Assembly (NCBI GenBank): GCA_004123355.1
Contig: SCHM01000001.1
Location: 4,146,001 to 4,210,000, forward strand
DNA: 64,000 nt
Direction of reading: 5' to 3'
From: Amphirosellinia nigrospora
Lineage: Eukaryota; Ascomycota; Sordariomycetes; Xylariales; Xylariaceae
The translations under genes were made by a program, and so were the position numbers. Of this stretch, positions 1 through 64,000 are shown one piece after another. Under the pieces are notes generated by a model. It was given only the letters and a program-made list of their open reading frames with translations, was not told the DNA's origin and did no database searches. Each line of letters starts with the position of its first letter. The stretch's first letter is position 1.

Positions 1-2241
1 TAGATCCGCTCCCAGAGTGATATGGTAACTGGGTGATAACCGACTTGCAGCAGATCTGCAACCAAATATTTACTTATATATAATAGAAGTAAATCGACGT
101 GTTTCCATGACTCACGCCTAAGAGAATAAGATCTTAGTCGGAAAATTTGGGGCGGGAAGGTTGACATCTTGTTTTTTCACAAAAGACTACTGGCATTATG
201 GACACGGGAATAGGCGCCCTCCATCAGATATTTCATAGATTCGCAGCCTCAATTCTATGGAACACCCTAGTTACCAAAACGTGTTACAGATAGGATCGAC
301 GAGGGTGGGCACCCAAATAATAATTCAAAGAGGCAAATTTTTCTTTCTTCATGTTTAAATTATTTAAAAGTCTTGTTATATCTTGTTATATCTTTGCTCT
401 ACATATACTTTCATATCTCCGATGTGTAAATCTGACATCCAAGTATATGATGAAGTTTGCGTTTATAATAATGGATTCATCGGGATACCCTGGGTGTCAA
501 GGGCTAAGCATTGTGAGGGAACTTTGAATCGAGGATATGCTATTGTACAGTCTAGGGTGTATATGTATATATTAATTTATCGTCCCCAGATACGTGGCTT
601 CGATTAAGAGTACACAACACAGTCCGTTCCTCGTTCCTCGAAACTTATTCCTCCTATTTAATGGCGTGTCCAAAACTACATAATAAAGTAGTTGAGGTGA
701 CATGTGATCGAAGTAGAAGCCAGATGGGCCAACTGGTGGGCCAAAGTAAGGCAACCGCAAGGCAATTAGCATCCATGTCAAGGAACGCAAGATGCAAGTA
801 TCCGGTTACCAGTAGCCGGGAATAGCTGCCTCCATCCACAATGCAGGCGCATCGTTTACAAATAGGGAGGGGGTTTCACGTGCTTCAGGTGTTCCTTGTA
901 CCCTACATAGTAGCTCTTTTGCTGGTGTGCCGTGAACCGGTAGTAAGCAGTCGGTGACCGAGTAGAGTAACGACTATAATTAATTGATTCTTGTCATTCT
1001 GGGGAATGAGATCCCCACTGCGAATGCAACAATGATAGGAAACGCTAGCGAATGCAACCGCTGGCGCATGTTGTGCCATGGAATCTGACTATCAGGATCA
1101 TGAAAATATCATATCGCTGGCGGGAGAAAGAAGGCGAAGTAGGCGTCGTACAAGATATCTTTTCTCAATACACCCGTGACTTGCAATACTGTCGGCACCT
1201 TTTCAAAGTTGGAGTCTTTGGCTGATATAAATGTGGCGGGATTGTCTGTCACCACACTATTTCCGTCTATTGTTGGTGACTGCTGGTTTTACTGGCGGCA
1301 AAGTTTTCTAATCTCCCAATTATAGTGTGTGTTATTAACAAAATTGTTCGTCATTGTGTTCTATTTGGCGTTCATTTCTCGGTATGTCCGCTGCATATAA
1401 ATTAAGCGTGGTATAGGTTCAGTAGTTTTGTTCTTCTGGGCTCATGCTTTTTCTTCTTTTTACAAACGAAGAACGAGTGAGCTTCATCATACTGCGCAGG
1501 ACAACTACCAACTACCGGGTTTTCGTCGAAGTGAAGGTGTATGTTGTCATTTGACGCACAATGCAGGGAGGCATGTTTGGCATAGCACCTGGACACCACT
1601 AGAGTATTCGTCAACGTATGCCAATGTGCCCACCGGTTAAGCGCACGGGAGATTTATCCATTATGACACCAAGTACCATTTGCGGAATCAGACCGGCGCC
1701 GGCCACAACGGGGTAGTGAGGTATGTCGATCACAACTTATTACTACAGCCCTCATGATTTCGATTGCTCATCGGACACAGCTCTGAGATAACTATGTGTA
1801 CGTCCATGAAGGCTGGGGCTTGTGATGCTGACAAAAATGGTAAATTACGGCGGGTGATGAGATCCCGATGCGGTAGAGTAGAGACGGCACGGATATTTCA
1901 GTCTGAGGCAATGAAGTTAATGAATAAAGATATGCTAAAAGTTAAAACGGTTTTGGAATGCATTATCCCGCACTGAGCCTGGCCGCTTTGCCATTTACCA
2001 TTTTCCATTTGCCGCCTAACCTACGCTGGCTAGAACAGTACACTACTGTGTGTGGATACCTGACCTAGGTAGTTCTGTAGAAGCTAATAACGAGCTGCAG
2101 CACCCACCGAGGGGAGGATTCCGGGCTCCAGGACACGGAACAAGGGTCCAAGAGAATTGAAGTCAGAGAAAGGCGAGACAGGGGTTGCTGAACGAAAGAT
2201 TGGAGAACTGGAGCGATGAAGGCATAGAGGAGGGGAAATGC

Positions 2242-2243
<2 letters not shown>

Positions 2244-2282
<39 letters not shown>
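2244..2282. repeat. (GA)n microsatellite
   Basis: A nearly pure GA dinucleotide tract inside the gene-free left flank, followed by purine-rich sequence containing GGAGATGG repeats near 2345-2375. It lies in no gene. Confidence 0.9.
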
Positions 2283-2283
<1 letters not shown>

Positions 2284-3441
2284 AGTGGAGAGAACGTTGA
2301 ACGGGACAAAAAGGGAGAGCGCAGAACGAGAGCGAGATGAGATGGAGGAGATGGCGATGGAGATGGAGATGGGGTGAGGGGGTGAGGGGTGTATACAACC
2401 CGGCCACCTGCGCGCGCACGCTAGACTAGTCGGTGCTACACTGCACGGGGCCCGACTACTCGGTTTTCACGATTGTGCTAGTCTGACTGGTACGTGCCTA
2501 TATTTCGTGGCTAGTTAGCTCCTTAGGCAGGTTTAGGTAACTTCCCTGAATCGGCCCAGCCTAGGAACTTTGAGTTTAGCGCTAAACCCTCCGGTTGGCT
2601 ATAATGGCCATCCCATGTTCGTCCCCAAACCCACATCCCGGTACCTCCATCGCCAACGCGCTGCTTCCTACGATACTTTTGCCAGGATGGATAATGGATA
2701 ATTCAAGCTATGTCGCTGGACACGGCACACCGTAGGTCTAGACCTACCTATGCTACATGCAGAAGTCCCCCTCCGTTCTGCAGTGCCTGTATAGGTGGAT
2801 AGGTCTCCGTACATTTCATCGTGAGGTGGTGGTCGAAGCACTGCATAGCATTCGGGCCTGTGATATACCTACACTTAAGTCAACTGACCAGGCAGGTAGA
2901 AGCTGTCATGAATGCCTATGTAAGGAAGCGAGACGTCAAGTACGCGACTCGGGTCTTATTAGGTATATTATGATAGATACATATATGTGTGCTCCTTAGT
3001 AGCACTGAACTAATGCGACTCGAACAAGAGTAAGTGGTCCTGGATACCTACATCTATGCACCCCAGTATTGACGTTGAGGCACCCATCTATATGTACACA
3101 CATACTCGCGAAATACCCTGATGATGGAGAACTCGTGGTTCGCTAACATGCAGCAGGCCAATGAAAACTGCTCGCGCAATATAAGTTACATATATGTATG
3201 TATGTATATTGCAAGTGGCTTCGACAGATCACGATCGTCTCCACGTATTCTCGTTGTGCTATTGTCACCACGGTAGGATGGTGGTCTGACCGAGCTGGGC
3301 AAAAGCAATCACCTACATGCTATGGTACATAACTACCTCAGCATACATATGATATCACATACCTCGCCAAAAGGTGGTAGCCTTGAGATGGCCACCAAAG
3401 TGACCTATACCAGGTGTAACCCTGTATGCCATGAGCGTACA

Positions 3442-3475
3442 GCACAGAGAGTCTGCACAGAGAGTCTGCACAGAG
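3442..3475. repeat. 13-bp tandem repeat, about 2.7 copies
   Basis: The unit GCACAGAGAGTCT is repeated twice and then partly a third time, head to tail, in non-coding sequence. No function is suggested. Confidence 0.85.
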
Positions 3476-4949
3476 GACTCCGTACAGGATCCGTATACAT
3501 ACATACCTGGATACCAGATACCTAAGGTGGTAAATGTCGTAAAGGTAGTAGACATGCAGATCTCTCCATCCTCCGTTGTTCCGTACGCCCCATGTTTCCA
3601 AAATAATTCTTGGCTATCTTTCTCGGCCGGGCGGTTCTAGGCTGTCAAGTGAATGAGTGTTACGATATATGTGGTATTATATATACAAATCCACAAATCT
3701 CGTCTTGTCTAGTATATACACACATACATGCCTTAGGTACATGTGTTTGTTTACTGTACTGTGTCTTGTTATTTATAGACACATACCTATTGGGGAAAAA
3801 AGAATTTCCGGAATGACAGAAACAAGCACCTTACTTAGAACCGCCCTTATGTTAAACTATTCGTAGGTTGACTCTCATGCTCAGCTTCCAAGTACTTCCT
3901 ATCCGGCGAACCTACTAAAACAAATAAATAAGGATATGCTGTGCAGGTTTACGCTCATGTCGGAATCCACAGTGAACCAGACTTGAAGCAGACTGGGTAC
4001 GGTAGCACATGTACCTTTCCTACATCCACCCCACGGCTACGGCTTGTCAGTGGCGGCAGCTGGATCGGTGTATCAAACATACCTGCCTACCTCACACGCA
4101 CTCGCTGAGCTACGGCTGCTTTTCTTACCTACATCCCTACCTACCGACTACCGCAACTTGAAGTACTGCGCAGTAGCTGGCAGCTTTCTTCCCAAGTTCC
4201 CAAGTCGTTGGTTACGTGCCTCGACGACAACACGCGAGCGGCAAGGAATGATCCCGGACCGGCTAGGTTATGTGTTAACCTTTCCAATGCCTGATTTCCG
4301 AGCTAGTGCCTACCTGGGTATATTATATACCTGCACTCTACTTAAAGTACCGTATTACCATACTACAACATAACGTACCTTACCTTCTCCATCGAGTTCA
4401 TCCAGCCCTAGATATGTATGTGGGCGTCCGCACCCTACCTGCATCCAGTTCTTAGGCGTCCAACCTGTCGCCGTTCATTCGTCTGTATTATTTTACGATT
4501 GACCTCGACACTGGTCGTGGCGCCGTCGTCACGCCCGGTAGAACAATCGTCTGAACTGCCCTACTACCACTCACTGCCGCCGTTGGCGCCATCATCCTCA
4601 CTGATCCTATCCCATAACATCCCATCCCATCCCACAGGTCTGACTACCCCAGGGGTCTAGGGTCAGCCGCATTCCTAGCCCTTTTGGTTATCGTTAACGC
4701 ATTCTATCGAATCATCCCGTGGGGATTCGGTCGGCCTTGGTGACTACGGTCCCGGTCCCGTCGTTAATATCTGATCTGTTGTATATCTGTTTTGCCTCCC
4801 CGATTTCTTCACGCTGCAGAAAGCTAAGTTATAGGCTGGTTGTTGTCGTAGTTAGTAACGTCAAGTTGCTTTTCTTGTTGCATGTGGTCTGGCCATTCAT
4901 ATTGCTTGCTGGTGCTGGACTATCTTCACACGCCAGCTCTTATGATACC

Positions 4950-6333
4950 ATGGTGGACGCCATGGCAAGACCTCTCGATTCGTGGAGTCAAGGACACTAT
5001 GCTCCACGACATGCTTCATATTATCCCCGAGATCAGAGCTCGCAAGCTCTACGTCTACCCCTGCCATCCAGTTTAATCAATGATGCCCATGACGACCAGG
5101 TCGCTTCAAATGAACGGGAACGTACATTTCACAGCCATTCCTCGTACCGGGACGTATATGCACCTCCATCTTCGATATCAACTCACCGGCCTACGCAGGT
5201 CCCGATCCTAGGTACCGAGATTCATTCTTCTACATTCAATTCTTCTAGCAGACGGCGAGTCGACACAAACACGGCTCTCACCCGCTCATTCTTCAACGGC
5301 GAGCGAGCGCTCTGAGGATCCAACAGATTCTTTCCGCCTTCGCCAATTTGCACACGACCGACAAGCATCACCAGCTTCTCTTCCGTCGTCTCATTTTGCA
5401 CCGGTCCATGAGCATCCATCTCGACAGTTGTCTTCTATGGATACACACCTATTGACACCGTCTCAAGACGCCCAGCCCCAACACTCTCGCCTGGGCTTTT
5501 CACCTCAATCGAGTAGCCCTACTCATCAGATGTGGTCACCTCAGTCGGAGTTGCGAGCACCCGAGCAACGAATGAAGATAGCCGACCTACTGAGCAATGA
5601 ACAGAGCTCTGCGACACCTAAGTCTTCTAAGGCGCCTGAAAAGGCGCCTCAGCGGAATTGCCCATCCGCCGCTGTAATATCTACCTACCGCATCAGCATT
5701 CGGCAACAACCTGTGGCCGCAAGATCGTGTGGGTATGGTGAAAGGGATCGCAGAGTCATCGACCCCCCGCCGATTATTCAAATGAGTATCGAGGATCCCA
5801 CAGCTTCGGAAGAGGACATCAAGCATCGGCTCACACATAGTTATTCAATAATGCATTGCACCATCTGGAACGAAGGAGGAGATCAGGACGTGTCGTCGAT
5901 GCCTGAAGACTTTCGTACGCAGCGGAGACTTATGGGTACCGTTGTGTCGTCACCCTTTGCGGGCAACGATGAGAACGGCGAGTATGGTTGCTTCTTTTGT
6001 TTCCCTGATTTATCGTGCCGCACGCCAGGCTCGTTTCGTTTGCAATTCAGCTTTATGGTGTTGAATCCATCATCGTCTCCGGGCCACAGGACACCGGTGG
6101 TAGCCTTAGTGATGAGCGACGTTTTTACGGTCTACAACGCCAAGGACTTTCCAGGAATGAAGGCGAGCACTGCGCTCACGAAGCGGCTCAAGGAGCAGGG
6201 GTGTCTGATATCTATCAAGAAGGGAAACGACAGAACGCGTGCACGTGAGGAAAGCGAGAGTGAAGACGAAGACGACGAGGACGCCGATGGCGGCGGCGGT
6301 CGAAAACGCTCGAAGCGTGGCGAGAAAATCTGA
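4950..6333 (+). CDS. velC: Velvet-domain transcription factor, VelC type
   Basis: Velvet proteins are fungal NF-kappaB-like DNA-binding regulators that link development with secondary metabolism. The velvet fold is visible from about 5680 (YRISIRQQP, then ARSCGYGERDRRVIDPPPI) to about 6225 (FPGMKASTALTKRLKEQGC), ending in a short acidic stretch and a basic KRSKRGEK tail that could be a nuclear signal. The domain sits at the C-terminus behind a Ser/Pro-rich region. That layout fits VelC better than VosA or VeA (domain N-terminal) or VelB (split domain). Start ATG 4950 (MVDAMARPLDSW) is chosen because the frame is open and protein-like from there. The reading frame changes between about 5153 and 5290. 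A 58-base intron at 5154-5211 (GTATAT donor, ACTCAC branch, CTAG acceptor) repairs it and gives about 441 residues; two missing bases near 5275 would also work. Family is sure, subtype likely, N-terminus uncertain. Confidence 0.88.
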
Positions 6334-6855
6334 TTCATGCCTACTCGCTGTACTTTGTTTTTTACAAGCCTTTCTTACGACCCTTGAGTTTACGTTGTCT
6401 TCGATACATTTATTTATTATTCGCTTCTCTTGTACGGAAATAGACCCGGCGCATCTTAAGCTGGGCCTTCCGCGCATACCAGGTCAGCTTTTTGGGATAC
6501 AGGCACAGGAAAATTGGCATGGCAGGACATGAATTCCTTATAATATCGGCACAGCTAGAAAAGCGGCACGCAAAGTGGGACTTTCTGGTCTAATTCGCTT
6601 CTGAAATGGGATTGCTTATGACTGGATGAATTATTGAGGTGTTGAAGGGTACCAGGGGGGTTTGGTGGGCGTAATCGATTTACTGGCTTTGGCTCAAGAC
6701 ATCGCTTGGACGAAAGGTGGCTCATGACTTGTTTGGAAAAAAAAATACCCGTCATTGTTTATCGCTTCTTGCTAGGATTGGGGTTATATCCTCAACAAAC
6801 TTATGAATACAGTGTGTTGTTTGCAGTTTTTTTAATCTCTAGATGTCAACATAAG

Positions 6856-6874
6856 CCTACCTACCTACCTACCT
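6856..6874. repeat. (CCTA)n repeat
   Basis: About five tandem CCTA/TACC units in a spacer. The same word is scattered through many intergenic parts of this window. Confidence 0.85.
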
Positions 6875-7533
6875 GATATCACACCCAGGATAAGTGGGCG
6901 TAGTGGGTGGTGTCTACTTGAGTGCCCCCTAAGCAGATAGATACTTGAATACGATGTAGATACTCACAGGCCATCATTAGCTGATGCGAAAGAATGCACA
7001 TGTGCTTACATGGTCAGTCATGCACGGCGTTCTATTTAATCAATGTTTGACCACTTTCTAGTAGTAGCTTGTGTAGTACTTAGTGCATACTGTAATGTAT
7101 ATAAATGCTCAGTAGGCTTATCGGTACTAGGCTTATCGGACTGTCGGGGCTCCGCTGGTCGGACGGACTAGTTCCAAACAGGGATAGAAAGCATCCTATC
7201 GCTGTACTGGCGTGAATTGAATTGGGGTCCAATGGAGAGTGCGCGAGAAGGCCCGGAAGCCAGAATTGTTGAGCGACTTCTGGCCGGAGCTCCATAATTT
7301 TTTATCTGCCTTCCTTCGCTCACGCAGGCTTACTATCTTACTATATGGAGATATCTCCTACTCTGCCGTCTTCTTGGAACCAATCTGCCACATCCTAAAA
7401 ATCAGACGAGTGAGCGAGTGAGTGAGTGTGACATAGGGAAAAGCAGGGAAAAGCAGAGCATAGCAGAGCATCTCGCGCTAGCGTCGCCTATACTTCGACC
7501 CACCATCCTCCATCCTCCAACCCTCCACCAATT

Positions 7534-7600
7534 AATTCTCTCTTCCTACTCTTCTTCTTCTTTCTCTTCTTCCTCCTCCTTTTTCACTCTTCCCTCTTTC
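7534..7600 (+). promoter_or_regulatory. CT-rich leader of the PDH E1 alpha gene
   Basis: An almost unbroken pyrimidine tract (CTTCTTCTT and TTCCTCCTCC runs) ends about 20 bases before the start codon. Such CT-rich tracts lie around transcription start sites of highly expressed filamentous-fungal genes, so this is probably core promoter or 5' leader. The role is inferred from position and composition. Confidence 0.5.
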
Positions 7601-7619
7601 CCATCACCGGCTCGTCACA

Positions 7620-9006
7620 ATGCTCTCGCGAGCGCTGCGAGTACCCCGAGCCGCTGCGCCCCTGGTGCGCGCGCGAGCTCCGGCTGCGAGACCGACTGCC
7701 GTGGCAGGCCTGAGGTCCGTCACCACGAATGCCGCTTCGTCCCACGCCGAGAAGAGCGCCGTCCCAGATGCCGACGACCAGCCCTTCCAGGTCACTCTGA
7801 GCGACGAGAGCTTCGAGACGTACGAGCTCGACCCCCTTCATACACCCTCGATGTCACCAAGAAGGAACTGAAGCAGATGTATTACGATATGGTTTTGACC
7901 AGGTAAGATAACATCACTCTTACCTCCTCGCTCCGAGATGCTCCATGTCCGTCCTGCAGGAGGCCAACCGCTAATTGATCTCCGTAGACAAATGGAGATG
8001 GCTGCCGATCGATTATACAAGGAGAAGAAGATTCGTGGTTTCTGCCACTTGTCTACAGGGCAGGAGGCTGTCGCCGTTGGTATTGAACACGCCCTGACCA
8101 AGGAGGATGACGTGATCACCGCCTACCGGTGCCACGGTTATGCTCTGATGCGTGGCGCCAGCGTGCGATCCATTATTGGAGAGCTGCTGGGTCGACGTGA
8201 GGTATCGCCTATGGAAAGGGTGGCTCTATGCACATGTTCACCAAAGGCTTTTACGGTGGCAACGGCATCGTTGGCGCCCAGGTCCCCGTCGGTGCTGGCC
8301 TGGCCTTCGCCCACAAGTATATGGGCCGCAAGAACGCCTCCGTCATCCTCTACGGTGACGGTGCTAGCAACCAGGGTCAGGTGTTCGAAGCTTTTAACAT
8401 GGCCAAGCTTTGGGCCTCCCTGCTCTATTCGGCTGTGAGAGTATGTTTCATCCGATACTGTAGACTTGTGATGAATATGAACTAATTGTAACGTTTAGAC
8501 AACAAGTACGGTATGGGTACGGCCGCTGCCCGATCGTCCGCGCTCACCGACTACTACAAGCGTGGCCAGTACATTCCTGGTCTCAAAGTGAACGGCATGG
8601 ATGTTTTGGCCGTCAAGGCTGCTGTTAAACACGGCAAGGAGTGGGCCATCGCCCAGAGTAGTCCCCTGGTCCTCGAATATGTCTACCGATACGGTGGTCA
8701 TTCCATGTCCGATCCCGGCACGACTTACCGAACCCGCGAGGAGATCCAGCGTATGCGGTCAACCAACGACGCAATTGCCGGCCTCAAGCAAAGATCTTAG
8801 ACTGGGGTGTCTGCAACGAGGATGAGCTCAAGGGTATCGACAAGGACGCCCGCAAGCACGTCACTGATGAGGTGGCCGCCGCCGAGGCCATGGCCGTTCC
8901 CGAAACGAAGCCCGAGATCCTGTTCGAAGATGTTTACGTCAAGGGCTCCGAGCCTCAATTCTTGCGTGGTCGCACCCCTGATGAGAACTTCTACTTCTCG
9001 TCCTAA
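7620..9006 (+). CDS. PDA1: Pyruvate dehydrogenase E1 component alpha subunit, mitochondrial
   Basis: This is the thiamine-diphosphate-dependent E1 alpha subunit that decarboxylates pyruvate in the mitochondrial pyruvate dehydrogenase complex with E1 beta, E2 and E3. An Arg/Ala-rich presequence ([19 protein letters not shown]) starts at the only plausible ATG. Visible motifs are [25 protein letters not shown], the ThDP/Mg motif GDGASNQG near 8354, and the regulatory serine loop [14 protein letters not shown] near 8690. Introns are 7903-7987 and 8441-8498, both restoring family sequence (VLTRQMEM; GCENNKYGMG). Four one-base losses break the frame, near 7833 (C run), 8200 (GG), 8413 and 8793 (AAA); each fits one missing base exactly. 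Corrected length is about 415 residues, close to the 420 of yeast Pda1. The gene is normally single-copy and important, so these are more likely sequence errors than real mutations. Confidence 0.95.
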
Positions 9007-9967
9007 CTGGACGATGCCGGCAACCGTCGGTCAAACACTAACCTGGAAACGGGCCCTGAACGAGATGAATGGATTGAGGCTCTCTGTATACCTGTAGCAT
9101 AATTTAGAACGGCAGGCCGGAAGGCTTGGAGTCGGGTGGGTAATCAGAAATATCGAGTATCACGCGTATGTCTGCATGTGTTTTACGTATCCATAGTCAT
9201 TCGGCTTTGCTGGTCCCAGATAGAATTGATTAAACAATGTCATTTTTGAACCCTTTTTGGAAATTTCCAGTACTTTCGTACATGGCCGTGGAGGGCTATG
9301 GGCGTTGAGGGAGCAGGATAACATACGCTACTTATAGCTGCCTACTGTAAACAGGCAAGTGACGTCTCGTGACGATTTCCTGGGAAGTTGGAGAGAAAGG
9401 AATGCCTCTCCGACTTGACCGCACGATCCAATATCAGTCGCTTCATGAAAGCCGAACTCAAATCAATCAGATGCGCGGTTCTCGTACGTTTGGTATTTTG
9501 TAATTGGTTAGAGCCTGCGACTGACTATTCGTCAGCGTCGAAATTCTATTCTTCGTTTTCTCCCCCCCTTTTTTCGCCTGGATACATATCAACCCAAATT
9601 TTGTCCACTCCGTCTAGTCCTTCGTGATCGTAACGGTACCTAGCTAGATATTGTATGCTCATTTATGTCCTCCCTAGTGCGCTCTCCCTTTTCATCGCTT
9701 CGGTGTAGATCAACTCGCGTACATCTTCTACTATTAGTGAAACTTGAATAACTAAATAGATTCGTCAGGCTCCTTTTCGAGGGTTGTAATAACCCCGATT
9801 TTTTTTAGTTGCTTCATTTCTCGATCTCCGTCTCTGGACACTGAGTTACCACAAACCAGGACAAATAGGTAAGGAAAACCAACGAAGGGGTGTTATTTGG
9901 GGGTGGGGTTGGAAAAAAAAAAAAAAAAAAAAGAACCCCTGTGCCCCGTTCGGTTAGCTAGCTGGCT
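9007..9967. other. Convergent 3' spacer between PDA1 and PHA2
   Basis: This is the tail-to-tail region of the two flanking genes and should hold both terminators. It includes a 20-base poly(A) run (9913-9932) just downstream of the prephenate dehydratase stop. No coding signal is seen. Confidence 0.65.
9913..9932. repeat. Poly(A) run of 20
   Basis: An uninterrupted A20 homopolymer in the convergent spacer. It begins about 35 bases beyond the minus-strand stop codon of PHA2, where it reads as poly(T). Confidence 0.9.
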
Positions 9968-11367
9968 CTATTCTTCGACCGCCGAGCTCTTGCGCATGTT
10001 CTCCCAGCTGCCTAGCCATCGTGACGTCCTAGCGACAGCGGCGACGTCCCCCAACACGCGGCGACGCGGCCCCGCGGTCTCGGAACCGGTGGCCCTCGAA
10101 CTCGACGAAGAAGATGTACTCGAAGGCGGCGACGCCCGCGAGGCTGGGCCGGCTGTTGATGCTCGTCAGGTTGAGGCCGCCTCGCCGGAAGCACGAGAGC
10201 ACGTCGGCGAGGGCGCCCGGGCTGCGGTGCGGCACTGTGAAGGAGAGGAGGGATTTGGTACTGGATAGGAGGTGGGCGTCGTCGTCGTCATCGTTATCAT
10301 CTTCTCCTTTTTCTTTCGCCGCCACCACCTTCCCCTCTCCCTCTGTTCGTGGTGGTGGGGGGTCGATGGTGTGGCCCCCTCGCCCTCGCCCCGCCGCAGC
10401 ACGAAGAAGCGCGTCGTGTTGTCCTCCCGGTCCTCGATGTTCCGCGCGAGCACGCCGAGGCCGAGCAGGTCGGCGGCGGCGGCGGAGCTGATGGCGGCGC
10501 TCTCGCCCGAGGCGTCGGCGAGCGCGAGCTCGGCGGCCCGGCTCGTGCTGCTCACGTGACGTCTCGATGCGATGCCGCGTAGCCACGACCCAGGAACCCC
10601 GTGCACTGCCCGAACGCCTGGGGATGACTGTACACGCGGCGCACGTGCGCGATCGGATGTAAGGGGCGCGACTGCGCTGCTTGCGGCTGCGGCTGTGGCG
10701 TTGTCGGGGTCCGTTTTTCCGCTGGCTTCCTTGTCTGTCTCTGTGTCTTTGTGGCCAGGGTAGGGATGGAGTTTGATGTGAGGAGTGATGATGATGATGA
10801 TGATGTATCCTTAGACGAGGAGGAAGGTGGCGCAATGTGGCCAAGCAGACAGTGATGCACATCTAGATAGATCTCCCGACACACGTTCAGGTCGTTATAG
10901 ACGTTTGATCTGTCCGCGAAGTAGTCTAATGTGAACACGACAGACCCGTTCGTCGAGTTTTCGAAAGGCACCACGCCGTACGTGGCGGCGCCTGACTGTG
11001 TTGTATCGAAGATATCTTTCTCTTGTTAGCCGGATATCTAGCAGATGGATATATGATATGAAGTAGTGAAGTATGAGGACGATTTTGCAACACACATACC
11101 CTTAATCGTGGTTACGGGCATCAAGTCAAACTGGTCTGCAGGGAAAGCTTGCACCGTTGCCTATGTAAATGATATATAAGTATATATAAGAATCGGAGTT
11201 ATAGAGATTAGACACTGAACAAGAACTCGAATATATATGTAGAAACCTCATGATGGCCTCTTTCGTACCTGGTGTGTATATGAGGATATTGGCCCTAGGA
11301 AGCAGACAATAGGCTTGGAGCCTGCGCCTCCGGTGCGTACATGCTCATCGGTCTTGACTGTCTCCAT
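9968..11367 (-). CDS. PHA2: Prephenate dehydratase with ACT domain (phenylalanine biosynthesis)
   Basis: This enzyme converts prephenate to phenylpyruvate, the committed step to phenylalanine. Exons are 11367-11269 (start METVKTDEH, then VCFLGPISSYTHQ), 11160-11100 (ATVQAFPADQFDLMPVTTIK) and 11015-9968. The catalytic domain shows GVVPFENSTNGSV, RVYSHPQAFGQC, SSTSRAAEL and the conserved TRF in NTTRFFVL. The ACT regulatory domain follows (LLSFTVPHRSPGALADVL, then LNLTSINSRP), and the protein ends near RTSRWLGSWENM. Phe feedback through the ACT domain is known for the family. Four one-base gaps (near 10585, 10385, 10067, 10053) break exon 3; with them the protein is about 403 residues. That is long for the family because of a Ser/Thr/Pro/Gln-rich insert inside the catalytic domain and an Asp-rich insert before the ACT domain. 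Confidence 0.93.
10786..10805. repeat. GAT/ATC trinucleotide repeat inside PHA2
   Basis: Tandem ATC triplets on the minus strand are read as TCA serine codons and form the polyserine part of the insert in prephenate dehydratase. It is a coding microsatellite likely to vary in length between strains. Confidence 0.8.
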
Positions 11368-12124
11368 TGTAACAGCGGCCGTGTTCGAGGCCAGCGTATC
11401 CCTATATGTCCCGAGATCTGTGATACTGCGTGAATCAGAACCCCCTGATACTATATCTGTAGTAGGTAAGTGAATGTTAGACTCACATAACTATGTTTAT
11501 TTAGATTGAGGATTCTCCTCAGAGCGCCGGATTATGCGTTGTGGTGATTAAATACCATTATTAGGTAGGTCTTGTACTTGCACCTGTACCTCAGCTACGG
11601 AATTTTCGTAGCGATATTCGGCGCTGTCCTCGGAGGGTCCACTTACACGCCCTTCCAGCACCGACCGGCAGCATTCGGCGCAATGCTTGCTTGTACCTAC
11701 ATAGACAGACATAAATCACACTTAGACAATTCATTTATGATATCATTTCTAAACAAAGGCCAAGAAGACTAATACGTGTAACGAGCGACCAAGTATTTTA
11801 TTTGCAATCTGACTTTAAATGAGCGGCACGATGTCATCCCCACGGCATTGTGATACTACTGTTTACATCATAATAGTCTTGACTGGTGGGCGCTGGGGGC
11901 TACGAGGCCACAGCCTGAAGAAGCAGAAAACTACAATCTCAAGTAACGTCGTGGACTCCCGGTAGCATCGCACCCAGACCAGCGTGGGGCTTGTGAAATA
12001 TGACACCTTAATTTGGGCTGTCCTTGAACGCCTGAGTAGTATCTTGGCAACTGCCTATAGTTAGCTACTGTTCGAGCATGGGCAGCAAAGTGTTCACGTA
12101 CCTCCATTTCCATTCCGGTGAAAC
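11368..12124. other. Spacer between PHA2 and the region downstream of eRF1
   Basis: This holds the promoter of PHA2 at its left end. Around 12045-12095 on the minus strand there is a plausible intron, with donor GTACGT next to the open frame at 12125-12373 and a GCTAAC branch point. The rest shows no coding signal. Confidence 0.5.
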
Positions 12125-12373
12125 TCAAGCCGTCATCATAGACCGAAGCGGGCTGGGCGTCGCGACCTGCTTGGCGGTGTGCTCCGAATTGGCCGGCCCC
12201 GTCTTCTGGAGTCGCCTTCGAGCATACGATGCGCTCATTGCTCTCGGCGCTGGGCTTGGTTCTGCCTCCTCGACGGGTTCTTGTGGCAATGTACGCTTTG
12301 CCTCTTCTGCGGGTGCCTGCTTAAACATGACTGCTTGAGAGCGTCCCTCGTTGCTCACGGGGGACTCGTCAAA
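12125..12373 (-). CDS. Possible exon downstream of eRF1, in frame after its stop
   Basis: On the minus strand an intron-like segment (12530-12374; GTCAGT donor, GCTGAC branch, AATAG acceptor) starts three bases after the eRF1 stop codon. The open frame after its acceptor is in phase with eRF1. It begins FDESPVSNEGRSQAVMFKQ and runs about 80 codons rich in Glu, Pro, Ala, Arg and Lys. A second intron may follow, because a one-base shift near 12145 would lead to VYDDGLSFTGMEMEV and a GTACGT donor. It could be a spliced 3' UTR of eRF1, a readthrough or alternatively spliced extension, or a small independent gene using the ATG at 12328. I recognise no family. Coding status is unproven. Confidence 0.35.
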   Translation of the reverse strand, partial: FDESPVSNEGRSQAVMFKQAPAEEAKRTLPQEPVEEAEPSPAPRAMSASYARRRLQKTGPANSEHTAKQVATPSPLRSMMTA

Positions 12374-12533
12374 CTATTAGACCGCAGTCAGCGACTGTAG
12401 GTTTTGAGAAAGCGGACACGAAGGAAGCGCAGCTGGGAAATAGGAGCCGCCAATCTCGACAGGTGGTCCGGAGACAGACCAGATGGCTTCAGAATGAGAG
12501 AAGGTTCTAAATTGCAGAGCGTTGACTGACCTG

Positions 12534-14142
12534 TCAATCGTCATAGTAGTCATCATCGTCATCTACTTCAGCTAATTGCTCGAAGTTCACCTTGTAGCGC
12601 AGAATTCCACCAATACCGCCAAAGCCCTTCACGAACTGGTTGCCCTCAGTCGATCTGTCCGACACGAACTCCAGATTGGTACCGAAGTCCTTATAGTGTT
12701 CAGCAATCCACTCTAAGAAAGAGTCCTGAGAAACAACTTCCATTTCTTGGCCCGTCTCCTTGTCCATGAACATACTGCGATCGCCGGATTCTTGTTGCTT
12801 AGTGAGGTGGAGGACGACCTCGGAACCGTTAACATCCTTCAACACCCATCGGGTAATCTCCAGATTTTCAAAGACGATGAGGATTTCTACAGCACCTAGT
12901 TCGAGAGCTTTGAGGGTATCTTCAATACCATAGCAGACTTTGCCGGTGTCTTGACTGATCTCCTCGAAGTATTTTCCAATGAGTTTCTTCTCCTGGATGA
13001 ATTTGACGTTGCCAAGCGTCTCAGAAGACAATTCTATAGCCTGGTTAAAGCCGTTTTCGCCACCGTAGGATACGTCCACGACCTTGATGACCTTGGACTG
13101 CAATCGGTTATCAAACATATCGGAACCGTTCAAGTCGTTTTTGAAGTCGGCGGACCCCGCAAGAATGATACCAACTACATTAGGTTTATCGTTCGTGATA
13201 AAATTTTGCACTGCTAGTTCGGCAACTTTGCGGACATAGTTGTGTCGTTTCTCTTCTCGCAGACGAGCGAAACGAAGGGCAGACTGCCCACCACGACCGT
13301 GCTTCTTTGGAAGATCTACAGAGAACTTGTGGACAACATCCCGAGTATTACCGCTCAGCGTGCCAAACAGCGCCCCGTTACCATCCATAACAATGAAGCC
13401 AAACTTCTGGTCAGACTCGAGAAGCTCAGCCAGGGCCTCAGTGTGGAACTTGTTGTCGCAAAGGTATAGAGAGGTGTTGATGGCCTTGAACGGCTCGAAG
13501 TCAATGTTCACCTTCCGCTCTTTGCCTTCCGACGTCAGGATTTCACCACAGTAGACAACAAGGCCATTGGTAGGGACCTTGTTGTATAGCTTGAGACGCT
13601 GTTGGGTTGAGGTGATGGCAGAGAGCACAGATTGTCGGTTGACTCGAGATTTGATGTTGGAAGCAGTACCCTACATGAGACTTGTTAGCCGACGAATGGC
13701 CTACTCGACGATGACAACGAGGGTGGCGGCATAGCAAGCCAAGCAGACGATATGGTGGCGTACATATTCTTCAGCCAACATCTTCGAGATGCGGGAAACC
13801 TGGTCCTTGGGGCTAGCCATCTGGAATTAGCAACGAGGGCGAGGTGGTGAAGTGGGGAGGGGTAAAGTGCATACGAATAATTAGGGAAATCATGCTGGTT
13901 CCGTTTCCTCGCGCCGCCTCGAGGCGCTTGATCAGCTTTTTAACCTTCCATATCTCAATCTGTTTGGAAACGTTCGCGTTAGCCCAGTCCGTAGTTGGCG
14001 ATTGGGAGGCGAGGGCGAGTCTAGGGAGGATTTCACGTCACCGCTGTAGCCCACATGTATACACGAGGGAAATCCATGTCAGCACATAACGAATGAATGA
14101 CCTTACATTCTTCTCGGCATCAGTCGCTGCGGCGTCACTCAT
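12534..14142 (-). CDS. SUP45: Eukaryotic peptide chain release factor subunit 1 (eRF1)
   Basis: eRF1 reads all three stop codons in the ribosomal A site and triggers peptide release with eRF3. Four exons fit: 14142-14107 ([12 protein letters not shown]), 13959-13875 ([20 protein letters not shown]), 13812-13764 ([15 protein letters not shown]) and 13670-12534 ([19 protein letters not shown]). Diagnostic motifs are the stop-codon-reading TASNIKS and YLCDNKF and the catalytic GGQ in [13 protein letters not shown]. The C-terminal eRF3-binding domain ends in a typical acidic tail (DDDDDYYDD). At the exon 2/3 junction one base is missing from a C run near 13810; with it the family sequence LIIPPKDQ is restored and the protein is about 435 residues, against 437 in yeast. 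The stop is TGA followed by C, a relatively leaky context in eukaryotes, and an intron-like segment follows at once. Confidence 0.96.
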
Positions 14143-16312
14143 GCTGGGCTTGTCTCAACGGAATGAGCAAGAGGGATAGAGGTGGTCGTGTCCGAGCGGT
14201 GTCAACAAACGAGTGCGTTCTCTCGGCGAGTATCGAAGGTGGATTGTGTGTGGGAAAAGCTTGCGCGAGAGTGAACCAAGAGGAATGGGGAAAAGGGCCC
14301 CAATTATGTACTCTATCGTTACTTAGGTACCTTACGTCGTTGGGTACAGTCACGGTATAGTGGGGTCAGTCGGTCATAGTCATAGGCTCAGCAGCAAGGC
14401 AAGCAGGCAGGCAGGTAGAGTACCTTCAGTGCACGGGCACAACCTTGAATTGCAAGTCATAATGCACGCCTTAAATGCAGTGGTCCAAGCTAGGAAACCC
14501 CGGGGGAACCTAGAGGCGCCTTTTAAGCCACAACGATGATAACGTGGCTACCTAGGTATATATCACGTATATTCATACATTTGTGAGTAACGATTAGGGA
14601 ACTCAATGGGCGCTGAACGGTGATAAAGGGCTAACACTAACTGTAAATGCTCGTATGGCCTTTCTGACGCCGCTCTCCATTACCCGGTTAGGATAAAATA
14701 AGAATGAAGTACATAAATGTTTCCTTCTTTGGGTTATATCCACCTCGCGTTAAGCTTAGGTGCTGCCAGCTGGCGGCAGCGGTTCAATAAAGTCGCCCCA
14801 TCGTTGGTCCTAAACGAACAACTCTATTGTAGCACGGAACAAAACCACACCTCATTAAACCAGCATCGCCATCGTTACTACGCATAACATAGCTCTACCA
14901 GATCAGACACAATCGCACCCGTCCTTCAGTTCCAGCTCAAGAAATGGCAGTCTATTTTACAGTTGACGTTACTATAACAACTTTGAGCTCATATGCTCTT
15001 GCAACGGCAGTATTGCCCTTATCTTCCAATCGACCATGTAGTTGAGCCAATTCCCTCACTCTGGGAATGTTGAGACAGTTTTGTGTTGGCTCAGTTAGCC
15101 TTTGGTTGGGATGTTCTGGTAGCGTCGGCCGTGGTGCACGAGCGGGTGGGTAAAGCTTAGACGCGCAACTGCTCCCTCGCATCACAATACAACTGGCACA
15201 GCGGAAGACAGGGTCCGCTCAATCCGGCTTTGATCAGCTTAACGAGCATTCTGTTCCCAGCACCGCTCAGGTGCATCTGGGAAAAACAACTCGATACGTT
15301 CGGAGGTCAAGATGCGTCAGTTGTTGCGATCGGATGAGCAGAACCCCAGCCATGATGATATTCTCGCCCAAGAGACTGATTTCAACCGCTAACATGGCGC
15401 CAATAGTGGCCCGCAAAGAAGGCATGTACATTCTAGGGCTTCGAATCTCTCAAAGAGGTACATGTTCAAGTGCACCCAGGTCCTTGTGTGCCTTGCTTCC
15501 GCAAAGACTGCGGTTACAAATATGGTACCAAAATGAGCAAGTTTGGAGTCATATGAACAAGACTACATGCCTAATCGCTACATGTGACGGCCTCGGGACC
15601 TGTGTTTATAACGCTGCCTGGGCTGCTGGACACTATTCCAAATAGCCCATTGAAGTTTCCCTGGCGATCAAAGTATGTGGCATTCTCCGGTCAAACTCTT
15701 AAATGCAGCGTTTGAGGGGTTGGTGATGACCTCACGTTGGAGATTTGGGGTATTCTAAGCCTCTCGGTAAACAAATGTTGTTGATCCAGGCTGTGGATCT
15801 TTTCTTCTCGGCGTAGTGTCGTCACTACTTCAAACCGGGGCAACTTATGGTTCTGCACCAACCAGTTCGCAATCTATGAACATTCATCTTACGCTCAAGG
15901 TAGAGCCAAGATTTGAATATTTCTCGTTTTGGCACATCTTACTACGTGGCTTATCTAGGGAGTGGCTGTCTGGGGTGTTAGTTGGGTTGGTAGGAATATC
16001 TGGGCAGCCTGAGCCAATGATGCAGCCAAACCGCCAGACCACGAAACCACGCCTCAGAGCGAATCGAATTGGTTGGATTGCCGACCTGTATCGGCGATAC
16101 TGCCTCCTGTCGCTCAACAGCTTGCAGGCAACGGAACGTGTTAGCTCGCTCGAACCAGGAGGCCGCATAACGCCAAAAGGCACCGAGTGCAGCAATATCC
16201 TGTGGTCGAATATATGTTTTTAATTCTGTTTCGTTGCTGTGGGCAGTCGTTAGGAGCCAAGGGAGGAAGAGGGCTAGTGAGGGGAGATGGTCTGGGGTGG
16301 GTTTAGGCGAAG

Positions 16313-16336
16313 GACGCAAGGACGCAAGGACGCAAG
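16313..16336. repeat. 8-bp tandem repeat, three copies
   Basis: Three perfect head-to-tail copies of GACGCAAG in the spacer, about 0.4 kb upstream of the WHIM-domain gene. No function is apparent. Confidence 0.85.
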
Positions 16337-16605
16337 GACAAAGGTCGGGACTCCAGGGCAGGACAGACATTGTGTTGTCCCCGTTTGACCATATGGGCAT
16401 GTTGCGATATATCCTAGCTTAAAGAAAATGGACTGGCCTATCAGCTCTGGAGGCCCGTGTTCTAGTTGCTGTGCGGCTCTACTTCTGGGTATATTTTAGC
16501 GTGGGTGCCAAAATTGCGAGCTCTTGACCTCTATATAATATATTCGACCTCCACATTCCAACATCCACGCAGCCACGCAGCCACATCTACGTCCAACGTC
16601 CCACC

Positions 16606-16624
16606 GTCCATCCATCCATCCATC
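16606..16624. repeat. (CATC)n repeat in a gene leader
   Basis: Tandem CATC units lie about 110-130 bases upstream of the start codon at 16737, inside a pyrimidine-rich stretch that is probably the leader or core promoter of that gene. Confidence 0.8.
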
Positions 16625-16736
16625 TACTCACCTAATCTGACCTGTATCTTTCTGTCTGTCGGTAGTAATCAGCCTTCGTGCCACGCACTCGATCACCCGT
16701 CCTGTGCCTGTACCGGAACTCGGTTAATCACGCATA

Positions 16737-18753
16737 ATGGCCGACGACGAGTCCAGCGAGCTATCGTCCGTGTCTTCGCTCTCCTCAGCGCCCTCCGAAG
16801 ATGACGGCGAGGTACAGCTAAAGCGGGAGAAGGGCATTCTCAAGTTCTTCCACAAGCTACCCAAGGGTGCCAAGCCTGTCGCCGCGCCCGAGCGGACGCC
16901 ATCGCCACCGCCACGGAAGCGATCTCCCTCGCCGCCTCACGACTATGTCCTGGCTGACAACCCCGATATTGCCGTAAGAACCTTCGTGTCTGTCGCGTAA
17001 AAACGCGAAATATCGCGTCGTCCAAAGGCTTATTTCTTCCTAGTTCATTGTCATGTTCCGAAGCCGCTTTAACGAGGCACTGCCGAAGTCGCTGGCCAAT
17101 TTTGGCCCCCAAGAACTCGAACGCGATGTTACAGAATCTATACCGGGAGAACGTGTGGAGCATTTTCTATGTGCCGTCCTCGGCCTCCTGTTGAACCGGA
17201 AGCAAGATGTCAAGTACGACGCGCTGCCCTCCGCTATACTACCATTTCTGCGCACGTCCGCTTACACATGATTGTTACAGACCTGGACCTACAATCGAGC
17301 TCTCGAGGACGCCATTTCTACCCATAAAACCAATGGGCGAAGGATTGGGAGGACAAGAGCCCACTCTCTGGCGGCAAGACCTTTGCAGCCATGAATCCTA
17401 CCGAACGAGTACGTACTCAACGTTTACCTCGGCCAGACTCCTACTTTATTCTTGGTTTCGACACAAGCTGACTCGATTCATGGTGGTAGTTAACCCTTCT
17501 TCGAACCCTTTTGCTTTGGACACTGTCCTCTTCCGAAGTCGTCAAAGGCATCATCAACCAATCCTACAAACAGAATCGACACGAAGACGACCTCAACCAA
17601 CCCCTCTCGGTGCAGCCCTGGGGCGCTGATAGTGATAGGCGACGATACTTCCTAGTTGAGGGCCTCGATGACACACATTTTCGAGTATACCGGGAGAGCA
17701 ATCCCGCCGGTTTCAACAGAACGTGGTGGAGCGTTGCCGGTAGCATCGAAGAACTCAGCACGCTATGCGAGAAGCTGCGGACTGCGGATGGTGGCCCGAG
17801 AGCGAGGAAACTTGCCCAGAAGATGGAAGCCGCGGTCCCCCGGTTCGAGGCTACGGAGGAGAAGCGCAAGCGACGCGAGTATCGCCTCCTGCGTAAGGAG
17901 CAGTTCAAACGCCCCGAACCGGGCTTCTCTATATACGAGGGCCGGACGCGAGGCAAGCGAATGAAGTATACGTACTCAGACGACGAAGACTTCTATTCCG
18001 ACTCGACAACAACCCGACGGTCGACGCGGAATACCGGGACTCATACCCCGGCTGAGCCAGCAGGCCCAGTCACCACAGCGAGCGGACGGCAGATCAAGGC
18101 GCCGTCTCGCATGACGGTGGACGCGTCTAACAACATTATAACCACAAACCTAACTCAGGAAACTGAAGGTGCTCAGCCGCAGGAGGCATCGGCGGGTCGG
18201 GGAAGACCGAGAAGGTCGGCGGCCCTCAATCATGGGACAAATGGTTGGACATCGTCGACGAAAAAGAAGGGCACGGCTCTACGGATGATGAGATGGACGA
18301 GGATGAAGAGGACAGCGAGCCTGATCTCGGCGATGATGAAGAAGATGACCATGTCCCTGACGCAGACAGCGAGGATGACGAAGAGGATGACGATTTTAAC
18401 GAGGATGAGGTCATGGCTGACGATGATATGGACGGTAGCAATGAGAGCATGGTGGTCAAGCTGAAGTACTCGCCAAAAGCCAACGGGACCACTAATCTGG
18501 ACCTGAACGCATTCCGCTATGACGGTGGGGGAGGCAAAGGAGGGGAGGGTGGTCCTCAAGACAGCCCCGGCGCCGAGAAGAACGAGGAAAGCATCGCCGT
18601 GGCTACGGGCAAGAGGCAGACCACTCCCAAGCCGACTGCTGCCCAATCCCCAGCCCTACACCCCTGCAGCCGACCTCTCTGGCTTTTAGAAAAAGCCCGG
18701 AGAAGACTCAGCAGAAGGTGCAACGCAGATCAGTCGATGTTTTGACGGAGTAG
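16737..18753 (+). CDS. WHIM/DDT-like chromatin-associated protein
   Basis: The central part has features of WHIM-type domains found in ISWI-linked chromatin-remodelling accessory subunits (Itc1/ACF1, RSF1 and relatives). These include FRSRFNEALPKSLANFGP, WTLSSSEVVKGIINQSYKQN, and PWGADSDRRRYFLVEG followed by RTWWSVAGSIEEL. A basic, helical stretch and a very acidic region (18.27-18.43 kb) follow. The nuclear chromatin role is inferred. Exons: 16737-16973, 17044-17213, 17281-17408 and 17490-18753, all with good splice sites. Single-base losses near 17289, 17325 (A run), 18230 and 18650 break the frame. With them the protein is about 600 residues and ends QRRSVDVLTE. I do not assign a gene name because several fungal paralogues share this domain. 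Confidence 0.8.
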
Positions 18754-19402
18754 TGCTACTCATAAAAACTGCTGTTTGGCGTTCAGGGTAAGGTGTGCGT
18801 GGGCCAGATCATTGTTTGCCTTTTTGCTGGGCCGAAAAGCGTGTTGGCCAGAGGGTTGCTTCGGGGTCTCCAATGTCGAGTATCAAGTCTTTTACACCTC
18901 CCTTTCAGGAACGTCGGCATGAATGGGACACGGGTGTGTAGAGGACTAGGATGTATAGAGTTACGGACGTACCATACAATACCAGGCGGATGGAAGAGTG
19001 CTGGTGTCGAGGAGATCAAGGTATGAAAGGTCGGTCAACTACGAGGACCGACCAGTTTGCTTGGCTCCCGAGTTCTATGGATGTACTATATTACACATGG
19101 ATGGACTATGTTGGTCGAGCAGCAGGCGGACCGGACGGAACATATTCATCCCAATCGACTGACATGTCGGATAAATAGTCCTTATGATGTAGGGCACGTA
19201 GCTTCAATACACTCAGTATTTCTGAGAACCCTTCTTCCTCCTCTGTCTTTTTCGACAATGTCCCTCTGCGGTGCCGTATCAGCCCAAGTATTTCTTGCGG
19301 AACCCCATTGCTGGCCATGATACATACATCGACATTCTATACCTTGAAGACCGCGGTTTTCTATCCATGTTATGCACATTTCTTTTCTGAATCAACTCGG
19401 GT
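18754..19402. other. Convergent spacer
   Basis: The 3' ends of the plus-strand WHIM gene and the minus-strand DUF1770 gene face each other here. Only short, unlikely open frames are present. It presumably holds both terminators. Confidence 0.6.
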
Positions 19403-20110
19403 TCACGACCACCTCGTCTTGGCCTTCTCGGGCAAGGGCCAGTTATTCACGCCATACCACCACCGACGGAGACGCGCCCCAGCGGAGCTCCCGCTCATCT
19501 GTGCGTTGCGGTTCCAGTGCTGCCAGCCGACGATGGCGAGGTTGTAGAGGACGCCCTGGGCGAGGGGCATCATGATCTGCAAGGGAGGGATTACACACGT
19601 CAGCCACGCAAGCCAGCCAGCCAATAATTACCGGCTTCCACGACCTTCTGCCCCGTCTAACCCGTTGATGGGATTTAGAGGGACCGACGTTCGCTCTGGG
19701 CCGACCGACTGGGCGAAACATGTAGAGGCACCAGCCAGACAAGGCTATGTAGCACGCACCTGATCCCGCATCGTGATCCACGCGATCCGTCCCCACGTCT
19801 TGGCGTCGGCGATGCTGTGCAGGTAGCTCTGCTCGAAGCGGAGGTCGGGCATGGGCGGGAAGGACTGGGCGCGGTGGCGACGGGGTACCTCGTGGGGCCG
19901 CACTAGGACGCTGAGCGGGATCTCGTCGTCGTCCTCGTCGTCCTCGTCGATGCCGTCGTCCTCGTCGTATCCGTGGGTGGGAGACAGGTACGCCGGCTCC
20001 CTCGTCGATGCCGCCGTCGACGGATTGAGGTCGTGCCGCGGCGACGGGTCGCGCTTGATGTGCGCCGTCTGTATCGTTTCCGCTATTTGCGTCGGGAGTG
20101 AGGAGGACAT
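19403..20110 (-). CDS. DUF1770 family protein (fungal, unknown function)
   Basis: Two exons, 20110-19760 and 19576-19403, joined by a GTGCGT...TTGCAG intron, encode about 174 residues with no frame break. The protein begins MSSSLPTQIAETIQTAHIKR, has an acidic low-complexity middle, then the family core MPDLRFEQSYLHSIADA, WGRIAWITMRDQ, PLAQGVLYNLAIVGWQHWN and RLRRWWYGVNNWPLP. This layout matches DUF1770, a family I know only from filamentous ascomycetes and without a known function. The hydrophobic VLYNLAIVGW stretch could associate with a membrane, but no clear signal peptide is seen. Confidence 0.85.
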
Positions 20111-20668
20111 TGTGGCGGTATTATGGAGGGATGTTGAATGCTTTAGGTAGTCTAAATATCTTCTATCGCTATTGCTCGTCTAATAATATTCGGTCCTATG
20201 AGGTCAGTGACAGATGAATAGCGGGCCGAGGTTAGCCGTGCCCAGCTGGCAAGCACCCTGTACTTAATACCTACTTACTTACTGCAACGCCAATAGCACG
20301 AATGTGTAAAGCATGACAAGGCCCTGTGAGATTTGAACATGAACGAAAACTGCGACTACAGGAATCACTCAGTCATGGGAGAGTCTAGTACCCCTTGTGT
20401 TTGTCTTGTAATGATACATATTATATTAGCCTGTGCGTTAGCAAGAGAATATCTTGCGATAATGATTCCCATGACCCATTCATCCTAACCTTGTTGACGG
20501 TGAAACAAACCACAAAACCCAAGCCAATGTTCTAGCGATAGCAATGACGAAAACCATGCACTTCGCTTCCCTCAGAGATTGCCAAAGTGCGCCGGTACTC
20601 CCATGACACCTCCAGGCCGTCAGTGCCACCCCAAAAATCATGAACCGGGTATGAAAACTCCCACACCC
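20111..20668. other. Spacer upstream of the DUF1770 gene
   Basis: This contains the promoter of the DUF1770 gene (left) and the 3' end of the next minus-strand gene (right). No coding or RNA-gene signal is found. Confidence 0.6.
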
Positions 20669-22500
20669 CTAACAACCTAATCGTGACGCCAAGTCTTCGT
20701 CGACGGCATCGTCCTCCTCGTTACTGTCGTCCTCGAAATACGAGACGTTTGAAGTCGTCCAAGTGTCCACCCGGCCAGCCTTCTCTAGGCCACCCAGCTT
20801 TCTCTCCTCGAGGTCTGTCGCCAGGGTGTCTTCGCTGCTGGCCCGACCACTGTTGGACGGGCCAGTCGGTTCATCAGAGGTATCAGGCGAAGTGCCTTTG
20901 TCAACCACATTGGTGCTCAGCACATGGTTCACGGCTGGTCGAACCCACTGTAATATTCACAGTCAGTAAACCAGCTTTTCTCTTAAAGTAGGAAGATTAT
21001 GGCACGGAGGACTACTTACAGCGGAGCGCGCGGTTTCAAGGTCGAAAAGCGCCGTGTCTTTGTCAACGAACCTGTCCCGGGGACGCACGGTGCCGGTCGT
21101 GTAGAGGGTGATCATCCGAGCATGCGCGTTGTACGCCGCGAACGGCGCGTAGAAGCTTCCGAAACGATCACAGATGTCTTCGAGGGCTGCTCTAAAGCCG
21201 GGGTAACATCGAAGAGCTCGGGTAGTTGTCCTTGTCGTGGGGATTCCACGAAGATGCAGGTCTTGCTTCTGCGGAGGAACTCCATAGTTGCTTTGGAGAC
21301 GCAGAGCCTTGGCGATATGGGGTTTCGCGTGTTGTACGATGTTGCTAGGACACGATCCAACCACTCCACAGGGTGTTTGGAGGAATCACACCTTTGTGGT
21401 TTGTCTTGGTTTGATGTTGTCTGCTGTTGTTGGGGCTCTGCGTGGTTTGTTCGTGGTGGCGGTGATGGTGGTTGTGGTAGGTCTTTTTCTGTGTTTATCG
21501 TCGAGGCATCCGACTCTTTTATTCGAGAACATTCGCGTTGCCCCCTAGCTCTCTTGTTTACATGGCAGCCGGTTGCTTTGTGAAAAAGTGTATCTGGGCT
21601 CCTGATGCGCAAGGGTAGCCTGGCTACAACTGGGCGTACATGGTCCGTAGAGGTCTCGCCGTTCGGCGCCATGGTGTTCTGAACCTTAATTGCTCCTTGC
21701 ATGTAAGATTAGCGCAGGTTCATGCAGAGTTCGGTAAAGGGATTGTTTGGCGAATGGCTTGCTTGATGAATGGGTTACTTGGGAAACGCACGATAAAAAT
21801 AAAATAGGAGTCCATTACCAGTTGTGTTGACCTCAGATATAGGCGTAAAGAATCGAAACAAGCCCGTTTTGCCCAGAGACTCTAAAAAGTTGCCTGACTC
21901 AGCCAACCCTGGCAATCGAGGAGCAGGTTCGCAATCTTGTCTGGGAACTACTTCGGATATGGTGCTGAAGCTGGCATGTCTGACTTGACTAGAAGAACGT
22001 CCACACGCCACAGGAGTTACGCGAGTGGCGATGGTAGCCCACCGTCTGGCGCTTTGTTGAGAAGTCCTTAAGCGTATCTTCGAACGAAGGGACCAAGACT
22101 GTTGGGATGATTCCCCAGGAGACTCACTGCAGTCTGCCGAGCCGTGACTGGTCCGAGGAGACGAGGCCATGGAACTGATACTTTGTCGTATAGCCGGCCA
22201 GGTCTGACCCGCCCTTTCGATATGCCGGGCATCAGCCGACCCCATGCTTAGTAAATCATCGTTGGATTTCACGTCGTGCCACGGATTATACATGTATGTC
22301 GTTGTATTTTCACTATACTCTGGGCTGCTTCTTCTGGTAATACTCCCCTTGAGCTCCCTGAGCCGGCTTCGCCACGATATCTTGTTAATGCCGGCGTGAA
22401 GTGGGCTGTGACGAACAGTCGACATAGTCGAAGCCGGCGATCCATGTTGTTCTTGTAGCCTGCCGCTGTTGCGGTTGGCTCGTTTACGGAAGGGCAGCAT
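20669..22500 (-). CDS. Hypothetical protein, three exons
   Basis: I do not recognise the family. Open frames at 22500-21819, 21695-21020 and 20947-20669 are linked by introns 21818-21696 (GTAATG donor, GCTAAT branch, GCAAG acceptor) and 21019-20948 (GTAAGT...ATTACAG). With one missing base near 21205 the total is a whole number of codons, about 545 residues. The N-terminal half is Ser/Arg-rich and probably disordered (from MLPFRKRANRNSG). The second exon has the best coding look: WLDRVLATSYNTRNPISPRL, TMEFLRRSKTCIFVE, PGFRAALEDICDRFGSFYAP and ITLYTTGTVRPRDRFV. The C-terminus is acidic. A start at 22569 is possible. The two left-hand open frames could instead be a separate gene starting at 21672. 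Confidence 0.6.
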
Positions 22501-22948
22501 AGCACCGAGATGACAAAAAGAATGGATGGTGTAGATAGAGCAATACCACTGATATAAGAATGGGATCATGGGCCAGGATATCCTGGGGTTGATCACTGAG
22601 AACCAGAACAAGGCTCCCAACGCCGCGGAGTGTAGAATGGGATTGATGATATGTTAGCTAACCTGTCGATTATGTTTGGAATAGCAGACTACGGCACTTA
22701 ACTTGAGTATACCTGCAGCAGGCACCCGGCTAGCTTGTGATTATAGTACGTCGTCCTTCCTTGACAACATGCTAAAGGGGAAGCTACAGGCATACATCCT
22801 GCTTCCACACTGGCAGTTTCGTCCGCACAGCTGCGGCATTGTTTACGGTACAAGCAACCTGGAAGTTGGAGCTCGGATTTGAATGAGATGAAACTTGTCT
22901 TAAGTTAGTGGCTTAAGATATTTGGTGTCACCTATGAACAATAATACC

Positions 22949-24961
22949 TCAGACTACTCTACTAGCAAATTTATCTTCGAAAGTTTTGTCCGTATCGGCT
23001 TTCAATTGTTTTTTGTTGTATTTAACAACTTTTCTTTGCTTGACAATGTTGTTGTCGACGTCTTCTCGTTCCTGTCTGCTCGTTGAGACGTTTTGGAAGT
23101 AATTATTGATAAACTTAGTGAGGCTGGCGTTCCTCAACTTCATCTGAGCCACCAGGGCTTCTGGGAGGGAGGCAGCATGTCCATTAACGAGAATATCATA
23201 GGCAGCACTCATTTTTCGTGCCAGGGCCACTACTTCTGCCTTTGAGCAACGCGCCTGCTCAGGTGATTCGTGATTGGTAGTATTTGGGAGATCAATGTTG
23301 CATTTCTCCGCAGCCACTTGGTAAGGCCCAAAAAGATGACCTAGAGCTGCAGCTAGGTTTTTGGCCCAGGCATTCATGGCGCCCGTATAGTTGCTTTTCG
23401 CCTCACTGTCGAATGAGCGTCTAGATGCGTGGGCGACGTGCAGATACGTTCGTAGTACCTGCATATCAGAAATGCTGGGCTTTTGTTCCATTACTTTCAG
23501 AATCGCTGTTGCGTTGTCGAGTGCGGACCTGTTAAGATTATCACGAAGGCAGACCTCCATGGCGACTCGCAAATGCTTGGGGGTTATCATGTCGCTGGGC
23601 ATGCTCTGTAGAGTCGTAGCAGCTCTGCCACTGTTCTTGCCACGGTGAAAAACTCTAAGTGCTCGAACCCAATTCTCGGCATCTGGAACAACGTGATAAT
23701 GTAGGGTGAACACGTTCCAGTATTTGATCGCCTTGGTGGTCCTGCCAGTCTTCTCTAGGGCTTGAAGGATCATTGATAGAGAATTGTTGCCCGGTAGTGG
23801 ACAAGTGTCGGCTGGCGCCCCGGGGCTTTGATGTCCGGTAAGGGGGGCCTGGGGGCACCGTTGTTGTTGGCCTCTTCTCGTCCAGATAAACCCTTGTTCT
23901 TTTCTCTCGAAATCATCATGGTTTGCTCAATGAGGCTTTCGATGGCATCGACATCCCTATATCCCCCCATGAGCAAGATCCGCCCCATGGCACACACTAG
24001 TTCTTCGTCAATGATGATGGAACCAGCTCTCCACCGTGAAATGACTTCCTCCCATATCGTCTTGGCGCGTTTTATGACGCTGTCCTTTTCTTTCCGGATC
24101 TCCTCCTCTCCCAGGCGTCCGCTAGTGTCCTCGCTGGTATATGCCTTGTCGACCTTCATGCGCATAGCATTGAAATAATAGTATAGGGTTACTCGGGAGT
24201 CGTCGGAGGAGTTAAGGATGCTGAACATGGAGTCGAGATTCTGCGGCCTTGGCGCATACTCTCAGGACTGCGTTGAGATGTATGACATTGGGCTTTATTC
24301 GTCCGACCGATAGCATGTTCTGGTACAGCTTGTACGCCTCGCCAATGGCTAGTTTGGGATGTTCCGACTTGGCGCATCCTCGAAAGATGATGGTGAAGGT
24401 TTGGGCATTTGGCTGCTGGTCGCGCTTCTTCATCTGCTCGGCCTCGGCCTCTCGTCAGTCAACCATGAAGAAGTTGATAGCAAGGGACGAGGGACTGACC
24501 TCGTTGTAGAGCTTGATAGCTCCATGTAAGCGGCCGTGCTCCAGCTGATAGTCGATCAGGTGATTCCAGCTAACGGTGACGCTCTTGGTTCTACTGGCCT
24601 GCCTCGTAATCACAGCAGCAAGTTCAAAATTGTCCTTTTCCAAGGCAAGCTTGACACGGTTTGATATGTGGAACGCATCTCCCAGATACTCCAGCTCCTT
24701 GCGCGCAGCTAACTCTATACTCTTGGAGTGACGGCGCTCGATGGAGCCTGGTGGCGATGGCGCTATAACGGCATTTTCCGAGTCTGTGGATGGCGCATGC
24801 GTGGTTACTGTGGCATATGTTCTCCGTGTTCCTGTTCGAGAATGTTTCGTGATGGTCCCAAGGGTCGGCAGACAGTAGACAGTTGGCTTTAAATTCCGAG
24901 CGAGACTGTGTCCAGATATATTTTCAGGGGCTCTTCGTAGACATGCTCGACAGACAAACAT
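22949..24961 (-). CDS. Mitochondrial pentatricopeptide-repeat (PPR) protein
   Basis: PPR proteins bind organellar RNA and control its stability, processing or translation. A Cys/Arg-rich N-terminus (MFVCRACLRRAPENISGHSL) followed by RRTYATV suggests a mitochondrial presequence. Exon 1 (24961-24500) joins exon 2 (24448-22949) through a GTCAGT...GAG AG intron. Helical-hairpin repeats with the PPR pattern are visible, for example VSWNHLIDYQLEHGRLHGAI, TFTIIFRGCAKSEHPKLAIG, KPNVIHLNAVLRVCAKAAE and MILQALEKTGRTTKAIKYW. Two frame breaks occur: near 23820 one G is missing from a G run, and near 24230 one extra base (or two missing) must be assumed. Corrected length is about 653 residues. The gene is transcribed divergently from DNA polymerase alpha. 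The exact RNA target, and which yeast PPR protein it matches, cannot be said. Confidence 0.78.
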
Positions 24962-25506
24962 TGCAACTTCTTGAAGTTGGTTATATTGCCAAATGCGCCT
25001 CGGACAAGAAGATTTTGTCGCAGTGATCTCAGTTAACTAACTTCTTATCTTTTATGTACCTATATGTAGGTAAATTGTGCCGCATTGGTTGCCAATTGCA
25101 GGGGTAGGTAGGCTAGGCACTAAAAAGGTTCTTGGCACAACCCCACTGCCCCTCCAACAGGTAATCGGTACCTAATGAATGCATGACCGGGGTTCGCGGT
25201 ACGCGTGCTCGTCCACCACCTACCACCATGTACTATGACCCGCGACGCGTCCCCATTAAATTGTTTAATTGATACCAGAACAGACAGCACGCTACACCTC
25301 GATCCATTCTGCATCTCCCCCTCCCCACGAAGCCAGCGCACAGAGGCAACACATCCCTCAACTACTCAACTACTTAACTACTTAATTGATTCACCGCTAT
25401 CTGCTGAACCCTGAGTTCTGACATGTGTTTCTCTTCTTGAAGCTTGTCTGAAATTACGAAGCCCCTTTTCCGAAAGAAACCAACAAAAACCAGTACCTCA
25501 AGAACC
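24962..25506. promoter_or_regulatory. Divergent promoter: PPR gene / POL1
   Basis: A 545-base head-to-head spacer between the minus-strand PPR gene and plus-strand POL1 must hold both promoters. It has TAGGTA words and, near the POL1 side, a C-rich leader followed by the repeated ACTACTCAACTACTTAACTAC. No other gene fits. Confidence 0.6.
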
Positions 25507-28500
25507 ATGTCGAAAGCTGCCAGCAAACGCAACAAGCTCGCCGAACTGCGAGCGTTGCGCGCCTCTGGCAAGAAAGCTTACGACACATACGAGGTTGCTG
25601 AGGAGCAGGCTCTGTACGAGGAGGTTGACGAGAACGAGTACAAGAAAATTGTGAGAGACCGCCTCAACCAAGATGACTTCGTTGTCGACGATAACGGCGA
25701 GGGCTATGCCGATGACGGCCGTGAAGATTGGGACCGGGTCCAGACTTACTATTCCGAGAGCGAGGGTGACATGGCGTCTGGGTCGAAAACCCGCAAATCT
25801 GGTGAGAAGACGTCCAGGCTATCCTCTCCCGTCTTGCACCTGCACATGCTCACACCTTTCAAGATAAGCGGAAACGCGAAGAAGACGCATCAAAGAAAGA
25901 TGCGAATGATCGGGATATTAGCGAATATTTTATGAAGGGGCAGAGTGCCCCTCAGCCCAAAGCAAAGGTGTGCCGTCTCTCATCCCACCTGATTATGACT
26001 GGAACAATACGCTCACTTCTTCACTTAGGTTATCAAGACAGAGGAGGACGATAGGTTTCTTGCGAATCTGCTTGGCGAAGTCGACTCAAATGTCCCAACT
26101 CCAGTTATCCGGCTACCCAAGAGGCACAGGTCTCCCGAGAGGCGCCGCCCCGTGTGTTATCTCCTGTTCGTAGCACTCGACACCCGGCAACGAAGAAGGC
26201 GAGACTCAGCCCGGAGGCATTGCCGCCTACATCTCACACCGGAAATGTCCAAGATGACGACTTTCTCCCCCAATGGAGGATGACATACTGCCGCAGATTA
26301 ATGATGACATAATGAGTGATCCGATGCCACTCCCGTCATCGCCCATTTCCAAAATAGTTGCTCGTAAGGCCCAGGTCAAGACTGAGCCTACTGATGAGGA
26401 TGAAGATGAGGAAATGATGGAGGTGGCCCATGCCGGCGCGATAAGCACAGCGAGCGTCAACTTAACTGCCTCTCGACATATTAAAAAGCTCGTGAAGCCT
26501 GACCCTTATCCTTCCCGGCTAGTTCATCGCCCTCGAAAGCCCCTGGAGTCGGCGTTGATTCATCATCATGGAACCAATTGACCGATAAGTTGAACGTAGT
26601 TGACAGCTCAATCCCTCAAGCCCGTGCCATTGGGAAAATGGATTATAGAGATGCCATCGAGGAAGACGGTAGCCTCAACATGTTCTGGACCGACTACACA
26701 GAGGTCAATGGCTCTCTCTTGTTTGGCAAAGTGCAGAACAAGAAGACTGGCGCATATGCAAGTTGTTTCGTCAAGGTTGACAATGTACTACGAAAGCTGT
26801 ATTTCCTCCCCCGGCAGTATCGTCAGCGGGGTGGACGAGACACCGACGAAGAAGTTGACATGCAAGACGTTTATGCCGAAGTTGATGAGATTATGACGAA
26901 GATGAATGTTGATATGTACAAGATCAAAGGGTGCAACCGAAAGTATGCCTTTGAATTACCTGGGATTCCTCGCGAAGCTCAGTATCTGAAGCTATTATAC
27001 CCGTACACCAGTAAGTTATCCACGTCAACAATGCGCTACAAACCAGTATATGTTTAACTCGAAACAGAACCACAGATACCTGCTGAGAAAGCTGGCGAGA
27101 CATTCTCTCATGTTTTTGGCACCAATACTGTATTATTCGAGCAGTTTGTGCTGTGGAAGAATATCATGGGCCCGTGCTGGCTGAAAATCAAAGATGCCGA
27201 TTTTGGCACCTTGAAGAATAGCTCGTATGCCAAGCTTGAAGTCCAAGTCAACAGCCCGGATGAGGTGTTTCCACTGAGCGACTCGGACAACTTGGACACG
27301 CCTCCTCTTACTTTAATGAGTTTGGCTATGCGGACAACTTTCAATGCAAAAGATAACAAGGCGGAGATCCTGTCCATCAGTGCCCGCATATACGAAAATG
27401 TATTGCTCAGTGATGCCACACCGGCCGATCGAATTCCATCTCGAACGTTTACCTTGATTAGGCCGAACGGCAACGCATTCCCTTTCGGGTTCGATAAGCT
27501 AGTGCAGGGCAGAAAGAAAGGTTTGATCAAGTTAATGAAGACAGAAGCGGAGATTTTATCCTACTTCCTCGCGCAGCTTGATGTTGCCGATCCCGATGTT
27601 ATTATGGGACACCAACTTGAAGGTGTTGATTATAGTATCATCCTGAACAGGCTGCACGAGAAAAAGACCCCACAATGGGCACGTCTTGGGCGACTTCGCA
27701 GGACGCAATGGCCAGCGTCCATAAGTAAGGCCGGCGGTAATGTCTTCGCAGAGCGCCAAGTCATGGCTGGTCGTCTGTTATGCGATATCGCCAACGACGC
27801 CGGCAAATCAGTCATGTCCAAATGCCAGTCCTGGAGTCTGACTGAGATGTGTAACCTATATCTAGGTGGTGATACACGTCGCAGGGACATTGACAATGAG
27901 GTTGCTTTGAAATCGTGGGCCACTGAGAAAAATGGGCTGTTAGATTACATTACCCACATGGAAGCAGACACGTATTTCATCGTTGCTCTGGCACTTGGAA
28001 CCCAAATTTTACCTCTAACAAAAGTCTTGACGAACTTGGCCGGCAACTCATGGGCTCGAACGTTAACTGGAACTCGTGCGGAGCGAAATGAGTATATTTT
28101 ACTGCATGAGTTCCATCGCAACAAATTTCTATGTCCCGACAAGCAGTTCTACAAAGGGCGACCTAAGGTTGACGATGAGGCAGAGGAAGATGACGCGGCT
28201 CCTAGTAAGAAGAAGGACAAATACAAGGGTGGCCTGGTGTTTGATCCGAAAAAGGGTCTATATGATAAGTTTGTGCTTGTTATGGATTTCAATTCCCTCT
28301 ATCCTTCTATTATCCAAGAGTTTAACATCTGCTTCACAACTGTGGAGCGATCTGCATTGGTAAGTCAGCCCTAGACGTGTTTGCTGGTCTGTACTGACAT
28401 TCCTTGCAGTCTGAAGACGAGGATACTGTGCCAGCAGTTCCAACAGAACAAGAACAAGGCATATTGCCAAGGCTTATTGCTACTCTTGTTAGCCGTCGGC

Positions 28501-30188
28501 GACAAGTGAAGTCACTTATGAAAGACAAGAATGCCACACCAGAGCAGCTCTCCACGTGGGATATTAAACAAACTGCGTTGAAGCTCACGGCAAATTCTAT
28601 GTACGGCTGTCTAGGATATACCAAATCGCGATTCTATGCGCGACCCTTAGCTATACTCACTACCTCCAAGGGTCGTGAGATTCTCAAAAGTACGGCAGAG
28701 CTTGCGGAGTCGAAGTCGTTAGAAGTTATCTATGGTGACACTGACTCTGTCATGATCAATGCCAATGTCGAGTCAGTGGCAGATGCCTTGAAAGTTGGCA
28801 ATGATTTCAAGAAGGCCGTCAATGAACGGTACCGCCTCCTCGAGATTGACATTGATAATGTCTTCCGGAGAATTCTGCTGCAGGCCAAAAAGAAGTATGC
28901 TGCCATTAATCTCGTCGAAGTTGCCGGCGGCAAATATGTTGAAAAAATGGAGGTAAAAGGTCTGGACATGAAGCGCAGAGAGTACTGCGCTCTGTCGAAA
29001 GAGATTTCGTCCCGGATACTGAACGAAATTCTTTCAGGAGATGAAACTGAGGTCGCTGTCCAGCGGATACACGAGTATCTGCGAGAGATTTCAGGAAATA
29101 TGCGCGACTATTCAATTCCCGTTCAAAAGTATATCATCTACACACAACTTGGCAAAGCGCCAAAAGAGTATCCCAATGCGGATTCAATGCCACAAGTTCA
29201 AGTAGCTCTTCGAGAAATTGCGCGAGGCAAGAATATTCGACGTGGAGATGTCATCTCCTATGTTGTGACCGGAGACACCAAGACTAGTTCGGAACCTGTT
29301 GCTAAACGTGCATATACGCCACAAGATGTTACCAAAAAGGACTCGGACCTGAAGGTGGATGTCGAATGGTATATTGGCAAGCAAATATTCCCACCCGTCG
29401 AGCGTCTATGTGCCAATATCACTGGTACTTCCACCCCACAACTCGCCGAGCAACTTGGTCTCGATATCCGCCGGTACGCCAACAATTCCTCCAGCCAGTC
29501 TGGGTCTAACGACCTTGAGATCCATCCTCTAGAATCTCAGATTCCTGATGAGATCCGCTTCCGCGATTGCACACGACTCTCTCTCCGCTGCCGGAAGTGC
29601 AAGGCCTCTTCGTCATTCGAAGGCCTCCTTCCCACAGCCTCCAACATCGAGGGTAGTCAACCAATGCCCGTCACAGCACAGGGCGTCTCCTGTCCATCCT
29701 GCTCATGCCTTATCCCAAACCTCAGCATCGTCGCACAGCTCGAGCATGCCGTCCGTATCCAAACGTCGCGCTACTACGAAGGGTGGCTCGTGTGCGATGA
29801 CGCATCATGCGGAAACCGCACGCGCCAGCTCTCTGTCTGCGGCACTCGGTGCATGGGACCCCAGGGTCTCGCGACGGGTTGCCTCGGCCGCATGCGCTAC
29901 GAGTACTCGGAGCGGGACATTTATAACCAACTAGTCTACTTCGCCTCCCTCTGGGACGTTGACAAGGCCCGTACTAAGGCCCTGTCTGGTGCCACGGGCG
30001 TCGGTGGCGAGGGCAATGCCGGCGCGCTGAGCGCCGCGGAACAAGAGCGTATCAAGGCCCTTGCCGAACACAACCGCACCCGCTTCAGTACTGTCAAGGG
30101 CGTCGTTGATAAGTACCTCGACAAGTGCGGTCGCCAATGGGTGGCTATGGATACCCTGTTCTCCAAGCTTGGCTTTGTCGCCGTTTGA
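25507..30188 (+). CDS. POL1: DNA polymerase alpha catalytic subunit
   Basis: This family B polymerase extends primase-made RNA primers at origins and on the lagging strand, in complex with primase and the B subunit. The start is MSKAASKRNKLAELRALRAS; the N-terminal alpha-specific region is acidic and partly disordered. Polymerase motifs are clear: A, DFNSLYPSIIQEFNIC near 28285; B, KLTANSMYGCLGY near 28581; C, YGDTDS near 28731. The C-terminal cysteine clusters (CRKCK, CPSCSC, CGNR, CGTRC) are the zinc and subunit-binding modules. Introns are 25802-25863, 25968-26028, 27011-27067 and 28360-28409. Single C losses near 26148, 26270 and 26517 break the poorly conserved N-terminal third; the rest is intact. 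Corrected length is about 1484 residues, against 1468 in yeast. Confidence 0.97.
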
Positions 30189-31604
30189 AGAGCAGAATTG
30201 AAAAGAATGGCTGCAGAGCGTGGCCGTATCTGTTTGTCTTTGAGCATTGAATTTTTATGGCTTGATTGGAGAGGAGCTGGTCTACTTTGCATAGCGTTTA
30301 CTCCCTTCATGAAGAGAGTTTGAAAATTGTACTTGTGTGATTGTGGACATGTACATACGCGAGGTTTATTGCTGGGTGCCATTAAACATGGTATGGTACC
30401 CTGGTGCCTGGTTCCCTTCCTCTGTTAGATTTATCGTATAGGTAGTTATTTGTTTCACCCCGGCGTTCTGAGTTAGCAGGCGCCTTGGTAGAGTTACGAA
30501 GATTTAACTTATTAATGATCAAAGGGATGTTCTTGAATTACTGAGAGAGCCTATGAAACGACTTACTACCCCGAATATAAGTACACTTAATTCTTGGTAC
30601 CTAGCTATACTGCATCTACTATATACATAGGTAACTATGGAGCTGAACCACTTACTATCATAATAGCTAAGGGTCACACTTTGACTCGCCTAGTTTTCGA
30701 AAGTCCGCAAATTTTCGCAAACAGAAATAAAACAATTGAGCATATTGTTTGACATTCTCGCGAACTACCACTGAACGGTTGTCTAGGATTAAATATGGTA
30801 TACAGCAGGATACGCCGAGCGCCTGATATGCCCCTCATCATTGTTCTTATCATCGTGTCCCTGACGCCTCCTCCCTTCCACCCTGTAAGTAGCGGTAGAG
30901 CAATATCTGCCGTGGCCATCTACCGTGGCATCCTGCGCTACTCATTCGACCAACCCGCGGCGTCATTGATGCTACAAAACCCCTTTAGATAACTGGTGTT
31001 CTACCCTCACGAAGCTAGGTACTAAGCTGTAGTCGCAGCCAAAGCAGCCGCTATTAGGGAAATCAAGCCACATTATTTCCAGCCAAAATCATGCAAACTC
31101 ATGTAGTTCGAGATCTAGGCTGTGTTCATCTCTTCCGTTATTCATCTTCAAATAGTTGATGCCATGGTCGCTTGATCCCCTCCTCCCTCAAAGTGACGCA
31201 TGGAAACTTCCAACTTTTAATTCCACTACTTCGTGTCGTACGCCTCGCTGGTGGTCCTGTGTAGCGGAAATTGTGCTCCCGATGCTTCCACTCTGGTGGC
31301 ACGATGAGGCAGTCGTTGTACTGCGTACCCAGATGGGTATACTAGAGCCGGTGAAGGCCCAAATGTCGTGAAAACACACAAATTGGAAATGGAAATCATC
31401 GAGGAAATAACTCTTAGCAGTACAAGTTGCAGGGAGACTCTATCCGACTCGAGGTATCATAATGAAGGAAAGAAACCTAGAACTTTTGAAGACACCTTTT
31501 TACAGTCCCCGTAAATGCAACGCAAAACCATAGTTCGAGTCTATGCATAAAAATGCAGCCACGGATGCAGGACATGACTATTGCTGAGTCGATTATGCGT
31601 TCAC
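30189..31604. other. Convergent spacer between POL1 and eIF4G
   Basis: The 3' ends of both genes face each other across 1.4 kb. Short open frames only, none with recognisable content. Several TAGGTA/TACCTA words occur (for example near 30596). Confidence 0.6.
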
Positions 31605-34600
31605 TCAGTTATCCCCTTTTTTAGATGCGGCTGAGGCGTCAGGTGTAGCCTTAGCCAAAGCAGGAGATGCTGCAGCGGATGGAGGCGATCCCGGATGGTC
31701 CGAATCCATGTTGGCCAATAAACTAGGACAAGGCGTGTTAGTATATACATCTACACAGTCAAAGGCGTCTGGGTACGTCACTTACCCGAACGAATTAGTG
31801 CTGGTAGGTGTTTCCCTGACTGGTGGAGTGCCAGTTCTGGATGAAGCACCCGAATCATCAGCGCCACGGCTCAGAGAACCACCAGGGCCAAGACGTCTAC
31901 CACTATTGCTTCGAGAACCAAGCATCGACATCGGACCAAGCGTGAGATTAGTACTGGATGGGCGGCTAGCACCGCCCTTAAGACGGCGGAGGTCATCGAT
32001 ACCGACCTGATTGGGTGTCGGTTGGGGGAAACCTCCTGGAAGGTGTCGTGCATCTCCACGACCAAGTTGCGCACGTCCTCCACCACCCTCTGGTTACTGC
32101 GAGCAGCCTCGGCAGCCTTTTGAGCCGCCAGAGCTTCAGCCTCGGCTCGAACTTCCTCGAGTGTCTTAGGGCCCTTATTGGCCTCCTTGGAGATCCAGTT
32201 GACTCTTCGCAAATCTACAACGTCCATAAGCATGAACTGTAGACGGCTAGGAAGTCCAGGGAGCTCTATCATGGATTGTATGCGGGTGAAATAAGCATCC
32301 ATCATAGGCTTGCCCTTTTCGGCAGCATCTAGGTTACCGCCGATAGTCCTCAAAAGCTTGCAGAGAGACTCAACCTCAGCCTCGTCGGGAATGCCCGAGT
32401 AGTCAACTAACTTCCTGACACATTCATGCATGATACGTTCAGTCAGCATACCAAGTTTGTACAATTCTCCGATGAACTGCACTAGACCGAGGCCTCTTCT
32501 TTTCGCAGCAGCAGCTAGGTAGTACTCGTCAGATAGCAAGGCGGCTTCTCCTGGCTTGCCGCCCTCGCCCTCCTTTGGCTCGGGAAGTTGTAACTTCCAG
32601 CCGCGCTCAAATTCTTCTTGACACCTGTTGAGAAGATACTTCCTGAATAAAGCACCCCGTTAACAACATTGCCATTTCTATCCTTGATGTTCTCATCTCG
32701 GATATCCGGGCTCATAGTCTCCAACATCTTCTTGCAAAATTTGGCGTACATCGAGGCCCAATGTGCCTCATCGGTTGCCTTCTCAAAGGTAAGTTGGATG
32801 ACTTGACGTAGTGTCCTACCATCCATCTCTTCTTTGGACTGTGCGGCGATTTGCAGAATTTGATCCGATATACGATCGAAGTTTTCTGGCGTCATCTTGT
32901 TGAGGGCAGCTTTGACCTTTCGCTGCACCATAGCAGGATCCATGTGAGTGTTTTGGGCAGCAAGGTTGCTTGAAACAGCCGCTTTGGTAACACTTAAAGG
33001 TTTCCAACCAGTGGTACTCGTTTGAAGAGCTTCAATCTTCAAGCCCTGGGTGAGAGGCATATTCTTAGCTGCCTGAGCTTCGACCTTGCTATTGATGGTG
33101 CTCTGTTTACTGGCATTGCGCCGACTGCTTTGTCGAGGCGAATGGGCATACTGCCCATATTGGAGGATGGCTGTCGGCTCATTTGGGAGCCTCCAGCAAA
33201 TGCGCCTCCTGGCCGTTGGAAGCTAGCCATTGAATTGATTCCAGGTCGACCACCCATTGCCTTGTTGCTCGCCTCGAACCGTTGGGCTGAGGTTGTGCCA
33301 GAAGGAAGCTGTTGTATTCCACCGGCACCAAAGTTACCCATAGGGAAGCTGGAGGTGCTACCCCTAGTACTCGACCTTCCAGGACCGCTACCTGACCGAG
33401 AGGCAGATCGTCCGCCTTCGCCATCGCCAATAAGTTTCTGCACTTGGTTGACGAAATCCATGGAGGGCTGCTCCGTGAATACTGTCTTAAATTGTAGTAG
33501 AAAAGCGGCGTCGTATTTGAATGAGGTACCCTTTTTAGCAACCGCGGCATTCAAGGCCGGGTTTGGTGAGTTAATGCCCGGTGGGTAAATATCAGTCTTG
33601 ATTATGTCCAAAAGCCTAGCAGTCTTCAATGACTGTAAAGCAGCGCTAGGCTGAGGAGGCTCGACAGCTTTGGTATTAAGCGGGGCAAGATTTAGAGCTT
33701 GTGGTTTAGGAGCACGACCACTGGGACTAGGTTTTGCACTGGCGCCAGCAGATTGTTTGTCGCCAAGGCCAAGACTGGCAAGTTTCGCAGTTGCATTGGT
33801 GATAGTGGAAGGACCTTCGCTGACGTCTTCTTCTGATGTCGGCTTCTTCAGAGCATCGGCGACGCTTTCAGGGGGTTTCCCCTGTTCGGCGGCGGCGGCA
33901 CGTTTGCGCTCTTTCTCTTCCTCAAGCCGCTCCATTTCTCTCTCCTGCTCACGTAGCTTCTTATCATTCTCAGCTGCGTTAGCAATTCGAGACTGTTCTT
34001 CCTCCCGCTTCTTCGCCGCAGCCTCAACTGTTCTTTTAGCCTGTAGCTCCTCTTCTGCTTTCTCGCGCAGAGCGTCAGCTTCCTCCATTTCACGTATCAT
34101 GCGCTCAATCTCGTCTTCATCGTCAGGCCCACTAGCTCCCTTCGATGCTGGTGTTTCGGCAACGGCATCTGCTTTTGAATTCTCCTCAGTCGTTTTCTTT
34201 TCATCAACGGCCTCCTTCACGATTTCAGTCACTCCGGTCTTGTCTTGAACCTCTTCATCCACCTTGACTTGTGCCTCGGCTGAAGCTTTATCAGACGAGC
34301 CCTTTGCCGCGTCTTCTTCCTTGCCTTTGTCATTCGTGGCGGTTTGCTTGATCTTTTCCATAAACTCATTACGTTTCTCTTCAGCAGTCTTGGAGTTCGA
34401 AGTGCTATCCGTCCGGCCGTGGGCCGAAACAAACGACTTGGGTGTTGACGCCTTAGGGGGTGGGGTAGGCGTAGAGGATATTACTGGAGGGGTCTTTGAT
34501 TGTTGGGTGGTGGACGCTGGTGATGCGGGAGGGGGCTTCAGATTCTTGAGATCAATGGCCTCGCCAGCCTCGTTCTTGATAGTAATGGCTGCGCTTCTCT

Positions 34601-36323
34601 TAGTGGGACGAGTGAAATGAGGAGATTGGGCAACCACGGGTTTCATCTGAGCAGCTTGCTGCTGCGGCGTTCCATGTGCGACTGGGGCTTGGTTCTGACC
34701 AGTGCTTGAAACTGGCCGCTGATCGGATATTTGAGACGAGTTACTACGTGACATGGGCTGAGGACCGGCAGGGTTGTAAGGACTTGGTACAAATGGTTGT
34801 TGGAACTGAGTTAGGGGCGAACCATGAGGCGGCTGCTGCTGGTGGTGATTTGGGTATTGCGGATAGGGAGTAGGGTGCATTTGCGGCATGCCAGTCCCAG
34901 GGCCGTATGGCCCCTGATAATAACCCTGTTTTACATTGGTTAGTAACCGGTCAAAATTTCCACTCTCTGGCGATAAATCTAGATGCCCTATTTCCTGGGG
35001 CATCGGGGGATTAATGGGAAAGTTTGGGGAAAATGCCAGCGGCGTATTAGAAGCCGAAGAGCCGTCAAATTTGTTAACCAGAAGCGGGTCAACAGGTTGC
35101 AACTCATCGAACATACTGGCCCGGGAGTCGTCAAGCCGCCCACTAAAGCGTCTTTGTCTCCAATCATAGTCCTGCCTAAGGGTCTCTGTTCGTCGGTGAG
35201 GATTCGAGTACTTCTCGCTATCACGACGGAGTCCTTTCCTTTAGGCTTGGGATGTATACGTTCATAGGGCTGTTGAATATAAGGGAATATTTGGTTAGGT
35301 ACCTGCATGGGGGCCCCCATAGGCTGTGGGTAATAATAAGGTGGCATGGGCTGACCAGACATAGGAATTTGTTGTGGTATCGCAGGGGCCATGGCCGGGC
35401 TGCGGTTCTGTTGTGGCGGAGTCCCGAAGTGAGGTGGCTGACGACCGTTGCCCATGTAGTTGACAGGCATTCCACCCCGTCCTTGGTTGCCCTGTTGGCT
35501 GCGGTTGTAGTTGTTAGGGGGATAGCCCATGGACGAGTTATTGTATCCGCCGCTATAAGTTCGACCCCACGGGATCCCCCTGAGTGATTACCACGATTCA
35601 TATTTCCAGTCTGGGGTCCGGCATGGTTGCTGATGTCGCTAACATTAGAGCCGCGTCGGATATGCGGCGAGTGCTGAGGCCCAAGAGCGTTTAGATCTTG
35701 AGACGCGGAAGGGGCTCTGATATGGGATTTATCGTTATCGAAGCTGCCAAAGGCTAAAGTGGCATTTGTCGAGCCAGCACCAGATGGAGGTGGAGGTCTG
35801 CCACCGCTAGCGGAGGGTTGGGGGATCGGACTCGGCGAATGTCGAGGCTCTGTGACGCCCCGTCCACCAGCACCAGGAATAGGGACTGGTGCAGATGGGG
35901 TTGGGGAGTACTATGCGAAGCTGCAGGAGAATCCTGGTATCCGAACTGAATACTACCAGGAGTGGGACCAGCAGGAGCACCATTCGTAGAGTAGCTATTC
36001 GGGCCGTTGGCACTCATGGTGACAGAACTCTTACGATTGTGGTTCGGTTGGCCGTTGACAGTAGAGGTGCCGTGCGCAACGGCAGGCACAGCAGGCAATA
36101 TATTGGATCGGCCGTTCATAGGCGATACCGAAGACGACTTCGCATGGTTCGAGGCGGGCGCAGAGCCAGCCGCAACAATAGGTGGGTTGGACCCAGTCGC
36201 AACAACAGGCGTCGATGACGGCTTCTTAGCTGCGCCGGCAGCAGAAGCGTAAGACGTCGCAGCGGGAGCCGCAATGCTGTTGGACGCAGGGTTTGCGGGC
36301 TGTTGGCTAGCCGAAGAAGTCAT
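31605..36323 (-). CDS. TIF4631: Translation initiation factor eIF4G
   Basis: eIF4G is the scaffold of the cap-binding complex, joining eIF4E, eIF4A and poly(A)-binding protein. The long N-terminus (MTSSASQQPANPASNSIAA) is Ser/Pro/Gln/Asn-rich. A charged coiled-coil-like segment lies near 34.0 kb. The eIF4E-binding motif YxxxxLphi is present as KYDAAFLLQF near 33.51 kb. The MIF4G HEAT domain follows: ALNKMTPENFDRISDQIL, YAKFCKKMLE, RGLGLVQFIGELYKLGMLT, then LQFMLMDVVDLRRVNWI. The last intron is 31785-31723, and the protein ends KATPDASAASKKGDN. Six one-base losses (near 35880, 35565, 35235, 33150, 32650, 32045) break the frame and cycle it consistently; with them the length is about 1553 residues. 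Gene identity is certain from the MIF4G domain and the eIF4E-binding site. Confidence 0.95.
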
Positions 36324-39300
36324 AAGTAACAGTGGCGTGAGCGTTAGGAGCCTAGTGATCACTTGATGACGGTGATGATGTCGCGTTTTCTTGGGGGTGC
36401 TCGCGGTATGCGGGATAAATTCTTTCCGGTGCCGAAAACGGGAGAGAAAGAACGAGCCGTCACGTCCACAATCGAATATCAAATCCGAGCAGACGGGAAG
36501 ACGCAGCGTAGAGGAAATCCTTAAGCGGCAAATGAACGCGTGCGCAAATTAAATTAGTTGAGTACTGATGCAAGCACCGTTTGCTGAGCACGGTGGTCGC
36601 AGTGAGAAAAGACTCGGGCCGTGTTGGCAAAGAAGGGAGAAAAAGAAGGCGGCGGCGGGCGGGCAACGGCTGTTTGCTCGTCGTGGTCGCAGGAATGAAA
36701 GTATGCTCGTCGCGCGAACAGTCAGATGACGCAGCTAGGCGCTGAAAATCTATGTTGCTACTGCTAGCAGGTTCCAGTCGCCGGGTGGGAAGCGGCAGAG
36801 AGACAAGGGGACGAAGGAGATGCAACGCGTGCGCAGGGCGTACGTTGCTCGGTCGCTGGATCGTGTCTCAACGGATGAGTGGGGAGGTATCTCTGTAGAC
36901 AAAAGCCCAGAGTTCCGGATGCTGTCCGTCCTAGAAGAAACAAGAAGTATCTCTAGGAGATGACGGGGCAAATAAACGACCTTCAGAAGGGGGTCTTCTT
37001 AGGTCGTTGTATTGATGATCGGAGATGATCAAGATGTGTGGGTGGTAAAAGGGTGGGAGAAAAAAATTATGATGGGAATTTTTTTGAAGGGGTTAAGGCT
37101 TTGGGGGGCCCAGCTGGGGTGCTTGCTTCGCTGGGCGCCGGCCATCAGGGATCCTACGAACCCTACTACCTACTACTATGTAGGTACCCAAGGGAGTCGT
37201 GGCGCACTGTGCCATTGTGTGGGCGCTGCTGGATCGCACCTAGGTTGGCAATGGCAAAGGAGCGGGCCACTAGCTGCCCATTGTACACTACATATTACCT
37301 AGATAGATTACACTATAGAGGTACAGTATGCTGTAGAACTGCTGCACAGTTGTACAATAGCGACCCCAGTTGTCTACCAATGGCCACCATTCTTCGAGGT
37401 CCATTCACTCCATCCACTCAGGCACTGGCTGCATGTGGCATGTTCGATTGCCCTCATCCCTCATTCAATCCCCAGCTCAGCCCACAAAATCACTTCAGCA
37501 CCGTTAAATCCATTCATTGTAACTATTTCCAACTCAATTGGGCAAATCAAGTCTCTATGTACCTGGGTAGTTATGTACCTACATATATGCAGGCGTCAAG
37601 CCAAGTTTTCTCAGCTACTGTTATGAATAACAAGAAACTCAAGACTACCACGAATAACCCTCCCAGTCACATGTTATCTTTGAACAAACGGATTTCGTAC
37701 TCCACCAAACTGTCTCCTCCCAACTAGGTGCACTTTACCTCACCAGGAACAAGTTAACCTCCTCTCTTACCCGAGAACATAGCACCCACTGGGTATCGGA
37801 TATACTTTCCCGATAAGCCCTACACACTATATCACACCTATACTTCTTGGTTTTTCCCTGTCACTCCTTTTGGTTTCTTTTGTTGGGAAGAAATGGAGAA
37901 AGAGCACAGATCTGGTGAAGGGAGCCTTGATTTACGACCCACCAGTATCCATTACCTTCATTTTTGTTTGCTGCGGTTTATTGTTTGTGAAATCATAATA
38001 TTCACCATATATACCAAAATAATGTCACGATATGATTTTACCATCTCGATCCGATCTAGATAGATCCGCAATCAGAGCTTCGACTAAGCAATGCGGCCTC
38101 TAGTCCGAGCCTTCTCTGGGTTTCCCTTTGAACCATGTTCACTCTTGCATACCTACTTAGGTGCATAAAGCAGTCTGCTTCAATTGGAACCAATCGCTGT
38201 TTAAATTGGTGATTTAGGCATTACACTGTTTGCATGGGCCATGCCTATCGTTTACTATGTTAACTTATGTCATTCGTAGGATTATCGAAAAACCATGCGC
38301 GTTAACTTGGCTTAAACATGAGTGCAAATCAAGACTTCCAGTTCTCCCGGCTCACCACAAATTATTAATTATTAATCTTCACTTACTTGCCTCTTAGTAG
38401 AAGTAAAGGCAGCTAAAGGTAGCGGGACCTGAGCAGTGCTGGTTTATTGAGCATATACTACCAATATTTCCTTTGCATAGGAGCAACGTAAATAATTGTC
38501 GTTAACATAGGTACATACACCGAAGTTGTTAACGTTCTACCTTGGAGACTAAGGACCGCGGGTTCAAAGGTAATGATATCAACCTGTCCACCATATGCCG
38601 TACCACTTTAGTTGACAAAATTACACGAAAAATGGAAGTGGCAATAGCGTTGAGCCTAATTTATCGTGCACTTGGTACCTGACCTACTCTACCATTTTGA
38701 ATTTCGATCGTAAAGATACCGCCAGACATAAAGCACAGGTAGGTTAGGTAGGTTAGTGTAATCGAAAAAGGTGATAGAGGTACTTTAGGCCAGAAACCCT
38801 AGCCCAAGCAAAGTCGTCCCCTCTCAAAGTAAACTAACTCCGAACAACTGCTTTTTACAAGCGCATTTAGATCGTCCACCAACCAGAACAGAAGCTGGCT
38901 ACTTAGAAGAGTCATTCCGAGTTCCCAGCTAGCCAGCCATTGCCCGTGGCGTTCCTATTCCCGTTAACCGCCCTACTACTACTGATTGAGTACGGTCATC
39001 ACCCACAGTAGTTCATATAAAAATTTCTTCCCCGACTGTATGTACGTAGTAGACAGGTAGTCTGCATATTCACGTGTAGCCGTGGCGCACAACACGCAGC
39101 TCTAGATACCTTATTGCACCCACGTACGTAACATTGCATCGCACAATCGCCCAGCTGTGAGTCACTTGACTTGCCTTAGTATGAGTCGCAATGTCGCAAT
39201 GCGCCTTATCCAGCCAGGCCTGCAGTCATCCTAGCATCACACCAACTCAACCCTAGGCACGCCGCTGGGCAAGTCCGTCCATCGTAGAAATATTATTTCG

Positions 39301-40338
39301 ATAACGACCCCAGGATAGTCTATAGATGGAGCCTATATAGACTAATCTACAGCACTACATTCCAGCTTAAAAAGAAAATTAGAGAAGTCGAAAAATAACA
39401 TCGTATCTGAGTAAATAGTCTACTCATAATATCAACACCACCCTTCAATACTAGATATCGCGCATGAGCCTAAAATAGCATGGGTAGCCGGGTAAGCCCA
39501 ATGACAGGGCTCTGGGCCCGGATGCAGAATGACCTCAGGGCCCATCGCTTTTTGGTGGATCCTGACTTTACCCAAAGCTCGACTTAATTGATGTTTGGAA
39601 GCATACCTAACACTATCTTGCAAAAGCCGAAGACCGGTAATCTAAAATGTCTCAAAAAAATTAAACAGTCATTAAGCTAATAAACAACCGTTCTTTGACG
39701 ATTAGAACATGTGTGTAACTGTCGAGCTTTGACTGAGAATTGGACTTGGTTAATGGTCGCCGAATTTCAACAATCTTGCTGAAGTCTATGTCAAAAGAAC
39801 TTCACTATTACCTACCTGAAGGTGCGGACCATTGGGCTCTATCTACTTGTCTTGCAACGAATAAAATAAGCGAAATACAAGAATCCTTAAGGCAGCACAA
39901 ATAGACAACCATGGCCCAAGCATTCAAGTTAACTTTGTACCTACCGAACTAAGCATACAGTGAGTATGCTAGCCCTTACGCACTGTATATCACCACGCAC
40001 GTAATTTCAACGAATATGATAAGTAGTAATTGTACCACATTATTCCACGTGCTTCGCATGGATTGTGTATGATTGTCGGTGACTTTCCTTATCCCCGGAG
40101 AATGTAGCACAAAGATAAGTTGGTCTATCGCCAGGGCTACCGGTATTCTCAGAAAGATGAGCTTGATGGTTGCTTTTAGGTTCTACTTCTTCGTCTGCTG
40201 TTACTGTAGAGATACATATACATGATTTGGATTTACCCGGGTTGGTGGGTGTTGGTGGTATTAGGGCTTAGACGCCTCAGCTACCGCATCATCAACACTC
40301 TAACAAATCGAAAAAAAGTCATGAAAAATCTACTGCTT
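36324..40338. other. 4-kb gene-free interval
   Basis: The left end is the eIF4G promoter and leader, and the right end is the 3' region of the Aquarius gene. The middle is AT-richer, dense in stops and holds scattered TAGGTA-type words. A 229-codon open frame (37038-37727, +) has no ATG near its start and no protein-like pattern, so I do not call it. A GGTTCAAA word at about 38568 resembles a tRNA B box but no tRNA folds around it. Confidence 0.55.
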
Positions 40339-43300
40339 TTACTCATCCTTCGACTCTTGGGGAATTTCTTCCTGTTCCTCGTCATCATCACTCGCAGCAT
40401 CGACATATTGTACTTCGTCATCCTCACGAATGGGCTGTAGCTTTGCCTCGTCAACTACTACTTCTTCTTCTTCGGAAGACCTTGCTCGGCACGTAGCTGT
40501 TTGACTTTTGACACTGTCATCTGGTAAACGAATTGACCAAGATGCTCTACGCCCTCCATAGTGGCTTCATTAGGGGCCGTCGTTCCTTTTTCTTCGGCCA
40601 AGATGCGACTTGACGGCCACATCTCACCCGTCGATAGCATTAACTTATCTGGTCGTTGGAGAAGTAACTCGAATGCGGATCGAAGCTCGTAACATGCCTC
40701 GAATACCTCCCTTCGGCCAACGATGTACAAGCCAAGGCGGGCGCGGGAAAGTGCCACTGTTAGGCGTCGTATGTCTCGAAGGTAGCCGACCCTCGATGTA
40801 CGTGTAAGTGAGAGAATGATATCTAGATAGAATTAGTGTTTTACATTTTTAAGTACGTAACACGGGACTTCAACTTACAGTCATTTTGTTCGCCCTGATA
40901 TTTATCGACTGTAGTGACGATTTTGGGCATGCCAAAAATGGCCTCGTTCTCACACCGGAAGGCTAGAATGTCTTTGACGAGTGCTCTTTGCCCAGCATAT
41001 GTTGTTAAGATGCTGATTTTTGATGCCGGGTAACCGAGTAACCGCATATACTGATAGAGCGCAACAGCATACTCGGCTTCACCTAGGTTTTGGATGAAGT
41101 GAGGGGTCGGTTCCACTTCTCCATGACCCTTATAATTAGGTACGTCGATGAATTGGTAGTCGTATTTAAACCCAGCATTGGCGGTTTGGAACTCTCTAAG
41201 GCTTTCGACATGCGGTAGATTTCCAAGGTTCGGGTATCTCCACTGGTATAATTCTGCAATGGACGGTCGTGCACGACCCTGTTGGTCAAGGGTGACGACT
41301 GGTATCCCAAACGAACGAGACGGGAGAATAGTGACTGTTCAAGATTCGCATAGTGTCTAAAGGCGAGACTTTGAATTACAGGAGAATTCTGATAATGATC
41401 ACCGCAGAGAACAACCCTCTGTAAGGCCAATTGCCCATCTTTGGGTTTTTGCATAGCGAGAGGAATGAAGTTCTCGATTTCGGTAATTTGTGCAGCTTCT
41501 TCCATCACGACATTGTCATAGTGGAAGCCCAGGGACGCAATCGGATCGTCGCATAGCAGCATGGGTCGACGTCATAGCGATAATGCGAGCTTCGTTCGTA
41601 AGGAGGTAGTTGGCCTTGTCACGGTCTCGTCGCAGGATCTCGAAAGGCTGAACATCCTCCAACTCAGAGAACATTTTTGATATATGTCGGTAGCAGCCTT
41701 TAGCAATATCTACAACAGCTGGTCGAGGGTCTTCGGCGGAGAAAAGCGGCTGGGGTGCATCGAAGAAGAATTCGTGGAAAGGGAATGATTGTATGATATC
41801 CGCAGCGGATGAGCTGTCATCGTTCATAATTTCAGTAAACTTGTTCCAAGCAGGTCGCACATAGACCGAGTTAAAGTAACCAGCTGTCTCTGCCGAGTTT
41901 CCATGAGCGCCTGGCGCACCCATGCTCGCAGCTAGACGATTCACTTCTTGTAGATACCGATCTCGGATCTCCAAAAATGATTCTACTCGCCCATGTTTAC
42001 TAAAACTCCCTTCAGTATCGAGTTCTTCTTCGCCGTGGCCGAGCCGTAAAAGATGTCGCTCATCAATGTCCAAGGCCACGATCTTCGCGAATAGCTGGTT
42101 CAATGCCTGGTTGGAATGGGCGATTAAGAGTGTTCGCTGTTCGGAAGTTGTGATAGATATTGTTGATTATCTGTGTTGCAACATCAGTTTTCCCTGTTCC
42201 CGGTGGTCCAACAATGACAGTCAGGCCCGGTTGAGTTCCAGACATGATAGCTTCAATCTGAGCCGTCGTGAAATGGACCGTATTTAGCTTAGGAGCGTCA
42301 ACAGGATACGGCCCTAAATTTGGTGGTTTATATGTAGAGACTTTATATGTTTCAATTTCGGCAAGCATAGCTGGCTCCGTGTCTCTTCTCCTTTTTTTGG
42401 ATCCTTTCACAGACAATTCTTCCGGCGATTTATCTATCTTTTCAAGAACATAGGGAGGACCAAAACTGCTGGTCACTTCGAAGCCTGGTTCGATGGTCTT
42501 CCCGGGAAGACTAGCAACAAGATGCTGCCAATCTAAAAACGTATCTCGAAAATCAATCCTGCTGACGCGGTTTGCTAAATGTTTATAAGTCGCCCCTGCA
42601 GGGTCTCCATAGCCGAGAAAGTTTTCATGCAACCATGATGCCAATGGGACCTCGGAAAGCGTCAACATACGAATGGATTCGAGTACGGGCTTGAAGTTAT
42701 TCTCCCTGCCACTCCGGCGAACGATGAGGTTAATACGCTCATACACATCTGGTTTGCCTTTTGAGGCTCGTTCCATATCCTCCTTGTACGTCTTGGGGTC
42801 CAGTCGCAATTGCATGCGTCGGGTGGTTGACCTATTCTGGCCACTGAAATAGGCAGAGGGGTCCCTGATCGACTTCCCTTTGTCGTCTAGAATCTGTGCG
42901 ACTTCGGCTGTGCGAACTGTGATAATCCCGAGCTTCTTCGCCTCAGATATACCGTTGTCACTTCCATTCGTTGCAGCTGTCTGTGCGGGGGCATCCACGG
43001 CAATAAGGAAGACAACGTCATCGGGGCGAAGCGAATCCCATTCTCGTCTGATGCGATCCCCTAATCGACGGAAATCGAGCGAGATTTCCGCTCGAACAGC
43101 AGATGGTTTATCATCCCCAACCTGAGGCGGGACCACTTCTAGGATTGAAGGCCGAGATATGGGTAACGCCATCTTTGATGAACCAGCAAAACCTGTCTCT
43201 CCTGACCGTCTCACTTCTGGTCTTAATCGTCGTAACACATCGCTGATGTCTTTTCTTATTCCATAAAATGACTCGCAGCGGTAAAGAATTAAAGCCCTCC

Positions 43301-44781
43301 ACAGAAAATCCCCCACGGACAGATACTGGAGCTTTAGCTTTGGCAGCGCGAGCGGTCGTGAGCCATCATAGTTATCAGTCCTTAGCAGGCTCTGGTCGAA
43401 GAGACTATCCTCTGTCGGGAGTATGCTCATTTCCCGGGCTGTTTCTTGAAAGGTCTTACGTTTCTCGAACGTCGATAGTAATACCTCCATCAAGAAGTTC
43501 CGGTCAATAACCACGTTAGTCGACTCGGGATAATTTGTCCGTAATTCGAGGAGGGACACAAGCTTCACCAGCTCGTCATCCCCTAAAACTTCAAGAAGAT
43601 TTTCGAGATCGTTCCTCCTATCGATAGAAGCATAGTTTGAGAGGGCCAAAACAGTCAGCTTTTCCTTGAAATACCGGAGTGAAACTCTTTGCAGCTTCCC
43701 GAGCTCGGCGCAGTGCCGATCGTATGCTTCGGTCCGGCTGTGTTGTGCTCCCGTCTGGTCGTCAATAGAGAAATGCAGATAATGGCTCAATAAAGCAGAT
43801 TGTTCACGGAGCAAGGTATTGGCCTCATCGCTGAACATAGGTGATAGACGCAAGGCTGGTAGTATATGTAGGTCTTGAAGCAGGCTGTTGACGTATCGTC
43901 GCGTAGGAAGCTGGCTCAACAGGTCCGATATAAACTCAACGAAGCGCTCACAGTATAGGACGTTCTCTTCCGTCCGTTTTTCTGCGTATAGTAATCGTAG
44001 AAAATCCAAGGTGAGCGTATATAGCCAAGCTCTCTCGAAACGTAACCGAGCTTTCATGGTATCATCAGCGGAGTCATACCGTTTACCAGCCGCTTTCCAT
44101 GACTTCTTGAGCTGTGGCGTCTGTGCCAACTTGGTCTCGCGCTTCGCATCAGACGAGAGATTGTGCCAGGTAGCAATGGAGACAAGCGGTGCGCACTCCT
44201 TTCTTACACTAGTCCAGTCCAGACTCTGGAAGGCGAAGATGATGAAGTTCAGGAGGTGTGTTCGAATGGTCCAGGACAGAGTGTGATCAAGACTCATAGA
44301 TAGGACGCGGCTGAACAAGCTCGAGAATTCGGCCGGCCGATCCTCGAATATGCTCCAGGTTTCGAGTCTCTCGCGGGCCTTTACATTGGTCAACAAGGCG
44401 ATCAGGAGAACGTGGAAGTTTGACGAGTTTTCAGAATATCCCGGCCAAAGGTAACTGGGAGTTGTTAGCGGATGGCTAGATAGGCGCAAGGGGGGTTGGG
44501 CGGCTCAGCTGTTGGTACCTTTCTAAAGTCTGTAATCCTTCGAGAACGAGCAACGACTTGTACGCGAAAGCATCCTTCTCCAGCACATCCCATATCTCTT
44601 TCTTCAAGACGTCATTCTTGACCTTGACCTTGGCGGCGCCCTTGGTGGTCTTCAGCCAGTGCCGCTTTGCCAGCTGGGCGAACTCGGACTCACCCTCCAA
44701 GTCGGCAACCGTCGGCCTCGCAGGCGGTTTGTCGCGTGCCTTGGCCCTAGCGGAGCTCTTCAGGCGCTTCGCGGTCGGCAT
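40339..44781 (-). CDS. Intron-binding spliceosomal helicase Aquarius (Cwf11/IBP160-like)
   Basis: Aquarius is an SF1 RNA helicase of the spliceosome that binds introns upstream of the branch site. Exons: 44781-44519 ([18 protein letters not shown]), 44454-40879 and 40822-40339. The N-terminal armadillo-like region ([20 protein letters not shown]) precedes the helicase core. Walker A is [19 protein letters not shown] near 42.19 kb, the DEAD-like motif II is [14 protein letters not shown] near 41.50 kb, and late motifs are [13 protein letters not shown] and [16 protein letters not shown]. Frame breaks: two lost C near 42145, an ambiguous one near 41550 (one extra or two missing bases), one G near 41300 and one A near 40468. 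The last exposes a conserved-looking acidic tail ([20 protein letters not shown]) ending at 40339. Corrected length is about 1442 residues. It is divergent from the THO1 gene. Confidence 0.95.
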
Positions 44782-45498
44782 CGTCGCAAGTATTGTCTAG
44801 AGCTGCTGGGAGATCGGTCGCCGATGGTGCGCATGCAAATGGTGGTTGAGCAGCTCCGGGCTTGGGGCGGCAAACAGCTGCGAGGGCTGCGTGGCTGACG
44901 GCGCATGAGGCTCAGGACGTCATCACCATTCGTGAATTTTTGTGGCGTGGCATAGAGCAGCAGCGTGTTTTTGTCTTAGCCTCGTCGCGTTCCCACGCTA
45001 TAATTCATGTGCTGTAACTGGAGGTTAGGTAGTTCCCTCCCCTCCCCGCTTAGCGTAACTCATGCGCAAATCAATGCGCTAAGCCATATCAGTCAGGCTA
45101 CAGCACACGGCCTCCACTTGCCCGTACCTAACCTAAGTAAGTACTATGTAAATCTTATCTGGAGCTGCCATGCTGCAGCTAAACTAGCGTGATAGTCAGT
45201 CTTAGGTACCTAAGGGAGCGATTGTGCTGTATCCCCCGAGCTTCACAAAGAAAACATCATGTCCCACAGCTAGCTTTACCCATCTAGCTACATATGCGCC
45301 GCGACGGAACACGAGATGCATGTCTCTTGCCCGATCTCTACCAGTTCCTCGTCATCTCCCACTCGTCGCGAAAAAGGTGCACCAATCCCCGTTTGATTCG
45401 ATTCTCCCGAGGCCTACCCACCATATCGAGGGTAAAGAGAACGCTCGTCACACACGTCGATCGCACATCTCGTGAACCACCACCTCCACCACACCGCC
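44782..45498. promoter_or_regulatory. Divergent promoter: Aquarius gene / THO1-GK gene
   Basis: A 717-base head-to-head spacer between two genes for co-transcriptional RNA handling. It contains the 14-base palindrome CTTAGGTACCTAAG at 45201-45214 and a C-rich leader just before the THO1 start. No gene fits inside. Confidence 0.6.
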
Positions 45499-48210
45499 AT
45501 GTCTTTGGCTGGTCTCTCCGAGGACGAAGTGCCTCAAGTGTTGGCCTTGACCGATCTCGTTAAGGAGGCATTAGTCCACGCGCAAGCCCTCAAGCCCGCT
45601 GCAACAATCGAGCCCCCCTTACCAAGTCTCATTTCGAATCCTTCGTTGCTCGTCTGCCTGCAATTTTCGCTCCGCCGGGGCCTACCTCCCAGAGCAGAGA
45701 TGTCGATAAAACTAGATTATATGCTACCGTCGAGACCGCGGCGCGAAAAATCTTCAGCTCCATGGTTGTAAGTCGAATCTACCTCGCCGTCTCCGATCAC
45801 CCGCTAAAAGAAGTGCCCTTAGGCTGGCACGTCTATCAATACTCCTGAGTTCGTCCGTGTCTGGAATCTCTTCGATTTCCTCTCCGTCTTATCCGACAAC
45901 GAGCAGTGCGACCCGGCCCTTCTTTTCTGGCTCGTCGAAGAGCTACTGGACAGCCAGACTGTTGATGGTTGTCGCAAAGTTTTCGATTTTCTCGAGTCCA
46001 GGAGGGAACGGATCACGGCTAAAAACTTGAAGCAGAAGTCCTTAGTTATTCTGAGATCCTGCAATGATCTGCTGCGAAGACTGTCGCGTGCTGAAGATGC
46101 CGCTTTCTGCGGCCGGTGTACATCTTTATGTTCCAGAGTATCCCTCCGGGTGATAGAAGCTCGGTCAATTTGCGCGGCGAATATCACGTTGAGAATGTCA
46201 CAGCCTTTGAAGAAGTTCCCACCGCTCTCGATGGAGCAGCTCCTGACAAAATGGATGTTGACGCAGAAGGCGATAACCCGCAAAACGAGGGTAAGGAGGT
46301 CAAGCCTACAACGAAGGTTGTCTCTTTTGGGTCCAAAACAAGTCCGAATCAGATAAAGCCCTGGATACGGACGCGCTATATCCAGTCTTTTGGTCTCTCC
46401 AGCATTTTTTCAGCCAACCTACCACACTCTTCGACACCTCCAACCTCACCAAGTTCAAGAGCGGTATAGAGGCTACCATAAATGCATTTGAGGCGGTTGA
46501 GAAAATCCAGAAGACCACAAAGGGTCCCGACGACTACAAGTTAATTCCCCAAAAAAGAAAAGGAGCGGAGACGAATGAAGATTTGCGTAGCACTAACAAC
46601 AACCCAAAGTACCTTACAAGCAGAGAACTTTTCGAGCTAGAGGTATGCGCAATGTCTACCTCAGCTACATTTATCGCGGAGCTAACTCAACCGCCGATCA
46701 GATCAGCGATCTCTACTTCAGACGTCACATCCTGATCCAAGCCTTCATAATATTAGACTTCCTGCTGTCTCTCACGCCGCAAGCTAGGGCGAAAATCGCG
46801 AACGTCCAACAGAACAGATCTGTAGTCTACGCGGATAAGAATCTAAGTGAAGACGATGTTAGTAATCCGCCCAGAAATTTCTCGCCATAATCTAACTTTT
46901 CAATAGGCAAAATGGGCCAAAGGCATGAAGGATAGGATCATGGCCTATATACAAGCAGAGTCGGATGGGTTTTTCTTCTTTAGAGTGGTCGAAAGCGTTA
47001 TATCGAGAGATAAGGGTTGGGTTCGCTGGAAAGTAGAGAATTGCCCCCTATTGAAAGACCCTCCGTTTCCCCTGGGGAATTCAACGATGCGAAAGCCAGC
47101 GCAAAACGCCTTGCGACCAGCAGAAGACCCAAGGCAGGTATGAATTCTTTATCCCTCGCCTTCATGGATGAGAAAGACAGCAGTCAATCTCTTGAAAGGT
47201 TGAAGGACCCAGCAAGATGGAAGCTTCCTGATTTAGAAGAGTTCAAGAAAAAGATTGCCACTGACGATCTTGACTTCGACTTTGCCAATACTGAAAAAGA
47301 AAAAACACAACTTCTCGAGTCGAAAGCTAGTAAAACATGGAGAGCCTTGAGAATCGCCAGGCGGTCCAAGCTTGCCACATTTGATAAAATAGAAGACTGG
47401 AGAAACGTTGATGCGATCTTCCAGGAATTAGACGCCGAAGAAACGAAACAGGAGGAGGAGGGTGACGCAAAAGGGCGACAACCGGAGAACAGAAAGCCAA
47501 TAATATTATCCGGGCCTAGTGGCGTGGGTAAATCAACTCTCATCTCTTTGCTACTCGACAGACAGAGGGGCGCATTCAACAAGATCATACAACATACTAC
47601 CCGAACTGCAAGAGAAGGCGAAGTCAACGGCCGGGATTTCTACTTCGTCGATACGAAAACCTTCAATACTATGCTAGACGGAGACTTTTTTCTCGAGACC
47701 AGCACTCATGATGATGTCCAGTACGGTACAAGTCAAAAACTTGTTCATGCTCCAGAAACATCGGACAAGGTTCCTCTCATTCGCCTTGACCAAGAGGTAA
47801 GTTTCCTTCCCTTCTCCAACAACGTGCTACACATGCTACACATGAAGACTAAGCAGTTTATTTAGGGTACTCAAATGGCCAAAGACAATGGGTTCTCTGC
47901 GAGAGTGGTTTTCATTGCTCCGCCAAGCCTAGACGTATTAGAGACTCGCATAAGGAAGGATGGAGCCCTACCCAAAGAAGAAGTTCAACGCAAGCTAAAG
48001 ACTGCTCAAGAGGAGATTGACCAGTCCGGATCTAGCGATCTGTACGACAAAGTTGTCACAAACGATGATCTGGAAAGTGCCTACAAAGAACTAGAGGCAT
48101 TTATATACGAAACGCCCAAGGCCAACGGCATTCACACGGACGAGGCGGCGGATGAGGATGACACCGCGATGAGAGAGGCGACCAACGATGAGGATGCGGG
48201 TGTATCATAA
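45499..48210 (+). CDS. THO complex subunit 1 (Hpr1/THOC1) fused to a guanylate-kinase-like domain
   Basis: THO couples transcription elongation to mRNA packaging and export. The THOC1 part runs from MSLAGLSEDEVPQVLALTDL through LLFWLVEELLDSQTVDGCRK, LVILRSCNDLLRRLSR and FMFQSIPPGDRSSVNL to LYFRRHILIQAFIILDFLL. It continues in the same open frame into a guanylate-kinase fold at about residues 612-800. That fold shows the P-loop SGPSGVGKSTLISLLLD (47.51 kb), HTTRTAREGEVNGRDFYFV, GDFFLETSTHDDVQYGTS, FIAPPSLDVLETRIRK and VVTNDDLESAYKEL. Introns: 45768-45822, 46643-46701, 46858-46906 and 47797-47865; none separates the two parts. Losses near 45616, 46113, 46339 and 47046 break only the THO half. 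Corrected length is about 827 residues. Animal THOC1 ends in a death domain instead. Several GMP-contact residues look altered, so catalysis is doubtful. Confidence 0.9.
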
Positions 48211-48268
48211 TGTACGATTTAAGTGTTCTTAGATAGAGATCCAGTGGAAATATGCCGGCGACTTAGGC

Positions 48269-48882
48269 CTAAGCCACCATGAGCGCGGGATAATCATTCT
48301 CAAAAAAGCGCTCGTTGTCCGCCAAATAGCAAATACTTGATACCCCATCAGATCCACGCTGTACATGCCTCCCGCGTCGAGTCATCCGAAATAGCACCAC
48401 GCCGTTACGTTTCAACTTTAGAGTTAAGTTTGCCGTGAACCCACCCACCTTGCATCGCATTGCAAAACTAGCTGTAAGAATTCAACTCTGCTGTTTGAGG
48501 AGCTAGCTAGTATAAGATACAGGCAACTAGATTTTCATCGACCCTTCACTTCTCCTACCTGTATACCAGATCTCATAGATTACTTGAAAATAAAGCCCAT
48601 CGGCTGATAAGCATAGGTCATGTCCAACAAACATTGGGCCATTGTAGGGAAGTCTGTTGTCAGGATTCACTAAATATCCGAAGTTCATAGCGTAGCACCG
48701 ATCATGTTCGTTGGCAAATAGACAGTCGGGAATAGGTGCTAAAAGCGTGATGATTTGAAAAACCCGAGTCAATATGTAAATACACATACATAAGCATGCT
48801 GATAGTGTCCGTCGATAGAACACACGATTGATGCTATATATGTGCCTAGGAACGACGAGATTGAGGGACCAGAAGCCGCCAT
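48269..48882 (-). CDS. Possible small multi-exon protein with several cysteines
   Basis: Not recognised. Three minus-strand segments have coding character and plausible splice sites. Around 48860-48790 the frame reads RHIYSINRVFYRRTLSACL. It is followed by a 51-base intron (48789-48739; GTATGT, TTGACT branch, TTTTAG). Next comes 48738 to about 48585, reading PIPDCLFANEHDRCYAMNFG and then GHDLCLSADGLYFQVIYEI. After a GTATAC...CTAG intron a third segment runs to the stop at 48269 (FAMRCKVGGFTANLTLKLK, then SSICYLADNERFFENDYP). The frames join in phase if the first exon uses the RHIY frame, but no ATG was found for that frame; ATG 48882 belongs to another frame and marks only the outer limit. 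Six or more cysteines suggest a secreted or folded small protein. Confidence 0.38.
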
Positions 48883-49545
48883 GTCACAAATAGCATAATA
48901 AACGCACTGTAAAAGACAACAACACCCTTAATGCTATCACTGACATGATATGGAAAATGCTCGCTCCTAATGACAAATGATGCCAAGGATATCCTCACTC
49001 CCGAATTTCCCAAAGAAGAAGAGAAAATAACAACTTCTATGCATATTTCCAGATCTTTTCTATTCTTTCGTCTTTGTAGTTGCTTGTGCTCATTACGGTT
49101 GCACCTGAACGAGACGAAGAAGTCATCATTGTCCTTTTTAGAGGTCGTTACATAACCTCGCAGTTAGAAAAGCGCCTGCAAATTGTGTTAAGTCCGTCAA
49201 CAAGAGTTCTTTCTATGACCATGCTAATTTTCAGCGTATAGAACTAGGATCGAGGGAATTCGGAAGAACCAGAATGCCTTGATAGGGGAGCGAAAGAGGG
49301 TTCGGGATGGGGTAATTACACATTTATGCGATAGGAGACGTAGCTACTAACCATTGGTACTACGCATCTCAGTCAGCATGTATATTTCGTAAGTGGGGAG
49401 CACGCAATAGAGTTTTTTCGGGCTTGAACACGTTGCTAGCAACAGCCGATTGGGGGAGGAGCTGGGTGTGTGCTTACTCTACGGGATTCCCATTCTGCGA
49501 TCCATCGGCAGGTTATCTTTAACCGTTCTCGCACACTAAAAGTGG
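48883..49545. other. Spacer downstream of the RING/LON gene
   Basis: A 5' exon of the small minus-strand candidate gene could lie here (for example around 49.1 kb), but I cannot fix one. Otherwise AT-rich with no convincing coding sequence. Confidence 0.45.
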
Positions 49546-51371
49546 CTAATAACCTGTACTTCTCCGTGGCAGTGACGGGAAAGACGCAAGCGAACCACCA
49601 CTGCAGCGCTTGGGGTCAGCTATAACAGCCCGGAGCATAGTTCGTGAGGCATTCGGATGTTTATTGATATTTTCTTGTTCCAACAAGAGTGTTTTCTGCC
49701 CTGAAAGTTGCAAAGGAGAAAGATTGGAAAAGGATACACAATTACTCACAGGAAAAGTGGCGGGATTATTCGGGCATTCACCATATGCACTGATGATCTG
49801 AGATGTGAGCCAGTGAACACTCTCTTCCTGCATTTTCCTTATGAAGTTAATGCCAAGATTGACCAGGTCTCTAGTCGAAATAGAGTCCAAATCATCTACC
49901 GGAATCGTGATACACGAAGTTTCATCCTCCAAGTGATTTTCCGTACCCGTAGGTCCTGGTGCTGAACACCTAGTCTCTGGAATTGGGATGACCATGTCGC
50001 TCACATGGCTGAGCTCATATGCCTCGAGCGCCTCCTCATGAGCTACGCTGATATCATCAACCTTCTCAATGTTGGCAACAACATAGCCATCTAAGAACCC
50101 GTGTCGTGTGGTCCTAAATCGTGAGACACCAACAGCTTCCAAGACGCTGCGACCATCAAGAAGATACTCAATCTTAACTATTCGTAGGAGTACACCAAGC
50201 TCCATGAACGGCGGTTCTCCAGGACTAGAATTCGACCTTGCCAGCACCATCCCAAATGTTCGGTCGCCTTCCATAGCCCGCCGTATCATAAGCCGGTATC
50301 GTGGCTCGAAGACGTGGAGAAATAACGGCATTTCTGGAAATGCCAGCGTACAGACAAAGATAGGAATGTCGAATCCTCCATGCTTGGCTTGCTGCTCCAG
50401 CTTATAAGCTTGGGAGCGGAGTTCTATAAGATCCGCCCAAAACCCATTGATCATGGATACAAGTCGTTTATTTGACGGCGCGGTGCGTTGATCAGCTTGG
50501 GCCCGGATCGAGATTGTGCGTCTACAAATCGGGCACAAATTGGAGTGGTCGAGGACGCGGTGAACACATGTCCGACAGTAGGTGTGTCCGCAGCTTGTAG
50601 TTATAGGGTCCAGAAAAAGTGCATAACAGACTTGGCAGTCCACCTCGGACCTCACTAATTCCTTCAGTTTTAGAAAAAACTCGTCATCGAGCTTGTTGGC
50701 TTTATTCTCGCTGACACCCACAGATGAGTAAGACACCTCGTCGGTATATTCCAGCTTACGAAGCTCAGCCAGTGTGTACGTCGCAAGTATTCTGCCGCCA
50801 TCCAACACCCTCGACTCAGACTCCTTCTCCTCCAATGAGGGTAGTCCGGCAACCTGCCATTGATCCCGAACGGTGACATGTGTGGAATGCTCAGGGAGCT
50901 CTGTAGTAGTATACTGGTATGAGGAGAAGGCTATTTTGATGATGGCCAGAACCTTATTCAGGGTGACATCTAATGCACAATCATCCGCGGCGTGTTCCTT
51001 GCCACAGCCCAGCAGTGGGCAATCGAACCCTTGTAGCCGAGTCTCCGTCGCCGGCCAGGAGATATTAGCTCGAGGCCGCGTTTCAGGTAGACAAGTCCGG
51101 CAAATGCTATAACCGCAGGGTAGTGTGACAGGATCCTGTAGGATCTTGCTGCATATTTGACACTGGATCAAACGGATAATTTGGCGAGCATCCTTTACGG
51201 CGTCAAGAAGCAAGCCTGCCGAGTCTTGAGGTCGCTCCGAGTCTGGGTCAGCGTCAGTGGGACAGGCACGGCAACGTTGCCCGTACCATCGGAGGGCGAT
51301 GTTGAAGGTAGACCTTCATCGGGTGGCGTCGACGAGACCGGCTCTGACACACTTGCCGATATGGAGGACAT
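49546..51371 (-). CDS. LON peptidase N-terminal domain and RING finger protein (LONRF-like)
   Basis: Two RING-type zinc fingers followed by the substrate-recognition domain of Lon proteases, without the Lon ATPase or protease, is the layout of LONRF-type proteins, presumed E3 ubiquitin ligases. The first RING is atypical (CQICSKILQDPVTLPCGYSI then CRTCL, with CPLLGC). The second is a classical C3HC4 (CQVCYALFLDPITTSCGHTY then CRTC and CPICRR near 50.53 kb). The LON-N domain begins FDIPIFVCTLAFPEMPLFLH and continues VFEPRYRLMIRRAMEGDRTF. Start ATG 51371 (MSSISASVSEPVSS) is the first in frame after repairing one missing base near 51255, which links the Ser/Thr/Pro-rich N-terminus to LLLDAVKDARQII. 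Corrected length is about 608 residues. The ligase role is inferred from domain content. Confidence 0.9.
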
Positions 51372-52999
51372 ATCGTACAATAAGGTGGTCAGACCGCCGG
51401 GATCCCGCAACCATGGGGATGGGAGTTGGCGCCTATGGTAGATTACCTCCAATCTACAAGCAAATTCGTATATGTTAATAGTAAATGAGAGGCGCTGTCT
51501 AGCCTAGAACGCGATACCCAAGCAAGACAAAATATAGGCATATAAGAGGCGGCAACAGTTGGGGAAAGCGGAAGATTATTGAAGCGCCGTCTCTTGTCTA
51601 ACGATCGGTAGCTCTGGTTTGTGTCCTCTATCGGCAGGGTTGATGGGCGGTGGTTAGTTGACTGTTTCTAGTAAATATATACGCCTAAAAGCGTATGGGT
51701 TTTTCAAGTTATTAGGCAAATAGGTAATCCGAGAGAAAGAGAGAGGGAGAAGGAGAGATAGATGGCGGCGGCGGTAGCGACATCTATAGTTGTTGATGCA
51801 TCGGCTATCGAAAGATGTAGCAGTCATCTCACATATCGGCCCTCGCCAGCGTCACCACCTAACTAGCCTAGTACCTAGGTACAGCGCTTGAGAGCGACAA
51901 GTGGGACTGTTTAGGCATTTAGCGAAATATAAAAAGTCTTGACGTCGGGGGTCCCTGCCCCAGAACGGACACTCTCAGGGTCCAGGGACTTCCTGATACA
52001 ATTGAGCCTTTTGATTGGCCCATAAATTTCAATGAATCACCAAGTGACGTGGGCTTGGTGAAGTACTATTCTACCTGGCCCCCTACACAAACTTACAGAC
52101 GTACGACATTTTTTGAGCTTCGAGCCTGCTTTTGACCCAAATGGCATTTTATCGTGTGGTTCTATGAAGAATATTATGAAACCAAAAGAAAGAAATTGTG
52201 GGTTTGGCAATAAGATAAGTCTGGGTAAATAGTTTTAATATTAATTGAATAAGTCGACCCAGACTTGGCTATTTGACTTTAGGTAGGTAGCTTACAAAGC
52301 AAGTTGTGCTTCAGGATGGCCTTTGGTTTTTACTAGCTCTGTTCTCCCTACGTCAGGACATGGCCCTGTCGAAAATACCTAAGGAGGCAATTGAAGATAG
52401 GATGCATGTATGAAGAAGTAGCTTTAGGATCGCTATATAGCATTCTTGCCCATCTATCATAACTATCTTGATCTCAACCCGACTGCTAGCGTCCGAAACC
52501 GCAGCCATGTAATGCACGCATAATACCTTTTCAGAAATGGCAGCCTTTGGTGCCTTGACTACGGCTACTTCCATGCCGCCACAAGAGAAGAAGTTACCTA
52601 CCATGCCTGGGCTTGTCATAACCTCTCTTGCGCCGTCAAGAGATAGATCAGGGAATAGCCAACACTAATAGGACGCAAGAAAGCCACAGTTTTAGGGAAG
52701 ATTGGATGCGTTGAGCATCTCTAAGTCTTCGTTGAGGATATACAAGTATATGCATACATTGGACTACAGGTATCCAAAAACCACCTAACCCGTTCCCTTT
52801 CCCAATGCTAAATGCACGCTGAGCCTGACCAATTCGCCCGCTCCCAATTTGGATCCTTTCTGAACAATTGAATAGAGTCGACCAGCTATCTTTGAGCAAG
52901 GTCGTGTGTGCATAAATCGTGACATGTAGATACACCTGAGTGTTTTCCGCATTCTTACATTTTCCTTTCCATCTTAGTTTCATTCCATGGCCTACTGCC
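51372..52999. other. Spacer between the RING/LON and INSIG genes
   Basis: This holds the LONRF promoter (with a GA-rich stretch near 51.73-51.76 kb and GTACCTAGGTAC at 51871-51882) and the 3' end of the INSIG gene. An 88-codon open frame on the minus strand at 52353-52619 (MTSPGMVGNFFSCGGMEVAV) is mildly protein-like but unsupported by splice sites or similarity. Confidence 0.5.
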
Positions 53000-54317
53000 T
53001 TACCCATGCCGCGGACCGTATTTATTGATCGCGAGCCAACGGCCAATATTGCCAAGTACGACACAACAGCAGAAGAGTACGTTTAGTGTCCAGATGCCTG
53101 TAGCGAGGGTTTGCTGGCTGGCGAGGCCACCAAGCAACATGGGCTGTGCGTCCGCATAGTGAGACGAGGCATTGGAATGAATTGGTCCTGCGCCGTAGAG
53201 GGCACCGTGGGAAGGCGATGCGAGCATAGTTGGCACAGGTACCATGTCGGGTTGCAGGCTAGTGAGCAAGGCTGAGCCTGCGAGTCCTACAGCCGACGAA
53301 ACAATGAAGCCTGGCATCGAACCGTCGATCAAGAACCACAAGGCCGGATTCACTAGAGCAAGGGACAGTGAAACTTGCAGAGTCGAATCCCAAGGGAGTT
53401 TGCGCTAAAAGAGCGAAAAGTTAGTATTTACATGGAAATTCATAAACGCGTGTCTGCTTGCTCTTTGCGGTATCGTCTTGTGCTAGGTATGGGGAGACAC
53501 AAGAAAAAAACTTACAATCGCATAAGCAATTCCAATGAAGATGCCAATAACCCGAACGGCGACTGACCAATCAGTATGCCGCCGCAGATTCTTGCCAGCG
53601 TCGCTTTCTGTCTCGATGGCATCCGCGTTCCCGGCGTCTTCAAACGAACGTTCCCAGATACCGTCAACCCACGGTAATAAACAGCCCAAAACAAGCCCCG
53701 AAACGCCCAGAAGGTCATATAACCCCAGCTGTAATTCGAGCTATCGATCACGTGCTCCATGCGGAATGCTGTTGTCGAGTGACTCCCTCGCACCGTTGCC
53801 ACACCTATACCGTATAATACACCCAGTCCTGACAGCAAGAAGCCCTCAACCCAGAATAGAACATGGACGCTGTAGTAGATACCGGCTGGATATGCGCCGA
53901 GGAACGTCTTCGCGCCTGATATACGTGGCCCTTCTGTGATAAGTCTGTAGATTCGTCCATACTCAAGACTCTGGCAGGTGTCTCGGCACCCGCTCCCCAG
54001 GGAGTATTTAACTCGACCCCAGAGGCGTATCTGTCATTATCATATGTTGTGGGCTCATAGATACCCATCAGGGTCGATGAGGTGAGGTTCATGACGGATT
54101 GAGCACGGCTGATGCTGGCCGAAGATTCGGAGCGCATCCTATTCCGCGGATCTAACAGCTTGAAGTTCAGCCAGTCCAGATTCAATGACGAGCCAGTCAA
54201 CGGCGTGTGAGGTAATGATTCATCACCTTGTGGCGATGGGTCCTTGAGGTTGATTTTGTTGAAGGGTCGCACTGGGATGGGCCGAAACAGCGGTGGCCCG
54301 TTGGGAGAATCCGTCAT
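53000..54317 (-). CDS. INSIG-domain ER membrane protein
   Basis: INSIG proteins are polytopic ER proteins that regulate sterol synthesis; in fungi (Ins1 of fission yeast, InsA of Aspergillus) they act on HMG-CoA reductase. The N-terminus is Ser/Pro-rich and cytosolic (MTDSPNGPPLFRPIPVRPF). Membrane segments follow: FLGAYPAGIYYSVHVLFWVE, SGLGVLYGIGVAT, SWGYMTFWAF, VRVIGIFIGIAYAI, then LQVSLSLALVNPALWFLIDG, FIVSSAVGLAGSALL and TLNVLFCCCVVLGNIGRW. The intron is 53515-53405 (GTAAGT, ACTAAC branch, TTTTAG). Single-base losses near 53947 and 53697 break the frame. Corrected length is about 402 residues. The N-terminal extension is longer than in animal INSIGs and offers several Ser/Thr sites that could be regulatory. 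Family is sure; the sterol role is inferred. Confidence 0.88.
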
Positions 54318-57300
54318 GATGCTCGAAATTTGGGACGTAGGCAGGATTCGTATGCAAACTTGGTGGCTGGTGCGGAGAAGAATGGAAGTATTCTTGTACT
54401 GTGTTCCGATATATATTCGATACCACGAATGCTTCGTAGGATAAGGCGGGAGATTTGTTGAATGTATTATACCACCAGATCTGACGATGCGATGTGTTCG
54501 TAGTGTTTGAGGTAGCTAAGAAATTCGATGCTGAGGTATACGAAGTCGGTTTATGTGGAAGACCAAGGTAGTGAGTTGGGAAGTTATATTCTCAATATGA
54601 CGAGATAAAGACGAGGAGGACTGGGAAGGGAACTTTTCAAGTCCAAAGTTGCAGGATTTGACGTATAAGTTATTGATGCGGCGGCACGTGATATGTAGGA
54701 GGTAGGTACCTGAAGTACCTATAAGTACCTAGGCTGGCGACTGGTATGCAACCGGAAACTACCTAAGTAAGTGATGGGCTGTGTACAGTAGGTACATGTA
54801 TGAATCGCCGGTTATGCTATTAGATCATGGATAGTCCGTGACTAATGTCCGATGGCATGGACTCTGCACCGGCAACCTGGGAGAATTTATGACGAGATGG
54901 CAAGGTGAATTGGAAATCAAGTACGGAGTACGGCAACCGAAGTAGTACAGAGGCAAAGTTCGTCAGTGTCTAACGCTGTATATAGTTAGAGAGCTAGAGA
55001 CAGGAGCAGACCAAACGCCCATGCCCATGTTTTCAAGGTTCCAGGTTGTCTTACACTACTTGTACACTACCTACATCTCCACAGTTGCATGGACTGGACT
55101 TGGCGTCAGGATGGACCCCTTCTGACCAATGCTCTGGCAGTGGTTTGGTGGATTCGGCGCCTTGGACTCCGCCTGCATGACAGGACTGGGTTCTTGACAA
55201 GGCGCCGCGGGCCCCACAGTGCTGGAACATGCCTAGCGTGCTGCCGTTGGAGGTCTTTCGGCCAGCTTCCACTGGCCAGTTCAAGAGCCGAGACCCGCCA
55301 ATACAACATTAAGCTAGACATTAAGCATGTACAAAATCAACCGGGCAGTCCAATCCCCGAGATCGTCGCTCGCAGGTGGAGCCAGGTCGTCACACCCGGA
55401 CAGGACGGACAGGACGGGCAGGAAGAACGACGTGTTTACCTGACGCCTGAGTCAACCAACCACCGGATACAAGGCCTACCCCGACGAAAATGAAACGAAA
55501 CGAAATGATGCTTACGCTTATTTGAATTGCTCTGATGATGCCATCACCGTTCCTCTGCAAAGCGAAGATCGTGCTGCGAAGTTTGAGCGAAGCCACATGA
55601 GACGCGTAACTACCAAGACAGGACTAAGACACCGAGCAATTTGACCTTATTTCAATGTAGTGAGACTAACCACACTATTGAGGCGAATTGAATTGTTCTA
55701 ATACTACCCAAGGTCACAGTGCACTGGAGCCATAGTGTACTTCTTGGAGAAGCCTGGACTCAGCCATGTCGGCAACGACAACGTGCCATGATTGGATCAT
55801 ATTCGGAATCGACAATCGCCTGAAGAATCCATGCAGTGTAAGAGAGAGAAATGGGCAGACACATAAGCGAGGAATGAGAAATTGAGCATGTCAAGTGACG
55901 TAGCTCTCCGTTCTTCAGTCGGCCCTTGTCCCGTCCTTCTTCCTTGTAGTTTATAGTCTGTATAGCCTAGTTCCCTGTCTAGTGCGAAGTACACTAGTGT
56001 CCTGCCCACCCAGTCTCGACCCAGTCAAGCTACTATGTATGTTCAGGTGGTCCTGGTCCAGATCAAACCTAGAGGATTGAAGGTGACACGGAGATTCAGC
56101 TCTGAACTCAGCGCTTCCCATGCGCCGTGCGGGAGCGAAAATCTAGGCCGGCACGCGCAGCATTTGATATAACGACCGGGGGTCGCCGCGGTGGCTTGTT
56201 TGTGCATAGTACTAGATCAGGGGTTGGACGGGGAGAATCACATGGCACTCTTCCTTAACAAAGCCAGACAATGCTAATGCTACGCTACACATTGTACAAG
56301 ATCTCCGGCGCCGTTTAATCCAGCTTCCCGCTCACTGATTCGCCATTACCCCACACCAATCTGCCAATCATTTCCCGACTGGCTTCCCGTCCTTCTCGTG
56401 GGGTAGCCAACCTGAACGTATCCTGCCCAACTTCCTACCTAGTGTATCGGTGAAACATAATCGTACATTAATAATGCGGTACGATACACAAATGCTACCG
56501 TAATGCTGCTGGCGACTCCATATGCCGGCTTTAAGCAGAGTAATTCCACGTGCCTAGGATTCAAGACATCCAGAGTGGTATGGGATTGGGCGAAAGGAAA
56601 ATGCGGGTTGGACGTCGATAGAGGATGGACGAGATGTCTCAAAAATGAGGGGAGGGTCATGCCAATTACCATGAGGGAACCCTCGTCTACTCTTTGATCC
56701 CTAGATCTCGATCTCCAAATCGGCCTATTAGAGGCTCTCGACAAAAGAACTTCTCAGGTCTAGCCTAGACTAGCCGTTGCGCCCTCAGCAGTGCATGCAG
56801 AAGCGCATTCTACTAGCAACGTGTTGGATTCTTACTTATGCTGGTGCTATGCAGGGCCTAGTCGTCTGCGCCGCACTCTTGCCGTTTCTAGGGAGCCATC
56901 TTACTTTTCCTCCAGCTCCTACAACGTTTTAAGCCATTCGGACAATTGCGCCAACGTTGTTTCACCATTAGATTGTCTTTGGCGGTGCCTTTTTGTATCC
57001 TCATTATGGCTTGTTCCACACTCCTCATCGATTGGGTTGTAAACTAATTTAGGTAGGATCGATCATATTCTTCCCTTCCCCCTCACGGCTCGAGACGCTC
57101 ACGTAGCGCATCTGTCACGCATCCTTACTGGTAGGTATCTCCGTGATAGTCAATTTATATATTGGGGGCGCTTCAGCTTTGGACGGGTCGCCATTGGCCT
57201 TCTTGGCAAATACCAGTTCCTAGTATTCGGGTTCGGAGAATTCCGTTAGTTAGGCGAAGCAAGCCGAGATGACGAATTGAAAATGATGAATTAAACTGAG

Positions 57301-57334
57301 TTCATATTATGTTCACTAGACAATGGCTCTCTTC
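54318..57334. other. 3-kb gene-free interval
   Basis: Left of about 54.7 kb is the INSIG promoter. TAGGTACCT words cluster at 54.70-54.73 kb, and a short GGACAGGAC-type repeat lies near 55.40 kb. The open frames are all short or start without ATG and lack protein-like pattern. The right end holds the 3' region of MAK11. No tRNA or other RNA gene is recognised. Confidence 0.55.
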
Positions 57335-58779
57335 TTAGATTTCGTTCTCATCTTCGTTATCCTCATCACTTTCTTCATTATCATCCGTTTCCTCGTCGTC
57401 GAAATCATCATCGCTGTCCTCTACATTTTCTCCCCGAGGTATCATTGCAAATGCGCTTAGACACGTGATTCGGTTCTGTGTGTCGTACGTTCCTAGTAGC
57501 TGGCCAATTTGTTTCGTAGTGTTCGTCTTTCTTGCCTCCACGAGATCCTTTACGTCCATCTTGAAAAGCCGGACTTTCCCATCGCTACTGCCTGTAGGAA
57601 TGATAAGTTTGTCTCCCTGCTCGCTTGTGAATCTACATATAGCGAAATCTTTGATTCGACCTGCGACACCAGCTTCCTTCCCTCCCACTTCTGTTATCAA
57701 TTTGGCAACGGGTAGCTTCTCCGCCTTCTCGTCTGTTTTTGACTCTTCCCTTTTTGTTAGATCTTCGGTATTCGTTGAAAAGAACATAATCCTTCCATCC
57801 TCGGTAGATACAGCGAGCACCGAGGAATCAGTCGAGTCCAGGGGAATGTAGCAAAAGGCATGTATTTTTCTTCTGGGTTCTGGCATGACTCGACATTTGG
57901 GTGTGCTGTCCATGCCAAATACAATGAGATCCCGGTCAAATCCGACACAAAACTCATCGCCCTCTTCGGTTGCGCCCCAAACTACCTTCCTACCCTCGCC
58001 CGGTGAATGTTTGCTTTCCGCAGCTTCTTGTAAGATGTTCCGGCTGAAGTTAAGAACACCGGCTTTCTTAGCCGTCATTAGGTTCCACAGACGCATGCAC
58101 CGCTCCCCCTTGCTGACACTGATCATGAGCTTCATGCTCGGGTGAACGGCAAAGTCGTTGACGCCAGCGGGTGTTCCATCCAACGCCGCCGTATCGCCAC
58201 TAGGCCGTCCTTGTGGTTTTGGTTTCGGTACTTTTATAGTCGATAACAATGACCAATCCCTTGTGCGTGTGACAGCTATCGAAGAGTCTTCCGATGTTGA
58301 GATAAGCTTGGATCTGGTGGGAAAGGACAGGGCGGTAACCGTAGACGAGTGATGCAATAGGGTACCAAGTTCGCGATTCTTGGGATTCTCGAGAATCTTT
58401 CGGGGAGCAACTAGAGACAAAGCATCTTTGGCTTTTGTCTGGGCGGATGGGCTGAGATGTGGTAGACGTTGATCCTCTCGTCGCTGCTGCCTGATGCCAA
58501 CATGACCTTCTGGGCCTTCCCGGGTTCTGGTGCCGACGGCGGCGAGACCGCCAGGCACCGTATTGCTGAGCTGTGAGCGTTGAAGAGAAAGGTATCGGCG
58601 AATCCGACCCGGCTATCTGGCCCGACTGTAGCTGTCAATCCGTGGAGAACACGGTCGTAGGATCCCGTTATAATCTGGACGGTCACGGGCGTGGCAGTAT
58701 GAACATCATTCGAAGCCTTGGTCTTTTTGGCGGGCATCTCCTCTTGAACAGTGCCCGCATTCCTCTTGCGTTTGCCCAT
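57335..58779 (-). CDS. MAK11: WD40 ribosome-biogenesis protein MAK11 (PAK1IP1-like)
   Basis: MAK11 is a WD40 propeller protein needed for 60S ribosomal subunit maturation; its animal counterpart is PAK1IP1. The protein starts MGKRKRNAGTVQEEMPAKKT (basic, possibly nucleolar signal). It then shows repeats such as TVQIITGSYDRVLHGL, AHSSAIRCLAVSP, MLASGSSDERINVYHI, LHHSSTVTALSFPTRSKLIS, VNDFAVHPSMKLMISVSKG and ERCMRLWNLMTAKKAGVL. The C-terminus is a long acidic tail (EDSDDDFDDEETDDNEESDE) typical of ribosome-assembly factors. One missing base near 58455 separates the first 110 residues from the rest. With it the gene is a single exon of about 481 residues. Confidence 0.93.
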
Positions 58780-59444
58780 GTTGTATAGTAGGCTTCCTTG
58801 CTGATAAGTCACGGGGCTGAAGTGCGATAGTCAAGGCTGTGAGGGCATGCGTGTGGTAAAAGTATCAATTGACCATGGAAAAAAAAATTGGGACCCGCGT
58901 TATCGATTGGAGGTGTCGCCCTGAGGTAGGTACCTACCTAGGTATGCTACAGGGCGGGTGGAGCGTTCACCCCTGATACAGTACCTAGGTACCTAGTTGG
59001 TAGAGGATGGATTCATTGTTCGCTTACCTTTACCAACGTAGTCAACGCCGCTGTCTGGGCTTTACCTCTGAACGCTATATTCTACAACTGGATTTTCTTA
59101 CGGATCACTGCCTTGATGGCCTACCTACTGCACGAGACGTCAATTAGTAATAGTGTTGCCATTACGGATATAGAGGTTTTATCCCACTATCCTTGTTCTA
59201 TTCATGCCTCGTCATGTAGCCTTGGCTGGCAAAAGTCAGTTGGGGCCTTCTATTGGACTGCCAAGTGCTCATTTAGAACGAATTCGAGCCATAACTTCCA
59301 ACCGCCGGTGGAAATTGTCAGATTCCCAACGGATGCATACATCTCCGAGCTCCCCGCTAAATGCTATAATCAACGTAAACAGGCACACACAGCCCAAGCC
59401 CCCTGTACTTGGGAAAATCTCGGGTATCGCACGGGTGCTCAATG
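58780..59444. other. Spacer with stacked TAGGTACCTA palindromes
   Basis: This contains the MAK11 promoter and the VID21 3' end. Two overlapping palindrome clusters (58927-58941 and 58981-58997) carry TAGGTACCTA/TACCTAGGTA words. No gene is recognised. Confidence 0.6.
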
Positions 59445-59539
59445 TTATTTGGTATTAGAAGGGGTAGGGTGTGGCGCTACCACTCGAGTTTCGGTGATGC
59501 TGAACACTTTGCTGGGGCCTTGTGCTTGCTGAGCCTGGA

Positions 59540-59576
<37 letters not shown>

Positions 59577-62500
59577 TTGGGCTTGGGCTTGGGCTTGGGC
59601 TTGGGCCTGCGCTGCTGCCGCCGCCGCCGCCGCCTGTTGCTGCTGTTGGGCTCGTAGGAGCTGAGCATACTGATGCGGACCATTAGCAGCAGCTGTCTGC
59701 CCAGGGCTACCAGCAGCATTCATCGCGGATTGCGTCAGACTATTGTGTCTGTTCTGCAAATACGTCTTCGCCATTTCTCGTATCCTGTCTTGTGGTGTCT
59801 CGGGGTGGTTTGATCGTATCTGGTTTTCTATTGCCTGAAGCTGTGCAAGGTAGGTCTGATGCTGTGGGGGAATAATAGCATTCGGCCGAGGCGTCCCTGC
59901 CTGTCCGGGGGTTACGTTGAACCCGCCTGCTGGGGGGTTGACAATCCAGATGCATTTGCCGCATTAAACGATGCCACCATAGCTTGTACTTGAGCATTGT
60001 TAAGATAGTTCTTCTGATTCAGGCCATTGATGGCGGCAGCGCGCATAGCTGGGGGCGAGTTTTGTAGCGATAGATTCGCTTGCTGGTTGCATGGGGTTGC
60101 TGTGATTTGTTGGTGGGGTTGCGCTTGTTGTGGGTGTTGTTGATGATGCTGCTGCTGTCTCATCTGAACTGATTGCCGCTGTTGTTCGGAAATCCGCCGG
60201 GCTTGGAGCAACATGTGCATGTTATGTGCCGTGCCCGGCATCGTCATTTGTGCTTGTCCATTGACGACAGGCATCTGTATTTGCGTAGACCCATTCATTT
60301 GCATGGGTGGGACGAGGCTCCCATTTAAGTGACTTTGATGTTCGGTCCCAGCTGGAGTCGACACCATAGGCATAGGTATACGAGGACGGGGTTGACTATT
60401 CGCTGTAGCATGGTTCTGGCTATTGCCGCGGGCCATTCCAGCATGGGAGTGTGCAGCAGCTATCTGGGGTGTGCCCTGAGGGAGTTGGCCTGCGTTTTGA
60501 GCGGCCGCAGCCATTACGTGTTGGTTTTGTTGAGCTCTTTGCATCGCGGCCTGTGACTGGACGTTAGCTTTATTTGGAGCAGCATTGGTGCCGACCCGTA
60601 CTCTGCGCTGTGCTTCGTGACGCTGTTGCTGAGCCATCCTTTCTGCCAGTCTTTCAGCCATCGCCTGATCACGTTCCCATCGCATGACGCTATACTCTCT
60701 TGGCGTCTTCGTCGGTGCCTGATGTTGAGTCACGTCGGCCGGTTTTCTGGCTGCGGCCAACTGCGCAGCCTGTTGCTGCTTTTGGGCTGTCGTCTCTCGT
60801 TTTTTAGCCAACTTCCTCATAGCATCTATCATAGTCAGGTGCTTCTGGTTGCGCCGTCGCTCGACCTTTACAGGTAGGGAGTGGCGGCGACGGGGAAGAG
60901 GTGTGCTAGGGCCGTTGGGAGTCGCTTGCGATGGCTGCTGTGACTGTTGCTGTGCTTGCTGCTGTGCTTGCTGTTGCTGCTGTGCTTGGAGATTTTGCTG
61001 GCGGATAGATTGTTGAGCAAGCTCAATTCTGCTCTGCCACAACTTGAAATATTGAGTCTTTTGCATATCGTTAGGAAGGCCCTCGAGCATAACCCAGCGT
61101 TCAAAGCATTCCCATGGAGTGCGACGATCTGTACTTGATACAAACATTGACTTAGATGACAGTATGCTGGTGGTTAAACCCCAATTGTATGAATATTCCC
61201 GCACTAGACTCTTCAATTCATCGTCTTCTCCCTGAGTCCACTGGGAGGAAGCACGGGATTCGTAAAATGCCTGGAAGGGCATGTTATCATTGGGAGGGCG
61301 GAATTGGTGTCCTGCATGAAGGCGATCCTTAATGCTCTTATTTTCTGGGCGGAAAAGCGCGACGTTAGGCTTCTGCGGTGGCAGTTGAGGAGGTTTGATT
61401 ATGTCCTGCTCAAGTAGCATTTCCTCGTCCTCCCCATCTTCTTGGTGGTATTGATAACGACTCCTTTTCTTTGGAGGCTCATTCGAGGTCAGCTCCATCC
61501 GACCTTCAACGAATCTACTTAAAGGCAGCGCAGGGCGTTTCCACGAGGCATCTGGGTCGTACTCGGGTGCAGTTAAATCATACTTGGGCACTTTCAAAGG
61601 GGACCCGTACATAGGAAGTTCCTCCAGTAACCGATCAGTCGCAGCTGATGGCTGTAATGAAAAACTAACGCTGTCATCTTGGAGAGCAAAGATCGCGGAT
61701 GGTGCTACCGTATTCGAAAATCTATCATCTAACTCGTCGTCAGGTTCCAGGGGCGAGTCAGTGTCTCCCGAAGGAATGAGATCAGGCGTAGGATGGTTTT
61801 CTGCGCCCTGCGAGCTTGGTGCGTCGACCATCGAACTATCTTCTGCATCCTTCGAAGGTAATGGCGGAATAGCGGCATTTACTTGAAGAAATTTCCGTTC
61901 TTCTTCTGAGGCGGCAACCCATTCAGCACAAGCGTACGCCATATTACTCGCAGCGGCCATCTTCCATTTTCGCTCTTCTCGAAAATCGGTCCTCATCCAT
62001 TTCATCTCCTGTAGCATTATATCCCAATGACAAACCTGCCGAATCGGCTCTGGACAACGTTTAGGTTGACGGAGAGACCACTTGTCAGTATGCTGCAGTT
62101 GATAAACACGACGCAGAATCCGGCAAGCCTGATTGTCGAGAATATGTGTATAGGAGTCCGGGTCGAAACCGTCTGTGTGCCTGATGTAGCAGTTGATTCC
62201 AATGGCTTCATCCAACTGGGTCCTGCTGCGAATCCGTTCACGAACAATGTCGTATAATAATCATCGCTTGGAAGTTGGTCAGGTCTTGGCCGGTTTTGTA
62301 CCAGGGAATTAGAAGCTTGAGGTGCTTGTTTGCCAAATACGACGGTAGGCAATTTTCCCTTATTCGTTGTATTCATTTTATCGATTAAGCTTCGAGGATG
62401 TGCTCTGGAAGGCTGTGATGCGGGTGTTATAGGCACAGACCGGGTAGCTTGAGAGTCACCTGGCGATAAGAGGTCGGATAGAGGTTGTGGGCGTTCCCCC

Positions 62501-64000
62501 AAGATTTCAGCAACGGGTTTTTGAAGTGCGACCTCGGTTACATCACTTGCAACATGTCGTTGCTGATCTGGATTGGAAACTGGCGTAGGAATCGATGTGG
62601 ATGCGGTAGTAGAAGATTGTTTCGCATCCGGGCATATAGCTAGCTTTTCTCCAGTACTCTCTTCCATTCTCTTGTCCTTACTATCCACTACTCCGTCGGT
62701 TTTGGTACGATTCAACACCTCTTCTTCAACAGCATCTTGCTGCGGTTGCTGTATACGGCCTGGTGAATTTTCGGCTGGAGAAAGATCGCGGGATGCGGCG
62801 CTCGAAGGTTCCTGTTTAGTTGGCTCAGGATGCTCTTGACTAGACTCCGGAATGGTCGGGCGCGAAGGTGAGGGGGGAGGGAGTACGGGTTGAGCTGAGG
62901 TTTCAATACCCACTGTCTTTACAGGCTGGCTTGCACTACTTCCCTTTGATGCACTGATTGAATCGCGTACCAGCTGAGCTTCGACTTGCTCGCCAATGCT
63001 TTGAGGTATCGTAGAGCCACCAGAATGGTCATCTAGCTTGGCCGGGCGGCCACTATATGTAGGGTGGTTTACGGGTGCATCTTCTTTCCGTCCCTTATTG
63101 TCTATGGTGGTTTCTATTCTGCTTCCATTTAAGCCATTGCCATGATCGAGATTAGCAAGAGTACTTGATGGCACGTCGATGATTGTCGGAGAAGCTGAAG
63201 GTTGTGCGCTGGAGGTTGTTGTTGATGTTGTGCTAGCAGGGTGAGCTGCACTTGGCTGAGCAAGCTGGGCCGCTATTAAACTGCTGGGACTTGCGCGTTC
63301 AGACGATGATGAAGTTACTTGAACACCTGGAGGACAGGATAGTGGTTGTTCTCGAGCAGCTTTTTGGCTTGGTTGTGTGGTTGGTGTGGGCTGCAGGGCT
63401 TGGGTTTTGGAGAGCTGTGCTGAAGCAGTTGCATGCTGCAAAGAACCAATCGTGCCAGTCGGCATGGCGGTCGGCGAGCCAGTCGGCGAGACAGTGGCTG
63501 CGTTCGGTGATTGTCGCTTTGGTGGTTCAAGGTTTGCATCTTGCCTGCTTAGCGAAACCTTGTCCGGCACATCATCTACCTCTGGCCTCCCTCCAATCGC
63601 GCCCACATCTCCGAGGTCGGCAATGTAGCTGGTCCTGAAATCGGAACATTGCAAGACGAGTTGATAGAGCCGGTTTGGTGCACGGATTTCACGAGCCCAG
63701 AGACATCTGTCTGGCGGATAGGCCGTGGTTGTGCATCACCTCCCGTTGTCGATTTTAGGTAATGATGGTGGTCGTTGGACATTAGCGCTGGGCAGCTCGA
63801 CAACAGGCCTCTTCACGCTGGGCAGACCATTCTCGTGGGGAATTGCTGTCTTGCTTTGTGAAAGGAGACGCTGTGCGTAGTAGGGAGGGACTCTGCGCCG
63901 TGAAGGGATGTTTAACTCGTTAAGCGTGCGTCCCCTACAAGGGAGCGTTAGCACTTACAAGCCCATCCAACCCGCAACTCCGATTAATGGGCGCGCATTT
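59445..64000 (-). CDS. VID21: NuA4 subunit VID21/EAF1, 5' end beyond the window
   Basis: Eaf1/Vid21 is the platform subunit of the NuA4 histone acetyltransferase. The HSA domain (CHWDIMLQEMKWMRTDFREE and RKWKMAAASNMAYA, about 62.03-61.92 kb) and the SANT/Myb domain (SQWTQGEDDELKSLVREYSY, then TPWECFERWVMLEGLPNDM, about 61.25-61.08 kb) occur in the family order. A long Gln/Ala-rich tail follows. The first visible exon starts at 63934 after a CTAAC...TTGTAG acceptor, so the true start lies right of the window. The exon begins RTLNELNIPSRRRVPPYYAQ, and AREIRAPNRLYQLVL follows further on. Frame breaks lie near 63750 (two bases missing from an A run, or one extra), 63698, 62240 and 59930 (C run). 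The protein ends HPTPSNTK. Confidence 0.93.
59531..59640. repeat. Coding hexanucleotide arrays (Gln-Ala)n plus polyAla/polyGln
   Basis: In the VID21 tail, minus-strand reading gives a CAG/CAA block, a GCG/GCA polyalanine block, then a block of CAAGCC hexamers and a block of CAGGCT hexamers. Both hexamer blocks encode alternating Gln-Ala with different synonymous codons. Confidence 0.9.

Follow-up and report, generated by a model that had tools for sequence, protein, structure and literature searches.

A THO subunit 1 gene fused to a guanylate-kinase domain with replaced active-site residues in Amphirosellinia nigrospora

Guanylate kinase domains in THO subunit 1 and in scaffold proteins

The closest described counterpart of the gene considered here is MoGuk2 (MGG_06394) of the rice blast fungus Magnaporthe oryzae, an 810-aa protein in which an efThoc1 domain (PF11957) is followed by a C-terminal GuKc/Guanylate_kin domain (PF00625) (Cai et al. 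2017, PMC5732230; cited here and below from parts of the article). MoGuk2 was reported to be an active guanylate kinase that acts in GTP synthesis. In a diploid yeast strain, GDP was 6.72 with MoGuk2, 3.54 with MoGuk1, and 2.92 with the empty vector, the assay recording GDP of the cells and not activity of the purified protein, and in M. oryzae, GDP and GTP fell and GMP rose when MoGuk2 was deleted (PMC5732230). The deletion mutant showed developmental defects and lower virulence, and its germination, appressoria, and infectious growth were partially rescued by added GDP or ATP (PMC5732230). Virulence and conidial morphology were partly restored by MoGuk2 without GuKc or without the P-loop and were not restored by MoGuk2 without efThoc1; vegetative growth failed to recover with any of these three constructs, including the one that lacks the P-loop (PMC5732230). 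Since the P-loop-deleted construct fails to rescue growth, the P-loop matters in MoGuk2, and the construct data as a whole are compatible with a role that lies mainly with the THO part and to some extent with the P-loop. The authors acknowledged the role of efThoc1 in elongation and export in the sections drawn on here (PMC5732230), and the count of the name Hpr1 in the main text of the article is zero. Beyond PMC5732230, no further description of an efThoc1-GK fusion was found in the open-licence part of PMC. MoGuk2 is named as a guanylate kinase in the relevant parts of PMC10879430 and PMC7987659, the excerpted text of PMC5117620 mentions only a Neurospora guanylate kinase, and nothing on Hpr1 in fungi was found in the portion of PMC3032688 that was available.

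Guanylate kinase (GK) domains of MAGUK scaffolds are the second system of relevance. In the enzymes, Tyr51, Tyr79, Arg39, and Arg42 bind the GMP phosphate, Lys15 and Asp99 contact the ribose, Ser35 and Glu70 contact the base, and the lid residues Arg136 and Arg147 are able to reach the phosphate; MAGUK GK domains depart from the enzymes at Ser35, Glu70, and Asp101 and share the other five contacts with them (excerpts of PMC4325336; numbers with Met). According to the sections of PMC4718807 used here, the ancestral GK became a protein-binding domain by single hinge changes, s36P or f33S, and GK interaction domains of the MAGUK type are absent from all sequenced fungi that were analysed there.

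Structure of the fusion gene and its genomic setting

The gene is located on the plus strand of a 64-kb stretch of DNA from A. nigrospora (64,000 nucleotides, the window) and extends from the start codon to the stop codon at positions 45499..48210, with an estimated product of about 827 aa in a model whose splice sites were inferred from sequence signals. All of its parts lie on the plus strand. The THOC1/Hpr1 part is covered by consecutive matches to the efThoc1 profile (PF11957), namely profile positions 1-91 at 45859..46125 (E 9.9e-34 in the ORF scan, 7.8e-32 in the genome search), 89-124 at 46116..46268 (E 3.6e-9), 128-243 at 46337..46645 (E 2.2e-16), 241-285 at 46696..46839 (E 2.5e-7), 285-361 at 46886..47107 (E 6.9e-12), and, for the C-terminal part of efThoc1, 339-484 at 47041..47484 (E 3.1e-21). 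The match at 46886..47107 contains one TAG, begins within the inferred intron 3, and spans one frame change. The curated efThoc1 cut-off of 27 bits was passed by four of the five ORFs scanned, and two weak matches link the THOC1 part to chains of THO complex subunit 1, i.e., 7znk_A for the piece 45823-46104 (E 2.7e-4) and 7apk. The inferred introns 1, 2, and 3 lie at 45768..45822, 46643..46701, and 46858..46906, and the inferred intron 4 (69 nt, phase 0) lies at 47797..47865.

The last efThoc1 match shares its ORF with the GK domain. This junction ORF (47014-47865, plus strand, 283 codons, stop-free) encodes efThoc1 positions 339-484 and then, after a gap of two residues, positions 2-95 of Guanylate_kin (PF00625; E 4.4e-24). 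The first exon part of the GK domain comprises the P-loop and the GMP-binding region (47491..47796); the second, with the lid and the C-terminal helix (47866..48108), belongs to the next ORF (47866-48207; Guanylate_kin positions 109-180, E 1.9e-12), whose translation ends in a tail with many acidic residues (48109..48210 including the stop codon). Further Pfam output for these two ORFs consisted of P-loop NTPase cross-matches and of DUF1840 below cut-off. The E values of 3.1e-21 and 4.4e-24 rule out a chance match, and the THOC1-GK fusion is real; the Pfam profiles recovered both domains in the order, on the strand, and at the place given in the initial annotation. In-frame ATGs of the junction ORF are located at 47140 and 47164, then at 47671 within the GK domain, and then in the intron stretch. 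The 108 codons preceding the GK domain thus contain no in-frame ATG, which makes it unlikely that the GK is a gene with a start codon of its own.

The gene had also been described as one uninterrupted reading path, which is true of the junction, with its single stop-free ORF, but not of the upstream region, where introns and four frame changes (near 45616, 46116, 46338, and 47047) break the THOC1 part. The pieces on both sides of a frame change are separated by at most two bases, which leaves no room for an intron; three of the four changes sit at single-base runs, and all of them spare the THO-GK junction. Similar too-short breaks were observed elsewhere in the window, with one clear case each at position 41305 in an AQR-like gene and at 32654 in an eIF4G-like gene. 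Further junctions in these two genes are ambiguous (two in the AQR-like and one in the eIF4G-like gene), and the single junction of a Pol-alpha-like gene is intron-like, all three names having been assigned by eye from the translations. Since two other genes of the window break in the same way, the four frame changes are probably small assembly errors, and true damage of the THOC1-GK gene may be the alternative cause. Programmed frameshifting was set aside on the same observation of this break type in two other genes. The AQR-like gene, which by eye resembles the intron-binding helicase Aquarius (window positions 40841-44796, minus strand), is the divergent neighbour of the THO1 gene. No match to Rfam at gathering scores and no tRNA in a tRNA scan were found within the 64-kb window.

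Profile searches of the genome covered 48.1 Mb in 11 contigs. For efThoc1, with E values of up to 0.1 admitted and all three candidates scored, a single locus was recovered genome-wide, in six pieces. Because this locus is the only one found in the genome, the fused protein would be the THO1 subunit of the organism as far as the profile reaches. Tho2 is present on contig C5 (E 8.9e-95), and THOC7 and THOC5 are both present on contig C6 (E 2.7e-20 and 2.9e-13), each over cut-off, with none of the 14 control genomes exceeding the cut-off for any of these three. In the same controls, the efThoc1 and Tho2 searches gave no match in any of the 14 genomes, matches below cut-off occurred in one genome for THOC7 and in two for THOC5, and Guanylate_kin had matches in 10 of 14. 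A scan of viral_contigs for relatives of the fusion, with a query whose end was translated intron, resulted in 12 pattern matches and no relatives.

Active site and descent of the fused guanylate kinase domain

The residues of the fused domain were compared with those of 80 bacterial GKs, the best 80 of 566 confirmed ones, which had been found with patterns that permit Ser or Gln at position 34 and Tyr or Phe at position 50 and that do not extend to the lid; beyond position 78 or so, residues are numbered by their offset in the fused protein. Among these best 80 of 566, columns that are invariant (80/80) are broken in the fused GK in 5 of 20 cases, compared with 0 of 19 in the canonical GUK1 of the same genome and 0 of 20 in a third, GUK1-like locus. 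In the same set, the counts for the three loci are 6/28, 0/27, and 1/28 at a threshold of 78/80 and 8/33, 1/32, and 2/33 at 76/80. The five broken columns are the hinge residue Ser34 (Gln here), Tyr50 (Phe), a Gly before the DxD strand (Asp), and two lid arginines (Asp and Lys), and Ser34, Tyr50, and both lid arginines are each found in 80/80 of the best 80 of 566 bacterial GKs. The first acid of the DxD segment (position 98), which in the best 80 of 566 is Glu 68 times and Asp 12 times, is Arg in the fused protein. Retained are the Lys of the P-loop, Arg38, Arg41, Glu69, Tyr78, and the second DxD acid.

The initial annotation had recorded an intact P-loop, the replacements at Ser34, Tyr50, and the first DxD acid, and the conservation of Arg38, Arg41, Glu69, Tyr78, and the second Asp, and all of these assignments were reproduced; the changed lid arginines were absent from its residue list. 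In the numbering with Met, the alignment indicates that three of the four GMP phosphate contacts as well as Lys15 and Glu70 are kept and that Ser35, Asp99, and both lid arginines are lost, the assignment of the arginines being our own matching. The positions that correspond, again by our own matching of numbers, to s36P and f33S of PMC4718807 are occupied by Gln and Lys. Efficient catalysis is plausibly lost because the hinge Ser, both lid arginines, and the ribose-contacting acid are replaced, and these changes thus appear strong enough to doubt an efficient GMP kinase activity of the fused protein. The fusion architecture itself is already known (published in 2017) and is seen here in another genome; what would be new is the set of replaced, presumably catalytic residues. 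By its predicted model and its Pfam match, the fused domain has both the fold and the profile of a GK. The model was built on an alignment with 53 of the 80 bacterial enzyme-type GKs, includes the translated intron, and is silent on catalysis; its only stretch with a pLDDT below 50 is the translated intron 4.

Three Guanylate_kin loci are present in the genome, i.e., the fusion, the canonical GUK1 on contig C4 at 627 kb, and a third locus on C4 at 9.229 Mb. The separate GUK1, for which a genome check had been proposed at the outset, therefore exists, and its 19 scorable invariant columns are intact. The third locus (C4:9229113-9229659) contains one stop and two frame changes, lacks the GUK1 intron, through which it reads straight, and is identical to the GUK1 of the same genome at 92 of 162 residues. 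It is flanked by two pairs of direct repeats of 40-50 nt, 80 and 88% alike, which are about 3 kb apart. This locus is either a relic copy or affected by assembly errors.

The fused GK is identical to the GUK1 of its own genome at 61 of 174 residues, and intron 4 shares position and phase with the inferred GUK1 intron (after Glu and before Gly, in the segment past DxD). In a phylogenetic tree with 40 bacterial sequences taken from the 80, a branch with a support of 100/98 has the three A. nigrospora GKs on one side; the end branch of the fused GK is the longest (3.01 versus a median of 0.45), and its placement is unsure according to a warning of the tool. The tree grouping, the common intron position and phase, and the identity to GUK1 suggest that the fused GK descends from a gene of GUK1 type within the same lineage and probably changed rapidly afterwards. 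A capture of the domain from bacteria is not favoured, given its grouping with the GKs of its own genome (100/98) and an intron of the same position and phase as in GUK1, with the reservation that the row is long and its place unsure.

Possible roles of the fused domain and comparison with known systems

Our preferred interpretation, to which we give slightly less than an even chance, is that the fused GK may no longer turn over GMP efficiently and may serve THO as an arm for docking or for sensing nucleotides. The one THO1 (Hpr1/THOC1) gene found carries a C-terminal arm with a GK fold and of probable GUK1-type descent, in the architecture of MoGuk2. In this arm the P-loop is retained, as is the greater part of the phosphate pocket (Arg38, Arg41, Tyr78), and efficient GMP turnover would have been lost through the replacement of the hinge Ser, the Tyr, the lid arginines, and the ribose-contacting acid; its role in THO would be analogous to that of MAGUK GK domains, reached by other changes. 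Counting against docking are the activity data for MoGuk2, the retention of the P-loop Lys, Arg38, Arg41, Glu69, Tyr78, and the second Asp, and a pattern of losses that is not that of MAGUKs.

The fused domain might also be an active guanylate kinase that replenishes GDP and GTP, perhaps near the site of transcription, a location that goes beyond the proposal made for MoGuk2; this alternative is rather unlikely. It stays in contention because of the MoGuk2 data, i.e., the rise of GDP in yeast, the shifted nucleotide pools of the mutant, and the partial rescue by GDP or ATP (in the parts of PMC5732230 cited above), and it agrees with the P-loop and the several GMP contacts that the fused domain has kept. 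It is hard to reconcile with the loss of 5 of the 20 columns that are invariant among the best 80 of 566 bacterial GKs, including both lid arginines, with Arg at acid position 98, and with the presence of a canonical GUK1 elsewhere in the genome, and the yeast assay behind it measured cell GDP instead of purified protein (same parts of PMC5732230). If the domain neither catalysed nor bound any ligand, it might be a structural remnant that stabilises the C-terminus of THO1 while its active site drifts. The very long branch in the tree and the several active-site losses would agree with such a remnant, but the domain still has the Lys of the P-loop, three of the four phosphate contacts, and matching residues in 15 of the 20 invariant columns (best 80 of 566), and we regard a remnant as improbable. 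That two adjacent genes, or an assembly join, were taken for one gene is hardly credible: the frame changes of the THOC1 part do suggest local assembly errors, but the junction ORF is unbroken and has no in-frame ATG in the 108 codons that precede the GK, and the same architecture has been published in another fungus (PMC5732230). The two-gene version was rejected on the junction ORF and the missing ATG.

The docking or sensing interpretation can be extended to a fungal interaction domain derived from a GK independently of animals, in which a GUK1-type gene joined a THO subunit, lost the hinge Ser and the lid arginines, and might now control mRNP assembly by recognising either guanine nucleotides or a partner in phosphorylated form; the MoGuk2 phenotypes would then largely be those of a THO mutant and not of a purine-enzyme mutant. 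This scenario is speculative and, on the whole, unlikely to hold in all its parts. If the domain does serve in docking, a GK enzyme would have become an interaction domain for a second time, independently of the first, and in fungi, for which the sections of PMC4718807 used here report no such domain; one of the core complexes of mRNA export would also be linked to phosphorylation or to guanine nucleotides. Should MoGuk2 be the THO1 subunit of M. oryzae, some of the mutant phenotypes may stem from the loss of THO; against this equation stands MGG_04399 of M. oryzae, which is called MoThoc1 and "similar to THOC1" in the passages at hand of PMC9767378.

Compared with MAGUKs (PSD-95, Dlg, CASK, p55, PALS1), which have a Pro in the hinge, the fused GK has a Gln. 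Only the Ser of the MAGUK triad Ser35/Glu70/Asp101, as given in the excerpts of PMC4325336, is changed, and outside the triad the positions Tyr51 and Asp99 are lost (numbers with Met). Pfam detected no SH3 or PDZ domain, the partners of the GK in MAGUKs, in either the junction ORF or the ORF that completes the GK. The resemblance to MAGUK scaffolds that was initially noted therefore stands with respect to an altered active site and fails with respect to the pattern, with Gln instead of Pro and with Glu69 and the second Asp kept. From Guk1/GMPK enzymes, the fused domain differs at the hinge Ser, Tyr50, acid 98, and both lid arginines. The likeness to THOC1/Hpr1 consists in the efThoc1 family and its one locus, and the difference in the GK domain that follows efThoc1 here; yeast Hpr1 and human THOC1 are not known to have a GK domain. 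MoGuk2 was reported to be active, whereas several GK-invariant residues are replaced in the fused GK, MoGuk2 being compared here by its published description; it has three introns as opposed to the four inferred here. Both proteins combine efThoc1 with a C-terminal Guanylate_kin domain at a similar length (810 versus an estimated 827 aa or so), and with efThoc1 followed by Guanylate_kin in one protein and a separate Guk1 in the genome, the A. nigrospora gene is of the MoGuk2 type.
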